A DNA stretch of 57,754 nucleotides from Chloroflexota bacterium (lineage in GTDB: Bacteria; Chloroflexota; Dehalococcoidia; Dehalococcoidales; RBG-16-60-22). Below the pieces are notes generated by a model. The model saw nothing but the letters and a program-made list of their open reading frames with translations. It ran no database searches and was not told the origin of the DNA. The stretch spans positions 1 through 57,754 of the forward strand of contig JAHJTL010000015.1 in assembly GCA_018829775.1 (NCBI GenBank), in the 5' to 3' direction. Made by a program: the position numbers and the translations under genes. Below, piece after piece: positions 1-57,754 of this stretch. Each line of letters opens with the position of its first letter. Within the stretch, counting starts at the first letter, position 1.

Positions 1-522
1 CCCGATATCACAAACCACAAACACTCACCATCGACCGCAACCGGCTACCACCAGCCCCTTCTTATATTGGGAGTCCAGCAGTTCGACCTTTCTCCCTACG
101 ATAAGATACCACTAACAGAGTCTCAACTGCAGGTCAGTAGTTTTAGTGACCCCTGGTACAAGGACTACCTGGTAAAATCCGGTACGGAGGGCTTCTGGCA
201 TATACAGCGTCCGCGACAAGAAGAAAGGGCCTGGGTGCTCGTGGATTTAGGGACTGAGCAGGCGGTCCCGCTCCTGCGAGTAAAACCACGAACGGACTTC
301 GCTGAACAGATGTGGTTTGGATATACAGCAGAGCTGGAGGCCAGTAATGATAAACAGAACTGGACACCACTGGCTGTACTCGGTGTCCATCAAACGAACC
401 TCACCGACGATTGGTTGTATTTTCTGGTCGGTAATTTGCAGCCTTACCGCTACTATCGCCTCTCAGTGTGGGATATATATTTTTTCTCTATGGCCAGGAT
501 GGAGCTTTACCGATTCCGCTAG
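1..522 (+). CDS. Discoidin-like (F5/8 type C) domain protein, 3' end only
   Basis: The reading frame is open from base 1, so the true start lies outside the window. The TTG at 67 has no ribosome binding site and is probably internal. The visible C-terminal part has the look of a galactose-binding-like beta-sandwich: WVLVDLGTEQAV, a middle segment with ELEASNDKQNW, and the ending YRYYRLSVWD. These are typical of F5/8 type C (discoidin) domains, which bind carbohydrate or cell surface ligands. The family assignment comes from motif resemblance; the role of the missing N-terminal part is unknown. No partner gene is seen on the same strand downstream. Confidence 0.55.
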   Translation, partial: PDITNHKHSPSTATGYHQPLLILGVQQFDLSPYDKIPLTESQLQVSSFSDPWYKDYLVKSGTEGFWHIQRPRQEERAWVLVDLGTEQAVPLLRVKPRTDFAEQMWFGYTAELEASNDKQNWTPLAVLGVHQTNLTDDWLYFLVGNLQPYRYYRLSVWDIYFFSMARMELYRFR

Positions 523-612
523 AAACCTGCCTAAATGAAGCACTTTTCGTGAAACAATGAGCATCGCCTGTCTTTTGTCTACGGATTGGTAGGCTAACGT
601 TGGAACAACTTC

Positions 613-2058
613 TTATTGCTCCCTCACGGTGGATCGCCTTAGCCATCTCAGGCGAAATAAGCTAACCGCTACTTTGGCCGCTTCCCAGAGTGCCCGCGGT
701 GACCGGAAAGACCGCTTGAACTCCTGCCAGATGAACTTCGGCCTTAAATAAAATCCGCTGGTGAGCCGGTCTGCTGTCTCCAGCAGTTCCTGCTGCAACT
801 CCGGGCTGCGGGGGAGCGGCAATTCGAAGTACTTGGTCGGGTTCCTATTGAAATCGGCCCAGTAATCGCGCTTATAGATGCCTCCATCCAGCAGCTCCTG
901 GTAATACTGGGTCTTCGCCAGCGGGTAAAGAACATTGAAAAATAAGAAGTTGATGTTCAGCTTGTCCAGTTCCTTCATAAGGCCAGCCCTATACTCACGG
1001 GTCTCATTAGGGAAGCCCAGTATAAAATAGGCTAGAGTCTCCATATCATATTCCTTGCATAATCTGAAAAACTGGCTGATATGCTCGGGCGTGATACCTT
1101 TCCGCATGTAGCGGAGAATATCCCGGTCCAGACTCTCTACTCCCACATGCAGCCGGTTGCAACCTGCTTTTTTGAGCAAGCTAATTATCTCTTCATCAAA
1201 GGGATAAAGTCGGGCCCGTGCCCCCCAGCTTATCTTGAGACCCCGCCTTATAATCTCGTTGCAGATATCGATGACCCTCTTCCGGTTGGCGTTGAAAGTA
1301 TCATCAAGGATAAGGAGTTCTTTGATACCGAGATTTGCGATTTCTTCAAACTCGTCAACGACACATTTAGCGGTGCGATAACGAAATTTCTTATCCTGGA
1401 TATCACAAAAGATACAGTGGAAGGGGCAACCTCTCGAGGTGTAGAGAGTTGTCATCCTTCCCTTGGAAATGACGCTATAATAGTCATCAAGATTTATCAG
1501 GCGCCGATTCGGAAACGGAATAGGATCCAGCACAATAGGAGGTTCGTCATAAGGATTCGACTTAATTTGCTTACCAGCAGCTCTATAATACAGGTTAGGG
1601 ATAATTGCTAATGCCTCCGGTTTTTCGCCAGCCGCTATGGCCTCAATAAGGAGAGGAAAGGTCTTTTCACCGAAGCCCGGCAGGGCGTAGTCTATCGCTC
1701 CCAGCTCCATTGTTTCTCGAGGGAAGTAAGTCACGTGCGCCCCGCCAACTACAATCTTGGTATCCGGAAGGACATCTTTAACACGATGGGTAATTACATT
1801 CATAGCATAGAGTAGCCTCGAAGTTACAGAAATACCAAGAACATCAGGATGGTATTCCCTGATGTACTCAATGGTCTCTTCAACAGAGAGTGCCGGGACA
1901 CTTACATCTAAAATCTTGATGGTGTGCATGGAGTCCACATCGGCAGCAATAGCCATCAACCCAAGGGGGGGATACCGCTCAAAACTCTTGATGTAATCCG
2001 GTGTAGTATATTCCTTTGTCTCAAACTCTTGTGGAATATTGGTAAGTAATATGTTCAT
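613..2058 (-). CDS. B12-binding domain radical SAM protein
   Basis: The 481-residue protein has an N-terminal cobalamin-binding-like Rossmann domain (about residues 1-150; VLGISVTSRLLY and KIVVGGAHVTYFP). A radical SAM domain follows, with the CxxxCxxC cluster motif at C211, C215 and C218 (RGCPFHCIFC). GVESLDRDILRYMRKG and YFILGFPNET are typical later radical SAM strands. Family members carry out methylation or other radical chemistry on lipids, cofactors or natural products; the substrate here cannot be read from sequence. It stands alone, divergent from the gene at 2329. The ATG follows a weak leader. The family call is firm, the function open. Confidence 0.85.
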   Translation of the reverse strand: MNILLTNIPQEFETKEYTTPDYIKSFERYPPLGLMAIAADVDSMHTIKILDVSVPALSVEETIEYIREYHPDVLGISVTSRLLYAMNVITHRVKDVLPDTKIVVGGAHVTYFPRETMELGAIDYALPGFGEKTFPLLIEAIAAGEKPEALAIIPNLYYRAAGKQIKSNPYDEPPIVLDPIPFPNRRLINLDDYYSVISKGRMTTLYTSRGCPFHCIFCDIQDKKFRYRTAKCVVDEFEEIANLGIKELLILDDTFNANRKRVIDICNEIIRRGLKISWGARARLYPFDEEIISLLKKAGCNRLHVGVESLDRDILRYMRKGITPEHISQFFRLCKEYDMETLAYFILGFPNETREYRAGLMKELDKLNINFLFFNVLYPLAKTQYYQELLDGGIYKRDYWADFNRNPTKYFELPLPRSPELQQELLETADRLTSGFYLRPKFIWQEFKRSFRSPRALWEAAKVAVSLFRLRWLRRSTVREQ

Positions 2059-2328
2059 GGTGCACTTTCAATCCAAACAGAAAACATACTTAAATTTTAA
2101 ATGACTTTTGACATTTTATCAACCAATTGGCATCCAGAAAATTTCAAATTAACATTTTAAAAAGTCTAACTCATATAATACAAAATGCCCGCTTGTTATC
2201 CCTTCACAATCACCTGACTTATCGGTAGAATAGAGAAAAGCCATGATGTCTTGCAAAAGATGGTTAATCCTCGCTTATAATATCGAATATACCCAATCTA
2301 TACTGGCCAATAGACTAATTATTCAATT

Positions 2329-2838
2329 ATGAAACCTCAACATCATGCCTTAATTGGCGGCACAGTTGCCCTGGCCCTTACACCGGCACTCGGTGTGAAC
2401 AGCGCTGTCTTCTGGGTTTCCTCAGTTCTCATTGATGGTGACCATTACGTAGATTACGTCTACCGTAACGGTTTTAAGGACTATAGTATAAAGCGTATGT
2501 TTGAATTCCATGATCTTCTCTCCGAGAGAGGAAAGGAGCCTGACTTCCTGAGTCTCAACCTGATGCACACTGCAGAGTTCATCCTCTTAATGTCGGTTGC
2601 AGCGGCAATAACCGGCTGGACGTGGCTGATAGCCATGCTGGGAGGGATACTATTGCATATGTTACTTGACTTGTTTTATATGTACCGGCATGGTCAACTG
2701 TTCAAGAGGGCCCTCTCAATCATTGAATACTTTGTCAGGTGGCGTCGCATGAAAAGACAGGGATTACGCCCTGAATTACATTATCAATCGGTTCTTGAAT
2801 CTATGTTTGGTCGCCAAGACCGGTCGAAAACCAGATAA
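2329..2838 (+). CDS. Small integral membrane protein, metal-dependent hydrolase-like
   Basis: This 169-residue protein begins with a hydrophobic segment and has two more near residues 80-115. It carries IDGDHYVDYV near residues 35-44 and LLHMLLDLFYMYRHG near 105-120. His and Asp motifs at membrane edges resemble the YdjM/LexA-regulated and DUF457-type family annotated as membrane-bound metal-dependent hydrolases. That similarity is motif-level only. The ribosome binding site is weak. It sits between two genes on the other strand and shows no operon. A basic C-terminal tail (RWRRMKRQG) would lie in the cytoplasm. Confidence 0.6.
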   Translation: MKPQHHALIGGTVALALTPALGVNSAVFWVSSVLIDGDHYVDYVYRNGFKDYSIKRMFEFHDLLSERGKEPDFLSLNLMHTAEFILLMSVAAAITGWTWLIAMLGGILLHMLLDLFYMYRHGQLFKRALSIIEYFVRWRRMKRQGLRPELHYQSVLESMFGRQDRSKTR

Positions 2839-2912
2839 CCCAGATTGGTGATCAAGATTAAAAGGTTACCCCCCCAGCAGTACTCAGTTGATTTCACCAT
2901 AGCCGGTAAGAA

Positions 2913-4397
2913 TTATGCTCCTTTATTGATTAATAGATAAGTCCTGTTATTGACTTTTATCAGGTCATTGTTTTCCACTGCTTCAGATGTATATATTATG
3001 GTTATTCCCTCTTTTAGTAACCATGAAGTGTCTTTAGACCCGGTTTCCAAGAATTCCATTGCCGAGCGACCTTTGGCATGGAAGTTGGGAGCCACCTCAG
3101 CAGTGTAAGCAAATTTTTTCGTTATCGCCGCAAATGGCCAGGCCTCGTGAGTGTCCAGAATACCAATCCGGTACGACGGCGGCACATACTCCCCAATCCA
3201 TAAGAATTCCTGATACATCTCGTCATCAATCACGTGATAATAATCTCCCGAAAGATGGCTGCGCAGACTTAACATTAAAGCTGAAGCCAATAAGATACCA
3301 AGCACAGTAAAGGCAACGACAAGCGCCAGGCGTGGCCATTTTCCCATTCCTGATTTTATCCATCCCCAAACTGCGGGCAGCGCCACCCCACCAACCAGTG
3401 CCATCAAGACAAATGTGTACAGCCAGCCTCTTTCATAGATAATGTCAAGTCCAATGTAGAAATGCGGATATAGCTGTTGAAAAGCAAGTAAAGCAAGTAC
3501 CGCTGTAATAAGGGCTAAATCTTCCCGCCTATGCTTATGGAAAAGGATACCTACTCCAATTATAAATAGTACGATCGGAATATAGCCATATCCGGGCAGG
3601 GCATTGACAATGGGGGGCAGTGGCAGATGTCGCTCCGGATCTAATGCTTCTTTCACGACGAAGCCAAACGAATCCGGTGCCCAGAAAAACATCAAAGTGC
3701 AAATTATCATAATAAAGCTAAGAACTATGGCTACCTTCCGTATGCGACTCTGCACTTTCTGCTTGTCGAACAGCGAAAAAACCAGATGAATAACCACAAT
3801 CGCTGAAATAACAGCCATAGTTGGGGGATGGAGAAAAAGCAGCGCAAAGAGCAGCAGGAAAAGAAGAACTGGCCCCCGGATATCATTCATCAGCCGGTGC
3901 AGGATAAAAAGAGCCAGCGGAATGAAGGCAAGCCCCAGAGAAACCGGTACCAGAAAGGCCGGACCCAGGAACCTGATAGTAGTAGGGATAAGGCAAACCA
4001 AGAAAGCGGCTCCCAGGCCAAATCCCCTCCTCCTGCCAAACGCATAAGCCTGAAAGGCTAACATAGCAAAAATAAAGCCGGGTAAAAAACGAAATAAATT
4101 GAGCCATGAAATATCTGTAATCAGCCTTATTACACCCAGCAGAAGGTGGTAGCCCGCTTCAATATCTTCCGCCAGGACCTGTCCTGAATTAAAAGGGTCA
4201 GGATAAGGGAAATGACCGTTGGCTACCAGGCTTTGTGAATCCCCGTAGCGCCACCATTCATCGATGTGCAGTGGGTATATATAATCCAGATGGGGGATAC
4301 CGGCCATGAAAACGGCCAGCAGCAATATCAATACCAGCAGCAACCCTTCTATGACATTGTTTTGCCGCTTCAGTGGCAAATCCACGCTGTTATTCAC
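2913..4397 (-). CDS. Polytopic membrane protein, unknown function
   Basis: A 494-residue protein with about ten predicted membrane segments and a soluble C-terminal tail. The N-terminal loop contains HIDEWWRYGDS, in the place where GT-C type membrane glycosyltransferases carry acidic residues, so a role in sugar or lipid transfer at the envelope is possible. No catalytic signature is certain. Translation starts at a GTG 13 bases after the upstream gene (DUF1616 protein at 4411-5262), so the two are probably one operon. I do not recognise the family beyond this. Confidence 0.55.
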   Translation of the reverse strand: MNNSVDLPLKRQNNVIEGLLLVLILLLAVFMAGIPHLDYIYPLHIDEWWRYGDSQSLVANGHFPYPDPFNSGQVLAEDIEAGYHLLLGVIRLITDISWLNLFRFLPGFIFAMLAFQAYAFGRRRGFGLGAAFLVCLIPTTIRFLGPAFLVPVSLGLAFIPLALFILHRLMNDIRGPVLLFLLLFALLFLHPPTMAVISAIVVIHLVFSLFDKQKVQSRIRKVAIVLSFIMIICTLMFFWAPDSFGFVVKEALDPERHLPLPPIVNALPGYGYIPIVLFIIGVGILFHKHRREDLALITAVLALLAFQQLYPHFYIGLDIIYERGWLYTFVLMALVGGVALPAVWGWIKSGMGKWPRLALVVAFTVLGILLASALMLSLRSHLSGDYYHVIDDEMYQEFLWIGEYVPPSYRIGILDTHEAWPFAAITKKFAYTAEVAPNFHAKGRSAMEFLETGSKDTSWLLKEGITIIYTSEAVENNDLIKVNNRTYLLINKGA

Positions 4398-4410
4398 GTT
4401 ATTTTCACCA

Positions 4411-5262
4411 TCATGCTTTTACATTTACCCAGAGATACCTGACTTCACCTGACCAGCCTGCATCTTTATAAAGCCGGAACTCGACTTTCTGTCTTTTAAC
4501 AACCGGCTCTGGAGTAAACTCCAATTCCCCATGCCATTTCTCTTCCGGCGCCAGCACTATCGGAAATAACTCATACGTTTTGTTATCTTCAACAACAACT
4601 TCTATTCGATAATTAATCGCTTCATATTCACGGCTTACAATGCCAACCGTTACTTCTCCCCTCTCTCCCAGCTTTAGTTCCAGTGGATAACTATCGGCGC
4701 GGTTTTCAATTCCCAGTATGTAGAACTCGGTAAAAGGCTCCCTCTCTGGAGGTTTGGCCAGCGTGTAGCTGAGAAAAACGGCAAAGCCAATAATTGAACA
4801 TATAATTAGAATAATCAGGCTGAGGTGAACCCGGTTCAAAGACCTGGAGTAATCAATTAAATTCCCGCTCGGTAGCTTAATAGTAAAACCGTACCGCTCC
4901 TCTGGATGATATCGCCCGCGAATGTACCAGGTTATTGCTGACAGAAGTGAAATTAAGATAGAGATTGATATAGTGATTGAATAGAGTCCAATGCCCCAGG
5001 GAAGATAATTGAGTACCAGCCCGATTAGGACGATAACAACAATAGATAATCCTAGACTTAAGGCTATCCGATTGACGTGGCTAATGCTATCTTTTCTAGG
5101 GTAAAGCACACCGATAAACACATAGCCGGGGAACAGGATAATCAGAGGAATTCCCAAAATCACTCGAAGCCATGACAGGCTATCGGTAAACACAATCGCT
5201 AAGAATATGCCGATTAATATATTTATCATTAGTAGGTCGATTTCGACCCTTTTTCTATTCAT
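4411..5262 (-). CDS. DUF1616 family membrane protein
   Basis: The 283-residue protein has four membrane segments in the first 115 residues (including GIPLIILFPGYVFIGVLYP), one more near residue 155, and then a beta-rich extracytoplasmic domain (FYILGIENRADSYP, GEVTVGIVSREYEAINY) with an Ig-like appearance. This layout fits DUF1616, a family common in archaea and some bacteria near envelope polysaccharide genes. No enzymatic motif is seen. It leads the two-gene operon with 2913-4397. Start at ATG 5262 preceded by a purine-rich stretch. Confidence 0.7.
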   Translation of the reverse strand: MNRKRVEIDLLMINILIGIFLAIVFTDSLSWLRVILGIPLIILFPGYVFIGVLYPRKDSISHVNRIALSLGLSIVVIVLIGLVLNYLPWGIGLYSITISISILISLLSAITWYIRGRYHPEERYGFTIKLPSGNLIDYSRSLNRVHLSLIILIICSIIGFAVFLSYTLAKPPEREPFTEFYILGIENRADSYPLELKLGERGEVTVGIVSREYEAINYRIEVVVEDNKTYELFPIVLAPEEKWHGELEFTPEPVVKRQKVEFRLYKDAGWSGEVRYLWVNVKA

Positions 5263-5825
5263 GTCCTATGCACTCTTGAAAACCGAACTACCAAATATAT
5301 ACGGGTATTACATTTATCATTTATTTGATGCCGTAACATATTAGAGATTGTAGAATGTGCAATGTATAAAAGCAATTCATAGAACAAAGAATAAGAGAGA
5401 AATATCAGATACAATAGATATTGAAGTGGCCGAAGCAAAGGCAATATGCATATTGGATAGCGAGTACGTTCAAAATACGGCCACACTATGCATTTTCTGT
5501 GAAACGTTTGCCTTAGCGAATATCTTTCATATGTCTCTGGCAGACTTTTTATTTTTGATTTTGATTCCGGGCGTTCTGACTATACAATCGCTTGTTTTGT
5601 TACCTCCACATGGACAAATGATGTGTGCACGCCAATCCACCCTTGATTTTCAAAAATGAGGTATTCACGGTCACATAAATAGGTAGAATAGCACATTGAA
5701 AATCGTAAAAAAAAGATGCAACCTTAATACACGAATAATTTTGGAATAACACATTGGCCTTGGATAAACTTGGATTTGGGGAGGGTTAAGAAACGGCGTC
5801 CTTCCAGAGTAACGATACCCAGAAA
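5263..5825. other. Intergenic region without a recognisable gene
   Basis: About 560 bases, AT-rich, between the leftward DUF1616 operon and the rightward relic at 5826. Short open frames here (for example 5357-5659) lack ribosome binding sites and resemble no family. It must hold the promoter of the leftward operon, but I cannot point to convincing hexamers. Confidence 0.4.
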
Positions 5826-6035
5826 ATGACATCGGAAGATATAAAGCAAGCCGTTAGGAAAAATATAACCTGGTGGCTTCAACTCCGGGAGCAATGTTCA
5901 ATTTCCCCGTTGGAAGAGAGGTTTGCTGAAAGCGCTAGCTATTCTTCTGAGATATCGGATGAACTTCCTGCCTCAGTGCAGGAATCTTTCACGGGAGCAG
6001 GTACCCGGTCGCTTACGGGAAGGATAAGTGATTAA
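5826..6035 (+). pseudogene. Frameshifted N-terminal relic of a SAM-dependent methyltransferase (ArsM-like)
   Basis: One frame reads MTSEDIKQAVRK. Shifting frame at the A run near 5860 gives KYNLVASTPGAMFNFPVG. Shifting back near 5921 gives FAESASYSSEISDELPAS and then VQESFTGAG. Another shift near 6003 gives NPVAYG before a stop. The pieces join into a continuous N-terminal region like that of class I methyltransferases of the ArsM-like group, where ESFTGAGNP-type sequence precedes the SAM-binding motif. The motif itself and the remaining two-thirds of the protein are absent. At least three frameshifts plus truncation mean this is dead sequence. The joined reading is seen; the family name is from memory of the motif. 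Confidence 0.6.
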
Positions 6036-6050
6036 ACAGGATAATATTCC

Positions 6051-8318
6051 ATGAAATTTTTAACTAACCTAACACTTGGCAAAAAAATCCCCCTGCTAAC
6101 CACCATGGGTCTACTCGTTGGAGTAATAGTATTTAGCTCCCTGGGAATGAGAGCAGTGAATCGAGCCACGGAAACGATGCTCGAAGACCGCCTGACCACA
6201 GCTGGTTTAGTAGCTGACTACGTAGACGAAGCATTAGAGCGCGCTCTGTCTGAACTGGAGAATACGGCGCGGATGATTGACATCGATGATACAAAGGACA
6301 ACTTCCAAGCTCATATAGAATCTCTTGAGACGACTTATTCACGCTTGTCAATTCCTATACATAGCATCTATCTCATCGATGGAGCAGGAGAAATCCGCTG
6401 GAGTAAGCCGGATATCGCTTGGACCGATGGTGGCGAATCTTTTCACTTAAGCAGCTTTATCCAGACTATTAAGATGAAAGAAGCCAGTGTTTCAGGTCTT
6501 ACTACCGCGCCGGCCAAATCAAGCATCGGGGGATTTGTGTACCCGGTGAGGCTGGGAGAAACGGGCTATATTGAAATTATCGACCAGAACGGGATTGTCG
6601 TTGTCAGAACCGAGCCTGGCCCTGAATTGTCGCCCTTTGAAAAGAGTGACCACAGTGGTCGCTTTGCTGACCTGATACGAGCAGGAAATCCAACCCAGGG
6701 CGTCTGTCATACCTGTCACTAGGCCGAGCAAAGGGTTGATAGAAAAGACGTATTAGCTTTCATGCCACTCTCAAAGGCAAACTGGGGGGTAGTTATTCGT
6801 CAGTCGGAAGACGAGGCGCTCGCCCCTACTCGTGAACTCCGTCAAAATTTGATTCTATTTGGAATAGTATTGGTTACTGTTGCTCTTCTTTTTGTTGTTA
6901 TAACTACAAGAGATGTTGGCAGTCGGATTAGGCTGCTTACTGTCGCCTCTAAAAAAATAGCTGAGGGAGACCTGGATGGTCAGGTCGCTAATCTGGGCAG
7001 AGATGAGGTCGGCGTATTGAGCCAGACACTCGATGACATGAGACGAAAGCTAAAAACTTCTTACGGAGAGTTAAAGCAAAAAACGCAGGAACTGTCCTCA
7101 CTGCTTTCTGTTTCTGAGATATTATCATCTGCAATCGACTTGTCGCCCGTTCTTGATGCCGTTGTCGTAAAGGCAGTGGAGGTCGTGCCCAATGCCGACG
7201 GTGGTCTATTGCTCTTAGATAGCGATGCACATGGTGCCTTAGTGCTACGATGTATAATCGGTATGAATAAGGACGCTTTTCCTGATATTAATACTGCTCC
7301 TGGTAGTGCACCTGGTTCCGATTTGGTTTCAAAGTCAGAAGGTGAGGCGACAAAAGAAACAAGTGCCGTGGAAGAAGCAATTGATACTTTTCTTCGCTCG
7401 GAACCTTTTCAGTCTAAAGCGCAAAGTTTTATCTGCGGCAAGGTGTTTGAGCGGAACCGAGTTATAGGAGGTCTCGTTCTAGTTAATTTTAATGATAAGG
7501 AAGTGTTCTCAGAATCAGATTACCGCTTACTTCAGGCCATAGCCGATGGCATTGGTATCACTATCGAGAGAGCTCAGCTGGCCAATGAAGCCGAGGAGGC
7601 GAGGGCGCTGCATGAAGCGGACCGTCTGAGGTCCCAATTCATTTCTTCGGTTTCGCATGAGCTACGCACACCGCTAACGCTCATAAAGGGTTATTCCACC
7701 TCACTACTCCGTAAGGATGCTTCCTGGGAAAGAGAGACGCAGCGTGAATTCCTTCAGATTATAGACGAGAAGACTGATGAGCTGCGTGACCTAATTGATA
7801 AAATCTTACAGTCAGCCAAATTGGAAGCCGGTGCGGTGAAATTGGAAAAAGAGCCGCTGCTCATACCTCGGCTGGCTGAAAAAGTGGTAGAAGAGATTTC
7901 AACGCGAGCCAAGAAGCATGAGTTCGACCTGTCTTTTGCGCCGAGCTTCCCGGTTGTCGAAGCCGATGTCAGATGTATAGAACAGGTATTAAGGAATCTT
8001 CTGGAAAATGCTGTAAAATATTCCCCAGACGGCGGAGTAGCTAAGATATCCGGCAAGGTAATACGGGATAGGGTAATTGTCGAAATAAAGGATAACGGAA
8101 CGGGTATTCCTCAAGAATACCATGATAAAATCTTCGAAAGGTTCTACCGTGTGGACAGTAATTTGACCCGTGGTACTACCGGAAGCGGGCTCGGGCTCTC
8201 TATTGTTAAGGCACATGTTGAAGCTCACGGCGGTGAGGTCTGGTTCAAGAGCGCCGTGGGTAAAGGGAGCACTTTCTATTTCAGTTTGCCCTTGAGCGAG
8301 GGCTATGAAGAGGATTAA
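6051..8318 (+). pseudogene. Cache-heme sensor histidine kinase, interrupted by in-frame TAG and internal deletion
   Basis: The frame is continuous apart from TAG at 6720-6722 (codon 224). Order: membrane segment 1 (residues 12-30), Cache-like sensor, CHTCH heme motif at 219-223, amber codon, membrane segment 2, HAMP, GAF, HisKA (SVSHELRTPL; His codon at 7656) and HATPase (NLLENAVKYS, GSGLGLSI). The intact paralog at 38831 has Glu where the TAG lies. It also has about 30 residues more between VSGL and AKSS, which are deleted here. Two lesions argue for a pseudogene. The kinase half from ATG 6762 could still be made as a separate product. The OmpR-type regulator at 8340 is the natural partner, 21 bases downstream. 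Confidence 0.8.
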
Positions 8319-8339
8319 TAATTCGCTAAGAGGGGTGAG

Positions 8340-9038
8340 ATGACCAGGAAACCTAAAATATTACTTGTCGACGATGACCCACAGTTGATTAAACTAGTAA
8401 ATTCTAACCTAAAAACAGTTGGTTACGAAGTCCTGTTAGCTATGGACGCTCTTTCTGCTATTGATATTATCGATAGGGAAATGCCAGACATGGTCATACT
8501 TGATATTATGCTTCCTGGAATAGACGGTTACGGTCTTTGTCAGCGCATCAGAGAATTTACGGACATACCAATAGTTATGCTAACTGCTAAGGTGGAAGAT
8601 GCGGATAAAGTAAAGGGGCTAAAACTGGGTGCCGATGACTACATCACCAAACCCTTCAATGTAGAAGAACTGCTGGCCAGAATTGAAGCAGTGCTTCGTC
8701 GTGCCAAACCTTCTGAAGAAGCCACGGCTCTACGCAGCTTCACTTGCGGAGACGTCACGGTTGACTTTATGCAACGTAGAGTAACCGTTAAGGGGCAGGA
8801 AGTAGCACTGACATTGACGGAATACAAACTTCTATCTCAACTGGTGACCAATGCGGGGCGAATGATGTTCCACGGTGAACTACTGACGAAAGTCTGGGGC
8901 CCGGAGTACATAAATGAGCTGGAATATCTCAGAGCATATATACGTCACCTCCGCCGCAAGATAGAAGACGACCCACACCATCCCAAGTATATTTTATCCA
9001 AACCCGGTATCGGCTATATATTTACCAAGGCGATATAG
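8340..9038 (+). CDS. OmpR/PhoB-type response regulator
   Basis: The 232-residue protein has a receiver domain (ILLVDDDP; phosphoacceptor D55 in VILDIMLPG; TAK near residue 83; ITKPF) and a C-terminal winged helix of the OmpR type (LTLTEYKLLSQLV, LRRKIEDDP, IGYIF). It would bind promoter DNA when phosphorylated. It follows the broken kinase at 6051-8318 by 21 bases with a good ribosome binding site, so they formed a two-component pair. If that kinase is dead, this regulator is an orphan or takes phosphate from the kinase fragment or the paralog at 38831. Confidence 0.9.
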   Translation: MTRKPKILLVDDDPQLIKLVNSNLKTVGYEVLLAMDALSAIDIIDREMPDMVILDIMLPGIDGYGLCQRIREFTDIPIVMLTAKVEDADKVKGLKLGADDYITKPFNVEELLARIEAVLRRAKPSEEATALRSFTCGDVTVDFMQRRVTVKGQEVALTLTEYKLLSQLVTNAGRMMFHGELLTKVWGPEYINELEYLRAYIRHLRRKIEDDPHHPKYILSKPGIGYIFTKAI

Positions 9039-9186
9039 AGACAAGCGACTCTCCACGATACTAATTCACCTCACGCAATGTCTTTCCCCATTTACTTTTT
9101 TCACAAATTATTCATTCTGCAGACCAAATTTTCACGCCTTTTTTATCTCTTCTGGAATATTATGCCTGTAGCTGGACTGAATAAAA

Positions 9187-9645
9187 ATGCGGAACAAGAT
9201 TAGGAACAACCATAAGTCATCTATTATCGTGGCTGAAGACGACCAGACTACCAGTCGGTTGATTCGGTATAACCTGGAGAAATCAGGTGCTCGGGTTTCT
9301 GAAGCGCAGACGGGGCTGGATTGCATTAAGCTGCTAAGCCAGGCAAAGGCTGATCTCTTGCTTTTAGATGTTGGGCTGCCAGACTTCAGTGGTTGGGGTA
9401 TCCTCAGCCTCCTTAGGCTAACGGATTCAACGAGCGAGATGCCAGTAATAATCGTATCGGCAAATGCCCCCGGTTCAGGTTTAATTGAGAGATTTGGCCC
9501 CGATGATTATATTCAGAAGCCTTTTGATATGCGCGACCTGATTTCACGTGTTTCCAAATTAATCAATTCACGGGGCGTTTCAACTACACGGGAAATGTTG
9601 CCCGTTCCTGTAGGTATCAAAATTAGGAGAAGGGTCAGCGCTTGA
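9187..9645 (+). CDS. Stand-alone response regulator receiver protein
   Basis: A single receiver domain (152 residues) without an output domain: acidic pair E17-D18-D19, phosphoacceptor D61 in LLLLDVGLPD, and the conserved Lys in DDYIQKPFDM. The normally conserved Thr/Ser after strand 4 is in IIVSANAPG. A short basic tail (IKIRRRVSA) follows. Such proteins act as phosphate relays or bind partner proteins. It lies 150 bases after the OmpR-type regulator and just before the band 7 gene, so its partners may be either group. Confidence 0.8.
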   Translation: MRNKIRNNHKSSIIVAEDDQTTSRLIRYNLEKSGARVSEAQTGLDCIKLLSQAKADLLLLDVGLPDFSGWGILSLLRLTDSTSEMPVIIVSANAPGSGLIERFGPDDYIQKPFDMRDLISRVSKLINSRGVSTTREMLPVPVGIKIRRRVSA

Positions 9646-9680
9646 ACAAAATCTTTAATACGGAAGGAGAGAGGTGAAAA

Positions 9681-10448
9681 ATGGATGCTTGGATTATCTT
9701 CCTGATTGCGATTGCGGCCTTAGTTATCCTGGTCTACAGTGTCAGAATCGTAAAACAGTACGAACGAGGTGTGGTTCTTCGCTTTGGACGCTTAGTCGGG
9801 ATAAGAAATCCGGGTTTCAACCTGATTATCCCATTTGTTGATCGTATGAGTAAAGTCAGCCTCCGTGTTAAAACTACTGTCTTGGAACCTCAGGAAGTTA
9901 TCACCAGAGATAATGTAACCGTCCGGGTGGATGCTGTGGTGTACTTCATGGTGATTGATTCAGCGAAGGCAATAATTAATGTTGAGGACTATCGACAGGC
10001 CACCATCCAACTTGCTCTGACGACTATCAGAAGCGTTCTCGGCCAATCAGAACTGGATGAATTGCTCGCGCACCGTGACCAGATAAATCTCCGTTTGCGG
10101 CAAATAATCGATGAGCAGACCGAGGACCCATGGGGAGTAAGGGTAACGCTGGTAGAAGTAAAAGATGTACTTCTCCCGGAAACAATGCAGCGGTCCATGG
10201 CCAAGCAAGCTGAAGCCGAGCGAGAGAAGAGGGCCAAAGTTATCCATGCAAAAGGTGAATATCAGGCAGCACAAACCCTTGCCGATGCGGCAAAAATAAT
10301 ACAGAGTCAGCCCGCTGCCCTTCAGCTACGCTACCTTCAGACTCTTGTTGAGATGGCCGGCGAAAGAAACAGCACCATTATACCGTTGACGGTAGACATA
10401 GCTAATTCTCTATCGAACAAGTTGAGCCTTCAGCAACATAAAGAATAG
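9681..10448 (+). CDS. SPFH/band 7 (stomatin/slipin-like) membrane protein
   Basis: One N-terminal membrane segment (residues 5-22) is followed by the SPFH domain: VKQYERGVVLRFGRL, GFNLIIPFVD, VITRDNVTVRVDAVVYF. A charged helical region comes next (MQRSMAKQAEAEREKRAKVI), then the short C-terminal tail of bacterial slipins. Length 255 fits the slipin group. These proteins form ring-like membrane scaffolds and often bind proteases. A strong ribosome binding site precedes ATG 9681. No NfeD partner is nearby. It is 52 bases upstream of the cytochrome complex at 10501-13367 and could help organise it, but that link is only positional. Confidence 0.88.
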   Translation: MDAWIIFLIAIAALVILVYSVRIVKQYERGVVLRFGRLVGIRNPGFNLIIPFVDRMSKVSLRVKTTVLEPQEVITRDNVTVRVDAVVYFMVIDSAKAIINVEDYRQATIQLALTTIRSVLGQSELDELLAHRDQINLRLRQIIDEQTEDPWGVRVTLVEVKDVLLPETMQRSMAKQAEAEREKRAKVIHAKGEYQAAQTLADAAKIIQSQPAALQLRYLQTLVEMAGERNSTIIPLTVDIANSLSNKLSLQQHKE

Positions 10449-10500
10449 GTCGGTGTTGCCCAGAACTTGATAAATCTCCCTATAGTAGTGAGTTCTAAAA

Positions 10501-11127
10501 ATGGAACACCTGGTAAGAGCCGGATTAGTAGTATTGATTGTTCTGGCTGTAATTGTTGTGGTGCCGAGGGTCGTGCCAGCACCAGCCATATTTGAAGAAT
10601 ACGGCTTTTATCCAAAGAGTAGCGACGAAAATACTGAAGAATGGGCAAGCTTGCCGGTTAAGTACGTGGATAACGTTAGCTGTAGCAGCTGTCATCAAGA
10701 GAATTTCTCCAGTTTGAAGGAAGCAGAACATAGTGGGGTAAGCTGCGAAACTTGCCACGGACCGGGCAAAGACCATATAGATACGGGTATAGGAATGGAA
10801 ATCGACAATTCCAGGGAGTTTTGCGGCCTGTGCCATGACAGTGTTGTCGCTCGACCAAGCGAGTTCCCACAGGTTAATCTGGATGAACATGGTGGGCAAT
10901 CCAACTGTGTTACATGCCATAACCCTCATAGCCCTTTAGAAGCCTTAACATCTGATGTATCGTCTGACAAGCGGGTAGCAGTATCAATACCAGCAGTACC
11001 GCACACGTTGGAAGGAAGGGAAGAATGCCTTCTCTGTCATGACACCGGCGGATTGAAACCCTATCCCCTAGACCATGAGGGAAGGGAGCAAGAGAGTTGT
11101 TTAAGTTGCCATGAGAGCAATAAATAG
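10501..11127 (+). CDS. Membrane-anchored hexaheme c-type cytochrome
   Basis: A 208-residue protein with an N-terminal membrane anchor (residues 5-24) and six CxxCH heme motifs beginning at C61, C82, C108, C136, C176 and C200. It acts outside the cytoplasmic membrane as an electron carrier. It leads a tight operon with the Fe-S protein (overlap of 17 bases), the NrfD-like subunit and a small membrane protein. The arrangement resembles quinone-reactive complexes of the Act/Qrc/Nrf type. The last two-heme module (PHTLEGREECLLCH to CLSCHES) closely matches the diheme lipoprotein at 32371. The direction of electron flow cannot be read from sequence. Confidence 0.88.
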   Translation: MEHLVRAGLVVLIVLAVIVVVPRVVPAPAIFEEYGFYPKSSDENTEEWASLPVKYVDNVSCSSCHQENFSSLKEAEHSGVSCETCHGPGKDHIDTGIGMEIDNSREFCGLCHDSVVARPSEFPQVNLDEHGGQSNCVTCHNPHSPLEALTSDVSSDKRVAVSIPAVPHTLEGREECLLCHDTGGLKPYPLDHEGREQESCLSCHESNK

Positions 11128-11935
11128 GTTGCAAAATAAAGTGGAGCTTTCACGCCGAGATTTCTTAAAAATTGGCGGCATGGGTTTCCTGGGAGGTTTA
11201 ATTGTCCCCGTCAGTATACCGGGTGCAGTTCGCGATCTGATTCCGGTGAACGTGAAACCGCAATTGAGACCCGGCACCTCCAATATCAAGCAACATTACT
11301 GGAGATTCATCGTTGACATCAGAAAGTGCATCGGCTGTGGCAGATGCGTTCAAGCCTGCAAGCTAGAGAATGACGTCCCTGAAGAACCGGAATACAACCG
11401 AACCTGGGTGGAAAGATATGTGGTCACCCATAGCGAGGAGGTCTTTGTAGATTCTCCTGATGCTGGAATTAATGGTTTTTCTGCTGACCACGCCAATATC
11501 AAGTATGAAAATATAAAAATAAGAAAAAGTTTCTTTGTCCCAAAGCTCTGCAATCATTGCCAATCTCCTCCATGTGTACAGGTATGCCCCGTTGAGGCAA
11601 CCTACTCCACCCCGGAAGGCGTGGTCATCGTTGATAGAAAGGCCTGTATCGGCTGTCGATACTGCATTCAAGCCTGTCCCTACGGAGCGAGGTTTCTCGA
11701 TCCCAGATTAAAAGTGGTAGATAAATGCACCTGGTGCTACCACCGAATAACCAAAGGATTTCCCCCGGCTTGTGTGGAAGTCTGCCCCGTTGGAGCCAGA
11801 AAATTCGGAGATATACGTGACCCTGAAAGCGAGGTAAGCCAGATTTTGGAGACGGAGACGGTAGGTGTCCTGAAGCCAGATCTGGGTTCAGAGCCAATGG
11901 TGTATTACGTCGGACTTGAAAAAGGAGTACGTTAG
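11111..11935 (+). CDS. Tat-exported four-cluster [4Fe-4S] ferredoxin subunit (NrfC/PsrB-like)
   Basis: The N-terminus carries a twin-arginine motif (SRRDFLKIGG) and a hydrophobic stretch, so the protein is probably exported folded. Cysteines for four [4Fe-4S] clusters follow: CIGCGRCVQAC, CNHCQSPPCVQVC, CIGCRYCIQAC, and CTWCYHRITKGF with PACVEVC. This is the DmsB/NrfC/PsrB pattern at normal length (274 residues). It would pass electrons between the NrfD-like quinone site encoded next (3 bases apart) and the hexaheme cytochrome encoded just upstream, whose 3' end it overlaps by 17 bases. No molybdopterin catalytic subunit is in the window. Confidence 0.9.
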   Translation: MRAINRLQNKVELSRRDFLKIGGMGFLGGLIVPVSIPGAVRDLIPVNVKPQLRPGTSNIKQHYWRFIVDIRKCIGCGRCVQACKLENDVPEEPEYNRTWVERYVVTHSEEVFVDSPDAGINGFSADHANIKYENIKIRKSFFVPKLCNHCQSPPCVQVCPVEATYSTPEGVVIVDRKACIGCRYCIQACPYGARFLDPRLKVVDKCTWCYHRITKGFPPACVEVCPVGARKFGDIRDPESEVSQILETETVGVLKPDLGSEPMVYYVGLEKGVR

Positions 11936-11938
11936 AGG

Positions 11939-13138
11939 ATGTCGGGCTTTGTATATCCAAATGAAGCCAGCATTGAATGGGATCTGTTAATTGTCCTTTA
12001 CCCCTATATCACCGGTCTTGTGGCGGGCGCTTTCATCGTCTCCTCACTCTATCATGTTTTCGGGCTGAATAGCCTTAAACCAGTAGCGCGTCTTTCCTTG
12101 ATTACGGCGCTCGCCTTTCTTCTGGTCTGTCCACTGCCGCTTATCATTCATTTAGCTCGTCCGGAAAGAGCCCTTGAGATGTTTCTCAGACCCAATCTGA
12201 TTTCGGCTATGGCGGGCTTTGGATATATATGGTTCATATACTTGACTTTGCTGCTTGTTGAAACATGGCTCGTATTCAGGCCGGATATCGTTAGATATGC
12301 GAAGTCAAATGAAGGTGTCAAACAAAAAATATACTCATTATTATCATTAGGAATTCTCGACATATCAGAAGAATCGCAATCAATTGATAACAAGGTTATC
12401 AAGGTGCTGGCCATGATTGGGATCCCGGCCGCTTGTTTATTGCACGGTTATGTGGGATTCATTTTTGGAGCAGTAAAATCGAATGCCTGGTGGTCGACGT
12501 CGCTAATGCCTATTATTTTTCTGACCTCTGCCATAGTTTCGGGAATAGCGCTATTAATTGTGCTGTATGTTGTATCAACAAAAATCAGGAAAGCCACTTT
12601 GGACCACGGGTGCGTTCATTCATTGGCCCTTTGGCTCGGTGGCTTTATCACCCTGGCTCTGGCTCTTGAAGGCCTGGAGGTCCTTACCATGCTTTACGAA
12701 TCCGAAGAGAGCTGGGGCCTTATCCAGCAACTGATAACGAAAGAAATAGGGCTCAGCTACTTTGGCATCCAGTTTATTCTGGGAACTATACTGCCAATTC
12801 TAGTCATGGGAACAGCGGAAATAGTGAACTTGAATGAGCGGACAAAGACGATAATGAGATTTACCTCCGCCGTCTTTATTCTCGTGGGCGTTTTTGCTAT
12901 GCGCTGGAACGTGGTAATTGGCGGGCAATTATTATCCAAAAGCCTGAGAGGATTTACCAGTTATTTCCCGCCGTTGACAGGTGAAACAGGTATTCTGGTG
13001 GCCGGTGCAATATTTCTATTACCATTTGTAATTATCTTTTTAATCAGTTATCTCTTCCAGCCCTGGCAAGCAGAGGTTCAACCATCGGGAGTCAACAAGA
13101 TAGGCTTGCAGACACGTTTTTTCAGAGAAACGCAATAA
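11939..13138 (+). CDS. NrfD/PsrC-type membrane quinone-binding subunit
   Basis: A 399-residue polytopic protein with about ten membrane helices. The opening LLIVLYPYITGLVAGAFIVSSLYH and the later IGIPAACLLHGYVGFIFG are typical of the PsrC/NrfD family, which exchanges electrons between quinone and an attached Fe-S subunit. It starts three bases after the Fe-S gene and is followed 13 bases later by the small membrane protein at 13152, so the four genes 10501-13367 form one transcription unit. Similar cytochrome/Fe-S/NrfD sets act as menaquinol-oxidising or menaquinone-reducing complexes; which one applies here is unknown. Confidence 0.88.
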   Translation: MSGFVYPNEASIEWDLLIVLYPYITGLVAGAFIVSSLYHVFGLNSLKPVARLSLITALAFLLVCPLPLIIHLARPERALEMFLRPNLISAMAGFGYIWFIYLTLLLVETWLVFRPDIVRYAKSNEGVKQKIYSLLSLGILDISEESQSIDNKVIKVLAMIGIPAACLLHGYVGFIFGAVKSNAWWSTSLMPIIFLTSAIVSGIALLIVLYVVSTKIRKATLDHGCVHSLALWLGGFITLALALEGLEVLTMLYESEESWGLIQQLITKEIGLSYFGIQFILGTILPILVMGTAEIVNLNERTKTIMRFTSAVFILVGVFAMRWNVVIGGQLLSKSLRGFTSYFPPLTGETGILVAGAIFLLPFVIIFLISYLFQPWQAEVQPSGVNKIGLQTRFFRETQ

Positions 13139-13151
13139 GGGGGGTAAGAAT

Positions 13152-13367
13152 ATGGCAATTTGGACTGAAACCGTAAATGGAAAAGGTACAGTACTGCGGG
13201 TAGGCGGAGCCATTACGGCGGCTGTTAGCCTGGCGGCAGGCTTGCTTTTCCTGTTCCGACCCGTGGCATGTAGCTTTGTGACCAGCTTTCAGCTGGTTAT
13301 CTGGGGAGCTCTTTTTCTGGCTGGAGTACTGGCCTTTATAATCGGCTCAGCTTTATCACGAAAATAA
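13152..13367 (+). CDS. Small membrane protein of the NrfD-type complex
   Basis: A 71-residue protein with two membrane helices (about residues 15-36 and 44-66) and a very strong ribosome binding site (AAGGGGGGT) before ATG 13152. It is the last gene of the cytochrome/Fe-S/NrfD unit. I recognise no family. Its position suggests a small accessory subunit. A single Cys sits between the helices (PVACSF). Confidence 0.6.
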   Translation: MAIWTETVNGKGTVLRVGGAITAAVSLAAGLLFLFRPVACSFVTSFQLVIWGALFLAGVLAFIIGSALSRK

Positions 13368-13454
13368 CCTTATTGATGAGTTAGTGCCTATCAATTAAGC
13401 TTAACTCTTCCGGTGTTGTACGCATTGACATGACATAGACTAGGTCTATAAGTC

Positions 13455-13516
13455 GCTTTTTCCTTGAAAACAGGAATTTCTATCGTAAGTTTCAGAAGCT
13501 TTTTCCTCGAAAAAGG
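13455..13516. repeat. Two near-identical hairpin-forming repeats in a 303-base gap
   Basis: The gap 13368-13670 holds no gene. Inside it, GCTTTTTCCTTGAAAACAGG (13455-13474) is repeated 43 bases later as GCTTTTTCCTCGAAAAAGG (13498-13516). The second copy contains a perfect palindrome, CTTTTTC-CTC-GAAAAAG. They could be paired operators for the DUF4342/etf operon downstream, or weak termination hairpins for the complex upstream. No T tract follows either. Confidence 0.4.
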
Positions 13517-13670
13517 GGAATATTGTCCTGCAATAATAACCTTCTTATCTCTATTGTGAAAGTACTGATGCTGCCATATATTGAATTTAAAGCCACATAT
13601 TGTCTCAATAAATACGTGAGGAACCTTGGGGAGTTCACAAATCGGGCACAACCTTTAAAGGAGGTGCGAA

Positions 13671-13949
13671 GTGGTTGTTGGAGAAAGAATATCTATAACC
13701 GGAAGCGGTCTCGTTGAGAAAGTGGACAAGCTTGTACGCCAGGGAAATGTCAAAAAAGTTCGTATCATGCATCTGGGAAAACCTCTCATAGATATTTCGC
13801 TGGACCTTCGTGATACTACATCTGATGTACCACTATTCCTCATCCCGGTGCATGCTGCGGTCAGTAAAATTACGGAGCTGATAAATTACTGCACTATTGA
13901 AATCGACTTGGTAGATAGAAAGTTTACTTATGAATACCCCGATTTTTAA
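13671..13949 (+). CDS. DUF4342 family protein
   Basis: A 92-residue protein beginning at GTG 13671 behind a perfect ribosome binding site (AAAGGAGGTG). ISITGSGLVEKVDKLVRQGN followed by VKKVRIMHLG, then a moderately hydrophobic middle and CTIEIDLVDRKF, match DUF4342, a small domain of unknown function. It is 36 bases before etfB and looks like the first gene of the electron transfer flavoprotein operon. Its role there is unknown. Confidence 0.7.
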   Translation: MVVGERISITGSGLVEKVDKLVRQGNVKKVRIMHLGKPLIDISLDLRDTTSDVPLFLIPVHAAVSKITELINYCTIEIDLVDRKFTYEYPDF

Positions 13950-13985
13950 AACGAACCCACATGAGACATAACATTACCGAAAGTT

Positions 13986-14813
13986 ATGATAGGCAGAATG
14001 AGTGTAGCGATAACATGCATTAAACAGGTACCAGACACCACCCAGGTAAAAGTTGACCCGGTAACCGGCACCCTAATTAGAGAGGGTGTTCCTTTCATTA
14101 TGAATCCATTTGATACGCACGCATTGGAAGAAAGCCTCAGGCTTAAGGATAAATATGGATTCAGGGTGGTGGTTATCTCGATGGGCCCTCCCAGCACCGA
14201 GATAATACTGCGGAGGGCTCTGGCTCTGGGAGCAGATGAAGTAGTGCTTTTAAGCGACCGTTCTTTTGGTGGGGCAGATACTCTGGCGACCAGTCTCGTC
14301 CTGTCCTCGGCTATCCAACGACTGGTTCAGAACGAAAAAGCGGCGGTGGTAATTTGCGGCCGGCAGACCATTGATGGAGATACCGCTCAGGTTGGGCCAG
14401 GGATTGCTACTCGCCTGGGATATTCACAGCTAACTTTCGTCAATAATATCGAGAACATAGACCTTCAGGCGAAAAAGGTGAGGGTTAGACGTAAATTAGG
14501 TACATACAGCGAATTAGTGGAGGCACCTTTGCCTGCCGTGATTTCTGTGGAGCGGGAGATAAATCGTCTACGATATCCTACCGTGCTGAAGCGTCTGACA
14601 GCTGAGGGTGCTGAGGTAACACTGTGGAGCAATGAAGAGATGAAGCTGGATACAGAAACCGTTGGACTTAAGGGTTCCGCAACGCAAGTGAGTAAAATCT
14701 TCTCTCCCGAAAGAGCCATAGGTGAGATTTTAGGCGATGGTCTCAATGACCCTGAAGAAGCAGCTCATTTGCTAATCCGTAAGTTAGTGGAGAAGGATAT
14801 AATTAATCTTTAG
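13986..14813 (+). CDS. etfB: Electron transfer flavoprotein beta subunit
   Basis: The 275-residue protein matches EtfB/FixA: VAITCIKQVPDTTQV at the N-terminus, MNPFDTHALEESLRLK, and the AMP/FAD-binding stretch VVICGRQTIDGDTAQVGPGIA. ETF-beta forms a heterodimer with ETF-alpha (next gene, 30 bases downstream) and takes electrons from flavin dehydrogenases such as acyl-CoA dehydrogenases. The neighbouring membrane HdrD-like gene suggests delivery to menaquinone. ATG 13986 is used here; ATG 13998 is an equally possible start. No acyl-CoA dehydrogenase gene is in the window, so the donor is encoded elsewhere. Confidence 0.92.
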   Translation: MIGRMSVAITCIKQVPDTTQVKVDPVTGTLIREGVPFIMNPFDTHALEESLRLKDKYGFRVVVISMGPPSTEIILRRALALGADEVVLLSDRSFGGADTLATSLVLSSAIQRLVQNEKAAVVICGRQTIDGDTAQVGPGIATRLGYSQLTFVNNIENIDLQAKKVRVRRKLGTYSELVEAPLPAVISVEREINRLRYPTVLKRLTAEGAEVTLWSNEEMKLDTETVGLKGSATQVSKIFSPERAIGEILGDGLNDPEEAAHLLIRKLVEKDIINL

Positions 14814-14843
14814 CTTTTAATTGAATTTGTTAGAGGTCAGTAT

Positions 14844-16175
14844 ATGGCAGAGGAGAAAAAGATAAAGAGACCCAGAGGCGTAGCCCAACTCATTCCGGGC
14901 AAGTGTATTGCCTGTGGCGCTCTTTGCCAGAGTTCTTGTCCCAGAGACGCCATTGAAATGAATGAGAAAGGCGAGCCAGTAATCTTGGTCGACAGATGCA
15001 GTGGCTGCCGCAAATGTCTGGAGGCTTGCCCGGCGGATGCGCTGAAGATTTATTACAGTCCGGAGGAGAAGAAGATTCTCGCCGAAATGGAGGTACGAGC
15101 AAAGTCAGCCGCTGCCCTGGAAGCTGAAGCAGCCCGCGAAAAAGATATAATACAGGCCAGGCTCAAAGAATACCAAGGTATCTGGGTCTTTGTTGAGCAG
15201 AGGTTCGGGGAGCCGGCCAGTGTTTCCTGGGAATTACTTGGTGTAGGTGCCGACCTGGCGAACACTCTGGGTGTTGAACTGTGCTCTGTGGTCATCGGCC
15301 ATAAAGTGGAGAAACTCTGCCAGGAATCATTTGCCTATGGTGCAATTAAATCATACCTGATTGACGATCCCGTATTTCACCATTATCGTACCGAATCTTA
15401 TTACCGGGCTATCTGCTATCTGGTGGAGAAATATAAACCGGAAATATTGCTCATGGGTGCCACCGGTTTGGGGAGGGATCTGGCCGGGGCTGTGGCGACA
15501 AAGCTCCAGACCGGATTGACCGCCGATTGTACTGGCCTGGAGATTGGCGACAACCGCTCGTTGCTGCAGATACGCCCGGCATTTGGCGGCAATATTATGG
15601 CGACCATTTTAACCGAACGCGCTCGTCCGCAGATGTCCACCGTTCGGCCACATGTATTCGCCTTACCCAGGAAAAATGGTACTAAGAACGGAAAGATTAT
15701 CCGAGAATACATACCTGTACAAGAGGAGAATATCGCCGTCAAAGTGCTGGAGGTTATCAACACGAGTAAAGATATGGTGGATATCACTTCCGCAGAAGTT
15801 ATCGTCTCTGGGGGAAGGGGCTTGTGCGCCAAGGAGAATTTTGCCATTTTACAGAATCTAGCCAGCGAGTTAGGCGGTGTCGTTGGTTGTTCTCGTGGTG
15901 CTGTAGAGGCGGGGTGGATGCCTGCGGAACGCCAGGTCGGCCAGACAGGCAAGACGGTCAGACCCAAGCTCTACATTGCCTGCGGCATCAGCGGTGCCAT
16001 TCAGCACCTGGTTGGTATGCAGCAATCGGACCTGATTATCGCTATCAACCATGACCGACACGCACCTATTTTTGAAGTGGCTAATTACGGGATTGTCGGT
16101 GATGTCCTGCAGGTGGTGCCAGCCTTTACAGAGCGGATTAGAGAATTGCGTACCAAGGAAGAAGTAAGAGCATAG
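14844..16175 (+). CDS. etfA: Electron transfer flavoprotein alpha subunit with N-terminal double [4Fe-4S] ferredoxin domain
   Basis: 443 residues, longer than classical EtfA (about 320) because of an N-terminal ferredoxin domain holding two clusters (CIACGALCQSSCP and CSGCRKCLEACP, residues 18-60). A charged linker follows, then the ETF-alpha domain (LLMGATGLGRDLAGAVATKL) and the C-terminal FAD site (IACGISGAIQHLVGM, AINHDRHAPIF). Ferredoxin-fused EtfA is known from anaerobes. The clusters may link the flavin to the membrane oxidoreductase encoded 25 bases downstream or to ferredoxin. Whether the complex bifurcates electrons cannot be decided here. Confidence 0.92.
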   Translation: MAEEKKIKRPRGVAQLIPGKCIACGALCQSSCPRDAIEMNEKGEPVILVDRCSGCRKCLEACPADALKIYYSPEEKKILAEMEVRAKSAAALEAEAAREKDIIQARLKEYQGIWVFVEQRFGEPASVSWELLGVGADLANTLGVELCSVVIGHKVEKLCQESFAYGAIKSYLIDDPVFHHYRTESYYRAICYLVEKYKPEILLMGATGLGRDLAGAVATKLQTGLTADCTGLEIGDNRSLLQIRPAFGGNIMATILTERARPQMSTVRPHVFALPRKNGTKNGKIIREYIPVQEENIAVKVLEVINTSKDMVDITSAEVIVSGGRGLCAKENFAILQNLASELGGVVGCSRGAVEAGWMPAERQVGQTGKTVRPKLYIACGISGAIQHLVGMQQSDLIIAINHDRHAPIFEVANYGIVGDVLQVVPAFTERIRELRTKEEVRA

Positions 16176-16200
16176 TATTGGAACTGAAATAAAAGGGTAA

Positions 16201-18180
16201 ATGATATCGTATAATGTCATTGCATTTTCCATCATCTTTGTCCTTGCCCTGGTACTTTTCAGCTGGAGTTGTTTTAAGCGTTTCCGTTTACTGACCCTGG
16301 GGACCTTTGAAAATCGATTCGATAATTTCGGTAAACGTATCTGGAGCGTGCTTCTTTATGCTTTCGGTCAGCGGTGCACTGTTGCCCATGGCTACCGTTT
16401 TGGTTTAAACCACTCCGTCCTTTTCTGGTGTTTCCTGATTCTATTTCTGGCCAATACCGAATTTCTGCTGAACGGACTTTTCCCAGAATTTGTCAGCCTC
16501 TCACGGCTACCGGATGGCGCCTACCATATTCTGGCTTTCATTTTCGACCTGGTATCACTGGCTGCGCTTCTAGCGGTGTGCGTTGCCATAGTCCGTCGCC
16601 TGGTTTTCCCTCCCTCTTATATGGAAGCGCGAAACCCCGACTCCTTTATCATCCTTGGGTTGGTTGCTGCCTTAATGATTGCCTTTTTTGGTTTACACGC
16701 CAGTGAAATTGCTTATGGGAAAGAAGCCGCCTACAGGCCAATTTCCAATTTTATTGCAGCCACTTTTTTGTCCGGTGTTTCTGTGGAAAGATTGATGGTA
16801 TCCGCTAAATACCTGTGGTGGCTTCATGCTGTCGTGCTGCTCGGTTTCCTCAATTACCTGCCATACAGCAAGCATATGCATATTCTGACGGCTATTCCCA
16901 ACGTTTTCTTCCGCAATCTGGCCAAGGTTACCATCCCGGCTCGCGAAGAATTCAAAACGGGCAATACCTTTGGCGTGGGCCAGGTAAATGATTTCACCTG
17001 GAAAGGTTTGCTTGATTCATACTCCTGCACCGAGTGTGGCCGCTGCTCTGATGTTTGCCCGGCAACCTTCACCAACAAGCCGCTAAATCCGCGTCTGGTT
17101 ATCCATGATATCAAGGTGAATTTGCTGAAGAATGGCCCCTTGCTTACCCACAGTAAAAATATAAAACTACCTTTAATCGGGGGCAGTGAGGAAGGTGGCA
17201 TTTCCGAAGAGGTGCTTTGGGAATGCACTACCTGCGGCGGTTGTGTCGAAGTGTGCCCGGTGTTTATAGAGCATTTTCCGCGGATTATTGATATGCGCCG
17301 GCACTTGGTGGAAATGAAAGCGAAGTTCCCGGAAGAGCTACTAAACCTTTTTGAGAATATGGAGCAGCGCAGTAATCCGTGGGGCATTGCTCCTGCAGAA
17401 CGTATCAAGTGGACCGTAGAAACCGAAATCAAGCCTTTTGAAGCTGGTCAGGCTGAATACCTGTTTTTCGTCGGCTGTGCCGGCGCGTTTGTCGCTCGTA
17501 ACAGGCGTACCACGCAGGCCATAGCCAAGATTCTGGATGCCAGCGGTGTTTCCTGGGGCATTCTGGGCAGGAATGAACCCTGTTGTGCCGATAGCCTGCG
17601 TCGTCTGGGCAATGAATTCCTTTTTGACAGCATGGTTAAAAAGAATATTGAGCTTTTTAAAGAACGAGGTGTGAGCAAAGTTATTACCCAATGTCCTCAC
17701 TGCTACAGTACCCTGAAGAATGACTATCGCCAATATGGCATTGAGATGGAAGTCGTACATCATACCGAATTAATTAATAGCCTGATTGAAACGGGCAGGC
17801 TAAAGCTAAATAAGCCTGGAGAATTGGGTAACATGGTCTTTCACGATTCCTGCTATCTGGGGCGTCACAATAAGATTTACGAAGCCCCGCGTAATGTTAT
17901 TGCCTCGGTTACTGGCGATGCAATTACGGAGATGGACCGCCATCATGACAGGTCCTTTTGTTGCGGTGCCGGCGGGGGGCGGATGTGGATGGAAGAAAGC
18001 ATTGGCCAACTGATTAACGTAGCCCGTACCGAAGAAGCCTTGAAAAAAAACCCGGATACAATCTGTGTCTCCTGTCCCTACTGTATGACGATGTTTGAAG
18101 ACGGGCTGAAGGACAAGGGCCTTGAAGACAGGGTACAGGTGCGGGATGTGGCCGAGATTGCTGCCAGCGTGCTTAAATAA
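16201..18180 (+). CDS. Membrane HdrD/GlcF-like Fe-S oxidoreductase, probable ETF:menaquinone oxidoreductase
   Basis: The 659-residue protein has an N-terminal NarI-like membrane domain of about five or six helices (residues 1-235). Two [4Fe-4S] motifs follow (CTECGRCSDVCP and CTTCGGCVEVCP), then two CCG domains (FVGCAGAF to EPCCADSLRRLG, CPHCYSTLKNDY; HDSCYLGRHNKIY to FCCGAGGGRMWMEE). This architecture next to etfBA matches the membrane ETF:menaquinone oxidoreductases described in anaerobes that degrade aromatic or fatty acids. It would pass ETF electrons through hemes b and clusters to menaquinone. The physiological direction is inference. Confidence 0.85.
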   Translation: MISYNVIAFSIIFVLALVLFSWSCFKRFRLLTLGTFENRFDNFGKRIWSVLLYAFGQRCTVAHGYRFGLNHSVLFWCFLILFLANTEFLLNGLFPEFVSLSRLPDGAYHILAFIFDLVSLAALLAVCVAIVRRLVFPPSYMEARNPDSFIILGLVAALMIAFFGLHASEIAYGKEAAYRPISNFIAATFLSGVSVERLMVSAKYLWWLHAVVLLGFLNYLPYSKHMHILTAIPNVFFRNLAKVTIPAREEFKTGNTFGVGQVNDFTWKGLLDSYSCTECGRCSDVCPATFTNKPLNPRLVIHDIKVNLLKNGPLLTHSKNIKLPLIGGSEEGGISEEVLWECTTCGGCVEVCPVFIEHFPRIIDMRRHLVEMKAKFPEELLNLFENMEQRSNPWGIAPAERIKWTVETEIKPFEAGQAEYLFFVGCAGAFVARNRRTTQAIAKILDASGVSWGILGRNEPCCADSLRRLGNEFLFDSMVKKNIELFKERGVSKVITQCPHCYSTLKNDYRQYGIEMEVVHHTELINSLIETGRLKLNKPGELGNMVFHDSCYLGRHNKIYEAPRNVIASVTGDAITEMDRHHDRSFCCGAGGGRMWMEESIGQLINVARTEEALKKNPDTICVSCPYCMTMFEDGLKDKGLEDRVQVRDVAEIAASVLK

Positions 18181-18340
18181 AAGAATGGAAAGGCTAGAGC
18201 GCAACCGTACAGTGATTACAGAGTACGGAGGTGATGAGAGAAGTCGCCGGTATTGGCAAGTGAGACAAAAGTCGCTGACAGCCGGGTGAATCGAGTATTA
18301 GACTATCGCTGTCCGGAGAAGATAAGGTATAAATGATGAA

Positions 18341-18547
18341 ATGCTGGTAATCGACCGATATAAGTGTACGGGTTGCGGGCTTTGTGTTGAGGTGTGTACC
18401 TGCCAGGTGCTGGTGCTCGTGGGAAATGTGGTCGAGATTAATGAGAAGAGGGAACGGCGTCTGTGCACAGTATGGTGCACGATGTGTGAGCTGGTCTGTT
18501 CCACCGGGGCGATACAGTATCCCTTCGAGGTAGTCATCGAAGGGTAG
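18341..18547 (+). CDS. Small two-cluster ferredoxin-like protein
   Basis: A 68-residue protein with CTGCGLCVEVC near the N-terminus and a second, unusual cysteine set CTVWCTMCELVC (CxxxCxxCxxxC). The first is a normal [4Fe-4S] motif. The second spacing departs from the usual CxxCxxCxxxC but could hold another cluster. It lies 160 bases after the HdrD-like gene on the same strand, with only a weak ribosome binding site, and could serve as an electron donor or acceptor for that complex. No gene is seen in the 160-base gap. Confidence 0.65.
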   Translation: MLVIDRYKCTGCGLCVEVCTCQVLVLVGNVVEINEKRERRLCTVWCTMCELVCSTGAIQYPFEVVIEG

Positions 18548-18659
18548 CAGCGTTCTCCAGCCTGTTCAGCCATCACGGTTTCCGTTTCTTATTTCAACTC
18601 TTTTTACTTCCCCTGGGAACAAATTTCGCAAAATATCTTGATTTTCTTGATTGCAGCTA

Positions 18660-18688
18660 TTGACAATAATCTAAAGCTTTGCTATTGT
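18660..18688 (+). promoter_or_regulatory. Sigma-70-like promoter of the Rrf2 gene
   Basis: TTGACA at 18660-18665, a 17-base spacer, and TATTGT at 18683-18688. The IscR-like palindrome begins five bases downstream, so a bound regulator would cover the transcription start. This is the best placed promoter for the sulfur cluster that follows. Confidence 0.6.
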
Positions 18689-18692
18689 ATAG

Positions 18693-18717
18693 TAAGTTGA
18701 TTATTTTAGTCAACTAT
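18693..18717 (+). promoter_or_regulatory. IscR type 1-like operator
   Basis: A palindrome with arms AGTTGA (18695-18700) and TCAACT (18710-18715) around TTATTTTAG. It agrees closely with the known IscR type 1 site (YYGACT-RWWWY-AGTCRRSTAT), with a mismatch in the left half and two at the far left edge. It lies between the promoter and the start of the Rrf2-family gene. Autoregulation by the Fe-S form of that protein is the natural reading. Confidence 0.6.
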
Positions 18718-18746
18718 TTATTTTTATGAAATTAGAGATGTGACCG

Positions 18747-19190
18747 ATGAAACTATCGACGAGGACGCGTTATGCAACCAGGGCTCTTTTAGATTTAGCC
18801 CTTCACAGCAAGGAGGAGCCGGTGCTGCTTAGGGATATTGCCCAGAGGCAGCAAATCTCACTTCCCTATCTTGAGCAATTGGTGGCCCCGCTGAAAGCCG
18901 GGGGTCTTATAAGGAGCATCAGAGGAACAAAAGGCGGGATTTTGCTTGCTAAGCACACTGAGGAGATAAAATTAAGCGATGTTATCAATCTCCTTGAAGG
19001 TCCGCTGGCGCTGGTGGATTGCATAAATGACGCTAACTTATGTGACCGCTCCGAGTTTTGTGCCACTAGAGATATCTGGGGTGAATTACAAACAGCTATA
19101 GATGGAGTTTTAGAGGCCACTACCCTGCATGATTTAGCAGAAAGGCAAAAGCAGAAAAAGCAGCCAGAAAAGTCGATGTATTACATCTAA
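18747..19190 (+). CDS. Rrf2/IscR-family Fe-S transcriptional regulator
   Basis: A 147-residue Rrf2 protein: winged helix at residues 1-65 (KLSTRTRYATRALLDLA, ISLPYLEQLVAPLKAGGLI, GTKGGILLA), then three cysteines C92, C99 and C105 (C-x6-C-x5-C) at the positions where IscR binds [2Fe-2S]. IscR also uses a His just after the third Cys; here the sequence is CATRDIW, with Arg, so the fourth ligand may differ. It heads the cluster ThiF-CysK-DUF39-DUF1638 and has an IscR-like site upstream of itself. It probably senses Fe-S or sulfide/cysteine status. Confidence 0.88.
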   Translation: MKLSTRTRYATRALLDLALHSKEEPVLLRDIAQRQQISLPYLEQLVAPLKAGGLIRSIRGTKGGILLAKHTEEIKLSDVINLLEGPLALVDCINDANLCDRSEFCATRDIWGELQTAIDGVLEATTLHDLAERQKQKKQPEKSMYYI

Positions 19191-19238
19191 ACTCGTCGTT
19201 CGTACCCTGGCGTTAGTACCGGAGGAGATAAGCTTTTC

Positions 19239-20249
19239 ATGATTGACCGTTACTCAAGACAGACTCTTTACCGAGCTATCGGTGAAGAGGGACAAAAGAA
19301 ATTGGCTGGCAGCAGCGTGGTTATCATTGGGTGTGGAGCGCTGGGAACGGTTATCGCCAATACTCTGGTGCGCGCGGGCGTCGGCAAGGTAAGAATCATT
19401 GACCGGGACCTCATCGAGTACCACAACCTGCAGCGGCAAATACTCTTTGATGAGGAAGATGTGAAAAATCAGGTCCCCAAGGCCATCGCCGCGGAAAGGC
19501 ATCTGAAAAAAGTGAACTCTTCTATTGAGATTGAAGGTATCGTCGCCGATGTGCATTACGCCAATATCGAAGAACTCGTCGGCGGAGTTGATTTAATACT
19601 GGACGGGCTGGATAATCCGGAAACACGTTTTCTCATAAACGACGTTTCCCTGAAACACGGAATCCCGTGGATTTATGGCGGGGCCATTGCAACTTATGGA
19701 ATGACCATGAATATAATTCCGGGCCAAACCCCCTGTTTCAGATGTCTCTTTACTTCGGTGCCTCCTCCCGGGGTGATACCCACCTGCGATAGGGCTGGCG
19801 TAATCAGCCCCGCCCCTTCCATTATAGGCTCTCTTCAATCGGTTGAAGCCATGAAGATTCTCACCGGTGCCAAAGAAATCAGCCATGATGTTCTATTTGT
19901 CGATGTCTGGCAGGGAGTTTTCGACCGTTTCAAGCCGAGTTTTCGTCCAGACTGCCCAACCTGTCAGGGCAATTACGAGTTCCTACAGAGGCAGTTCGGC
20001 GTGAGAACAACCGTACTTTGCGGCCAGTACTCGGTACAGGTCCTCGACCCCAAGGTGGAAAGGCTCTCTCTGCCTGAACTGGCGAAACATCTTAAAGCAT
20101 CCGGTGAAGTGAGCTATAACGAGAACACGGTAAATTTCAAGGTCAACGGTCACGAAATGGTAATTTTCCCGGACGGTCGGCTCATTCTCCGTAACAGTTT
20201 CGACGAGCCGCTGGCCAGGGAACTCTACGTCAAGTACGTAGGCGCTTGA
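19239..20249 (+). CDS. ThiF/MoeB/HesA-type E1-like sulfur carrier activating enzyme
   Basis: 336 residues. The adenylation domain shows the nucleotide-binding loop GCGALGTVIANTLVRAG, then VRIIDRDLIEYHNLQRQ, LDGLDNPETRFLIND and the likely catalytic Cys in TCDRAGVI. CFRC and CPTC supply the structural zinc site. The last 80 residues form a domain found in some ThiF-like proteins (NFKVNGHEMVIFPDGR). These enzymes adenylate the C-terminal Gly-Gly of ThiS/MoaD-like carriers so that they can take up sulfide. No carrier gene is seen nearby. Position next to cysK suggests carrier-based cysteine synthesis. Confidence 0.85.
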   Translation: MIDRYSRQTLYRAIGEEGQKKLAGSSVVIIGCGALGTVIANTLVRAGVGKVRIIDRDLIEYHNLQRQILFDEEDVKNQVPKAIAAERHLKKVNSSIEIEGIVADVHYANIEELVGGVDLILDGLDNPETRFLINDVSLKHGIPWIYGGAIATYGMTMNIIPGQTPCFRCLFTSVPPPGVIPTCDRAGVISPAPSIIGSLQSVEAMKILTGAKEISHDVLFVDVWQGVFDRFKPSFRPDCPTCQGNYEFLQRQFGVRTTVLCGQYSVQVLDPKVERLSLPELAKHLKASGEVSYNENTVNFKVNGHEMVIFPDGRLILRNSFDEPLARELYVKYVGA

Positions 20250-20283
20250 GCTATGACAATATCAGATTCAGGAGATAATTGAG

Positions 20284-21282
20284 ATGGCAAAGACGAATTT
20301 AGAAGAAGTGGAAAAACTCCAGTACAAGACGATAGAAATACCGAAGCTAACCAGAGGCATAGCCAAGGACTCCAGCGAGCTTATTGGCAATACACCTCTG
20401 GTTAGATTAAATCGAGTCACCAAGGGGGTGCTGGCCGACGTTGTCGCCAAACTGGAATCTTTTAATCCTATTGGCAGCGTAAAGGACCGCATTGGAGTGT
20501 CCATGATATTGGACGCTGAAGCAAAGGGTCTGGTAAACAAAGATACGGCCATCATTGAGCCTACCAGTGGCAATACCGGCATTTCCCTCGCCTTTGTCTG
20601 CGCGGCAAGGGGATACCGACTGATTCTCACCATGCCTGATACGATGTCTGTAGAGCGCCGGCAGTTACTGGCCATATTTGGCGCAGAACTGGTGCTGACG
20701 CCCGGAGCGGAAGGGATGAAAGGGGCAATAAGAAAGGCGGAAGAGCTGGCCGCAGAAAATCCTAATTCCTTTGTTCCACAGCAGTTTAAAAATCCAGCCA
20801 ACCCAGAAATACACCGTCTTACCACCGCTGAGGAAATCTGGCGTGACACCGGGGGCCGGGTAGATATTTTGGTCTCAGGAGTCGGCACTGGCGGCACCAT
20901 TACCGGGGTGTCCGAGGTCATCAAGCCGAGGAAACCCGAGTTTAAGGCCATCGCCGTTGAGCCGGTTGATTCCCCGGTGCTTTCCGGAGGAAACCCAGGC
21001 CCACACAAGATTCAGGGCATCGGCGCCGGCTTTGTCCCTGATGTCTTGAGAACCGACCTGGTCGATGAAATTATCAAGGTCACCAATGATGATGCCGGTA
21101 ACATGGCGAGAAGGCTGGCCAAAGAAGAGGGGATACTGGCCGGCATATCTTCAGGCGCCGCCACCTGGGCAGCCCTGGAAGTAGCCAAAAGGCCGGAAAA
21201 TAAAGGTAAACTTATCGTCACCATACTACCGGATACGGGCGAACGATATTTATCTACCTGGCTTTTCCAAAATAGTCTTTGA
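20284..21282 (+). CDS. cysK: Cysteine synthase (O-acetylserine sulfhydrylase family)
   Basis: 332 residues with the PLP lysine in [12 protein letters not shown], the substrate loop [16 protein letters not shown], and the phosphate-binding [16 protein letters not shown]. It makes cysteine from an activated serine and sulfide, or from a sulfur carrier thiocarboxylate in CysM-like members. About 26 residues precede the usual fold start ([15 protein letters not shown]), a short N-terminal extension. It lies 34 bases after the ThiF-like gene with a good ribosome binding site, so both are likely cotranscribed under the Rrf2 regulator. Confidence 0.92.
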
Positions 21283-21483
21283 ATTAACAAATTTCACATT
21301 ATAGAGAGGCCTGTCTTGTTTAGAATTTTAGGAGAAGATATTCAGATTGTTTTTACCCGGGGACTGGCATTGGGTGGAATAGGGATTAATGAGGGCGGGG
21401 TGGTGGTGATGCTATGGGTCATGCGTGGCCCGAAAGGGCAAACACGGTAAAAACGTAAAATTAAAGGAAGGAACAGATAAAAA

Positions 21484-22692
21484 ATGAAAACTATCGCCGA
21501 AATCAACGATAAAATCAAAAAAGGGCAGGCTGTAGTTGTAACCGCCGAAGAGATAATCGACATTGTTGCCGATAAGGGTTTATCGAAGGCTGCTCAGGAA
21601 GTAGACGTGGTCACCACCGGTACTTTTGGCCCTATGTGTTCATCAGGAGCTTACTTTAACGTTGGGCACGCCAAGCCAAGGATTAAACTGGGTGGCGGCA
21701 AGGTTTACCTGAACGATATCCCGGTATACGCCGGACTGGCAGCGGTCGATGTCTTCCTCGGCGCCACGGCCATACCCGACGATGACCCCAGAAACCGGTC
21801 ACACCCGGGCGACTTCAGCTATGGCGGCGGACACGTCATTGAGGAACTTGTTGCCGGCAAGGACATTCGGCTTGAGGCCAGCGCCTATGGTACGGACTGC
21901 TACCCGAGGAAAAAACTGGAAACCTGGATAAACCTTCAGGACATCAATGAAGCCGTACTATTCAATATCCGGAACGCCTACCAGAACTACAATGTTGCCG
22001 TGAACCTTGCTGACAGAACCATATACACATATATGGGCATACTGAAGCCGCATCTTGGTAACGCCAACTACTGCAGTGCCGGACAGCTATCACCACTGCT
22101 GAACGACCCGCATTACAAAACAATCGGGGTCGGCACCAAGATATTTCTGGGCGGGGGTATTGGCTACGTTGCCTGGCAGGGAACGCAGCATAATCCCGGT
22201 GTTACTCGCGGCGATAATGGCGTGCCAAAACGACCGTCGGGGACCCTTGCCGTAATTGGTGACTTGAAGCAGATGAAGCCGGAATGGCTCCTCGGAACCA
22301 CCTTTCTCGGTTACGGTTGCACGATAACCGTCGGCATAGGCGTGCCGATTCCGGTACTATCCGAAGAAATCCTGGCCTACACGACCGTTACAGATGCCGA
22401 TGTTATGGCACCTATCGTGGATTATTCCGAGTCCTATCCACAGAGAAACCCGGATGTCCTGGGAGAGGTAAGCTACGCCGAGCTCAAGACCGGCAAGATT
22501 GAGGTCAATAAGAAGGAAGTGCCGACCGCTTCGTTGTCCAGCTATTCCAAGGCGGTGGAAATCACCAATATTCTGAAAGACTGGATACAGAAGGGTGAGT
22601 TCCCTTTGACCGAGCCTGTGGCATCAATACCGGGAGCGGAGTCAGGAATCAAATTCAAGAACCTGGAAGAGAGACCGCAGCGGCAAAGTTAA
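21484..22692 (+). CDS. DUF39 homocysteine biosynthesis protein (aspartate semialdehyde sulfurtransferase-like)
   Basis: 402 residues matching the DUF39 family: GPMCSSGAYFNVGHAKP with C52, VYLNDIPVYAGLAAVDVFLGA, and ASAYGTDCYPRKK with C139. In methanogens this family converts aspartate semialdehyde and sulfide to homocysteine without homoserine, using conserved cysteines like these two. The CBS domains found in some archaeal members are absent, and the ferredoxin that accompanies the methanogen enzyme is not adjacent. The neighbourhood (cysK, ThiF-like, IscR-like) supports a sulfur assimilation role. Confidence 0.82.
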   Translation: MKTIAEINDKIKKGQAVVVTAEEIIDIVADKGLSKAAQEVDVVTTGTFGPMCSSGAYFNVGHAKPRIKLGGGKVYLNDIPVYAGLAAVDVFLGATAIPDDDPRNRSHPGDFSYGGGHVIEELVAGKDIRLEASAYGTDCYPRKKLETWINLQDINEAVLFNIRNAYQNYNVAVNLADRTIYTYMGILKPHLGNANYCSAGQLSPLLNDPHYKTIGVGTKIFLGGGIGYVAWQGTQHNPGVTRGDNGVPKRPSGTLAVIGDLKQMKPEWLLGTTFLGYGCTITVGIGVPIPVLSEEILAYTTVTDADVMAPIVDYSESYPQRNPDVLGEVSYAELKTGKIEVNKKEVPTASLSSYSKAVEITNILKDWIQKGEFPLTEPVASIPGAESGIKFKNLEERPQRQS

Positions 22693-22709
22693 ACGAGCAA
22701 TGCAGCCAT

Positions 22710-22749
22710 ATCCGTGGAGGGTTCTGCCGGCAGGCGGCCCTCTGCGGAT
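22710..22749 (+). promoter_or_regulatory. Intergenic hairpin after the DUF39 gene
   Basis: ATCCGTGGAGGG (22710-22721) pairs with CCCTCTGCGGAT (22738-22749) as a 12-base stem with two G-U pairs. The loop contains the self-complementary TGCCGGCA. No T tract follows, so it is more likely an mRNA processing or stability element between the DUF39 and DUF1638 genes than a terminator. Confidence 0.45.
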
Positions 22750-22795
22750 AACGGCGATACAGTCAGTAGCATGATATTTTGCTTGGAGATGTAAG

Positions 22796-23458
22796 TTGAA
22801 AGTATTGATAATTGCGTGTCGGGTGCTTATCAACGAATTACAGGCGGTAAGCCCACCCGGGGTTCAATTGGAATTCTTGGAGCAGGGGCTTCACAAAACC
22901 CCGGACAAGATGAGGCTCGCCATTCAGGAGAAGATACATCAGGTGGATGGCGGCTTCGACTTCATTATGCTCGGCTATGGGGCCTGCGGCAATGGTACCT
23001 TGGGTATTAAAGCGGAAAACGTGCCCATAGTCATACCCAAAGCACACGACTGCATTACCTTCTGGTTGGGCTCGGTGGCTAACCACATGCGGGAACATAA
23101 TAAGGCTCCGGGCACTTATTATTTGACCAAGGGGTGGATCGAAGAAGCGAATTCACCCATGGTAACGTTTGATGAATACAAGGAACGTTATGGTGCCGAG
23201 ACGGCAGAATGGGTGATGCGGGAAGCGTTCAAGAATTATACGCGCCTTGCCTTGATAGCCACCGGTTCTTACGACCCGGCCGAATATAGAGAGCACGCCC
23301 GGGCAAATGCTGCCTTCCTCAGCGTTGATTATGAGGAAATTGGAGGCTCTCTGTCTATATTTGAGAAGATGATGAGAAACGAATGGGATAAGGATGACTT
23401 TTTTATACTCCAGCCCGGAGAAGAAATAACCCAGAAGATGTTCTTATCGTTGTGTTAG
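22796..23458 (+). CDS. DUF1638 family protein
   Basis: 220 residues starting at TTG 22796 behind TTGGAGATG. The opening KVLIIACRVLINEL, the middle FIMLGYGACGNGTLGI and IVIPKAHDCITFWLGS match DUF1638, a cysteine-containing family of unknown function found in anaerobes, often near methyltransferase or corrinoid genes. Conserved Cys and His residues suggest metal or cofactor binding. It ends the sulfur cluster, 104 bases after the DUF39 gene, and may act with it. Confidence 0.75.
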   Translation: MKVLIIACRVLINELQAVSPPGVQLEFLEQGLHKTPDKMRLAIQEKIHQVDGGFDFIMLGYGACGNGTLGIKAENVPIVIPKAHDCITFWLGSVANHMREHNKAPGTYYLTKGWIEEANSPMVTFDEYKERYGAETAEWVMREAFKNYTRLALIATGSYDPAEYREHARANAAFLSVDYEEIGGSLSIFEKMMRNEWDKDDFFILQPGEEITQKMFLSLC

Positions 23459-23492
23459 ATTTGCATTTCCAGGATTTTACAGTCTTATACCA

Positions 23493-24200
23493 TCAATCAG
23501 CCGATACCCTGCGGAAGCCGTGAATGAGCGGGAAACGGTATAAGCCGAATACTTCCCGGCTTCGTAAGAAACCAGTAAAGATAATGATAATCCCTACCAG
23601 CTCGAAGATGTAGAACAGTGGCAGGCCGCCTCCCAACCTCATATGAGTCCCGCCCACGGCTGGCAATATGGCCCCAACAGCAATAAGTACATTAGATATT
23701 ACCCTGTGCGGCATTATCTTACGTCGCCAGTAAACCCAGGCACTATATATGGCCCCCCCTACGAGGGAGACTGTCCCGAAAGTGTTAAATACGGGAGTCA
23801 TAAGTCTCACACCCTGGGGCATAGCAGTGCCTGAAAGAACTTGAAGACCGCCCAGGTCAATGCTGGCGGCAAAGACACGAAAAGTGGCGTAAAATGACGC
23901 TGCCAATAAAATCGCCATAATAGTGTGAGCTGTGCGTTGCCTGACAAGTAAGTAGAGAGTACCCATTCCAAGGTAGGCAGCTACAAATATGGCGCCAAAC
24001 AGATACCAGAGCCGATATACGGTGACATTTAGACCCCACGCCCCAACCCAGAACTCGGTTGACGTGCTAATGGCATACATGAACAAACCTATAGCCCAGA
24101 TAAGCTGATAGGGCTTTCGTCTGGCAAAGAACTGGTCTAGAACTGCCAGGGCAAAAACAAAGCTTACGATGGCAGAAATCAGCGGTATATAGTGAATCAT
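23493..24200 (-). CDS. Seven-helix membrane protein, unknown function
   Basis: 235 residues with about seven membrane helices and short loops, resembling the 7TM sensor modules at the N-terminus of some kinases, but with no signalling domain attached. Motifs such as TSTEFWVGAWGLN and LWYLFGAIFVAAYLGMGTLYLL are seen. It is translationally coupled to the small gene upstream: its ATG overlaps that gene's TGA (ATGA), and the ribosome binding site AAGGAG lies inside the upstream gene. It converges with the DUF1638 gene. Function not recognised. Confidence 0.6.
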   Translation of the reverse strand: MIHYIPLISAIVSFVFALAVLDQFFARRKPYQLIWAIGLFMYAISTSTEFWVGAWGLNVTVYRLWYLFGAIFVAAYLGMGTLYLLVRQRTAHTIMAILLAASFYATFRVFAASIDLGGLQVLSGTAMPQGVRLMTPVFNTFGTVSLVGGAIYSAWVYWRRKIMPHRVISNVLIAVGAILPAVGGTHMRLGGGLPLFYIFELVGIIIIFTGFLRSREVFGLYRFPLIHGFRRVSAD

Positions 24201-24415
24201 ACCTGCTCCTTAGTATAAATCGTCTGTGTAAAAAATAAAAGAAGAGCAACGTTCTCTTCTAATACTGCTTTCGCGGTCGCGCCCGGACTGGAGCCAGCGA
24301 CGAAGGGTGGTAAACCATTCGTTATTTCGTGTATTAACTCGATTACGCTATGGATTCCACTCCTTATCTCTTTCTTTGCTCTTAAGTAGAAAATGAAAGG
24401 ACCATTCATGTACAT
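24197..24415 (-). CDS. Small hypothetical protein coupled to the 7TM gene
   Basis: A 72-residue open frame whose last codons (AAG GAG CAG) supply the ribosome binding site for the downstream membrane protein and whose TGA overlaps that gene's ATG. This coupling is the main argument that it is translated. The sequence shows MNGPFIFYLRAKKEIRSGI, a helical middle and a hydrophobic end (VALLLFFTQTIY). I recognise no family. It could be a leader peptide rather than a functional protein. Confidence 0.4.
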   Translation of the reverse strand: MYMNGPFIFYLRAKKEIRSGIHSVIELIHEITNGLPPFVAGSSPGATAKAVLEENVALLLFFTQTIYTKEQV

Positions 24416-24648
24416 TCCACCAGCGCAACAGGTATGCTCTCAGATATTTTTCACCAATTTATTAACGATAAAGAGGTAACATTTCCCGTAAAATTAGACT
24501 TTTGTTATGTAAAAAGCACGTATTATTCCCGATGACAATTCTTTTATATAGGGGTATATTTGTAACACATAAAGGGCATGGAGGGAAGGGCACACAATTT
24601 AAAGACGACTTATAAAGCTGCCATTAAGTTACCTTATCAATTGTTTTT
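24416..24648. other. Gene-free stretch between divergent small genes
   Basis: Together with the promoter and leader at 24649-24759 this makes a 344-base gap. The sequence is AT-rich with several T and A runs. I see no open frame with a ribosome binding site and no convincing promoter for the leftward pair of genes. Confidence 0.35.
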
Positions 24649-24676
24649 TTGACAATGTAAGGTGGCACAGTATGAC
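24649..24676 (+). promoter_or_regulatory. Sigma-70-like promoter before the small cysteine protein
   Basis: TTGACA at 24649-24654, a 16-base spacer and TATGAC at 24671-24676. The hairpin at 24680-24722 starts almost at the expected transcription start. Confidence 0.45.
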
Positions 24677-24679
24677 GTT

Positions 24680-24722
24680 CTGGAGGGTACTTTCAGTACT
24701 TTCCTCTATGCCCGCCCTCCAG
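24680..24722 (+). promoter_or_regulatory. Structured 5' leader of the small cysteine protein
   Basis: CTGGAGGG (24680-24687) pairs exactly with CCCTCCAG (24715-24722), enclosing a smaller GTAC-TTTCA-GTAC hairpin. The element lies 38 bases before the start at 24760, within the predicted transcript. It may control translation or stability. It matches no riboswitch I know. Confidence 0.4.
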
Positions 24723-24759
24723 GTTAATTGAAGAAATATATGGCGATGGAGGCGGAAAA

Positions 24760-24969
24760 ATGAGAGGTTTGCGCAATTGTATGTTAGCGTTGCTGGCCGG
24801 GCTCATGGCACCTTTACTAATCTGGGCAGGTGCCGGCGTTGCGCTGCACCAGAGCAGGCAGCGGTCAGGTTTCTTAAAGCGAGCACTCCCAGATTTAACA
24901 TGCTCTATTGATTCAGAGTGCCCTGCTGGGTATATGTGTGTGAGCGGCCAGTGCGTTCCGGCCACATAG
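24760..24969 (+). CDS. Small membrane-anchored protein with cysteine-rich tail
   Basis: A 69-residue protein with a strong ribosome binding site (GGAGGCGG). One N-terminal membrane segment or signal (LALLAGLMAPLLIWAGAGVAL) is followed by a basic linker and a compact four-cysteine tail, LTCSIDSECPAGYMCVSGQC. The C-x6-C-x5-C-x5-C pattern resembles short EGF or EB-like disulfide modules on the outer face of the membrane. The role is unknown. It has its own predicted promoter and structured leader. Confidence 0.6.
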   Translation: MRGLRNCMLALLAGLMAPLLIWAGAGVALHQSRQRSGFLKRALPDLTCSIDSECPAGYMCVSGQCVPAT

Positions 24970-25219
24970 CCCTTAATGTAATAAATCCAGCAATCAGCCG
25001 CAGTAAGCAGTAGACGGCCTGAGAAATTATCCTAAATTGCCCCCAAAGTAAATACTGTACAGACTTATTGTGCCTTTAATCATCCTTGTTTGTATCTACT
25101 CTGTACGCCGCTTCACTGTACACTTTTTCATCACCAAAAGATGAATCCCCCTCTTAATCTATTTTTAAAAAATTTGCTGGTAGACCATACCTGCAGGGTC
25201 AGAAAAAACTAATTACGTA

Positions 25220-25247
25220 TTGACAGAAAGTTACATCCGTTTATAAT
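25220..25247 (+). promoter_or_regulatory. Near-consensus sigma-70 promoter
   Basis: TTGACA at 25220-25225, a 16-base spacer and a perfect TATAAT at 25242-25247. It is the best promoter match in the window. It would start a transcript near 25254 that runs through the hairpin at 25319-25366 to the small membrane protein gene at 25451, giving a leader of about 195 bases. Confidence 0.65.
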
Positions 25248-25318
25248 TGATAATGCAGGGTATTTATGACGTGAGATAACCTGAAAACAAAATAGCTGAT
25301 TGGGTGTATGGCGATGAA

Positions 25319-25366
25319 AAAGGGTGGTAGTGTCCGCAGAAAAAATGGCGGTGGCTGCTACCCTTT
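25319..25366 (+). promoter_or_regulatory. Leader hairpin or attenuator
   Basis: AAAGGGTGGTAG (25319-25330) pairs with CTGCTACCCTTT (25355-25366) as a 12-base stem with two wobble pairs, followed by AT-rich sequence but no clean T tract. It lies in the predicted leader of the small gene at 25451, in the 480-base gap after 24969, which otherwise holds no gene. A 28-codon frame starting with ATG 25308 overlaps it and could be a leader peptide, but it has no clear ribosome binding site. Confidence 0.4.
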
Positions 25367-25450
25367 ATTAATTTATAACAAAGCATCTTAAATCAGGAAA
25401 AACGGCGCACGCGCTGATAAATTAATATTCTAAGGCTTGGAGCTTGGCCG

Positions 25451-25642
25451 ATGGAAAAGAGCAAACGCTCTTGGATTAAGCGTTGGTGTGACCGCAGTAG
25501 CACCCCTCCGCCCCTTCCGGCTATAACAGGCCCCCTGCTGGGACTGGCGTACATCATCGTAATGCCTTTTATAGGCGCCTTTGCCTCCCTCGTTCTTTGT
25601 GGCTACCGTGTGTCACGAACCGCAGCTGCTTTGCGGCGGTAA
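25451..25642 (+). CDS. Small single-helix membrane protein
   Basis: 63 residues: a basic, Trp-rich start (KRSWIKRWCDR), a Pro-rich stretch (STPPPLPAITGP) and one long hydrophobic segment (LLGLAYIIVMPFIGAFASLVL) with a basic end. GGAG lies ten bases before ATG 25451. A consensus promoter lies 200 bases upstream. The first codons also form a hairpin at DNA level (AAGAGC-AAAC-GCTCTT), which could affect initiation. No family is recognised, but the composition is that of a real membrane protein. Confidence 0.5.
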   Translation: MEKSKRSWIKRWCDRSSTPPPLPAITGPLLGLAYIIVMPFIGAFASLVLCGYRVSRTAAALRR

Positions 25643-25852
25643 TCAACGCAGGAAGACGTTGGTGCGTCCAAAGCACCCGGTGATGAAGCAGCGTATCTTG
25701 AGCAAGCCTGGTATTCATCATCTGATGGGCTTTTTGACGATTCCGGAGACATTACCGTTAGACTTCTCAACATTCAGTCGAAAAATAGCAATAAACGCAA
25801 ATTGAACTATTATCTTGGAGGTCATGCTGAAGGTCGAGCGGCCACCGACCCT

Positions 25853-26503
25853 CTATCTGCTTAAATCGACCAGACCTTTGCGCATGGCGTATTTGATAAG
25901 CTCAGTCCGGTTGTGCAAATCCAGCTTTTCCATTATCTTGGTGCGGTGGCCCTGCACCGTCTTCTGACTGATATAAAGAGCTTCCGCAATTTCCCGGCTG
26001 GTGCGTCCCTCGGCAATGAGTTTGAGTATCTCCCTCTCCCTCTCGGTTAGACTCTCATATATATCAGGTTGTTCCGCCTGCTTCCGATAATCATCAATCA
26101 ATGCCCTGGCTGCAGAAGGGTACAGAAAAGAATCTCCCCCGCGTACCGCACGTATCGCGGATACCAGGTCGGACCCCAGCGCTTTCTTCGGTATGTAACC
26201 CGCAGCTCCCACCTTTATCGTCGACAATATATACTCCTTGTTATCGTGCTGCGTGAGAATGATTACCTTCACCTTCGGGTTTCTCTTAGTCAAGCGATGG
26301 GTTACCTCCAGGCCGTCCATCCCCGGTATGGATATGTCCATTATTACCACATCTGGGTTCAATTCCCGTGTCATTTCTAATGCTTCTCTTCCTGCGGAAG
26401 CTTCGCCTATCACTTCTATGTCATCATAAATGCCCAGCAAAGCCTTTATACCATCTCGCATTATGGCGTGGTCATCCACCAGTAATATCTTAATCTTGTC
26501 CAT
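25853..26503 (-). CDS. NarL/FixJ-type response regulator (orphan copy)
   Basis: 216 residues: receiver domain (ILLVDDHAIMRDGIKALL, phosphoacceptor D56 in VIMDISIPGMDG, KKALGSD) and a LuxR-type helix-turn-helix (LTEREREILKLIAEGRTSREIA). It is about 94% identical in protein to the regulator at 41139-41789, lying in the opposite direction 15 kb away; the DNA of the last 200 bases is also nearly identical. No kinase gene is next to it, so it may share the kinase at 38831. It lies upstream of, and divergent from, the cytochrome operon at 26860 and is a candidate regulator of it. Confidence 0.92.
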   Translation of the reverse strand: MDKIKILLVDDHAIMRDGIKALLGIYDDIEVIGEASAGREALEMTRELNPDVVIMDISIPGMDGLEVTHRLTKRNPKVKVIILTQHDNKEYILSTIKVGAAGYIPKKALGSDLVSAIRAVRGGDSFLYPSAARALIDDYRKQAEQPDIYESLTEREREILKLIAEGRTSREIAEALYISQKTVQGHRTKIMEKLDLHNRTELIKYAMRKGLVDLSR

Positions 26504-26859
26504 TCATTCCTCAATTTACGTTCAACCAGATATACATAATCAGTACCATAAACTATCCGAAGTATCTATCGGCATTACTGCCTAATTTGATGAAGAAATA
26601 AGCTCATTTTTTACTAGGCATTCTATATTGGTTATTGCCAAATTTAACTGTTAAGTGATTTCCAAAAGTTCTTCCACGTTACAGCGAAGCTACTAATAGC
26701 ATTGGCAGCCATTATATCTAGGGTCTTATCCCAGTCAAATAGGGATATTTTACCATCCAATTATAGGCCAAAATACTATTTCAAGGAGTAGGTAGGTGGC
26801 GTAACATATAATTGATTATTTGATTGCATTCCAAGTAATTCAAAGTTAAATCAGTAGAT
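26504..26859. promoter_or_regulatory. Divergent intergenic region upstream of the cytochrome operon
   Basis: A 356-base region without a gene. It holds an inverted repeat TATCCC (26727-26732) and GGGATA (26742-26747) with a nine-base spacer, and TATAAT at 26807-26812 without a good -35 element at normal spacing. The palindrome could be an operator for the divergent NarL-type regulator; that is a guess from position. Confidence 0.35.
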
Positions 26860-27756
26860 ATGAAAAGACTGTTGCTATTTATAGGCATTAGCGTAGTAGT
26901 AATCGGTATATTAATTGTCTTTTCTTCTACCTCATATGCTCTTGATGAAAATGATTGCCTTACGTGTCATGGCAATGAGAACCTCACCAAAGCCAACGGC
27001 GAAGGCAAAACTGTTTCGCTGTATGTCAGTGAAGAACTTGTCAATACTGCGGCTCACCGATTTATAGATTGCACAACCTGCCACACCGCTGATCCACACG
27101 ATGTTGACACACCATTGACCAAGCTTTCTCTCGCCGAAAAATGCGGGACCTGCCATGAATACGAATACAAGTTACACCAAAGCAGTATCCATGGGGAGCA
27201 GCTGGCTAAAGGCAACCCGGATGTAGCTACCTGTGTAGACTGTCACAGTACAACTAATAATCCACATAGCGTTATCCGCGTATTGGAATACAATGCACCG
27301 GCTTACAAGAAGAATATCGCCCAGACCTGCGCCTCGTGCCATAGCAATAAAGAGCTTATGGCGGACTACGGTATTGTAGAAAAGGTATATGAATCCTATA
27401 TGCGGAGCTTCCATGGCAAGGCAATCCAACTCGGTACATATGAAGTAACTCAGCTTGATAAAGCAACCTGTACTAACTGTCACGGGGTTCATGACATCAA
27501 GAGCGCTCAAGACCCCAGCTCCCCGGTAGCCGGGTTGGAAAATTTGGCCGTTACCTGCGAACAATGTCATCCAGGAGCAGGTGTTGAATTCGCCAGGAGT
27601 TTCCTCGGTCACAAAGAAGCTTCACCTCAGAATGTAGGCGCAGCATATTATACCGAGAGGTTCTTTACTATCCTTCTGGTCACAGTCGTGGCTTTTGCGG
27701 TTATTATCGTTGTTATGGCTATCGTAAGGTTTTCAATTAACCGGTGGAGGGAATAA
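26860..27756 (+). CDS. Heptaheme c-type cytochrome with C-terminal membrane anchor
   Basis: 298 residues: an N-terminal signal (residues 4-27), seven CxxCH motifs starting at C33, C71, C95, C125, C157, C204 and C233, and a C-terminal membrane helix (residues 270-289) followed by a basic tail. It is held on the outside of the membrane. It starts an operon with cytochrome b (2 bases downstream), a small membrane protein and a NapC-like cytochrome. The set resembles quinol-oxidising modules that send electrons to extracytoplasmic acceptors. The start is ATG 26860 with a weak ribosome binding site. Confidence 0.88.
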   Translation: MKRLLLFIGISVVVIGILIVFSSTSYALDENDCLTCHGNENLTKANGEGKTVSLYVSEELVNTAAHRFIDCTTCHTADPHDVDTPLTKLSLAEKCGTCHEYEYKLHQSSIHGEQLAKGNPDVATCVDCHSTTNNPHSVIRVLEYNAPAYKKNIAQTCASCHSNKELMADYGIVEKVYESYMRSFHGKAIQLGTYEVTQLDKATCTNCHGVHDIKSAQDPSSPVAGLENLAVTCEQCHPGAGVEFARSFLGHKEASPQNVGAAYYTERFFTILLVTVVAFAVIIVVMAIVRFSINRWRE

Positions 27757-27758
27757 GC

Positions 27759-28490
27759 ATGGCGGCAATAACAAGCGCGGTCGCGTTGACAAGGGTTGAA
27801 GAAGAACAAATAAGGCGCTTCGACATTAATCAAATAGTTCAGCATTACGGCTTAATGTCCAGCTTTATATTGCTGGCGGTAACGGGACTGCCACAGAAAT
27901 TTAATGAATGGGCAATCAGTCAGTGGTGGGTAGGTCTTTGGGGGGGATTTGAAGTCTTGAGGGCAGCTCACCGCTTCGCGGCCTGGGTAATCATTATCAT
28001 TTGCCTTTATCACCTTGTATACATCTTGTATTCAACGGTCATTCTTAAAAGACCTTTCCCGGTTAAAATGATTCCTCTTCCACAGGACTTCGTTAAATTC
28101 TTCCATGAAATCTCCTATTTCCTGGGATTCAGAAAAGGGAAACCTGAATTTGACCGCTTCAACTGGAGGGAAAAGTTCGACTACTGGGCAATATTCTGGG
28201 GCATGCCGGTGATGGCTGGCTCGGGCTTCATAATGATGTACCCGGTATTCTTTACCAAGTTTCTGCCGGGCTGGATAGTCCCCTCCGCTCTCATAGCGCA
28301 TGGCGATGAGGCCATACTTGCTGTAACCTGGATATTTCTGGTACACATATTTTTTAACCACTTTAAACCAAAGATATTCCCCATAAACACTTCCATATTT
28401 ACCGGTAAAGTCTCCAAAGAGCGGTATCGTGAAGAGCATCTCTTAGAATACGAAGGACTACTCAATAAGGAACAGGAAACAGCGAGTTGA
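27759..28490 (+). CDS. Membrane cytochrome b (FdnI/cytochrome b561-like)
   Basis: Start chosen at ATG 27759, after GGTGGAGGG and two bases beyond the preceding stop, rather than the overlapping GTG 27744. The 243-residue protein has four or five membrane helices with His residues suited to bind b hemes: HYGLMSSFILLAVTGLP, AHRFAAWVIIIICLYHLVY and IAHGDEAILAVTWIFLVH with HIFFNHFKP. This is the pattern of formate dehydrogenase gamma and related quinone-reactive cytochromes b. It probably links the quinone pool with the heptaheme cytochrome encoded just upstream. Confidence 0.85.
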   Translation: MAAITSAVALTRVEEEQIRRFDINQIVQHYGLMSSFILLAVTGLPQKFNEWAISQWWVGLWGGFEVLRAAHRFAAWVIIIICLYHLVYILYSTVILKRPFPVKMIPLPQDFVKFFHEISYFLGFRKGKPEFDRFNWREKFDYWAIFWGMPVMAGSGFIMMYPVFFTKFLPGWIVPSALIAHGDEAILAVTWIFLVHIFFNHFKPKIFPINTSIFTGKVSKERYREEHLLEYEGLLNKEQETAS

Positions 28491-28711
28491 CGTACCTCAA
28501 AGAGATTTTCGACGATTGGCTTACAAGAGCCGCTTCTATCAACTTTGTTCTGATTGTAGCGGTTGTTTTATTTAACCTCTTCTCCGATTTACCGGAGAAA
28601 TACCCCCTTTTTGGTGTTATTGTCTATTCCATGGTGCCAGTTCTCTTTATCAGTGGAGGCATCATCTTCGTTCTGGCAATACTTAAAATCCGACCCGGAA
28701 GTGGAAATTGA
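28487..28711 (+). CDS. Small two-helix membrane protein of the cytochrome operon
   Basis: 74 residues from TTG 28487, overlapping the cytochrome b stop codon (TTGA). Two membrane helices (about residues 18-33 and 43-66) with a short acidic N-terminus (KEIFDDWLTRA). The next gene overlaps its end by four bases, so it is embedded in a fully coupled operon. I recognise no family; an accessory subunit of the cytochrome b complex is likely. Confidence 0.6.
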   Translation: MTYLKEIFDDWLTRAASINFVLIVAVVLFNLFSDLPEKYPLFGVIVYSMVPVLFISGGIIFVLAILKIRPGSGN

Positions 28712-29823
28712 AACAGTACAGACGATATCGCGAAAAACTGATTTTCCTTATGACCGCAGGGGCTATCGGAATTATTTTACTGGTAATCGGCGGGTACCAG
28801 TTGCTTGAGTTTACCGATTCAACGGCCTTTTGCGGCAGGCTCTGCCACGACGTAATGTACCCGGAGTATACGGCACATCAAGCGTCCCCACATTCCAGAG
28901 TATCCTGCTCCGAGTGTCATGTCGGTTCAGGGGCTGATTATCTGGTAAGGTCAAAAGTTAGCGGCACTCCTATGTTATTTAACACCCTTGCCGGAATTTA
29001 TCACCGCCCAATACGAACTCCGGTAGAAAACCTCCGCCCGGCGCGTGAAACCTGTGAACAGTGTCATCGCCCGGATAGATTTGCCGGTGACCTTGTCCGT
29101 GTCCACACCACGTATGATATCGATGAGGCAAATACGGAGCAAGTTGATACAAGGGTACTCAGGGTTGGTGGAGGGGAGTTAGAGACCGCCCGTGACATCC
29201 ACTGGCATATTGCAGCCCGCGTCTGGTACGTTCCTCTCGATAGAGAACGACAAGAAATCGCGTGGGTTGGTGTCGAAGATACAGATGCGCAACTAACGGA
29301 GTATATTGACCCACAAAGACATTCAGAAATAACTGCCGAGCTTATTGAAGGTGAGAGACGCCTTATGGATTGCATGGATTGCCACAATCGTGCAACCCAT
29401 ATATTTAATTCTCCTGAAGAACTGGTAGATGCCGCGCTTGCCCAGGGTAAGATAGACAGAGAATTGCCCTACATAAAACGGGAAGCGCTTGAGGCTCTGG
29501 AACCGCCCAGTTTGAGCCTGGCTGAAGCAAATGCAAGAGCTGAAGATATCAAAGAATTCTACCGTGCTAATTACACAACAATCTATAACGAAAAAGTAAC
29601 CGTTATCGAACAGACCGTGGAGGAGGTCAAAGAGATTGCCCGACTTACTACATTTCCTCACATGAAAGTCTCATGGGAAACCTATATCGATAATTCAAGT
29701 CATCTGGAATCGCCCGGGTGTTTTAGATGTCACGGCAAGTTGGTAGAAGCAATTAGTGACGAAAAGGAAGGCGAAGTCATCAACGCCGATTGCGACTTTT
29801 GTCATTACTTCGAGCTGGAATAA
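28708..29823 (+). CDS. NapC/NirT-like multiheme cytochrome c
   Basis: 371 residues from TTG 28708: a membrane anchor (residues 10-32), then FCGRLCHDVMYPEY, where the first heme motif is CxxxCH (C42, C46, H47) with a Met three residues after the His. CSECH and CEQCH follow, with PIRTPVENLRPARETC typical of this NapC/NirT subgroup, then CMDCH and, near the C-terminus, CFRCH and CDFCH. That makes six heme sites. NapC-type proteins take electrons from menaquinol and pass them to periplasmic partners. Overlap by four bases with the upstream gene shows translational coupling. Confidence 0.85.
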   Translation: MKQYRRYREKLIFLMTAGAIGIILLVIGGYQLLEFTDSTAFCGRLCHDVMYPEYTAHQASPHSRVSCSECHVGSGADYLVRSKVSGTPMLFNTLAGIYHRPIRTPVENLRPARETCEQCHRPDRFAGDLVRVHTTYDIDEANTEQVDTRVLRVGGGELETARDIHWHIAARVWYVPLDRERQEIAWVGVEDTDAQLTEYIDPQRHSEITAELIEGERRLMDCMDCHNRATHIFNSPEELVDAALAQGKIDRELPYIKREALEALEPPSLSLAEANARAEDIKEFYRANYTTIYNEKVTVIEQTVEEVKEIARLTTFPHMKVSWETYIDNSSHLESPGCFRCHGKLVEAISDEKEGEVINADCDFCHYFELE

Positions 29824-29958
29824 TTAAATTAGGGTATTTTTCCCGAAGAAATAGGTATAAGTACTCATAGTACGCTCTTATCCAGGTTTGCTAGTATAAA
29901 ATGACGAACTAATTATGTATATTATTCAGCGTGTTTTTTAATTGAAAGGGGGCGAATA

Positions 29959-32253
29959 ATGAAGCTTAGCAGTGTCACCGTACGCCTGTTGTTTGGAGTA
30001 GTCTTATTGCTAATGATCACGTCGCTGATAGCCTGCGGAGCGCCGCAGGGACCAGCCGGACCACCGGGACCGCCTGGACCAGCGGGATCAGCCGGACCAC
30101 CGGGACCAGCTGCACCAACCGAAGAACCCGCTGAGCCTGAGGTAGCTGTAGCCGTTAACGCTGGAGATGACCAGGCGGGAGAGCCAGGAGATACGGTTAC
30201 CCTGAAAGTTAATGTTGAAGTTAACGATGGCTCCACAGTAGAAAGTTATACGTGGGCCCAGACCTCGGGAGTAAAGGCCAGCATCAGCGGCGGTGACTCT
30301 GATACAGCAATGGTTAAATTAGGAGACTCCGCAGCATATAAAGAAGAACTGATTGGAGGTCTCCGCATAGTTGACCGCTTCACGGTTCAGGCAATCAACC
30401 CGCATTCTTTAGAAGCCGCCGAGGTAACAACATTTAAAGTTACCGTAAAGACAAGTGGCGGGGAGTACAGCGATACGGTTAACGTAGCGGCAGACTTGCC
30501 TTACGTGTGGAACCCGGGCATTTCCAATGTACCCAAAGGTCTGACAGTTCTTCTCCACGGCAAAGAACAGAGCTCATATAGCTGGACCGTGTCTTCGCCC
30601 AGTGGCTCTGCGGCTGCTCTAGAAGACGCTTCGAGCCAGAACCCCTCATTTGTTCCTGACGTGGCTGGCAAATATGTTCTTTGGGAGAGCACCAGTCGCG
30701 CCCATCTTAATGTTTACGCCGGAACCTGGACAGGAGCCATAACCGGCCAGAATAGCGATGGCCGTCCCTTATCCGATGATTGTACTATCTGCCACAATGG
30801 AACCATCGCTGAAGACCAGTTCACCGCCTGGCGGGAATCCGGGCACGCCGAAATATTCACTCAAAATATAAATAACCCAAGTGGTCACTGGAGCGAGAGC
30901 TGTGCCGTTTGTCATACTGTCGGCTACAGCCTGGACGCGGCTAACGGCGGTTGGGACGAGGCCAAGGAGGCCGAAGGCTGGGTCGTGCCACCACATGGCG
31001 AGGTTGGCCTCTGGACCGAAATACTGGCCGACTATCCTGAGACGGCGCAACTGTCCAACATCCAGTGCGAAAGCTGCCACGGGCCGAACAACTCTGCACT
31101 TCACGGCAATGGCCAGATTGATGCTGAGAGGGTAAGTCTCTCGTCCGAAGTCTGCGGGGTGTGTCACGGTGAACCGGCACGTCACGGGCGCTACCAGCAG
31201 TGGGAAGAAAGTCTCCACGCCAACACCGAACTGGCCACGGAGCGCTTCGACAATGCCAGTTGTGCCCGCTGCCATACCGCTCAAGGCTTCCTTGCCTGGC
31301 TGCCGCAGCTTAACTCCGGTGATTCGGGCAGTCTCAAAGCCGAGGTTACCTGGACCGCCGACACCGTGGAGCCGGTTACCTGTGCCGTCTGTCATGACAC
31401 CCATGACGTCGGCAATATAACGGGTGAACCGAACGACGTGAACCTGCGTGTAACCGGTAACACGGCTATGCTGCCGTCAGGTTTCCAGGCACTGGGCGTG
31501 GGCAGGGGTGCCCTGTGCATGACCTGCCACAACACCCGCAATGGTGAGCGTAACGACATTGCCATGGCCACACAGGACGACCGCGCACCGCATGTCGCTG
31601 CACAGGCTGACGTCCTGATGGGTGAGAATGCCTACTTCGTGACCACGGGGGCCCGGTCACCGCATTCCTACATCGAGAACACCTGCACCACGTGTCACAT
31701 GGTACTTTCGCCACCGCCAGCGGAGTTCAGCTATAACCTGGGTGGCACGAACCACTCCTTTGAGCCCAGCCTTGAGATATGCGCTGATTGCCACGGCGAA
31801 TTCAATGGCGGCACCCTCATGGAAGCCACCGAAGGGAAGATGGAGGAGCTCAAGGAAGCCATCGAGGCAGCACTTCTAGCTGAAATCAGGACCCAGGTTG
31901 ACGCAGGTAACACCTTGACGTTGGTAGGGTTCGGAGAAGGTGATACTGATGTGGATATCACCGCTGCTAGCTCAATCAGTCACGTAGAACTTCTTGAGTC
32001 TCATGGCCGCCAGGCTATGGATATCACAGTGGATGGTATCACGTATGAGCACATCAGGATTATCTCGGATACCTTGATGAAGGATGCAGCTGGAAAGGAG
32101 CTTGAGATTAACATACTAAGCTCCGATAGGGGTCAGATTATCGCCAAGTCAGGCTGGAACTACTTCCTGCTACATGGCGATGCCAGTGAAGGCGTTCACA
32201 ACCCGAGCTTCACTCTCAACGTGATTAACGCTTCTCTCAGTGCATTGAAATAG
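29959..32253 (+). CDS. Nonaheme lipoprotein cytochrome with collagen-like linker
   Basis: 764 residues with a good ribosome binding site. A lipoprotein signal ends at C26 (SLIAC). Seven Gly-X-Y triplets follow (GPAGPPGPPGPAGSAG and onward, residues 31-51), an acidic linker, and two beta-sandwich PKD-like regions (about residues 60-255). Nine CxxCH motifs lie between about residues 270 and 610. The C-terminal domain ends with WNYFLLHGDASEGVHNPSF, a signature seen at the end of large respiratory decaheme-type cytochromes. It likely carries electrons at the cell surface. It is separated by 135 bases from the NapC-like gene and by a hairpin from the next gene. Confidence 0.88.
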   Translation: MKLSSVTVRLLFGVVLLLMITSLIACGAPQGPAGPPGPPGPAGSAGPPGPAAPTEEPAEPEVAVAVNAGDDQAGEPGDTVTLKVNVEVNDGSTVESYTWAQTSGVKASISGGDSDTAMVKLGDSAAYKEELIGGLRIVDRFTVQAINPHSLEAAEVTTFKVTVKTSGGEYSDTVNVAADLPYVWNPGISNVPKGLTVLLHGKEQSSYSWTVSSPSGSAAALEDASSQNPSFVPDVAGKYVLWESTSRAHLNVYAGTWTGAITGQNSDGRPLSDDCTICHNGTIAEDQFTAWRESGHAEIFTQNINNPSGHWSESCAVCHTVGYSLDAANGGWDEAKEAEGWVVPPHGEVGLWTEILADYPETAQLSNIQCESCHGPNNSALHGNGQIDAERVSLSSEVCGVCHGEPARHGRYQQWEESLHANTELATERFDNASCARCHTAQGFLAWLPQLNSGDSGSLKAEVTWTADTVEPVTCAVCHDTHDVGNITGEPNDVNLRVTGNTAMLPSGFQALGVGRGALCMTCHNTRNGERNDIAMATQDDRAPHVAAQADVLMGENAYFVTTGARSPHSYIENTCTTCHMVLSPPPAEFSYNLGGTNHSFEPSLEICADCHGEFNGGTLMEATEGKMEELKEAIEAALLAEIRTQVDAGNTLTLVGFGEGDTDVDITAASSISHVELLESHGRQAMDITVDGITYEHIRIISDTLMKDAAGKELEINILSSDRGQIIAKSGWNYFLLHGDASEGVHNPSFTLNVINASLSALK

Positions 32254-32276
32254 ACGAAATTAATTTCGCGGTTACA

Positions 32277-32320
32277 GGTGGGCTGGTGGGGTCAACCATT
32301 AAAGGCTCTGCCAGCCCACC
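32277..32320 (+). terminator. Strong intergenic hairpin after the nonaheme cytochrome gene
   Basis: GGTGGGCTGG (32277-32286) and CCAGCCCACC (32311-32320) form a perfect ten-base GC-rich stem. There is no T run directly after it (GTGTGATGG), so termination may be partial, or the hairpin may protect the upstream mRNA. Confidence 0.5.
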
Positions 32321-32370
32321 GTGTGATGGCCAGTTTTCTCAGCCAGTCTAATTCATTTTAGGAGGAGTAA

Positions 32371-32658
32371 ATGAAAAAAATATCGGTACTCTGGATATTA
32401 GCCAGCCTGCTCTTAATCAGCATATTGCTGATTTCATCCTGCGGTGGTAAACCTGAACCCGCTCCGGCTCCCGCTCCAGCTCCGGCTCCTACAACAACCT
32501 CGCCATCAGGGCCAACCCCTACCCCACACACATTGGAAGGCCGCGACAATTGTCTCATGTGCCATGAAACGGGAGTAGGAGATGCTTCAGCAATACCGGA
32601 AGACCACGCTGGACGTACTATTGACCTTTGTCTAACCTGCCATGAAGCAGCAGGGTAA
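32371..32658 (+). CDS. Small diheme c-type lipoprotein
   Basis: 95 residues: lipoprotein signal (LLISSCGG), a Pro-Ala-rich tether (PAPAPAPAPAPT) and two heme motifs, CLMCH and CLTCH. The module PHTLEGRDNCLMCHETG to CLTCHEA is a close relative of the last two hemes of the cytochrome at 10501. It is a tethered small electron shuttle at the membrane surface. A consensus ribosome binding site precedes ATG 32371. It sits directly upstream of the cytochrome c maturation operon. Confidence 0.82.
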   Translation: MKKISVLWILASLLLISILLISSCGGKPEPAPAPAPAPAPTTTSPSGPTPTPHTLEGRDNCLMCHETGVGDASAIPEDHAGRTIDLCLTCHEAAG

Positions 32659-32744
32659 TCTCAATTTGAATACAACTTTCTCGGCATTTACAATATATAT
32701 TAGGTAAATATCCGCAGACTCGCCTGAGTCGCCGGGTGGAGTGG

Positions 32745-33140
32745 ATGATGCTACGAAATAAGAAATTCCTTATCAGTGGGCTTTTGATACTTATTGCCGT
32801 AAGCTATCTCGCCTATACTGGTTTTGAAAGTTCGGCCATTTATTATTACACGGTCAGCGAACTCACAGAGCAAGATGAATCCGTTCGTAATACTAACGTT
32901 CGCGTAAATGGGCAGGTTGATGTTAACTCTGTGGAACACAATTCGACCGGCAGTTCTGCATTAGAGTTCATAATTACAGAAGGTGGGGAAAGCTTTCCTG
33001 TCATTTACCAAGGGATAGTCCCTGATACCTTCGGCGCGGGACGTGAAATCGTAATTGAAGGTTACCTTGATTCAGAGGGAGTATTCCAGGCAGATACAAT
33101 TTTGACCAAATGTCCTTCCAAATACGAGCCTGGGGATTAG
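32745..33140 (+). CDS. ccmE: Cytochrome c maturation heme chaperone CcmE, CXXXY type
   Basis: One N-terminal membrane helix, then the OB-fold of CcmE (VRVNGQVDVNSVEH, LEFIITEGGESFPVIYQG, GREIVIEGYLDSEGVFQADTIL). Classical CcmE binds heme covalently through a His in a region leading to HDENY. Here the corresponding end is TKCPSKYEP, the Cys-containing CXXXY motif known from archaeal and Desulfovibrio-type systems. ATG 32745 (or 32748) is preferred over the GTG at 32736 because of GGTGGAG just upstream. It leads the operon ccmEF-x-ABCD. Confidence 0.88.
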   Translation: MMLRNKKFLISGLLILIAVSYLAYTGFESSAIYYYTVSELTEQDESVRNTNVRVNGQVDVNSVEHNSTGSSALEFIITEGGESFPVIYQGIVPDTFGAGREIVIEGYLDSEGVFQADTILTKCPSKYEPGD

Positions 33141-33163
33141 AGCACTTCAATGGATAGCAATTC

Positions 33164-35281
33164 ATGGCAGTAACCGGCTATGTCCTTCTATGGGGGGCAT
33201 TATTAGCCTCTGTCTATTCGGCTATTGCGTATCAGATTGGAACAAGAAAGAAATTATCCAGACTTGTTGTAAGTGCCAATGATGGCCTTGTAGCCGCATT
33301 TTTGTTTATTTCGGCATCGGTAGCGGTTTTACTGTTTGCCATTCTCACCCACAATTTCCAGATTGAGTATGTTGCTTCATACACCAGCCGTGATACTTCT
33401 TTTTTCTATCTTTTGAGCGGGCTCTGGGCTGGTAACGCCGGCTCTCTGCTGTTCTGGGCATGGCTCATTTCCCTCTTCGCGACAATTTTTCTACTTCGCA
33501 AGAAAGATATAAACGAAGAACTGTTACCCCATGCCTCTTCTGTCATAATGCTTGTTCAGGCGTTCTTCCTTATCCTGCTATTAGCAGTGTCAAATCCATT
33601 TCGCACTCTCCAGGTGGCCCCTCCAGATGGAAGAGGACTTAACCCCATGCTGGAAAATATCGGCATGATATTACATCCTCCTGCTCTATTAGCGGGATAT
33701 GTCGGCTTTACAATTCCGTTTGCTCTGGTTATCGCCGCTTTATTAACCAGGCAGTTCAGTGGGACCTGGTTGTCAGAAGCAAGAAAATGGGCATTATTAT
33801 CCTGGCTCTTATTGGGGGTAGGAAATATCATAGGTGCCTGGTGGGCATATGTTGAGCTGGGCTGGGGCGGTTATTGGGCCTGGGACCCCGTTGAAAATGC
33901 CGGATTAATGCCATGGCTAACAGCGACCGCTTTTCTCCATTCCAATGTAATGCAGAGCAGAAAAGGCGTAATGAAAACCTGGAATCTGTCATTAATAGTA
34001 TTGACTTTCCTTCTGGCCATTTTCGGCACCTTCCTTACCAGAAGTGGAGTCCTTTCTTCTGTTCATACCTTTGGCGAATCCCGTCTGGGTCCTTTCTTTT
34101 TAGTTTTTCTGGGCATCGCCTTTCTCATTTCATTCGGATTAATTTACTACTATAAAGATGAGCTTAAAGCCAGAATGCAGACCCAGTCTTTCGTTTCCAA
34201 GGAATTTGCGTTTCAGTTGGCTACCTGGCTTCTTGTTGGCGCGACGCTGATAATACTCGTTGGCACCATATTCCCGGCCCTGTCCGAAGCTGTAAGAGGC
34301 GTTAAAATAGTGGTCGAAGAGTCCTTCTTCAACCGTGTAAATGGGCCTATTTTCCTGGTTCTGGTGCTCCTTGCCGGCATTTGCATAGCCATCAGCTGGC
34401 GTCAGGATTCAGCCCTTAACCTGCTCCGGAGATTCTTCTGGCCTTTCCTGGCTACCGTGCTTTTTGTCGTGATACTTATTGCAGCCATCGACGTGATATG
34501 GTACGTTACCATATTCCTATCACTGTGCTTCTTAACTTTCCTGATTATCCTGAAAGAATGGGGCCGTGAAGTAAGGGCCCGACACAGGTCAAGTTCGGAG
34601 AACTATGCCAGAGCATTCTGGAAACTACTTCAGGGAAATCGCCCTCACTTCGGTGCATACATCGTTCACCTTTCCATCGCCTTCATAGCCGCCGGTGTTA
34701 TTGGCTCATCATTCCTCGCGATGGAAAAGGAAATCGAGCTTCAACAGGGAGAATCAATAACAATCAAAAACTATACTTTGACCTATGAGGATTTAGCCTA
34801 CTCCGAAACTGCCAGCAAACAGATAGTAACCGCCACTATTTCGGCTCAACATAATCAAAATTTCATTGGAGTATTGAAACCGGAAAAATACTTCCACCGA
34901 AACTATGAGCAGCCGGTAACAGAAGTGGCAATTCGTTCCAGCCCTCTTGAAGACCTTTACGTTATACTGGCCGGCTGGGACACAAATGGTACAGCGGCCT
35001 TTAAAGTGCTGGTCAATCCTATGGTTATCTGGATATGGGTTGGAGGTGGTCTGTTAGCTTTGGGAGGAGTAGTCGCCTATTGGCCAACAAGGAAACGGCA
35101 AAGAATGACGACAAGAACCGGCGTTGTGTCAGAACCAGAACGTGATATTGAAACAGAAATAGAAAAGAAGGTTCTTGAACTGAGACGAAAACGCAGCTTT
35201 TTATGCCCGAATTGTGGAGGAAAATATCAGGAGAATAGTCGTTTCTGTTCTCAATGTGGTGCCAAGCTGAGAGGTGATTAA
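33164..35281 (+). CDS. ccmF: Cytochrome c heme lyase subunit CcmF with C-terminal zinc ribbon
   Basis: 705 residues, polytopic. The WWD heme-handling motif is clear (GAWWAYVELGWGGYWAWDPV), as are conserved His regions: MILHPPALLAGYVG, FLHSNVMQSRKG, SGVLSSVHTF and HFGAYIVHLS. Ahead of the stop comes an unusual tail: a coiled acidic linker (ERDIETEIEKKVLELRRKR) and a zinc ribbon FLCPNCGGKYQENSRFCSQC. CcmF attaches heme from CcmE to apocytochrome. The ribbon might stand in for missing thiol-handling partners or bind RNA or protein; both ideas are speculation. It overlaps the next gene by eight bases. Confidence 0.93.
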   Translation: MAVTGYVLLWGALLASVYSAIAYQIGTRKKLSRLVVSANDGLVAAFLFISASVAVLLFAILTHNFQIEYVASYTSRDTSFFYLLSGLWAGNAGSLLFWAWLISLFATIFLLRKKDINEELLPHASSVIMLVQAFFLILLLAVSNPFRTLQVAPPDGRGLNPMLENIGMILHPPALLAGYVGFTIPFALVIAALLTRQFSGTWLSEARKWALLSWLLLGVGNIIGAWWAYVELGWGGYWAWDPVENAGLMPWLTATAFLHSNVMQSRKGVMKTWNLSLIVLTFLLAIFGTFLTRSGVLSSVHTFGESRLGPFFLVFLGIAFLISFGLIYYYKDELKARMQTQSFVSKEFAFQLATWLLVGATLIILVGTIFPALSEAVRGVKIVVEESFFNRVNGPIFLVLVLLAGICIAISWRQDSALNLLRRFFWPFLATVLFVVILIAAIDVIWYVTIFLSLCFLTFLIILKEWGREVRARHRSSSENYARAFWKLLQGNRPHFGAYIVHLSIAFIAAGVIGSSFLAMEKEIELQQGESITIKNYTLTYEDLAYSETASKQIVTATISAQHNQNFIGVLKPEKYFHRNYEQPVTEVAIRSSPLEDLYVILAGWDTNGTAAFKVLVNPMVIWIWVGGGLLALGGVVAYWPTRKRQRMTTRTGVVSEPERDIETEIEKKVLELRRKRSFLCPNCGGKYQENSRFCSQCGAKLRGD

Positions 35282-36455
35282 GACATTGCTCAGACACTTA
35301 ATTTTATTAGTAGTGATGTTCTCACTGCTTCTATCACCCGCATCAGTATCCGCAGCGGAAACCGGTACAGGCACGATAGAAGGTCAGATAATAAACGGCA
35401 CGGAAAATGGTGGCAGTGTTGATAGTCAAGAAGTAATCCTGACAACTTATCTCGGTGATGAAGAGATGGAGACGGAATCCACAACCACTGATAGCGATGG
35501 CTTCTTTCGCTTTTCAGAGATATCAACGGAGCCCGGTCTCAGTAACGATGTAGAAATTCATTACCAAGAAGTTGAATACAGAAGTGAGCGTCTTGTCTTT
35601 GATGATGATAATCTTATTAAGTCCATCGTACTTACTGTCTATGATGCTACCGAGAATCCTGAAGCCATTCAGATAGAACTGGCACACATTATAATCTACG
35701 TGGAGCCCGATATTTTACACGTGGAAGAGTACTTATTATTTATCAATGAATCCGACAAAGCTTACGTTGGTACGACAAGTTCCAATGATGAAAGCATCCG
35801 GGAATCATTAAAATTCTCTCTTCCTAAAGGTGCCTCTGAACTAGAAGTAAGCCATGGGCTCATGGACTGCTGTATTATCATTACTGAAAACGGCATAGTC
35901 GATAGTATGCCAGTCTTGCCCGGACCGAAAGAAATAGTATATTCATATCATATTTACCCTAACTCAAAGAAATATGTATTTTCAGAAGGCGTTAACTATC
36001 CTATAAAAAATCTGACTCTCCTGATCCAGGGAGATAATATTGATATTTCCAGTGAGCAGCTATTTGCTGGCGAGCCGTTATCTATCGAAAGCGCCACTTT
36101 CAACCATCTAACCGGTAATAATATCGCCCAGGGAGAACAGGTATCTGTTCAGCTATCTGACCTTCCAATTACACGTAATTCCGCAGATATAGTATGGCTC
36201 GCGTTAATCCTGGCGATACTTTGCGGAGGTTTCCTCTTTGTTTTTATCCTGCGGCGGAGGAAATTAGTACTCGAAGTGCCGCTCGAGAGCAAAGAGAAAG
36301 CGTACCAGGAAGTTTTAACGGAACTGGCCCAACTGGACAACGATTTCGAAGATGGTAAAATAGATAAAGAGGCCTATCTCCGGTTGCGAGCCGAGAAGAA
36401 ATCGCAGTTACTGCAATCGGCAAAGAGTATTAAAGGAAACGCTGGCAATCAGTAA
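35274..36455 (+). CDS. Ccm-operon membrane protein with carboxypeptidase-regulatory-like domain
   Basis: 393 residues from GTG 35274, overlapping ccmF. Signal peptide (LLVVMFSLLLSPASVSAAE), then beta-sandwich domains (GTIEGQIINGTENGG, FFRFSEISTEP), an extended extracytoplasmic region, one membrane helix near residues 305-327 and a cytoplasmic coiled tail (LTELAQLDNDFEDGKIDKEAY). The tail resembles the short helical hairpin seen in CcmI-like and SHOCT-like proteins. It occupies the place where ccmG/ccmH/ccmI would be expected. I infer a role in presenting apocytochromes, but no thiol redox motif (CxxC) is present. Confidence 0.65.
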   Translation: MIKTLLRHLILLVVMFSLLLSPASVSAAETGTGTIEGQIINGTENGGSVDSQEVILTTYLGDEEMETESTTTDSDGFFRFSEISTEPGLSNDVEIHYQEVEYRSERLVFDDDNLIKSIVLTVYDATENPEAIQIELAHIIIYVEPDILHVEEYLLFINESDKAYVGTTSSNDESIRESLKFSLPKGASELEVSHGLMDCCIIITENGIVDSMPVLPGPKEIVYSYHIYPNSKKYVFSEGVNYPIKNLTLLIQGDNIDISSEQLFAGEPLSIESATFNHLTGNNIAQGEQVSVQLSDLPITRNSADIVWLALILAILCGGFLFVFILRRRKLVLEVPLESKEKAYQEVLTELAQLDNDFEDGKIDKEAYLRLRAEKKSQLLQSAKSIKGNAGNQ

Positions 36456-37192
36456 TGGCAAGCCGTGAGTCCAGTTCCTCGAATTGGGCAGTTGAAATAC
36501 AGGGTCTTACCAAATCCTTTGGTCCCCGGACCGCTTTAAGAGGAATAGACCTTCGTATAACGGCAGGAAATTCCGTTGCCATCTTCGGGCCCAACGGTGC
36601 CGGAAAGACTACGTTAATCAAAATACTGGCCACCATTCTCAAACCTTCCTCGGGTAAAATCCGGTTGGGTGGCCGAGATATTCAAAAAAATACCGAGGAA
36701 ATCAGACGTCTTGTTGGCGTAATCACACATCAGACATTCCTGTACAGTAACCTGACGGCATACGAAAATCTGGACTTTTACAGTCGGATGTTTGATGTAC
36801 CCCACCGCAGGGAACGCATTCACGAGGTGCTGAATATAGTGGGAATACCATCCCGCATTCATGATCGCGTGGGCACCTTGTCCCGCGGAACGCAGCAAAG
36901 AATTTCCATAGCACGCTTACTGCTGTCCAAGCCAAGGATAATCCTGCTGGACGAGCCGGAAACGGGACTGGACCAGCAGGCCACGGCATTGCTCTGGAAT
37001 GCTCTTCGCCTGGAGGGAGAGGAGCAATATACTATTATCCATACCACGCATAATCTGGCGCGGGGATTTGAAACCTGCGACCGCATGCTCATACTGGCCA
37101 GAGGGGAGATTGTCTTTGACCGGGAAAGAAGCTCCATGGATTTAACAGACCTGACGCAGGCATACCAGCACTTTATTGAGGTCACATCATGA
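36455..37192 (+). CDS. ccmA: Heme exporter-type ABC ATPase CcmA
   Basis: 245 residues with Walker A GPNGAGKTTL, signature LSRGTQQRISIARLLLSKP, Walker B IILLDEPETGLD and the switch His in IIHTTHNL. The ATPase of the CcmABCD complex releases holo-CcmE rather than simply exporting heme. The ATG overlaps the previous stop (TAATG) and the gene overlaps ccmB by four bases, so the operon is tightly coupled. It has a short N-terminal extension compared with E. coli CcmA. Confidence 0.92.
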   Translation: MASRESSSSNWAVEIQGLTKSFGPRTALRGIDLRITAGNSVAIFGPNGAGKTTLIKILATILKPSSGKIRLGGRDIQKNTEEIRRLVGVITHQTFLYSNLTAYENLDFYSRMFDVPHRRERIHEVLNIVGIPSRIHDRVGTLSRGTQQRISIARLLLSKPRIILLDEPETGLDQQATALLWNALRLEGEEQYTIIHTTHNLARGFETCDRMLILARGEIVFDRERSSMDLTDLTQAYQHFIEVTS

Positions 37193-37860
37193 TGTTCTGG
37201 GGGAAGGTCCTGGCCATCGTTCGGAAAGACACCATTTCGGAGTTACGCACGAAAGAGGTAGTCGCTTCTGTACTGGTTTTCACCATACTGATGATAGTTA
37301 TATTCAACTTCGCTTGCAGCGCTAACTATGAACTGGTAAAGAGCATGGCCCCGGGCATTTTATGGGCTACTTTCACCTTCGCCGGAGTGCTGAGCCTCAA
37401 TCGCGCCTTTATCGCCGAGAAAGAACAGGGCTGCCTTGAAGGATTGATGGTCTGTCCCATCAGTCGAGATGTTATATATGTTGGCAAGATGGTAACCAGT
37501 CTTCTCTTTATGCTTATCATTGAGATGGTTACCCTTCCCATATTTACCCTTCTGTTCAATGTAAATGTTATTTCGCTGCAGCTGATTGCCATTGTCATAC
37601 TGGCCACGGTTGGTTTTGTAGCTGTGGGAACCCTGTTTTCGGCCATTGCCATAAATACAAGGGCAAGGGAGCTGGTGCTGCCAATTCTATTTCTGCCGGT
37701 AGTTGTACCCGTCGTCATCAGTGCCGTGAAAGCATCAGGATTGGCTATTGCTGGTGAACCATGGAGCCAATTGTACTCGTGGTTATTGATACTGTTATCC
37801 TTTGATGTTATCTTTATTACGCTCTCTTATTTGATTTTTAACCACGTTATTGAAGAATAG
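37189..37860 (+). CDS. ccmB: CcmB permease subunit
   Basis: 223 residues, six membrane helices, with the CcmB family opening (AIVRKDTISELRTKEVVASVLVF), FIAEKEQGCLEGLMVCPISRD and ILFLPVVVPVVISAVKA. It forms the membrane part of the CcmAB transporter in the CcmABCD complex. ATGA overlap with ccmA. Confidence 0.92.
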   Translation: MMFWGKVLAIVRKDTISELRTKEVVASVLVFTILMIVIFNFACSANYELVKSMAPGILWATFTFAGVLSLNRAFIAEKEQGCLEGLMVCPISRDVIYVGKMVTSLLFMLIIEMVTLPIFTLLFNVNVISLQLIAIVILATVGFVAVGTLFSAIAINTRARELVLPILFLPVVVPVVISAVKASGLAIAGEPWSQLYSWLLILLSFDVIFITLSYLIFNHVIEE

Positions 37861-37872
37861 AGGAGTCATACC

Positions 37873-38550
37873 ATGAATAGAAAGCGTAACACAGTAAGGA
37901 ATATATTTCTGGGCATAAGCTCAATTTTAATGATTCTCACGTTGTATATGATATTTCTTTATGTACCCGTTGAGAAAGAAATGGGGATTGTCCAGAAGAT
38001 ATTCTATCTTATGGTTCCCATGGGGTGGTTAGCCCTGCTTTCCTTTTTGATAGTATTCATCGGCAGCATTCTTTATCTGATTAACAAGGATTCCAAGTGG
38101 GATGTACTGGCTCACTCCTCCGCAAGCATCGGCATTCTGTTTACCGCCCTAGCTCTGTTAATTGGTGCCATCTGGGCAAAACCGGTCTGGGGAGTCTGGT
38201 GGACATGGGAAGCGCGCTTAACCGCCACGCTGGTTCTATTTATGCTTTATGTAGCCTATTTCATGGTGCGTTCGTTTACGGCCGACGAAGCACGAGGTGC
38301 CACTTTCGCAGCTGTTATCGGAATTGTAGGTTTTATTGATATACCTATAATTGCTCTGGCGACCACTCTCTGGAGAGGAATGCATCCAGGAGGGATTATT
38401 TTTGCGGGTGGATTGGCTCCTTCCATGCTATTAACTCTCATTACCAGTTTAATTGCTTTCACATTTTTCTATTCTCTTCTCTTGATGCAACAGATTTCCT
38501 TGAAAAATAATGAGAACCGGCTGAAGAAGTTACAACAGTACCTCAATTAG
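37873..38550 (+). CDS. ccmC: CcmC heme-handling protein, lacking one conserved His
   Basis: 225 residues with six membrane helices and the WWD motif (KPVWGVWWTWEARLTATLVL). CcmC delivers heme to CcmE. One axial His is visible in LWRGMHPGG. The other family His, normally in a KIxYxHVPxAW-type motif of the first loop, is replaced: the sequence reads KIFYLMVPMGW, with Met47 at that place. The reading frame there is unambiguous. Met could still ligate heme. This may go with the Cys-type CcmE of the same operon. Good ribosome binding site 12 bases after ccmB. Confidence 0.9.
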   Translation: MNRKRNTVRNIFLGISSILMILTLYMIFLYVPVEKEMGIVQKIFYLMVPMGWLALLSFLIVFIGSILYLINKDSKWDVLAHSSASIGILFTALALLIGAIWAKPVWGVWWTWEARLTATLVLFMLYVAYFMVRSFTADEARGATFAAVIGIVGFIDIPIIALATTLWRGMHPGGIIFAGGLAPSMLLTLITSLIAFTFFYSLLLMQQISLKNNENRLKKLQQYLN

Positions 38551-38580
38551 CTTATAATTGTGATAGGAGAAGAAATAATT

Positions 38581-38733
38581 ATGGAGAATATGGGTTATTT
38601 ATTTGCCGCCTTTCTCATTGTATGGATAGGGATTATCGGTTACTTATTCGTTATATTTAATAGGCAAAAGAAAATATCCCGAGAGATTGAAACGCTCGAA
38701 AAGTCTTTAAAAGAGAAGGGCATTAAGCAGTAG
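38581..38733 (+). CDS. ccmD: CcmD-like small membrane protein
   Basis: A 50-residue protein directly after ccmC with ribosome binding site GGAG. One membrane helix (MGYLFAAFLIVWIGIIGYLF) is followed by a charged helix (RQKKISREIETLEKSLKEK). Size, topology and position match CcmD, which holds CcmABC together with CcmE. Sequence conservation in this family is poor, so the call rests on context and topology. Confidence 0.75.
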   Translation: MENMGYLFAAFLIVWIGIIGYLFVIFNRQKKISREIETLEKSLKEKGIKQ

Positions 38734-38830
38734 AAACAGCTTCAGTGTTTCCAGTCACTTTATTCAGTTAAAGCAATTGCATTTTAGGCCACATTTAGAG
38801 TAACGGTAAACAAATCGATGGAGCGAAATA

Positions 38831-41152
38831 ATGAGATTTATTAGCCGCCTTACTCTAATAAAAAAGACTGTTATTTTCACAATATTGGGTCTGTTACTTG
38901 GCATCGCGCTGTTCAGCTTCCTGGGGCTGGGTGCCGTTAACGAAGCCACTGAGAATATGCTCGAGGACCGTGTAACCACGGCCAGCCTCGTAGCTGATTA
39001 TCTGGATGAGACACTGGAAATCATCAAGAATGAAATAGAACATACAGCAGAACTGATAGAAGTCAACGGGTTCAATGGCGACTCGATTAAACACGTAGAG
39101 GACCTCAGCGATTTATTTTCCCGGCTGTCTGTTTATGCCCACAGTATCCATTTTATAGATGATACCGGTGACGTTATATGGAGTCGGCCCGGTGGTGGAA
39201 ACACGGATGGTTTCCACGTCTCCATGTATCCGTCTATTATTGAAGCTTTCCAAACAGGAGATATAGTCGTTTCAGGTCTCGTTCTATCGCCGGATACCGA
39301 AATCCCGGTCGTCCTCATTACAGCACCCGTCGATGGAGGCCATCAGAGCCTAAGGAGAGCACTGATTGTTGCCATCGATATAGCCAAGTCAAGCATCGGC
39401 GGTTTTATACAACCAATCAGACTCGGACAGACAGGCTATACCGAAGTCGTTGACCAGAATGGAATTGTAGTGGTTAGAACTGACCCGGGACCTACTCTGG
39501 CTCCGTTTGAGAAAAGCGACCACAGTGGTCATTTCGCTGAACTTATTGCAGCCGGAAAGCCAACCCGCGGATTATGTCACACCTGTCATGAACCGATTCA
39601 AAAGGTGGAAAGAAGAGACGTACTGGCCTTCGTTCCTGTCTCGGCAGCCAAATGGGGAGTCATCATCCGCCAATCTGAGGAAGAGGCATTGTTCCCCGTA
39701 TACGAGTTACGTCGGAACTTGTTTCTTTCCGGCGCCGGGCTCGTCATAGTTATATTATTATCCGTTGTACTGGTGACGCACGGTGTAACCAATCGACTCA
39801 GGTCTCTGTCAATTGCTTCGCAGCATATCGCCGACGGCGACCTGGGTACCCCTATCCAGATGACAGGGAAAGATGAAGTAAGCGATTTAGCCCAAACATT
39901 TGATAATATGCGAGCAAAACTAAAGCTTTCACACGACGACTTGGAGCAAAGAACCAAGGAATTATCTTCGCTGCTTTCCGTGTCTGAAATTCTGACAACA
40001 CTTTCTGACTTATCAAATATAGGCACAGCGGTAACCAACGCTTTAAACAAGACGCTGGAGATACTTAAACGTAATAGTTGGAGCATTCTTTTATGGGATG
40101 AAGAAAAACAAATGCTGTGTTACTGGAAGGATAGTAAACCAGTTGAGGATAAAGACAAGCAAGATTGCTGCCGCCTGGGTGAAGGCATCTCGGGAAGAGC
40201 TGCTGAACTTAACCGTACCGTTGTCCTGAAAGACATCTCCAGAGATGCGCGTGTTTCTGTCGCCGACTTAAGTCTTGGAAAAGGTGTGCGGGCATTTGCC
40301 AGCACTCCATTGTGTTCGAAAGATAAGCTTCTGGGGGTTTTGAATATCGCGAGCAGCGATACTCGTAAATTCTCCCGTGAAGATGTTCATTTCCTGGAAG
40401 GGGTAGCCAGACAGGTTGCCATAGCTTTAGAAAATGCCAGGCTGCACCAGGAAGTGCAATACAAAGAAGAGGTTCGTGGCGAGCTCTTGAATGAGCTGTT
40501 TTCCATTCAGGAGGAGGAGCGAAAGAGAATAGCTCAAGAGCTTCACGACGAGACGAGTCAGGTCCTGGCCAGCCTGAATGCCAGGTTGGAAGCAGCCTCA
40601 AAGTTGTTACCAACCGGCGCTACAGAGGTTAAGGACCTAATACGCAAGGCTCAGTCACAGTCAATCACGTTGATTGAGGATATCCACAAATTAATCTATG
40701 AGCTTCGCCCAACCCTGCTCGATGACCTGGGCCTTGTTGCCGCAACGAGATGGCTGCTGGAGGACACTCTGGAAGCTACAGGAATAAATGCTAATTTCCA
40801 ATCCGCCGGAAGGAAAAAACGACTGTCTCCTCCCATAGAAACAGCACTCTTCAGGGTTACTCAGGAGGCTATCTCCAATATCATAAAACATTCCGAATCC
40901 AAGAATGTTTTCGTAATTATAACTTTCAAAAGAAACTCGATTGTGGTTTCCATCCGCGATGATGGCAAAGGATTCAATGTTGCAGATGCGCTGGCGGCAA
41001 AAGACAGGCCACGCGGGTTGGGGTTGCTGGGCATGAGAGAGAGAGTGGAACGTTTTCAGGGTAAGTTTGCCGTGAAATCTGGTCACGGCAGAGGTACGGA
41101 AGTATATATCGATATACCTACGAACACAGGAGATGATAATGAGAAAGATTAA
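38831..41152 (+). CDS. Cache-heme NarX-like sensor histidine kinase
   Basis: 773 residues: membrane segment 1 (12-34), double-Cache-like sensor, CHTCH at 249-253 (a c-type heme motif outside the membrane), membrane segment 2 (about 296-316), HAMP, GAF (about 385-540), HisKA_3 with the phosphorylated His in ELHDETSQVL (H572) and HATPase (FRVTQEAISNIIKHS, GLGLLGMRERVE). The heme motif suggests a redox or gas sensor that needs the ccm system encoded just upstream. It overlaps the start region of the NarL-type regulator. The broken paralog at 6051 has the same sensor but a different kinase core. Confidence 0.9.
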   Translation: MRFISRLTLIKKTVIFTILGLLLGIALFSFLGLGAVNEATENMLEDRVTTASLVADYLDETLEIIKNEIEHTAELIEVNGFNGDSIKHVEDLSDLFSRLSVYAHSIHFIDDTGDVIWSRPGGGNTDGFHVSMYPSIIEAFQTGDIVVSGLVLSPDTEIPVVLITAPVDGGHQSLRRALIVAIDIAKSSIGGFIQPIRLGQTGYTEVVDQNGIVVVRTDPGPTLAPFEKSDHSGHFAELIAAGKPTRGLCHTCHEPIQKVERRDVLAFVPVSAAKWGVIIRQSEEEALFPVYELRRNLFLSGAGLVIVILLSVVLVTHGVTNRLRSLSIASQHIADGDLGTPIQMTGKDEVSDLAQTFDNMRAKLKLSHDDLEQRTKELSSLLSVSEILTTLSDLSNIGTAVTNALNKTLEILKRNSWSILLWDEEKQMLCYWKDSKPVEDKDKQDCCRLGEGISGRAAELNRTVVLKDISRDARVSVADLSLGKGVRAFASTPLCSKDKLLGVLNIASSDTRKFSREDVHFLEGVARQVAIALENARLHQEVQYKEEVRGELLNELFSIQEEERKRIAQELHDETSQVLASLNARLEAASKLLPTGATEVKDLIRKAQSQSITLIEDIHKLIYELRPTLLDDLGLVAATRWLLEDTLEATGINANFQSAGRKKRLSPPIETALFRVTQEAISNIIKHSESKNVFVIITFKRNSIVVSIRDDGKGFNVADALAAKDRPRGLGLLGMRERVERFQGKFAVKSGHGRGTEVYIDIPTNTGDDNEKD

Positions 41153-41789
41153 AATATTACTGGTAGATGACCACGCCATAATGCGAGATGGTATAAAGGC
41201 TTTGCTGAGCATTTATGATGACATAGAAGTGGTAGGCGAAGCTTCCGAGGGAAAAGAAGCATTAGAAATGACACGGGAATTGAACCCGGATGTAGTAGTA
41301 ATGGACATATCCATGCCGGGGATGGACGGCCTGGAGGTAACCCATCGCTTGACCAAGAGAAACCCGAAGGTGAAGGTGATCATTCTCACGCAGCACGATA
41401 ACAAGGAGTATATCTTGTCGACGATAAAGGTGGGGGCTGCGGGTTACATACCGAAGAAAGCGCTGGGGTCAGACCTGGTATCTGCGATACGCGCGGTATG
41501 CAGTGGAGATTCCTTTCTGTATCCTTCTGCGGCCAGGACATTGATTGATGATTATCGGAAGCAGGCGGAACAGCCTGATATATATGAGAGTCTAACTGAG
41601 AGGGAGAGGGAGATACTCAAACTTATTGCCGAGGGACGCACCAGCCGGGAAATTGCGGAAGCTCTTTATATCAGTCAGAAGACGGTGCAGGGCCACCGCA
41701 CCAAGATAATGGAAAAGCTGGATTTGCACAACCGGACTGAGCTTATCAAGTACGCTATGCGCAAAGGTCTGGTCGATATTGATACATAG
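41139..41789 (+). CDS. NarL/FixJ-type response regulator
   Basis: 216 residues from ATG 41139, chosen because GGAG sits at the right distance and the length then equals its copy at 25853-26503. Receiver with D56 (VVMDISMPGMDG) and LuxR-type helix-turn-helix (ISQKTVQGHRTKIMEKL). It overlaps the kinase gene at 38831-41152, its likely phosphodonor. About 94% identical to the inverted copy, with differences scattered through the receiver and near residue 121 (Cys-Ser in place of Arg-Gly). Probable regulator of the cytochrome genes. Confidence 0.92.
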   Translation: MRKIKILLVDDHAIMRDGIKALLSIYDDIEVVGEASEGKEALEMTRELNPDVVVMDISMPGMDGLEVTHRLTKRNPKVKVIILTQHDNKEYILSTIKVGAAGYIPKKALGSDLVSAIRAVCSGDSFLYPSAARTLIDDYRKQAEQPDIYESLTEREREILKLIAEGRTSREIAEALYISQKTVQGHRTKIMEKLDLHNRTELIKYAMRKGLVDIDT

Positions 41790-41871
41790 GGTGCATAAAT
41801 CTCAAAGTCATTGCTTACAATACAGTTAAATACTTGCCAGCACACTAGTGATGTTTACACAGTGAATGGGA

Positions 41872-41964
41872 TATAATAGCGAAAGCAGGAAGCCGGAGGT
41901 ATTTGCGACCTGGAGCTTGGCCGAAGAGATTTCTCTCTTATTACTCTGCTTCCTGCTTGCGCTT
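41872..41964 (+). ncRNA. Candidate structured small RNA or leader
   Basis: The gap 41790-42324 (535 bases) holds no gene. TATAAT at 41872-41877 is followed at once by AGCGAAAGCAGGAAGC (41878-41893), which pairs with GCTTCCTGCTTGCGCT (41948-41963) at 15 of 16 positions. The 54-base loop contains a smaller AGAGA-TTT-CTCTC-type hairpin. No good -35 element is seen at normal spacing. A further small perfect hairpin, GCACGG-TAT-CCGTGC, lies at 42087-42101. A stand-alone RNA or an element at the 3' end of the regulator mRNA are both possible. Confidence 0.4.
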
Positions 41965-42324
41965 AAGTAGCCTTAATTCTATACCGTTCCATTGAATACT
42001 CGCAATAGCATTTATACCTAGATTTTAAGCGAAAGAATCCTGTATTTAGTTAAGATTCGCTCCCTTTTCGTTATCATTGGAAACCGGCACGGTATCCGTG
42101 CTGTGTAAAAAGTCAGCGATTTCAAGAAGACCATCAGGCTAGTCATATAATCCTTTATGTCTATGTGTAAATACCTGTTTTCCGCTGCGTTTGGACTTTT
42201 ATTATGGTTCAGTAAAGTCGAACTTGATAAGCTGCAAACAGGTTTTTACAGGCAGTGCTATTTTCGGTATTATATATAGTTAAGCCTCGTATTTATCTCA
42301 AAGGCTAAAAAATAAGGAGCGTTT

Positions 42325-44076
42325 ATGAACGAAGTCGAGTCAATTGAAAGCAGGCACCCGACCCTTGACACTATCAAATTCGAAGTTATCCGGAACCTGA
42401 TGCACGCCTTCGTAGAGGAGATGGCTGCCGCCCTGGCAAGATCAGCATACTCTACAAACATCAAAACGCGCCGCGACCATTCATGTACCTTCTTTGACGC
42501 TAAAGGAAAGATGGTAGACCAGGCTTCTGACCAGCCTTCTCACCTCGGTGCTCTGGTTTTTTCTGTTCCAGCAGTGCTGAAGGAGTATGGTGTAGAGAAC
42601 CTTGAGCCTGGGGACGGGATACTGGTCAACGATGCGCACCGCGGACTGGTTCATTTGAACGATGTATGCCTTATTTCCCCTGTCCATTACCAGGGGGAAG
42701 TCTTCGGCTACGTGGCCAACGCTGCCCATCACGTTGATATCGGAGGGAGAGCACCGGGAAGTATAGCTATGACAACGGACATCTTTCAGGAAGGTATAAT
42801 CGTGCCGGGGGTAAAGTTTGTAAAGCGCGGTGAAATCGACAAGGACATGCTGAAATGGTTCACCGCGAATGTGCGTGGTAAGAAAGAGTCCGCAGGTGAC
42901 CTCAGGGCCCAGGTGGCATCAAACAAGCTCGGCATACGAAGGATAGCGGAGATACTGGATAAGTATGGTGTGGATGTGGTGAACACGGCGATAGAGCAGC
43001 TCCATGAATACACTGAGCGCAGAGTCCGCCACGAATTCCAAAAGTTTCCTGATGGAGTGTTTGAGGGCGATGCGTATGTTGATGACGACGGTATAACTGA
43101 TGAGCCGGTATGTATCAAGGCTAAAGTAGTCATCAAAAAGGGAGATGTGACCGTCGACCTGACAGGCTCGGACCCTCAGCACAGGGGGCCAATGAACTGC
43201 ACCTTTGCCATGACCTATTCCGCTGCAATGTACCCCATCCGGGCCCTTCTTCCCTCCGACCTGCCCATGAACGACGGCTTCTACAGGATGATTAAGGTTA
43301 TCGCGCCCAAAGGCACCGTAGTGGACTGTAATTATCCCAGCGCGGTGGTAGGGGGGTGGGAGGTCGCGCAGAAGACCGTCGAAGCGGTCCTCAGGGCCCT
43401 CTCAAAAGCCATGCCCGACCGGGTCCCCGCCGAAACCAAAAAGACCATCCTTCACATAGCCTTCGGTGGGGTTGACCCTCGAAGCAAGGAGTATTATGTG
43501 TTTCTGGAGACCTGTGGGGGCGGTTTTGGAGGCAGGCCAACCAAGGATGGAGTCGACGCAGTCCAGGTAGCCCTTCAAAATGCAGAGAACTCGCCCATTG
43601 AGGAGCTTGAAGTCGGGTATCCTGTCCTTATATTGAGATATGAGTTGCTCCCCGATTCTGAGGGTGCCGGCAAGTTCAGGGGAGGCCTGGGCTTAAGAAG
43701 AGACTACCGGTTCCGGGACCACGAAGCTAACGTCACCATACTTGCCGATACCGCCAAGTTTCCCGCCCGGGGCATATTTGGAGGCCGGGACGGCAGAGTA
43801 GCCAGATACCTCCTGAACCCTGAAGGTGAGAACTTCAAGGATGTCGGCTCCAAATCGACCTTCTACACCAGCCCTACCGATATCGTCAGTATGCAAACTC
43901 CTGGAGGAGGCGGCTACGGAGACCCGTTTGAAAGAGACCCTGAAGCCGTGCTTGACGATGTAAGATGTGAGAAGGTTTCGCTGGACAGGGCTCGCGAGGT
44001 ATACGGGGTTGTTATAAATCCAGAGAACTGGACGGTGGATATACAGGAGACATCCAAGTTAAGGAAGACGGGATGA
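42325..44076 (+). CDS. hyuB: Hydantoinase B/oxoprolinase-family subunit
   Basis: 583 residues of the HyuB family: LDTIKFEVIRNLMHAFVEEMAAAL, SCTFFDAKGKMVDQ, GDGILVNDAHRGLVHLNDV and the late QTPGGGGYGDPFERD. With HyuA it catalyses ATP-dependent ring opening of hydantoins, oxoproline or related cyclic amides; related pairs act as acetone or acetophenone carboxylases. The substrate is not readable. Good ribosome binding site (AAGGAG). It leads hyuBA, followed by a TRAP transporter, suggesting uptake and use of a small organic acid or amide. Confidence 0.9.
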   Translation: MNEVESIESRHPTLDTIKFEVIRNLMHAFVEEMAAALARSAYSTNIKTRRDHSCTFFDAKGKMVDQASDQPSHLGALVFSVPAVLKEYGVENLEPGDGILVNDAHRGLVHLNDVCLISPVHYQGEVFGYVANAAHHVDIGGRAPGSIAMTTDIFQEGIIVPGVKFVKRGEIDKDMLKWFTANVRGKKESAGDLRAQVASNKLGIRRIAEILDKYGVDVVNTAIEQLHEYTERRVRHEFQKFPDGVFEGDAYVDDDGITDEPVCIKAKVVIKKGDVTVDLTGSDPQHRGPMNCTFAMTYSAAMYPIRALLPSDLPMNDGFYRMIKVIAPKGTVVDCNYPSAVVGGWEVAQKTVEAVLRALSKAMPDRVPAETKKTILHIAFGGVDPRSKEYYVFLETCGGGFGGRPTKDGVDAVQVALQNAENSPIEELEVGYPVLILRYELLPDSEGAGKFRGGLGLRRDYRFRDHEANVTILADTAKFPARGIFGGRDGRVARYLLNPEGENFKDVGSKSTFYTSPTDIVSMQTPGGGGYGDPFERDPEAVLDDVRCEKVSLDRAREVYGVVINPENWTVDIQETSKLRKTG

Positions 44077-44094
44077 TAACAGGAGGCTCTAATA

Positions 44095-46194
44095 ATGGCA
44101 CAGTATAGGCTTGGTGTTGATATAGGCGGAACCTTTACCGATGCGGTTCTCGTGAATCTCGGGACGGGCGAGTTTCGAACCTCAAAGGTTTCAACCACGC
44201 CACAGGACCCTTCGATAGGCTTTCTGCACGCTATCGAAAGGCTGGTTTCTGAAGCCGTCATCAACCCGGAGGAGATAGCACAGATAGTTCATGCGACTAC
44301 TGTCGCTACGAATGCCATTATTGAGAACAAGGTAGCCAAGAGCGCCTTCATCACCACGAAAGGTTTCAGGGATATTCTGGAAATCCAGAGGCAGATCAGG
44401 CCCTCTCTCTATGACCTCTTCTTCGACAAGCCGGCACCGCTTATCCCCAGATACTTATGCTATGAAGTGACCGAGAGAATGACGCCTGAGGGTGAGGTAC
44501 TCCAGCCTTTGAATGAAGAGGAGGTCAGGCAGACCGTAAAGCAAATCAGGAAAACCGGTGTTGAAGCCATAGCGGTATGCTTCCTCCATTCATACATTAA
44601 TCCTTCACATGAAAAGAGGACGGGCGAGATAATTCGAGAGGAGTTTCCTGAAGTTTATCTGACCCTCTCCTCGGAGATAAATCCTGAGTTTCGGGAGTAT
44701 TTCCGGGCCAGCACCACGGTCATCAACGCGGCACTTATGCCGATAATCGCCAGATATGTGGACAATCTCCAGAAGGAAATCGCTGCGAGAGGCTTCAAAT
44801 CAGGCCTCTACGTGATGCAGTCTGGAGGGGGCGTTATGACGGGTAACGTAGCCAGGGATAAGCCCGCTGCAATGGTCGAATCAGGTCCGGCGGCAGGGGT
44901 AATCGCAGCATCAGCTTTGGGGACCCTGCTCGGGTATTCAGAAGTGATATCCTTCGATATGGGCGGTACCACGGCTAAAGCCGGTCTTGTGGAGCGCGGC
45001 CGACCGAAGCTCGCGGCGAACTATGAGGTAGGAAGCGCAGCCATCACCCCCGATGCCCATGGCAGGAAGGGTTCGGGTTACCCGCTGCAAACTCCCGTCA
45101 TCGACCTTGTTGAAATAGGCGCTGGAGGGGGGAGTATCGCCTGGATAGATACCGGTGGCACTTTGAGGGTGGGCCCTCGAAGCGCTGGCGCCGAACCCGG
45201 CCCAGCGTGCTACATGACCGGCGGTACCCTGCCTACGGTAACCGATGCCAATGTTGTCCTGGGCAGAATAGACCCTGACTACTTCCTTGGCGGAGAGATG
45301 AAGCTTGACAAGACGGCAGCTGAAAAAGCTCTCGAAGAGCACTGCGCCAAGGCCCTGGGCAAGGATGTGGTCACCACAGCTGCCGGTATAGTTGAGATAG
45401 CCAACGCTAACATGATTCGGGCCCTGAGGATTGTGTCGGTGGAAAGAGGCTACGACCCTCGTGAATATGTGTTGATAGCTTTCGGCGGGGCCGGGCCTAT
45501 GCATGTCAACGATATTGTTAGAGAGCTTCAGATTCCAACGGTGATTGTTCCCCTGAACCCGGGTATAACTTCCGCGCAGGGTCTGCTTATGACCGACCTG
45601 AGGCACGATTACGTGATGACCTACATTTGTCGAGTGGATAGAATCGACCTCGATAAGGTGAACAGAATCTACAGCGACTTTGAAGCTCAGGGGAGAGGCC
45701 TGCTGATTCAGGAAGGTGTGAAGGAAGAGGATATGCTTTCCTCGAAGTTTATGGATATGAGATATGTCGGCCAGTCCTATGAACTGACGATACCGGTGCC
45801 GGGCAAAGAGATAACCGTGAATGATATGGCGGAGATAACTGCTCTGTTCCATAAGGAGCATGAGAGGGCTTACGGACACTGCGCACCTGAAGAGCCTGTG
45901 GAGATTGCTAACCTGAAGCTGTCCGCTACAGGGCTTATACCCAAACCCAAGCTCAGGGAGCTAAAGAGAGGAGAGGCGAGCCCTGAAGCGGCGCTATTGA
46001 CCAGAAGAAAAGTATATTTTACTGAAATCGAGGGCTTTACCGAATGCTCTATCTACGATAGATACAGGCTGACGTGTGGCAACGTTATAAGGGGCCCGGC
46101 GATAGTGGAAGACAAAGACGCGACCACGGTAATCCATCCGGGCTACCAGGCTGAAGTCGATAGTTACGGAAACCTGATACTGACCCTTATCTAA
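44095..46194 (+). CDS. hyuA: Hydantoinase A/oxoprolinase-family subunit
   Basis: 699 residues of the ASKHA fold: RLGVDIGGTFTDAVLV, HATTVATNAIIENK, ISFDMGGTTAKAGLVERG, LVEIGAGGGSIAWID and YVLIAFGGAGPMHVNDI. It is the ATP-binding partner of HyuB, 18 bases downstream of it. Full length and intact. A short hairpin (ACCGCG-CGCGGT, 46201-46220) lies directly after the stop codon. Confidence 0.92.
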   Translation: MAQYRLGVDIGGTFTDAVLVNLGTGEFRTSKVSTTPQDPSIGFLHAIERLVSEAVINPEEIAQIVHATTVATNAIIENKVAKSAFITTKGFRDILEIQRQIRPSLYDLFFDKPAPLIPRYLCYEVTERMTPEGEVLQPLNEEEVRQTVKQIRKTGVEAIAVCFLHSYINPSHEKRTGEIIREEFPEVYLTLSSEINPEFREYFRASTTVINAALMPIIARYVDNLQKEIAARGFKSGLYVMQSGGGVMTGNVARDKPAAMVESGPAAGVIAASALGTLLGYSEVISFDMGGTTAKAGLVERGRPKLAANYEVGSAAITPDAHGRKGSGYPLQTPVIDLVEIGAGGGSIAWIDTGGTLRVGPRSAGAEPGPACYMTGGTLPTVTDANVVLGRIDPDYFLGGEMKLDKTAAEKALEEHCAKALGKDVVTTAAGIVEIANANMIRALRIVSVERGYDPREYVLIAFGGAGPMHVNDIVRELQIPTVIVPLNPGITSAQGLLMTDLRHDYVMTYICRVDRIDLDKVNRIYSDFEAQGRGLLIQEGVKEEDMLSSKFMDMRYVGQSYELTIPVPGKEITVNDMAEITALFHKEHERAYGHCAPEEPVEIANLKLSATGLIPKPKLRELKRGEASPEAALLTRRKVYFTEIEGFTECSIYDRYRLTCGNVIRGPAIVEDKDATTVIHPGYQAEVDSYGNLILTLI

Positions 46195-46306
46195 AGAGAG
46201 ACCGCGAAGTTTTCCGCGGTACCGTCACAAAGGGCAGTGATGATGATTTGAGAAACCTTACGACTTGTACCAATGGAAAAAAAATTGAAATGGGGCATTT
46301 AACGTA

Positions 46307-46335
46307 TTGACAATAAACGTAAAATGCTATATTTT
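46307..46335 (+). promoter_or_regulatory. Sigma-70-like promoter of the TRAP operon
   Basis: TTGACA at 46307-46312, a 17-base spacer and TATTTT at 46330-46335. It lies in the 349-base gap 46195-46543, which has no gene, and would give a leader of about 200 bases before dctP. So the transporter has its own start separate from hyuBA. Confidence 0.5.
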
Positions 46336-46543
46336 TGTTAGAACGGACTGGTTTCATAATTGAGCCAGATAATGAAGACCTACTGGAAAGCCACTGTATT
46401 CAACGCTACTCTGTACCACACACCGACCACGCTGACTGAATGTCATCTCCCTGAGACGAGATAACCAATATTAAATATAAAGGGGGTGAGAGCTTTCAAC
46501 AATGAAGGTTTCTATTCAGCCACAATCTTTTAAGGAGGAGAGA

Positions 46544-47737
46544 ATGAAAAGGAGACAGATATTAGCTTTGGTTCTGGTGGTAGCATTGATGAGCGGTTTA
46601 ATTGCCGCCAGTTGTGCTGCCCCAGCACCGGCACCGGCACCAACACCAGCACCAGCTCCAGCGCCTGCCCCAGCACCAGCTCCAGCGCCTGCGCCAGCAC
46701 CAGCTCCAGCACCGGCACCAGCTCCCTCCCCAGCCCCAGTACCAGCACAACCCGCCAAAGTGGTTAAATGGGTGCAGGTAGCTCAGTGGAGCGACCCCAT
46801 GCACAACATGAAATGGCTTTACAAGCGCAACGAAATGCTTGAGGCAGCCAGCAACGGTCGCTTTATCATTGAGTCTCACCCGACTGGCGCCATTATGCAC
46901 GGCGACGAGGCCTTTGATGCCACCCACGACGGCACCATTGACGCGCTTAACTCCACCATGCACACCTGGATTGGCAAAATATCCGCCTCTCCGCTGTTCG
47001 CCGCCCGTCCAATGGGATTTACCTCCACGCAAATGGTGGCCTGGCTTGAGCACGCTGGCGGGCTTGACTACATGTACGAGGTGCTTGAGCCCTTCAACTT
47101 CGGCTACACGGGCTATACCTATGTCACCACCCCGGAAGATTTCTGCTGGTCCAATGTTGATATGAGCACGCTGGAAGCCTGGAAAGGGGTGAAATTCCGC
47201 TGCAAGGGGTTCTGGGCCGATGTTCTATCTGACCCCAGGGTTGGCGCCTCGGTGACCACCATCGCCGGTGCCGAGCTTTATGCGGCGCAGGAGAAGGGCA
47301 TCCTGGACGCCTTTTAGTATTCCAATGCGGCCACCGATATCGCCCTTGGCTTCTACGAAATCTCTAAGTACCTCATGGTTCCCGGGATACATCAGCCATC
47401 AACGGTAACCTGGGAGGCGGTCAATGCCGATTCGTGGGCGAAACTGCCCGATGACCTCAAGGTAATCTACGATGCGGTCAACCACGCCATCGCTCCGATG
47501 GCATACACCGACCTGGTGATTGAAGACGCCAAGGCGTTCGAGTTCTTCGCCAGTTACCCGGGCCTGGAGATTATTGTCCTCCCGGATAAACTGCAGCAGC
47601 AATTCTACGAGATAGCCGATGACCTGTACGCGAAGGAGCGCGCCGCAGACCCGTTCTTCGACAAGGTGTACGCGAGCCAGGAGGAGTTCAAGAAAACGTG
47701 GAAGCTCTTTGAACAGTACCAGTCGCCCAAAATGTAG
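46544..47737 (+). pseudogene. dctP: TRAP transporter substrate-binding lipoprotein, interrupted by in-frame TAG
   Basis: Start at ATG 46544 behind AAGGAGGAG. A lipoprotein signal (AASCAAP) and a long Pro-Ala tether, encoded by a repetitive DNA stretch around 46620-46750, lead into a DctP-type binding domain (DPMHNMKWLYKRNE, SHPTGAIMHGDEAF). At codon 258, TAG (47315-47317) falls in GILDAF-stop-YSNAATDIAL, where relatives have Glu; the frame then continues intact to 47737 (FYEISKYLMVPGIHQP). A single G-to-T change of GAG explains it. Without suppression the protein lacks its C-terminal third. DctQ and DctM downstream are intact. Confidence 0.8.
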
Positions 47738-47752
47738 CTAGATTATGCTCGG

Positions 47753-47800
47753 ACACTCACCCCCGCCCAAAGCCATCTCGTAGGGGGTGGGGGTGGGTGT
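47753..47800 (+). promoter_or_regulatory. Intercistronic hairpin between dctP and dctQ
   Basis: ACACTCACCCCCGCCC (47753-47768) pairs with GGGTGGGGGTGGGTGT (47785-47800) over 16 bases including two G-U pairs. Such a stable stem after a binding-protein gene usually protects its mRNA and lowers expression of the membrane subunits that follow. No T tract. Confidence 0.6.
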
Positions 47801-47823
47801 AGATATAAGAGGAAAAGTGCTTT

Positions 47824-48333
47824 ATGGCTGTTCTGGAACGCATATTAAACGGAATTGACTTTATCTGCACATGGGCGGGGAAACTCACCGCTTTCCTGGT
47901 GATATTTCTCATATTAGCTGTCGTTTGCGAAGTTGTCTTACGGTATGGATTTAATTCGCCAACGATATGGGCATGGGAGGTAGAGATGCAGCTGGGCGGC
48001 ACCATGTTTATTATGGGGTTTGCCTGGGTGCTCATCCAGAAGGCCCATGTCAGGGTGGACCTGTTCTACCAGCGCTTTTCACCCCGTGGTAAGGCGATAC
48101 TTGATGTCGTCCTCACTTTGCTCCTGGTCTTCCCACTGTGGCTTTGGGTCATGCCACCAATGATTGAGTGGGTCCAGCAGTCATGGGCCATCCACGAGCG
48201 TAGCTCAGTCAGCGCCTGGAGAAACATTATGTATCCCTTCAAGACGGTGACGCCGGTAGCCTTTTCTCTGCTGTTACTGGCACTGTTTACCACATTTATT
48301 CGCGACGTAAGAACTATCGTCAGGGGGCAGTGA
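47824..48333 (+). CDS. dctQ: TRAP transporter small permease DctQ
   Basis: 169 residues, four membrane helices, family pattern WAGKLTAFLVIFLILAVVCEV, ALVLRYGF-like VVLRYGFNSPTIWAWEV and GFAWVLIQKAHVRVDLFYQR. It supports DctM in sodium-driven uptake of organic acids. The stop overlaps the start of dctM (TGATG). Confidence 0.9.
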   Translation: MAVLERILNGIDFICTWAGKLTAFLVIFLILAVVCEVVLRYGFNSPTIWAWEVEMQLGGTMFIMGFAWVLIQKAHVRVDLFYQRFSPRGKAILDVVLTLLLVFPLWLWVMPPMIEWVQQSWAIHERSSVSAWRNIMYPFKTVTPVAFSLLLLALFTTFIRDVRTIVRGQ

Positions 48334-49673
48334 TGCTAGACATAGAAATAAGCCCGATGATGGTCACCATCCTGATGCTGGGCATACTGGCAATAGGCAT
48401 ATTTTCCGGCTTCCCCCTGGCCTTTATACTGGCCGGAGTGGGCTTCGTTTTCGGCCTCCTCTTCATGGGAGAAGGCCGGATTTACGGTATGGCTATCGCC
48501 CAAACCTATAAGACGATGACCAACTATGTTATTCTGGCGGTTCCCCTGTTCGTCTTTATGGGCACAATGCTGGGGCATTCCGGAGTTGCCGAAAAACTCT
48601 TCGGCACCATGCACCTTATCATGGGAGGACTCAGGGGCGGCCTGGCCATAGCCACTATCTTTGTGGCCACCATTTTTGCCGCCTGCACCGGCATCATCGG
48701 CGCCTCGGTGGTCACCATGGGGATAATTGCTCTGCCCCCCATGCTTCAACGGGGTTATAGCAAGTCCCTGGCCTGCGGTACCGTCTGCGCCGGCGGCACC
48801 CTGGGTATCCTCATACCCCCCAGCATTATGATAGTCATCTATGGGCCTATGGCTGAGATTTCCGTGGGCAAGCTATTTGCCGGGGCCTTTGTCCCCGGTT
48901 TTATCCTTTCGGCGCTGTATATGACCTATATTGTCATCAGGTGCTGGTTCAGGCCCCAAGATGGCCCCCCCTTGCCGGTGGAGGAGCGACGGGCCGTGCC
49001 CACCAGCCAGAAAATTTTGCGGATGTTATTCCAGATGGTTCCCCCGATTCTCCTCATCCTGGGAGTGCTGGGCACCATCTTCGCCGGGATAGCCACCCCC
49101 ACCGAGGCCGCCGGTGTCGGCGCTTTTATCGCCACCGCCCTGGCCATTATGTACCGCCGATTCAACTGGCCGGTTCTCAAGAGCACGACGTATGAAACTA
49201 TGAGGATAACCGGCTTCATAATGCTGCTGGTTATAGGGGCGAGTATCTATACCAGCGTTTTCACCTACCTGGGGGGTGGCAAGTTTGCCACCCAGGTTCT
49301 GGCGGCGGTGCCCGGAGGCAAGTGGGCTTCTTTCGCCGTGATGATGTTCATAGTATTCATCCTGGGCATGTTAATCGAATGGATTGGCTCAATATTTATC
49401 GTCGTTCCACTGTTCACGCCGGTGGCCGCGTCCCTTGGCTTTGACCCCCTCTGGTTTGCCATCGCCGTCTGCGTCTGCTACCAGACCGGTTTCTTAAGCC
49501 CGCCCAATGCTCACGCTATCTTCTACCTCAAAGGCGTGGCTCCGCCAGAGGTAAGGGTTGAAGATATCATCAGAGGTGTCTGGCCATATATTTGCCTGAT
49601 TCTGGTGGGGCTAGCTATAATCACCATCTGGCCACAGGTGGTCCTGTGGCTTCCCGGCATTATTGTCGGGTGA
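48333..49673 (+). CDS. dctM: TRAP transporter large permease DctM
   Basis: 446 residues from ATG 48333, overlapping the dctQ stop. About twelve membrane helices; LAVPLFVFMGTMLGHSG, FAACTGIIGASVVTMGIIALP, GILIPPSIMIVIYGPMAEIS and TPTEAAGVGAF are typical of DctM, the sodium-coupled transport subunit. The substrate depends on DctP, which is interrupted. Directly after its stop lies a decayed duplicate of its own last 25 codons (49681-49764). Confidence 0.92.
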   Translation: MLDIEISPMMVTILMLGILAIGIFSGFPLAFILAGVGFVFGLLFMGEGRIYGMAIAQTYKTMTNYVILAVPLFVFMGTMLGHSGVAEKLFGTMHLIMGGLRGGLAIATIFVATIFAACTGIIGASVVTMGIIALPPMLQRGYSKSLACGTVCAGGTLGILIPPSIMIVIYGPMAEISVGKLFAGAFVPGFILSALYMTYIVIRCWFRPQDGPPLPVEERRAVPTSQKILRMLFQMVPPILLILGVLGTIFAGIATPTEAAGVGAFIATALAIMYRRFNWPVLKSTTYETMRITGFIMLLVIGASIYTSVFTYLGGGKFATQVLAAVPGGKWASFAVMMFIVFILGMLIEWIGSIFIVVPLFTPVAASLGFDPLWFAIAVCVCYQTGFLSPPNAHAIFYLKGVAPPEVRVEDIIRGVWPYICLILVGLAIITIWPQVVLWLPGIIVG

Positions 49674-49680
49674 GTTCAGG

Positions 49681-49764
49681 GTCTTAGTGGCGGGGTTGAC
49701 CATAGTCGTTATCTTCCCAGAGTTGGTCTTGTGGCTCCCCAGCATTATTACCGGAATCAGATGA
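49681..49764 (+). pseudogene. Duplicated, diverged tail of a second dctM
   Basis: Read in one frame, this stretch gives VLVAGLTIVVIFPELVLWLP then SIITGIR and a stop. The end of the intact DctM reads LVGLAIITIWPQVVLWLPG then IIVG. The resemblance in order and spacing is clear, at both protein and DNA level (GTGGTCCTGTGGCTTCCCGGCATTATT against GTCTTGTGGCTCCCCAGCATTATT, compared in parts). No start or upstream part remains. It is the scar of a tandem dctM paralog lost by deletion or recombination. Confidence 0.7.
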
Positions 49765-49792
49765 GTCCAGAATTTCAAAAGGAGGATTATGA

Positions 49793-50515
49793 ATGAAAAT
49801 CGACGCCGAACTGTGCATTGCCTGCGAAGAATGCGTTCCATATTGCCCTATGCTCGCCATCAGCATGAAAGACGATGTCGCCGTCATCGACCAGGATGAA
49901 TGCGTGGAGTGCGGCATCTGCCTCAGGTCAGGGTCCTGCTCTGTCGATGCCTTTATCGATGAGCCGGCCACCTGGCCACGACAAATACGCGCCGAGTTCT
50001 CCAATCCAACGGTGCCTCACCGGTCCACAGGTTTGGCAGGAAGAGGGACGGAGGAGGTAAAGACCAACGAGGTCACCGGCCGTCTCAAGCCGGGATGGCT
50101 TGCCTTCGCCATAGAATTTGGCCGACCGGTAACCGGCGCCCGCTTTCGCGACGTTGATATGGTGGCGCAGGCGCTGGCCAAGGTGGGGATTACATTCGAG
50201 CCAGCCAACCCGGTGACCGCACTTATGGAAGACACCAAGACGGGTAAAATCAGGGAAGATGTGCTGAATGAAAAGGCGCTCTCAGCCATAATTGAGTGCG
50301 TGTTTCCGAGAGAAAAGGGCCCGGCGGTACTTAAGGCCTTCCAGGAAGCTGTCAAGAAAATCGACACCGTTTGCAGCGTGGACCTGGCCGACCTCGTCGA
50401 ACCCGATGAATCGGTACCAGCGGAGAAGATGCTCAATGAACTGGGCATACCTTATCGCATCAACGGGAAGACCAACGTCGGTCTCGGGCGTCCCAAGTTT
50501 AAAGGAGGTAATTGA
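49793..50515 (+). CDS. Two-cluster ferredoxin with unrecognised C-terminal domain
   Basis: 240 residues: N-terminal ferredoxin domain with CIACEECVPYCP and CVECGICLRSGSC (the second lacks the usual Pro and has a wider last spacing), then a C-terminal domain of about 150 residues (GWLAFAIEFGRPVTGARFRDV, AIIECVFPREKGPAVLKAF, LNELGIPYRINGKTN). I do not recognise that domain. Strong ribosome binding site AAAGGAGG. It overlaps the next gene (TGATG), so the two products are made together and probably interact. Intact. Confidence 0.7.
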   Translation: MKIDAELCIACEECVPYCPMLAISMKDDVAVIDQDECVECGICLRSGSCSVDAFIDEPATWPRQIRAEFSNPTVPHRSTGLAGRGTEEVKTNEVTGRLKPGWLAFAIEFGRPVTGARFRDVDMVAQALAKVGITFEPANPVTALMEDTKTGKIREDVLNEKALSAIIECVFPREKGPAVLKAFQEAVKKIDTVCSVDLADLVEPDESVPAEKMLNELGIPYRINGKTNVGLGRPKFKGGN

Positions 50516-51138
50516 TGACGCACACATTACATCGCAGCGGCACCAGGGAAAGCCTCGGCGGAGATTTCGTATTTCTTTTTATGCCCGCATTCGGCATAAA
50601 CAATATTGATTCCGGTCCAAAGCTCAGGAAATTCCTGGAGATCGCCCAGCACCATAACCCGGTGAACATGGGTGACGCCTTTTATGGGAACCAGTTTGCC
50701 AAGGGACTCGATAACGTTATGAATAATATTAAAAAAGATGGCGCTGTAGTGCACGCCGTGTTCGACAATGAGGAAGATGCGGCGCATATGCTGAAGGATG
50801 TCAAGGAAGCTGACCTGGGGCCATCGCTGGTGGTCAGCGGCATTTTCGACCGCGTACAGGGGTTGTGCCAGAAGAACGGCATCCATCGCCACGCCGCCAC
50901 CTACTCACTGGGGATATGGGGCAAAACGGAGAACTTGCCTCCCGACGATGTCCTTGATATCATCACCATGTGCGGTCACGGTATGATATCGGCGGCCCGA
51001 ATAAATTCTGTGGCCGATGATGTCAGAGCGGGCAGAAAGAGCGCGGAAGACGCCGCCAAAGAGCTGGCCAAGCAGTGCGATTGCGGCGTATTCAATCCCG
51101 CCCGAGCGGCCAAGTTGCTGGCGGCTATGGCCAAGTAA
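50515..51138 (+). CDS. Conserved-looking protein coupled to the ferredoxin gene, unknown function
   Basis: 207 residues from ATG 50515, overlapping the ferredoxin stop. Start region THTLHRSGTRESLGGDFVFL, a His-rich middle (IAQHHNPVNMGDAFYGN, NGIHRHAATYSLGIWGKTE), and a Cys-rich end (ITMCGHGMISAARIN, KQCDCGVFNPARAAKLLAA). The Cys and His clusters suggest a metal or Fe-S site. No family name comes to mind. Its place between a ferredoxin and an Ldh2-type dehydrogenase suggests a redox enzyme of the local catabolic pathway. Confidence 0.65.
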   Translation: MTHTLHRSGTRESLGGDFVFLFMPAFGINNIDSGPKLRKFLEIAQHHNPVNMGDAFYGNQFAKGLDNVMNNIKKDGAVVHAVFDNEEDAAHMLKDVKEADLGPSLVVSGIFDRVQGLCQKNGIHRHAATYSLGIWGKTENLPPDDVLDIITMCGHGMISAARINSVADDVRAGRKSAEDAAKELAKQCDCGVFNPARAAKLLAAMAK

Positions 51139-51186
51139 GTAGCGGGAAGATAAGATACCTTATCATATGCTATCAAGGGAGGTGCT

Positions 51187-52278
51187 ATGGCACAGAGCAA
51201 TGTCAAAGTGATTGCCGGGGAATCATTGCAGGAATTCACCAGGGAAGTACTAATACGGGCAGGTATGCCGCCGGAGGATGCCGCCACCGAGGCCGAGGTT
51301 ATTGTCTGGGCCAATCTTCGCGGGGTGGACTCACACGGGGTCCAGCTTCTGCCCTGGTACGTTGAAGCCGTGGACATCGGCCACATGAAAGTGAAGCCAA
51401 ACATACAGATTGTCAAAGAGACCCCGGCCGCACTCTCCATCGAGGCCGACCACGCCTTCGGTGCCGTGGTTACGGTCTTCGCCATGAAGAAAGCCATGGA
51501 AAAGGCCAGGAATTTGGGCATCGGCTGGGCGTTTATTCGCCGGACAAACCACCAGGGAGCTATTGGATACTACCCGCTGATGGCGGCGAAGAACGATATG
51601 GCCGGCCTTACCTGGGTCTGCGGCAATACAAGTATGACGCCCTTCGGCTCCAAATTCCCCGGCCTGGCCAATAATCCCATTGCTATTTCGGTACCTGGAA
51701 AACGCCACCGCCCGCTTGTTCTCGACATGGCAACGAGCGTTGCCGCCGGGGCAAAATTGCTCGTTGCCAAGGACAAAGGCACTTCCATACCGGAGGGCTG
51801 GGCGCTGGACGAAGAAGGTAATCCCACCACTGACCCCTGGAAAGCCAGGATTCTGCTGCCCATCGGCGGTCCGAAAGGTTCCGGGCTGTCACTCATGCTG
51901 GAATGCCTGGGCAGCCTCATCGTCGATTTCCCCAAGGTCGAGCCGGTTGTTCTGGGTAAAGAACCACCTTTTGGCATGGGAAGCATGATCGGCAATCCAG
52001 ACCGCATCCGCCAGCATATCCAGAACAGTGTGGTCGTCGCCATAGATATCGGCACCTTCACAGATGTGGACCGTTACAAAGAACACATCGACAATATGAT
52101 CGACGGCCTTAAATCTCTGCCCAAAGCCGAGGGATTCGATGAAATATTCGTCCCCGGCGAACCGGAGTGGAGAACCTATGAAGAGCGCACCAAGAACGGC
52201 GTTCCCCTTCCGGAAAAGACCGCCGACAATCTACGTAAAGTCGGTGAGCGGTTTGGCATCAAGCTGCCGCTAACTTGA
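51187..52278 (+). CDS. Ldh2-family malate/lactate/ureidoglycolate-type dehydrogenase
   Basis: 363 residues of the Ldh2 (MDH2/AllD/ComC) fold, an NAD(P)-dependent 2-hydroxyacid dehydrogenase unrelated to classical MDH. Seen: WANLRGVDSHGVQLLPWYVE, RRTNHQGAIGYYPLMAA with the catalytic His, NNPIAISVPGKRHRPLVLDMAT and GPKGSGLSLMLECL. It probably oxidises or reduces a 2-hydroxy acid taken up or produced in this cluster. Close paralog of the gene at 56371-57480 on the other strand. Good ribosome binding site. Confidence 0.88.
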   Translation: MAQSNVKVIAGESLQEFTREVLIRAGMPPEDAATEAEVIVWANLRGVDSHGVQLLPWYVEAVDIGHMKVKPNIQIVKETPAALSIEADHAFGAVVTVFAMKKAMEKARNLGIGWAFIRRTNHQGAIGYYPLMAAKNDMAGLTWVCGNTSMTPFGSKFPGLANNPIAISVPGKRHRPLVLDMATSVAAGAKLLVAKDKGTSIPEGWALDEEGNPTTDPWKARILLPIGGPKGSGLSLMLECLGSLIVDFPKVEPVVLGKEPPFGMGSMIGNPDRIRQHIQNSVVVAIDIGTFTDVDRYKEHIDNMIDGLKSLPKAEGFDEIFVPGEPEWRTYEERTKNGVPLPEKTADNLRKVGERFGIKLPLT

Positions 52279-52385
52279 AAATCAGCGGGATAGCGAATAC
52301 ACTGGTATGGGCTAGGGCAGCACCACCGATATCACTGCTGCCTGGATTCATACCATAGTATGGATTAAAGAAGAAGGAGGCTTAT

Positions 52386-53204
52386 ATGGCACTGAACGTT
52401 ACGCTCAACTTCAAAAAGGAACTGCAGAAAGGCAAGATTGTCCTCGGGCAGACCATCGGGCCGAGGAATGACCCGGACAAAACGGTAAAGGCGCTCAAGG
52501 ATTTCGGCTTCGATTTCATCATGATGGAAACCGAGCACAGCCTGGTAAACAAGGAAACCATCTTTGAGTATATTCGCGTCTCGCGTGAGCTGGAGATGCC
52601 CATTCTGATGAGGCCTGAGGATAAAGACGGCCACTTCCGGAGCTACATGGATGCCGGCATCAACGGGCTTATGGTCCCTGGAGTGAACACCGTCGAGGAG
52701 ACGATATACGCCATAAACCAGTGTTACTTCCCGCCCATCGGTCACCGCGGCTCGGGGGTCGGCATGAGCCCGTATTTAATGGATTCTCAGAACCTAGCAG
52801 AGATGCTGTTTTCGGATATCTGCGAATACGTGAACGACAACATCGCGCTTTTCCCCATGACGGAAAGCTTGGAATGCATAAGCAACCTGCACCGCATATT
52901 GGCTCTTGATGGTGTTACCGGCACCATTGTGGGCACCAACGACCTGGTGCTTGATATTTACGGAACTCCACCCAAAATGCTGCGCCCCGAGACGGCAAGC
53001 GCGCCGATAGTAGAGGACAGACTGCGGGAGATTGCCCGTATCTGTAAAAAAGCAGGCAAGGTGGCGGGTATCGGCGGTTTTGCCCCCAAGGGGCTGGCCA
53101 AATGGGCCAAGGAAGGCTTCCAGCTCTTCATGCTGGGCTACGTTATCGACAACAACTACGAAAAGCTCAAAACAGCTATCACAGAGATGAAGTCGCTGCT
53201 TTGA
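52386..53204 (+). CDS. HpcH/HpaI-family aldolase
   Basis: 272 residues: LQKGKIVLGQTIGPRNDP, FDFIMMETEHSLVNKETI, LMRPEDKDGHFRSYMDAGINGLMVPGV and GTIVGTNDLVLDIYG fit the class II HpcH/HpaI family (metal-dependent cleavage of 2-keto-3-deoxy or 4-hydroxy-2-oxo acids to pyruvate and an aldehyde). The catalytic Arg is in IGHRGSG. With the Ldh2 dehydrogenases it would handle 2-oxo acids. Ends at a strong terminator. Confidence 0.88.
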   Translation: MALNVTLNFKKELQKGKIVLGQTIGPRNDPDKTVKALKDFGFDFIMMETEHSLVNKETIFEYIRVSRELEMPILMRPEDKDGHFRSYMDAGINGLMVPGVNTVEETIYAINQCYFPPIGHRGSGVGMSPYLMDSQNLAEMLFSDICEYVNDNIALFPMTESLECISNLHRILALDGVTGTIVGTNDLVLDIYGTPPKMLRPETASAPIVEDRLREIARICKKAGKVAGIGGFAPKGLAKWAKEGFQLFMLGYVIDNNYEKLKTAITEMKSLL

Positions 53205-53220
53205 CTTTAGTAGAAGACTA

Positions 53221-53265
53221 GGAGGCAAGGGATTATGGAAAAGTCGCCCTTGCCTCCTTTCTCTT
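53221..53265 (+). terminator. Rho-independent terminator between convergent genes
   Basis: GGAGGCAAGGG (53221-53231) and CCCTTGCCTCC (53247-53257) form a perfect 11-base stem, followed by TTTCTCTT. It can end transcripts of the aldolase gene; the reverse strand is less T-rich. Confidence 0.8.
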
Positions 53266-53273
53266 GATTAAAA

Positions 53274-54260
53274 TTACTTAATACGATAAACGCGTTTGAC
53301 GTTTTCCGCCAGAACCTTCTGCTTTTCCTCATCGGTCAGGGGCAGGCGCATAATCTGTTCTATCTGCGGTTGCGGCGCCAGCGCCGGGAAATCAGTGCCA
53401 AAGAGTATTCTATCCATGCCGATTTTGCGGAAGATTCGCGGCACATCCGCCTCAGCCAGACCCCTGTGTGGACTGTAAGGGATGCGGTCCGGTGCTGAGA
53501 AGCCCTGAGAGGTATCAAAATAGATATTGGGGTACTTCTGCGCCAGTTCCACCCTCTCGTCCCACCAGGCGGACCCGAGATGAGCCATGACGATGTTGAG
53601 GCGCGGGAAAGCTTCGGCCACCTTGGACCAGTTCTTCGGTTCGCCATATTGAATAGCCGCTTGCTGTGCCACCATTGCCACCGGAGAAGGATATTCCGCC
53701 AGGATATGCGGCGTCGGCCAAGCTCCTGAGTCGGCCAGTACCGGGAGTCCCAGCTCCTGGCATTTCTCATATGCCGGGAACATTACCTCATCGTCCGGGA
53801 AAAAAGCGAACATGCCGGGATGGAGTTTGATTCCCTTCGCCCCCTGACTTGCCCTCAGTTCCACCTCCTTTACTATGCCCTCGGCACCCCCAAGCTCCGG
53901 CGAAATGCAGCTGAAAGGCAGCAATTGCGGAAAACGTTTGCCGACCTCGCAGCCCCATTCATTGATTTCGCGCATTTTGGGCGCTACCTGTTCGCCAATC
54001 TTCTTCTCTTCCTCCCGTCGTTGCTTTTCCGGCAGCGAAGCGAGCTTCACTTTCTCAACGAGAGGGCCACGGTATTGTCGCGGAATCAGCGTCATGAAGG
54101 CCATCTTCGAGATGCCCTCCCGCTCCATATACTCGATGGCTTTCTCCGGCGAACCATACCGGTCACAATCCCTGCGCCCCGGAAAAAGCCAGTAATTGCT
54201 CTCCTCCTCCAGGGTTCTCGCCAGGTGAATATGAGCGTCAATGATTTCGAATTCGGCCAT
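53274..54260 (-). CDS. Amidohydrolase-2 family metal-dependent hydrolase/decarboxylase
   Basis: 328 residues of the ACMSD-like amidohydrolase_2 fold: IIDAHIHLAR at the N-terminus, GAKGIKLHPGMFAFFPDDEV, LNIVMAHLGSAWWDERVELA, and the final metal Asp in ILFGTDFPALAPQ. Members hydrolyse or decarboxylate small acids using one metal ion. Opposite strand to the surrounding catabolic genes; ATG 54260 follows GGAGGAACGC. The substrate is unknown. Confidence 0.85.
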   Translation of the reverse strand: MAEFEIIDAHIHLARTLEEESNYWLFPGRRDCDRYGSPEKAIEYMEREGISKMAFMTLIPRQYRGPLVEKVKLASLPEKQRREEEKKIGEQVAPKMREINEWGCEVGKRFPQLLPFSCISPELGGAEGIVKEVELRASQGAKGIKLHPGMFAFFPDDEVMFPAYEKCQELGLPVLADSGAWPTPHILAEYPSPVAMVAQQAAIQYGEPKNWSKVAEAFPRLNIVMAHLGSAWWDERVELAQKYPNIYFDTSQGFSAPDRIPYSPHRGLAEADVPRIFRKIGMDRILFGTDFPALAPQPQIEQIMRLPLTDEEKQKVLAENVKRVYRIK

Positions 54261-54392
54261 GCGTTCCTCCTTGTTTGTTAAAAATAAAGATGTTCTTCGG
54301 ACACTTTAGGCAGTCGTGTCTATTTTGTCAAGGATTTCCTTCGCTGTGCAATTCAAAGGGTATGATGCAAAACCCGGTACAGGTTATTTTAT

Positions 54393-54403
54393 TTGTCAGA
54401 CAA
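54393..54403 (+). promoter_or_regulatory. GntR-type operator candidate
   Basis: TTGTCAGACAA is an 11-base palindrome around a central A, of the form TTGTCNGACAA used by GntR/FadR-family regulators of organic acid genes. It lies 92 bases before the aminotransferase start and 133 bases before the amidohydrolase start, between these divergent genes. No GntR gene is in the window. Confidence 0.4.
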
Positions 54404-54494
54404 GATGATTTGTTATAAGATATTTGTTAACATATTTCATTGTCTTGAAGCACAGAGAAAAGCCGGGGTTGATTAACCAGAAAGGAGAAAACAA

Positions 54495-55841
54495 ATGTCC
54501 CGAGAACAGTTACTTGCCGAAGTTACCAAGAAATACGAGGATACCTATCGAAAAAGAACGCAGAAATCAAGCGAAACACTGGAAAAGGCACGTCGATATA
54601 TGCCAGGAGGTGATACCCGCACCTCAATCTGGTTCGACCCCTATCCCTTCTGGATAGACAAAGCGGAAGGCTGCCGATTTACCGACGTTGACGGTAACGA
54701 ATATATTGACTTCCACAACTGTTACACCACAATGATCCTGGGGCATGCCAATCCGAAGGTGGTGGCGGCAGTGAGGGAACAGGCAGCTAAGGGCACCGCC
54801 TTTGGCGCGCTCATTCCCGCCGTGGTGCGCTGGTCTGAACTCGTCTGCAATATGGTCGATTCCGTAGACAAGGTACGGTTTGGCAACTCAGGGACGGAAG
54901 CGGTGATGATGGCCATACGCCTGGCCAGAGGCCTCAGCGGCAAAGACCTGCTGCTGAAAACGGATGGCTGCTACCACGGCAGCTACGACCCCGTGGTCTT
55001 CCCCTCCGACGCCACAGGCCTATCGAAAGGTAACCGGGCAGAATCCATCATCGTTCCCTACAATGACAAGGAGGCTGCGGAGAAAGCCATTGTGGAGAAC
55101 AAAGACAGGCTGGCGGCGGTCATCGTCGAAGGGGCGATGGGTGCAGCCGGCATGATTCCACCCCGCGATGGCTACCTGGAGCTCCTGCGCAAGGTGACCG
55201 AGGATAATGGCGTCATGTTCATCCTCGATGAGGTTATCAGCCTGAGGCTGGCCTGGGGAGGCACTCAGAGCATTTATAAAATAAAGCCCGACCTTACCAC
55301 CATGGCCAAAATCATCGGCGGCGGCTATCCGGTTGGTGCCATCGGCGGACGTGAAGACCTGATGCAGATGTTCTCTCCCGAGATAAGAAAGGTCTATCAC
55401 GCCGGCACACTGAATGCCAACCCCATCACCGCCACTGCCGGCCTTGCTACAATGGAGCAGCTCAATGCCGATGTCATCAACTATATCAACCAGCTTGGCG
55501 GATCTTTTGCCGATGGCGTCCGGGCTGTGTTCAAGCGACTTAATATCAAGGGGCAGGTGACCGGACTTGGCTCGCTACAGAACGTCCACTTCCACGACCA
55601 GCCAGTAATTAACGGCAAGTCAGCCAGGGAAACAAACAAAGACCTGCTGCATCTGTACTACCTAGCGATGCTGGAAAGGGGCTATTTCTCGGCGGCAAGA
55701 GGTTTATATGTTATGTCAACTCCTATGACTCAGCGGGAAATCGACACTGCGGTCAAGGCGGTTGACGATGTTATGACTGAACTCAAGCCAACGATTGAGG
55801 AACTGTGGCCCGAGCTCATCGGCCCCTCCCCTCAAGTTTAA
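54495..55841 (+). CDS. Class III aminotransferase, glutamate-1-semialdehyde aminomutase-like
   Basis: 448 residues: ARRYMPGGDTRTSIWFDPYP, DVDGNEYIDFHNCY, VRFGNSGTEAVMMAIRLAR, FILDEVISLRLAWGG and the PLP Lys in TTMAKIIGGGYPVGAIGG. Similar to HemL but placed among catabolic genes, so a role as transaminase for amino or 3-amino acids, linked to 2-oxo acid metabolism, is more likely than tetrapyrrole synthesis. Good ribosome binding site. No other hem gene is nearby. Confidence 0.88.
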   Translation: MSREQLLAEVTKKYEDTYRKRTQKSSETLEKARRYMPGGDTRTSIWFDPYPFWIDKAEGCRFTDVDGNEYIDFHNCYTTMILGHANPKVVAAVREQAAKGTAFGALIPAVVRWSELVCNMVDSVDKVRFGNSGTEAVMMAIRLARGLSGKDLLLKTDGCYHGSYDPVVFPSDATGLSKGNRAESIIVPYNDKEAAEKAIVENKDRLAAVIVEGAMGAAGMIPPRDGYLELLRKVTEDNGVMFILDEVISLRLAWGGTQSIYKIKPDLTTMAKIIGGGYPVGAIGGREDLMQMFSPEIRKVYHAGTLNANPITATAGLATMEQLNADVINYINQLGGSFADGVRAVFKRLNIKGQVTGLGSLQNVHFHDQPVINGKSARETNKDLLHLYYLAMLERGYFSAARGLYVMSTPMTQREIDTAVKAVDDVMTELKPTIEELWPELIGPSPQV

Positions 55842-56068
55842 TTTAAAAATTATCGACTTCGAAATTTATAAACCTTTATGCTAGCCTAAAAATACTGGCT
55901 GAGTGCACAGCTGGCAAGCCGGGTGCGGACACCTTAATAGCTGACTAGCTTTGTATCAAACGCTTTCCATCTAATACGGTCTTCACGGCCATTACTGCTT
56001 ATCAAGAATTGATACTTCTGAGCCTCTAAATAAATTCTAAAAATATGTCCTGCCAATTGTCACAGGTA

Positions 56069-56098
56069 TTGACAAATGGGCATATCGAATGTTATACT
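56069..56098 (+). promoter_or_regulatory. Sigma-70-like promoter of the small HTH gene
   Basis: TTGACA at 56069-56074, an 18-base spacer and TATACT at 56093-56098, about 45 bases before the HTH gene. The gap 55842-56145 holds nothing else that I recognise. Confidence 0.55.
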
Positions 56099-56145
56099 CT
56101 CACGTACTACACAACGTGAAACCTTCTATTATGTAAGTGGTCAAT

Positions 56146-56340
56146 ATGGAAGAACTCTCAGAGAGACTGAAGGTACTGCGCAAGAAGAAGGGCTGGACAC
56201 AGGAGGATACGGCACGGGAGATAAACGTTAGCCTTTCCACTGTGCAACGCTGGGAGAAAAAAGGCGGCGAGCCAACCAGGCTGGCTCGCCGCGAGCTTCA
56301 GAAGATATTCCGCCGAGAAGGCATACATCCCAATTCATAA
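56146..56340 (+). CDS. Small Xre-family DNA-binding protein
   Basis: 64 residues from ATG 56146 (GTG 56137 is possible; neither has a strong ribosome binding site). Helix-turn-helix: RLKVLRKKKGWTQEDTAREI then VSLSTVQRWEKKGGEP. A basic tail follows. Such stand-alone domains act as repressors or as antitoxin-like regulators; no toxin gene is adjacent. Convergent with the Ldh2-family gene at 56371. Confidence 0.75.
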   Translation: MEELSERLKVLRKKKGWTQEDTAREINVSLSTVQRWEKKGGEPTRLARRELQKIFRREGIHPNS

Positions 56341-56370
56341 GGGCCAATTGTGGTTTCGACAGCCGTCAAA

Positions 56371-57480
56371 TCACAAGCCAGGCGGCAATTCCACGCCATA
56401 TTTTTCGGAAATAGCCTTTAGGTTGCGGATGGTTCCCTCAGGTAAAGGAATTCCACTTCGAGAACGCTCGATAAAGGCTCTTTCCTCCGGTTCACCGGGA
56501 ACAAATATCTCGCTGAAACCCTCTGCCTTGGGCAGTGCTTTTATGCCATCGATAAGGTTGTCGATATGCTCCTTATAGCTTTCCAGGTCGGTAAACGTGC
56601 TGATGTCTATTGCCGCGACCACACTATTCTGAATATGTTTGGGTAAATAACTCAGTCGCTCACCTATGGCCTGGTCTTTCTTGCCTTCTGCGGGCGGCCC
56701 GATTTCACGTCCGAATAGCGCCGGCTCCAGCACCGGGTTCCCCGCCATAACGCTGGAAAGACACTCGAACATCATCGCCAGACCCGAGCCCTTGGGACCA
56801 CCGAAGGGCAACAGGGCGCCGACATTTCTGGGGTCGGTGGTGGGATTACCCTCCTTGTCCAGTGCCCAGCCCTCCGGTATAGGCATATTTTTATCCACGG
56901 CAAGCCAGAGCTTCCCACCCGCGACCACGCTGGTCGCCATGTCCAGATTGAGCGGGCGATGCCGCTTTGCCGGCACAGAAATGGCAATCGGGCTGTTGTG
57001 CACACCGGCAACTTTAGCACCGAATGGCGCCATGTTCGGTGGGTTGCAGACAATCACAATTCCCGCCATCCCCTTCTCCGCCATCATCTGCGAATAATAT
57101 CCCAGGGCACCCTGATGAGTCAGGTTGCGTATCAGCGCCCAGCCAATACCCACTTGCTTCGCCTTTTCCACCACCATATTCACCACCTTGATGGTGACCA
57201 CCGGGCCAAGGGCACGGTCAGCATCAAGCAGTATTGTTGCCGGAGTCTCTTTAATAACCTGTATATTGGGCTTTGGATTCATCACGCCCTTTTCTACGTT
57301 ATCCAGATACCAGGGAATGCGCAGCACCCCATGGGAATCAACGGCGCGCAGGTTGGCCCATATCAGCGCTCCCGCCTCGGCTTCAGCGCCTTCCGGCGGC
57401 ATACCGGCCCTGGTGAATACCTCCTTGGCGAACTCCTTCAGAGGTTCCCAGGCCACTAACTTCATTTCGCTCTCTGCCAT
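56371..57480 (-). CDS. Ldh2-family 2-hydroxyacid dehydrogenase (second copy)
   Basis: 369 residues from ATG 57480, which has AAGGAGGT at the right distance; the open frame extends 27 codons further upstream without a better start. Motifs match the paralog at 51187: WANLRAVDSHGVLRIPWYLD, RNLTHQGALGYYSQMMA, NSPIAISVPAKRHRPLNLDMAT and GPKGSGLAMMFECL. NAD(P)-dependent oxidation or reduction of a 2-hydroxy acid is expected. Different strand and own control suggest a separate substrate or condition from the first copy. Confidence 0.88.
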   Translation of the reverse strand: MAESEMKLVAWEPLKEFAKEVFTRAGMPPEGAEAEAGALIWANLRAVDSHGVLRIPWYLDNVEKGVMNPKPNIQVIKETPATILLDADRALGPVVTIKVVNMVVEKAKQVGIGWALIRNLTHQGALGYYSQMMAEKGMAGIVIVCNPPNMAPFGAKVAGVHNSPIAISVPAKRHRPLNLDMATSVVAGGKLWLAVDKNMPIPEGWALDKEGNPTTDPRNVGALLPFGGPKGSGLAMMFECLSSVMAGNPVLEPALFGREIGPPAEGKKDQAIGERLSYLPKHIQNSVVAAIDISTFTDLESYKEHIDNLIDGIKALPKAEGFSEIFVPGEPEERAFIERSRSGIPLPEGTIRNLKAISEKYGVELPPGL

Positions 57481-57595
57481 AATACCTCCTTGAACTATTG
57501 TGCAAAGTACGATTGATTTTATGATGCTGGGTCTCGGCAAGTCAAGCCAATTTGCCATCAACCACGTTTACCGTTAGAATGGTGATGCCTGATTT

Positions 57596-57634
57596 GCCCC
57601 TGTAGCTCAGGTGGATAGAGCAGCGGTTTCCTAA
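57596..57634 (+). tRNA. tRNA-Arg(CCU), 5' part only
   Basis: Acceptor strand GCCCCTG (57596-57602), TA, D-arm GCTC...GAGC (57605-57621), anticodon stem GCGGT (57623-57627) and loop TTCCTAA (57628-57634) with anticodon CCT at 57630-57632. An intact gene would continue with ACCGC; here TCTGT follows, pairing poorly, and no T-arm (GGTTCGA) or matching acceptor 3' strand appears in the remaining 120 bases. The gene is therefore split exactly after the anticodon loop. Confidence 0.75.
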
Positions 57635-57754
57635 TCTGTTGCCCACTCTAACAAACAATGCTTTCACGTACCAATTAGGACGTTTGTGTAAATTGAGAAA
57701 ATGCTGGTTTGTGTCTAGAATACCAACTTGTGTTAACCCGTTTTATTCAGTCTA
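57635..57754 (+). other. Possible attachment site or intron sequence after the split tRNA
   Basis: The motif GTTTGTGT occurs at 57682-57689 and 57707-57714 (25 bases apart), with a variant ACTTGTGT at 57726-57733 and a partial inverted form TAACAAAC at 57649-57656. ATTAGGA (57674-57680) is the exact reverse complement of TCCTAAT in the anticodon loop region. Spaced short repeats beside a tRNA anticodon loop are what a tyrosine recombinase attachment site looks like; the ATTAGGA match would also suit the guide pairing of a tRNA intron. The window ends before this can be decided. Confidence 0.35.

Follow-up and report, generated by a model that had tools for sequence, protein, structure and literature searches.

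The window—the whole stretch of 57,754 nucleotides analysed here, on contig C15 of genome G000—ends in a divided tRNA gene. GCCCCTGTAGCTCAGGTGGATAGAGCAGCGGTTTCCTAA at 57596-57634 corresponds to positions 1-39 of tRNA-Arg(CCU), as seen from the sequence and from comparison with the intact tRNA-Arg(CCU) genes of relatives; the cut lies exactly after the anticodon loop, TTCCTAA, where the preliminary description had placed it. The half gene is missing from the ARAGORN calls because it is truncated. A further 120 bp follow the split before the contig, and with it the window, stops at 57754 (Table 1).

Table 1. Features at the end of the window and in the gene beside it.
Feature	Position	Strand	Basis or remark
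Ldh_2 (malate/L-lactate dehydrogenase) gene, chromosomal neighbour	56371..57561	-	Pfam PF02615; synteny: adjoins tRNA-Arg(CCU) in relatives too
Likely native promoter (TTGCCA-17-TAGAAT) of the split tRNA-Arg(CCU), remaining on the chromosomal side together with the cut-off 5' half	57552..57580	+	Consensus scan 10/12 (predicted)
5' half of tRNA-Arg(CCU), displaced chromosomal fragment in attL	57596..57634	+	Sequence and intact relatives
Anticodon loop TTCCTAA, flanked by the anticodon stem	57628..57634	+	Probable 7-bp overlap region, strand exchange
Left end (attL side) of integrative element, reaching the contig end	57635..57754	+	Identical to G000:C61:65249-65368; model R1, 75.5 bits, E 5.9e-22
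ATTAGGA, within conserved left-end motif, consensus CAAATTAGAAC	57674..57680	+	Alignment A1, 20 left ends at different tRNAs
First copy of GTTTGTGT, probably an arm-type repeat for integrase (putative binding)	57682..57689	+	Conserved as TTTTGTGT in the alignment
Promoter-like TTGAGA-17-TAGAAT directed into the element	57693..57721	+	Consensus scan 10/12
GTTTGTGT copy 2, probable arm-type repeat (putative binding)	57707..57714	+	Conserved as GTTTTGTG in the alignment

The sequence beyond the split was compared with other left ends through an alignment of 20 of them (A1), on which the left-end model (R1) was built. The repeats noted earlier in this sequence were found again as two copies of GTTTGTGT 25 bp apart, starting at 57682 and 57707; a degenerate third copy, CTTGTGTT, lies at 57727-57734. 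The heptamer ATTAGGA had been described as complementary to the loop. Its position is correct, but the complementarity was rejected, the motif CAAATTAGAAC being present in the aligned left ends whichever tRNA is cut. The promoter-like stretch at 57693-57721 is largely conserved in the consensus of the left-end family. A further sequence, TTAGCAAATTATTAGCAA, occurs at a fixed distance (120 bp) after the left end, and also at the int stop codon of right ends.

A second insertion and the empty sites

The 120 bp past the Arg split recur at 100% identity on a second contig of the same genome, C61, where they follow the 5' half of tRNA-Thr(CGU), likewise cut after its loop, TTCGTAA; counting the loop bases TAA, the two copies share a run of 123 bases that lasts until the contig stop. 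In relatives, the empty Thr site reads M42 peptidase, tRNA-Thr(CGU), AP-endonuclease-family gene and ftsH, and in G000 these flanks are separated, with the M42 peptidase gene on C61 and the AP-endonuclease-family gene and ftsH on C97. The empty Arg site shows tRNA-Arg(CCU) adjoining Ldh_2 in several congeners, with a DnaC-like gene also near in one of them (G004); in G000, Ldh_2 is on the window contig and the DnaC-like gene, with dnaB, is on C11. The 3' half of the gene, which the preliminary description had proposed to look for downstream, is absent from the window contig but present on C11—this contig starts at tRNA-Arg(CCU) position 21; the anticodon arm and the 3' half are intact there, and the genes alongside are the ones expected. 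Since intact tRNAs lie between the same neighbours in relatives, and those neighbours lie on separate contigs in G000, the junction in the window is read as an attL junction rather than an intron or a misjoin.

An integrase gene, which had also been proposed as something to look for, is present at the far end of the Thr insertion: on C97, a gene for a 400-aa tyrosine recombinase (Phage_integrase PF00589, E 2.8e-25; SAM-like; arm-binding, weak) is followed by 83 bp and then by an intact tRNA-Thr(CGU). An HTH_17 excisionase-like gene and a second recombinase lie nearby. This arrangement, a restored tRNA at one end and the displaced fragment directly repeated at the other, is seen for the C61/C97 pair and for four relatives on single contigs. 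For the Arg insertion, the assembly holds only the restored 3' side; the integrase and the 5'-half copy lie outside the assembled contigs. The genome is a MAG, and with strain mixing the Arg and Thr insertions could occupy different cells.

Several further observations concern this genome and its congeners. Two other family integrases are found in G000, beside tRNA-Glu(CUC) (reversed; L037, on C45) and tRNA-Lys(CUU) (direct; L023, on C41). In a congener (L145, G005:C75:8799-8835), another left end, with ACGTCAA repeats, interrupts tRNA-Thr(CGU) at this very loop; the site is thus common to unrelated elements. In another (L135, G002:C51:14952-14989), the contig stops exactly at the tRNA-Arg(CCU) anticodon loop beside Ldh_2—probably another insertion.

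A family of elements in Dehalococcoidia

A search of GTDB contigs with TTAGCAAATTATTAGCAA gave matches in many Dehalococcoidia; with the model, 66 of the order's 156 genomes proved to contain the left end. Among the 83 distinct left ends, 36 adjoin the 5' half of a tRNA with exact junctions (direct) and 12 are reversed, adjoining a 3' half that lies on the other strand; both groups sit at anticodon loops. Another nine abut the tRNA-Glu(CUC) T-loop, and the remaining 26 are short, decayed or unassigned. The left end thus occurs at a T-loop as well as at anticodon loops—one family, two tRNA subsites. Anticodon-loop targets include Arg (CCU, UCG, UCU), Thr (CGU), Ser (CGA, UGA), Leu (UAA, CAA), Trp, Lys (CUU, UUU), Met, Pro (GGG), and Ala (GGC). 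The joins seen at the T-loop of tRNA-Glu(CUC) are L230, L042, L238, L194, L251, L267, and L280. In G007, of the same family as the species of the window, the left end is the same as in MGNQ01000048.1 (Chloroflexi RBG_16_56_11).

Four complete elements were found on one contig each, with a tRNA half as an exact direct repeat at their two ends: 5861 bp and 6784 bp at Ser-CGA, 9881 bp at Lys-CUU (reversed), and 4059 bp at Ser-UGA. In the elements SOHS, JAFG, and JAPL, the direct repeat is the 39-nt tRNA 5' half. Besides int, the 6.8-kb and 9.9-kb elements have HTH excisionase-like genes and a gene for an AAA_25 replication-like ATPase; the gene of a further, unassigned protein overlaps the start of int. 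Among the proteins searched, none was recognised as structural or as belonging to conjugation. One protein overlapping the int start (L055:1768-2541; 257 aa) has no Pfam or PHROG match, and proteins at a similar position in other elements (256-513 aa) show weak similarity to it (25%, E 8e-4). In the 5.9-kb and 4.1-kb copies int is broken, and the 5.9-kb copy carries genes read as metabolic. None of six element proteins tried for defence-island content matched PADLOC, the integrase had no match in IMG/VR viral contigs, and no circular form or attP of the element was found. An 18-bp motif sought in viral contigs gave three loci, whose context was read as unrelated.

To follow target use, a tree was built of 63 integrases located no more than 130 bp from an intact tRNA gene. 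This tree requires a minimum of 10 changes of orientation, seven of them forced by starred branches, and a minimum of 38 changes of tRNA identity. Thr-CGU, Lys-CUU, and Arg-CCU are each used in both directions by different family members.

Alternative readings and the proposed mechanism

The preliminary description had listed a tRNA intron among its options; such an intron (group I or archaeal-type) would be spliced out of the transcript. The split does sit in the anticodon loop, and group I introns occur in CCU tRNAs of some bacteria; however, one sequence follows two different tRNA halves, Arg(CCU) and Thr(CGU), and therefore is not an intron. The 3' sides are on other contigs, including a complete tRNA-Thr, an integrase lies at the far end of the insertion, and the window end together with 1 kb of the C61 copy gave no Rfam intron match—in place of a conserved group I core and a downstream 3' exon, the 3' side is found elsewhere with a restored tRNA. 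The relatives, moreover, are gene-bearing elements of 4-10 kb with duplicated tRNA halves at both ends, and we regard the intron reading as refuted, with next to no probability left to it. A misjoined contig end, an assembly artefact at a repeat, would account for a contig that stops 120 bp past the junction in sequence common to two contigs, but homologous tRNA-loop junctions recur independently in many further assemblies, one of them a chromosome on a single contig, and synteny shows real insertions. This option of the preliminary description is very improbable: the contig breaks off at the left end because that sequence is repeated, presumably as a graph assembler behaves within the shared 123 bases, and the join itself is real.

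The window might instead hold the degenerate remains of an element by which tRNA-Arg(CCU) was destroyed and not restored. ARAGORN called no intact tRNA-Arg(CCU) in G000, where a second copy had been thought worth seeking, and the integrase of the Arg copy is not seen; in contrast, C11 retains the tRNA from position 21 beside its expected neighbours, and at tRNA-Thr the sister insertion is accompanied by a gene restored in full. We consider a remnant unlikely.

By far the best explanation as a whole, and one that we hold with high confidence, is that the window ends in the attL of an integrative mobile element of the tyrosine-recombinase kind, with an anticodon stem-loop as attB. Integration at the anticodon loop had been among the options first listed, and it is borne out by the same left end at two tRNAs, two-sided synteny, and the integrase at the Thr far end. 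The tyrosine recombinase would treat the stem-loop as attB, with the stem arms as core sites and the loop TTCCTAA as the probable 7-bp overlap region for strand exchange; the identity block of the Thr insertion and the direct repeats of the complete relatives both end at the anticodon loop. We infer the positions of cleavage and strand exchange, and integrase binding at the arm sites, from sequence. The element would have entered on the upstream side, cutting tRNA-Arg(CCU) off from its native promoter and 5' half (57552-57634), and its own copy of the 5' half would complete tRNA-Arg(CCU) at the far end.

In direct elements generally, the native promoter is lost to the restored gene, remaining beside the cut-off 5' half. 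The restored tRNA may then be transcribed from a promoter in the 3' end of int: for tRNA-Thr, a predicted TTGACG-17-TATAAT lies inside int, 133 bp upstream. In a consensus scan, sigma-70 promoter matches of at least 10/12 within 200 bp before the tRNA were found embedded in 26/39 direct but 1/26 reversed elements, counts that come from related, non-independent sequences. Matches of at least 11/12 in int ends were observed in 22/36 direct elements, against 2.35 expected under synonymous recoding, and in 0/25 reversed ones. Within the 60 bp adjoining the tRNA 5' end, promoters of at least 10/12 occur in 0/39 direct and 9/26 reversed elements, where this is the chromosome side. A strong embedded promoter is absent in about a third of direct elements. 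It occurs at two different places in int, at Tyr-Asn codons near the stop and at His-Ile-Ile codons farther upstream, which suggests two origins or more. When promoter was tested against orientation with the tree taken into account, only two to three informative independent pairs were available (median p 0.5), and the test is underpowered; because of this, and because the counts are not independent, promoter capture, in which the restored tRNA is driven from the predicted promoter inside int, is likely but unproven.

Taken more broadly, the balance tips slightly towards a bacterial integrase family that exploits the near-symmetry of tRNA stem-loops, inserting either way and often switching tRNA, and whose upstream landings would take over host tRNA transcription via a promoter written, beyond the needs of the protein, into the int 3' end. 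A single family that repeatedly switches tRNA and direction offers a natural series for setting the cost of native-promoter loss against the element's apparent solution. Should the embedded promoter be real, expression of a host tRNA would hinge on the integrase sequence of a mobile element, which would favour its retention.

Comparison with known systems

Descriptions of islands at tRNA genes usually have a 3' fragment displaced and the native tRNA promoter staying in place. The present elements resemble the tyrosine-integrase islands of Islander (PMC4383910) in having an integrase gene, a tRNA split at an anticodon-loop subsite (the 'A' class), a restored gene at one end with the displaced fragment at the other, and a tRNA half as direct repeat. 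Unlike the Islander majority (3760 islands with a 3' fragment versus 159 with a 5' fragment; PMC4383910), the present family mostly displaces the 5' half; both modes occur within one integrase family.

An identity block that is the tRNA 5' half is shared with the archaeal pTN3-type integrases, a group with element-driven expression of a kind that a review describes as seldom met in bacteria (PMC8371274); in contrast to these, the present family is bacterial, uses many tRNAs, switches orientation, and apparently has its promoter embedded near the int 3' end. In the related Dehalococcoides, the portions consulted of two accounts describe integrase-bearing islands at tRNA or tmRNA genes—a bvcAB island flanked by a 58-bp 3' tRNA-Arg fragment, and vcr islands at ssrA (PMC2764846, PMC3146451)—and in those portions no 5'-half family like the present one was found. 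The tycheposons of Prochlorococcus and others, cited in PMC10872708, likewise have a tyrosine recombinase, tRNA linkage, and cargo genes. The combination of features seen here was not found in the literature searched; the present family is a known kind of element in an uncommon mode.
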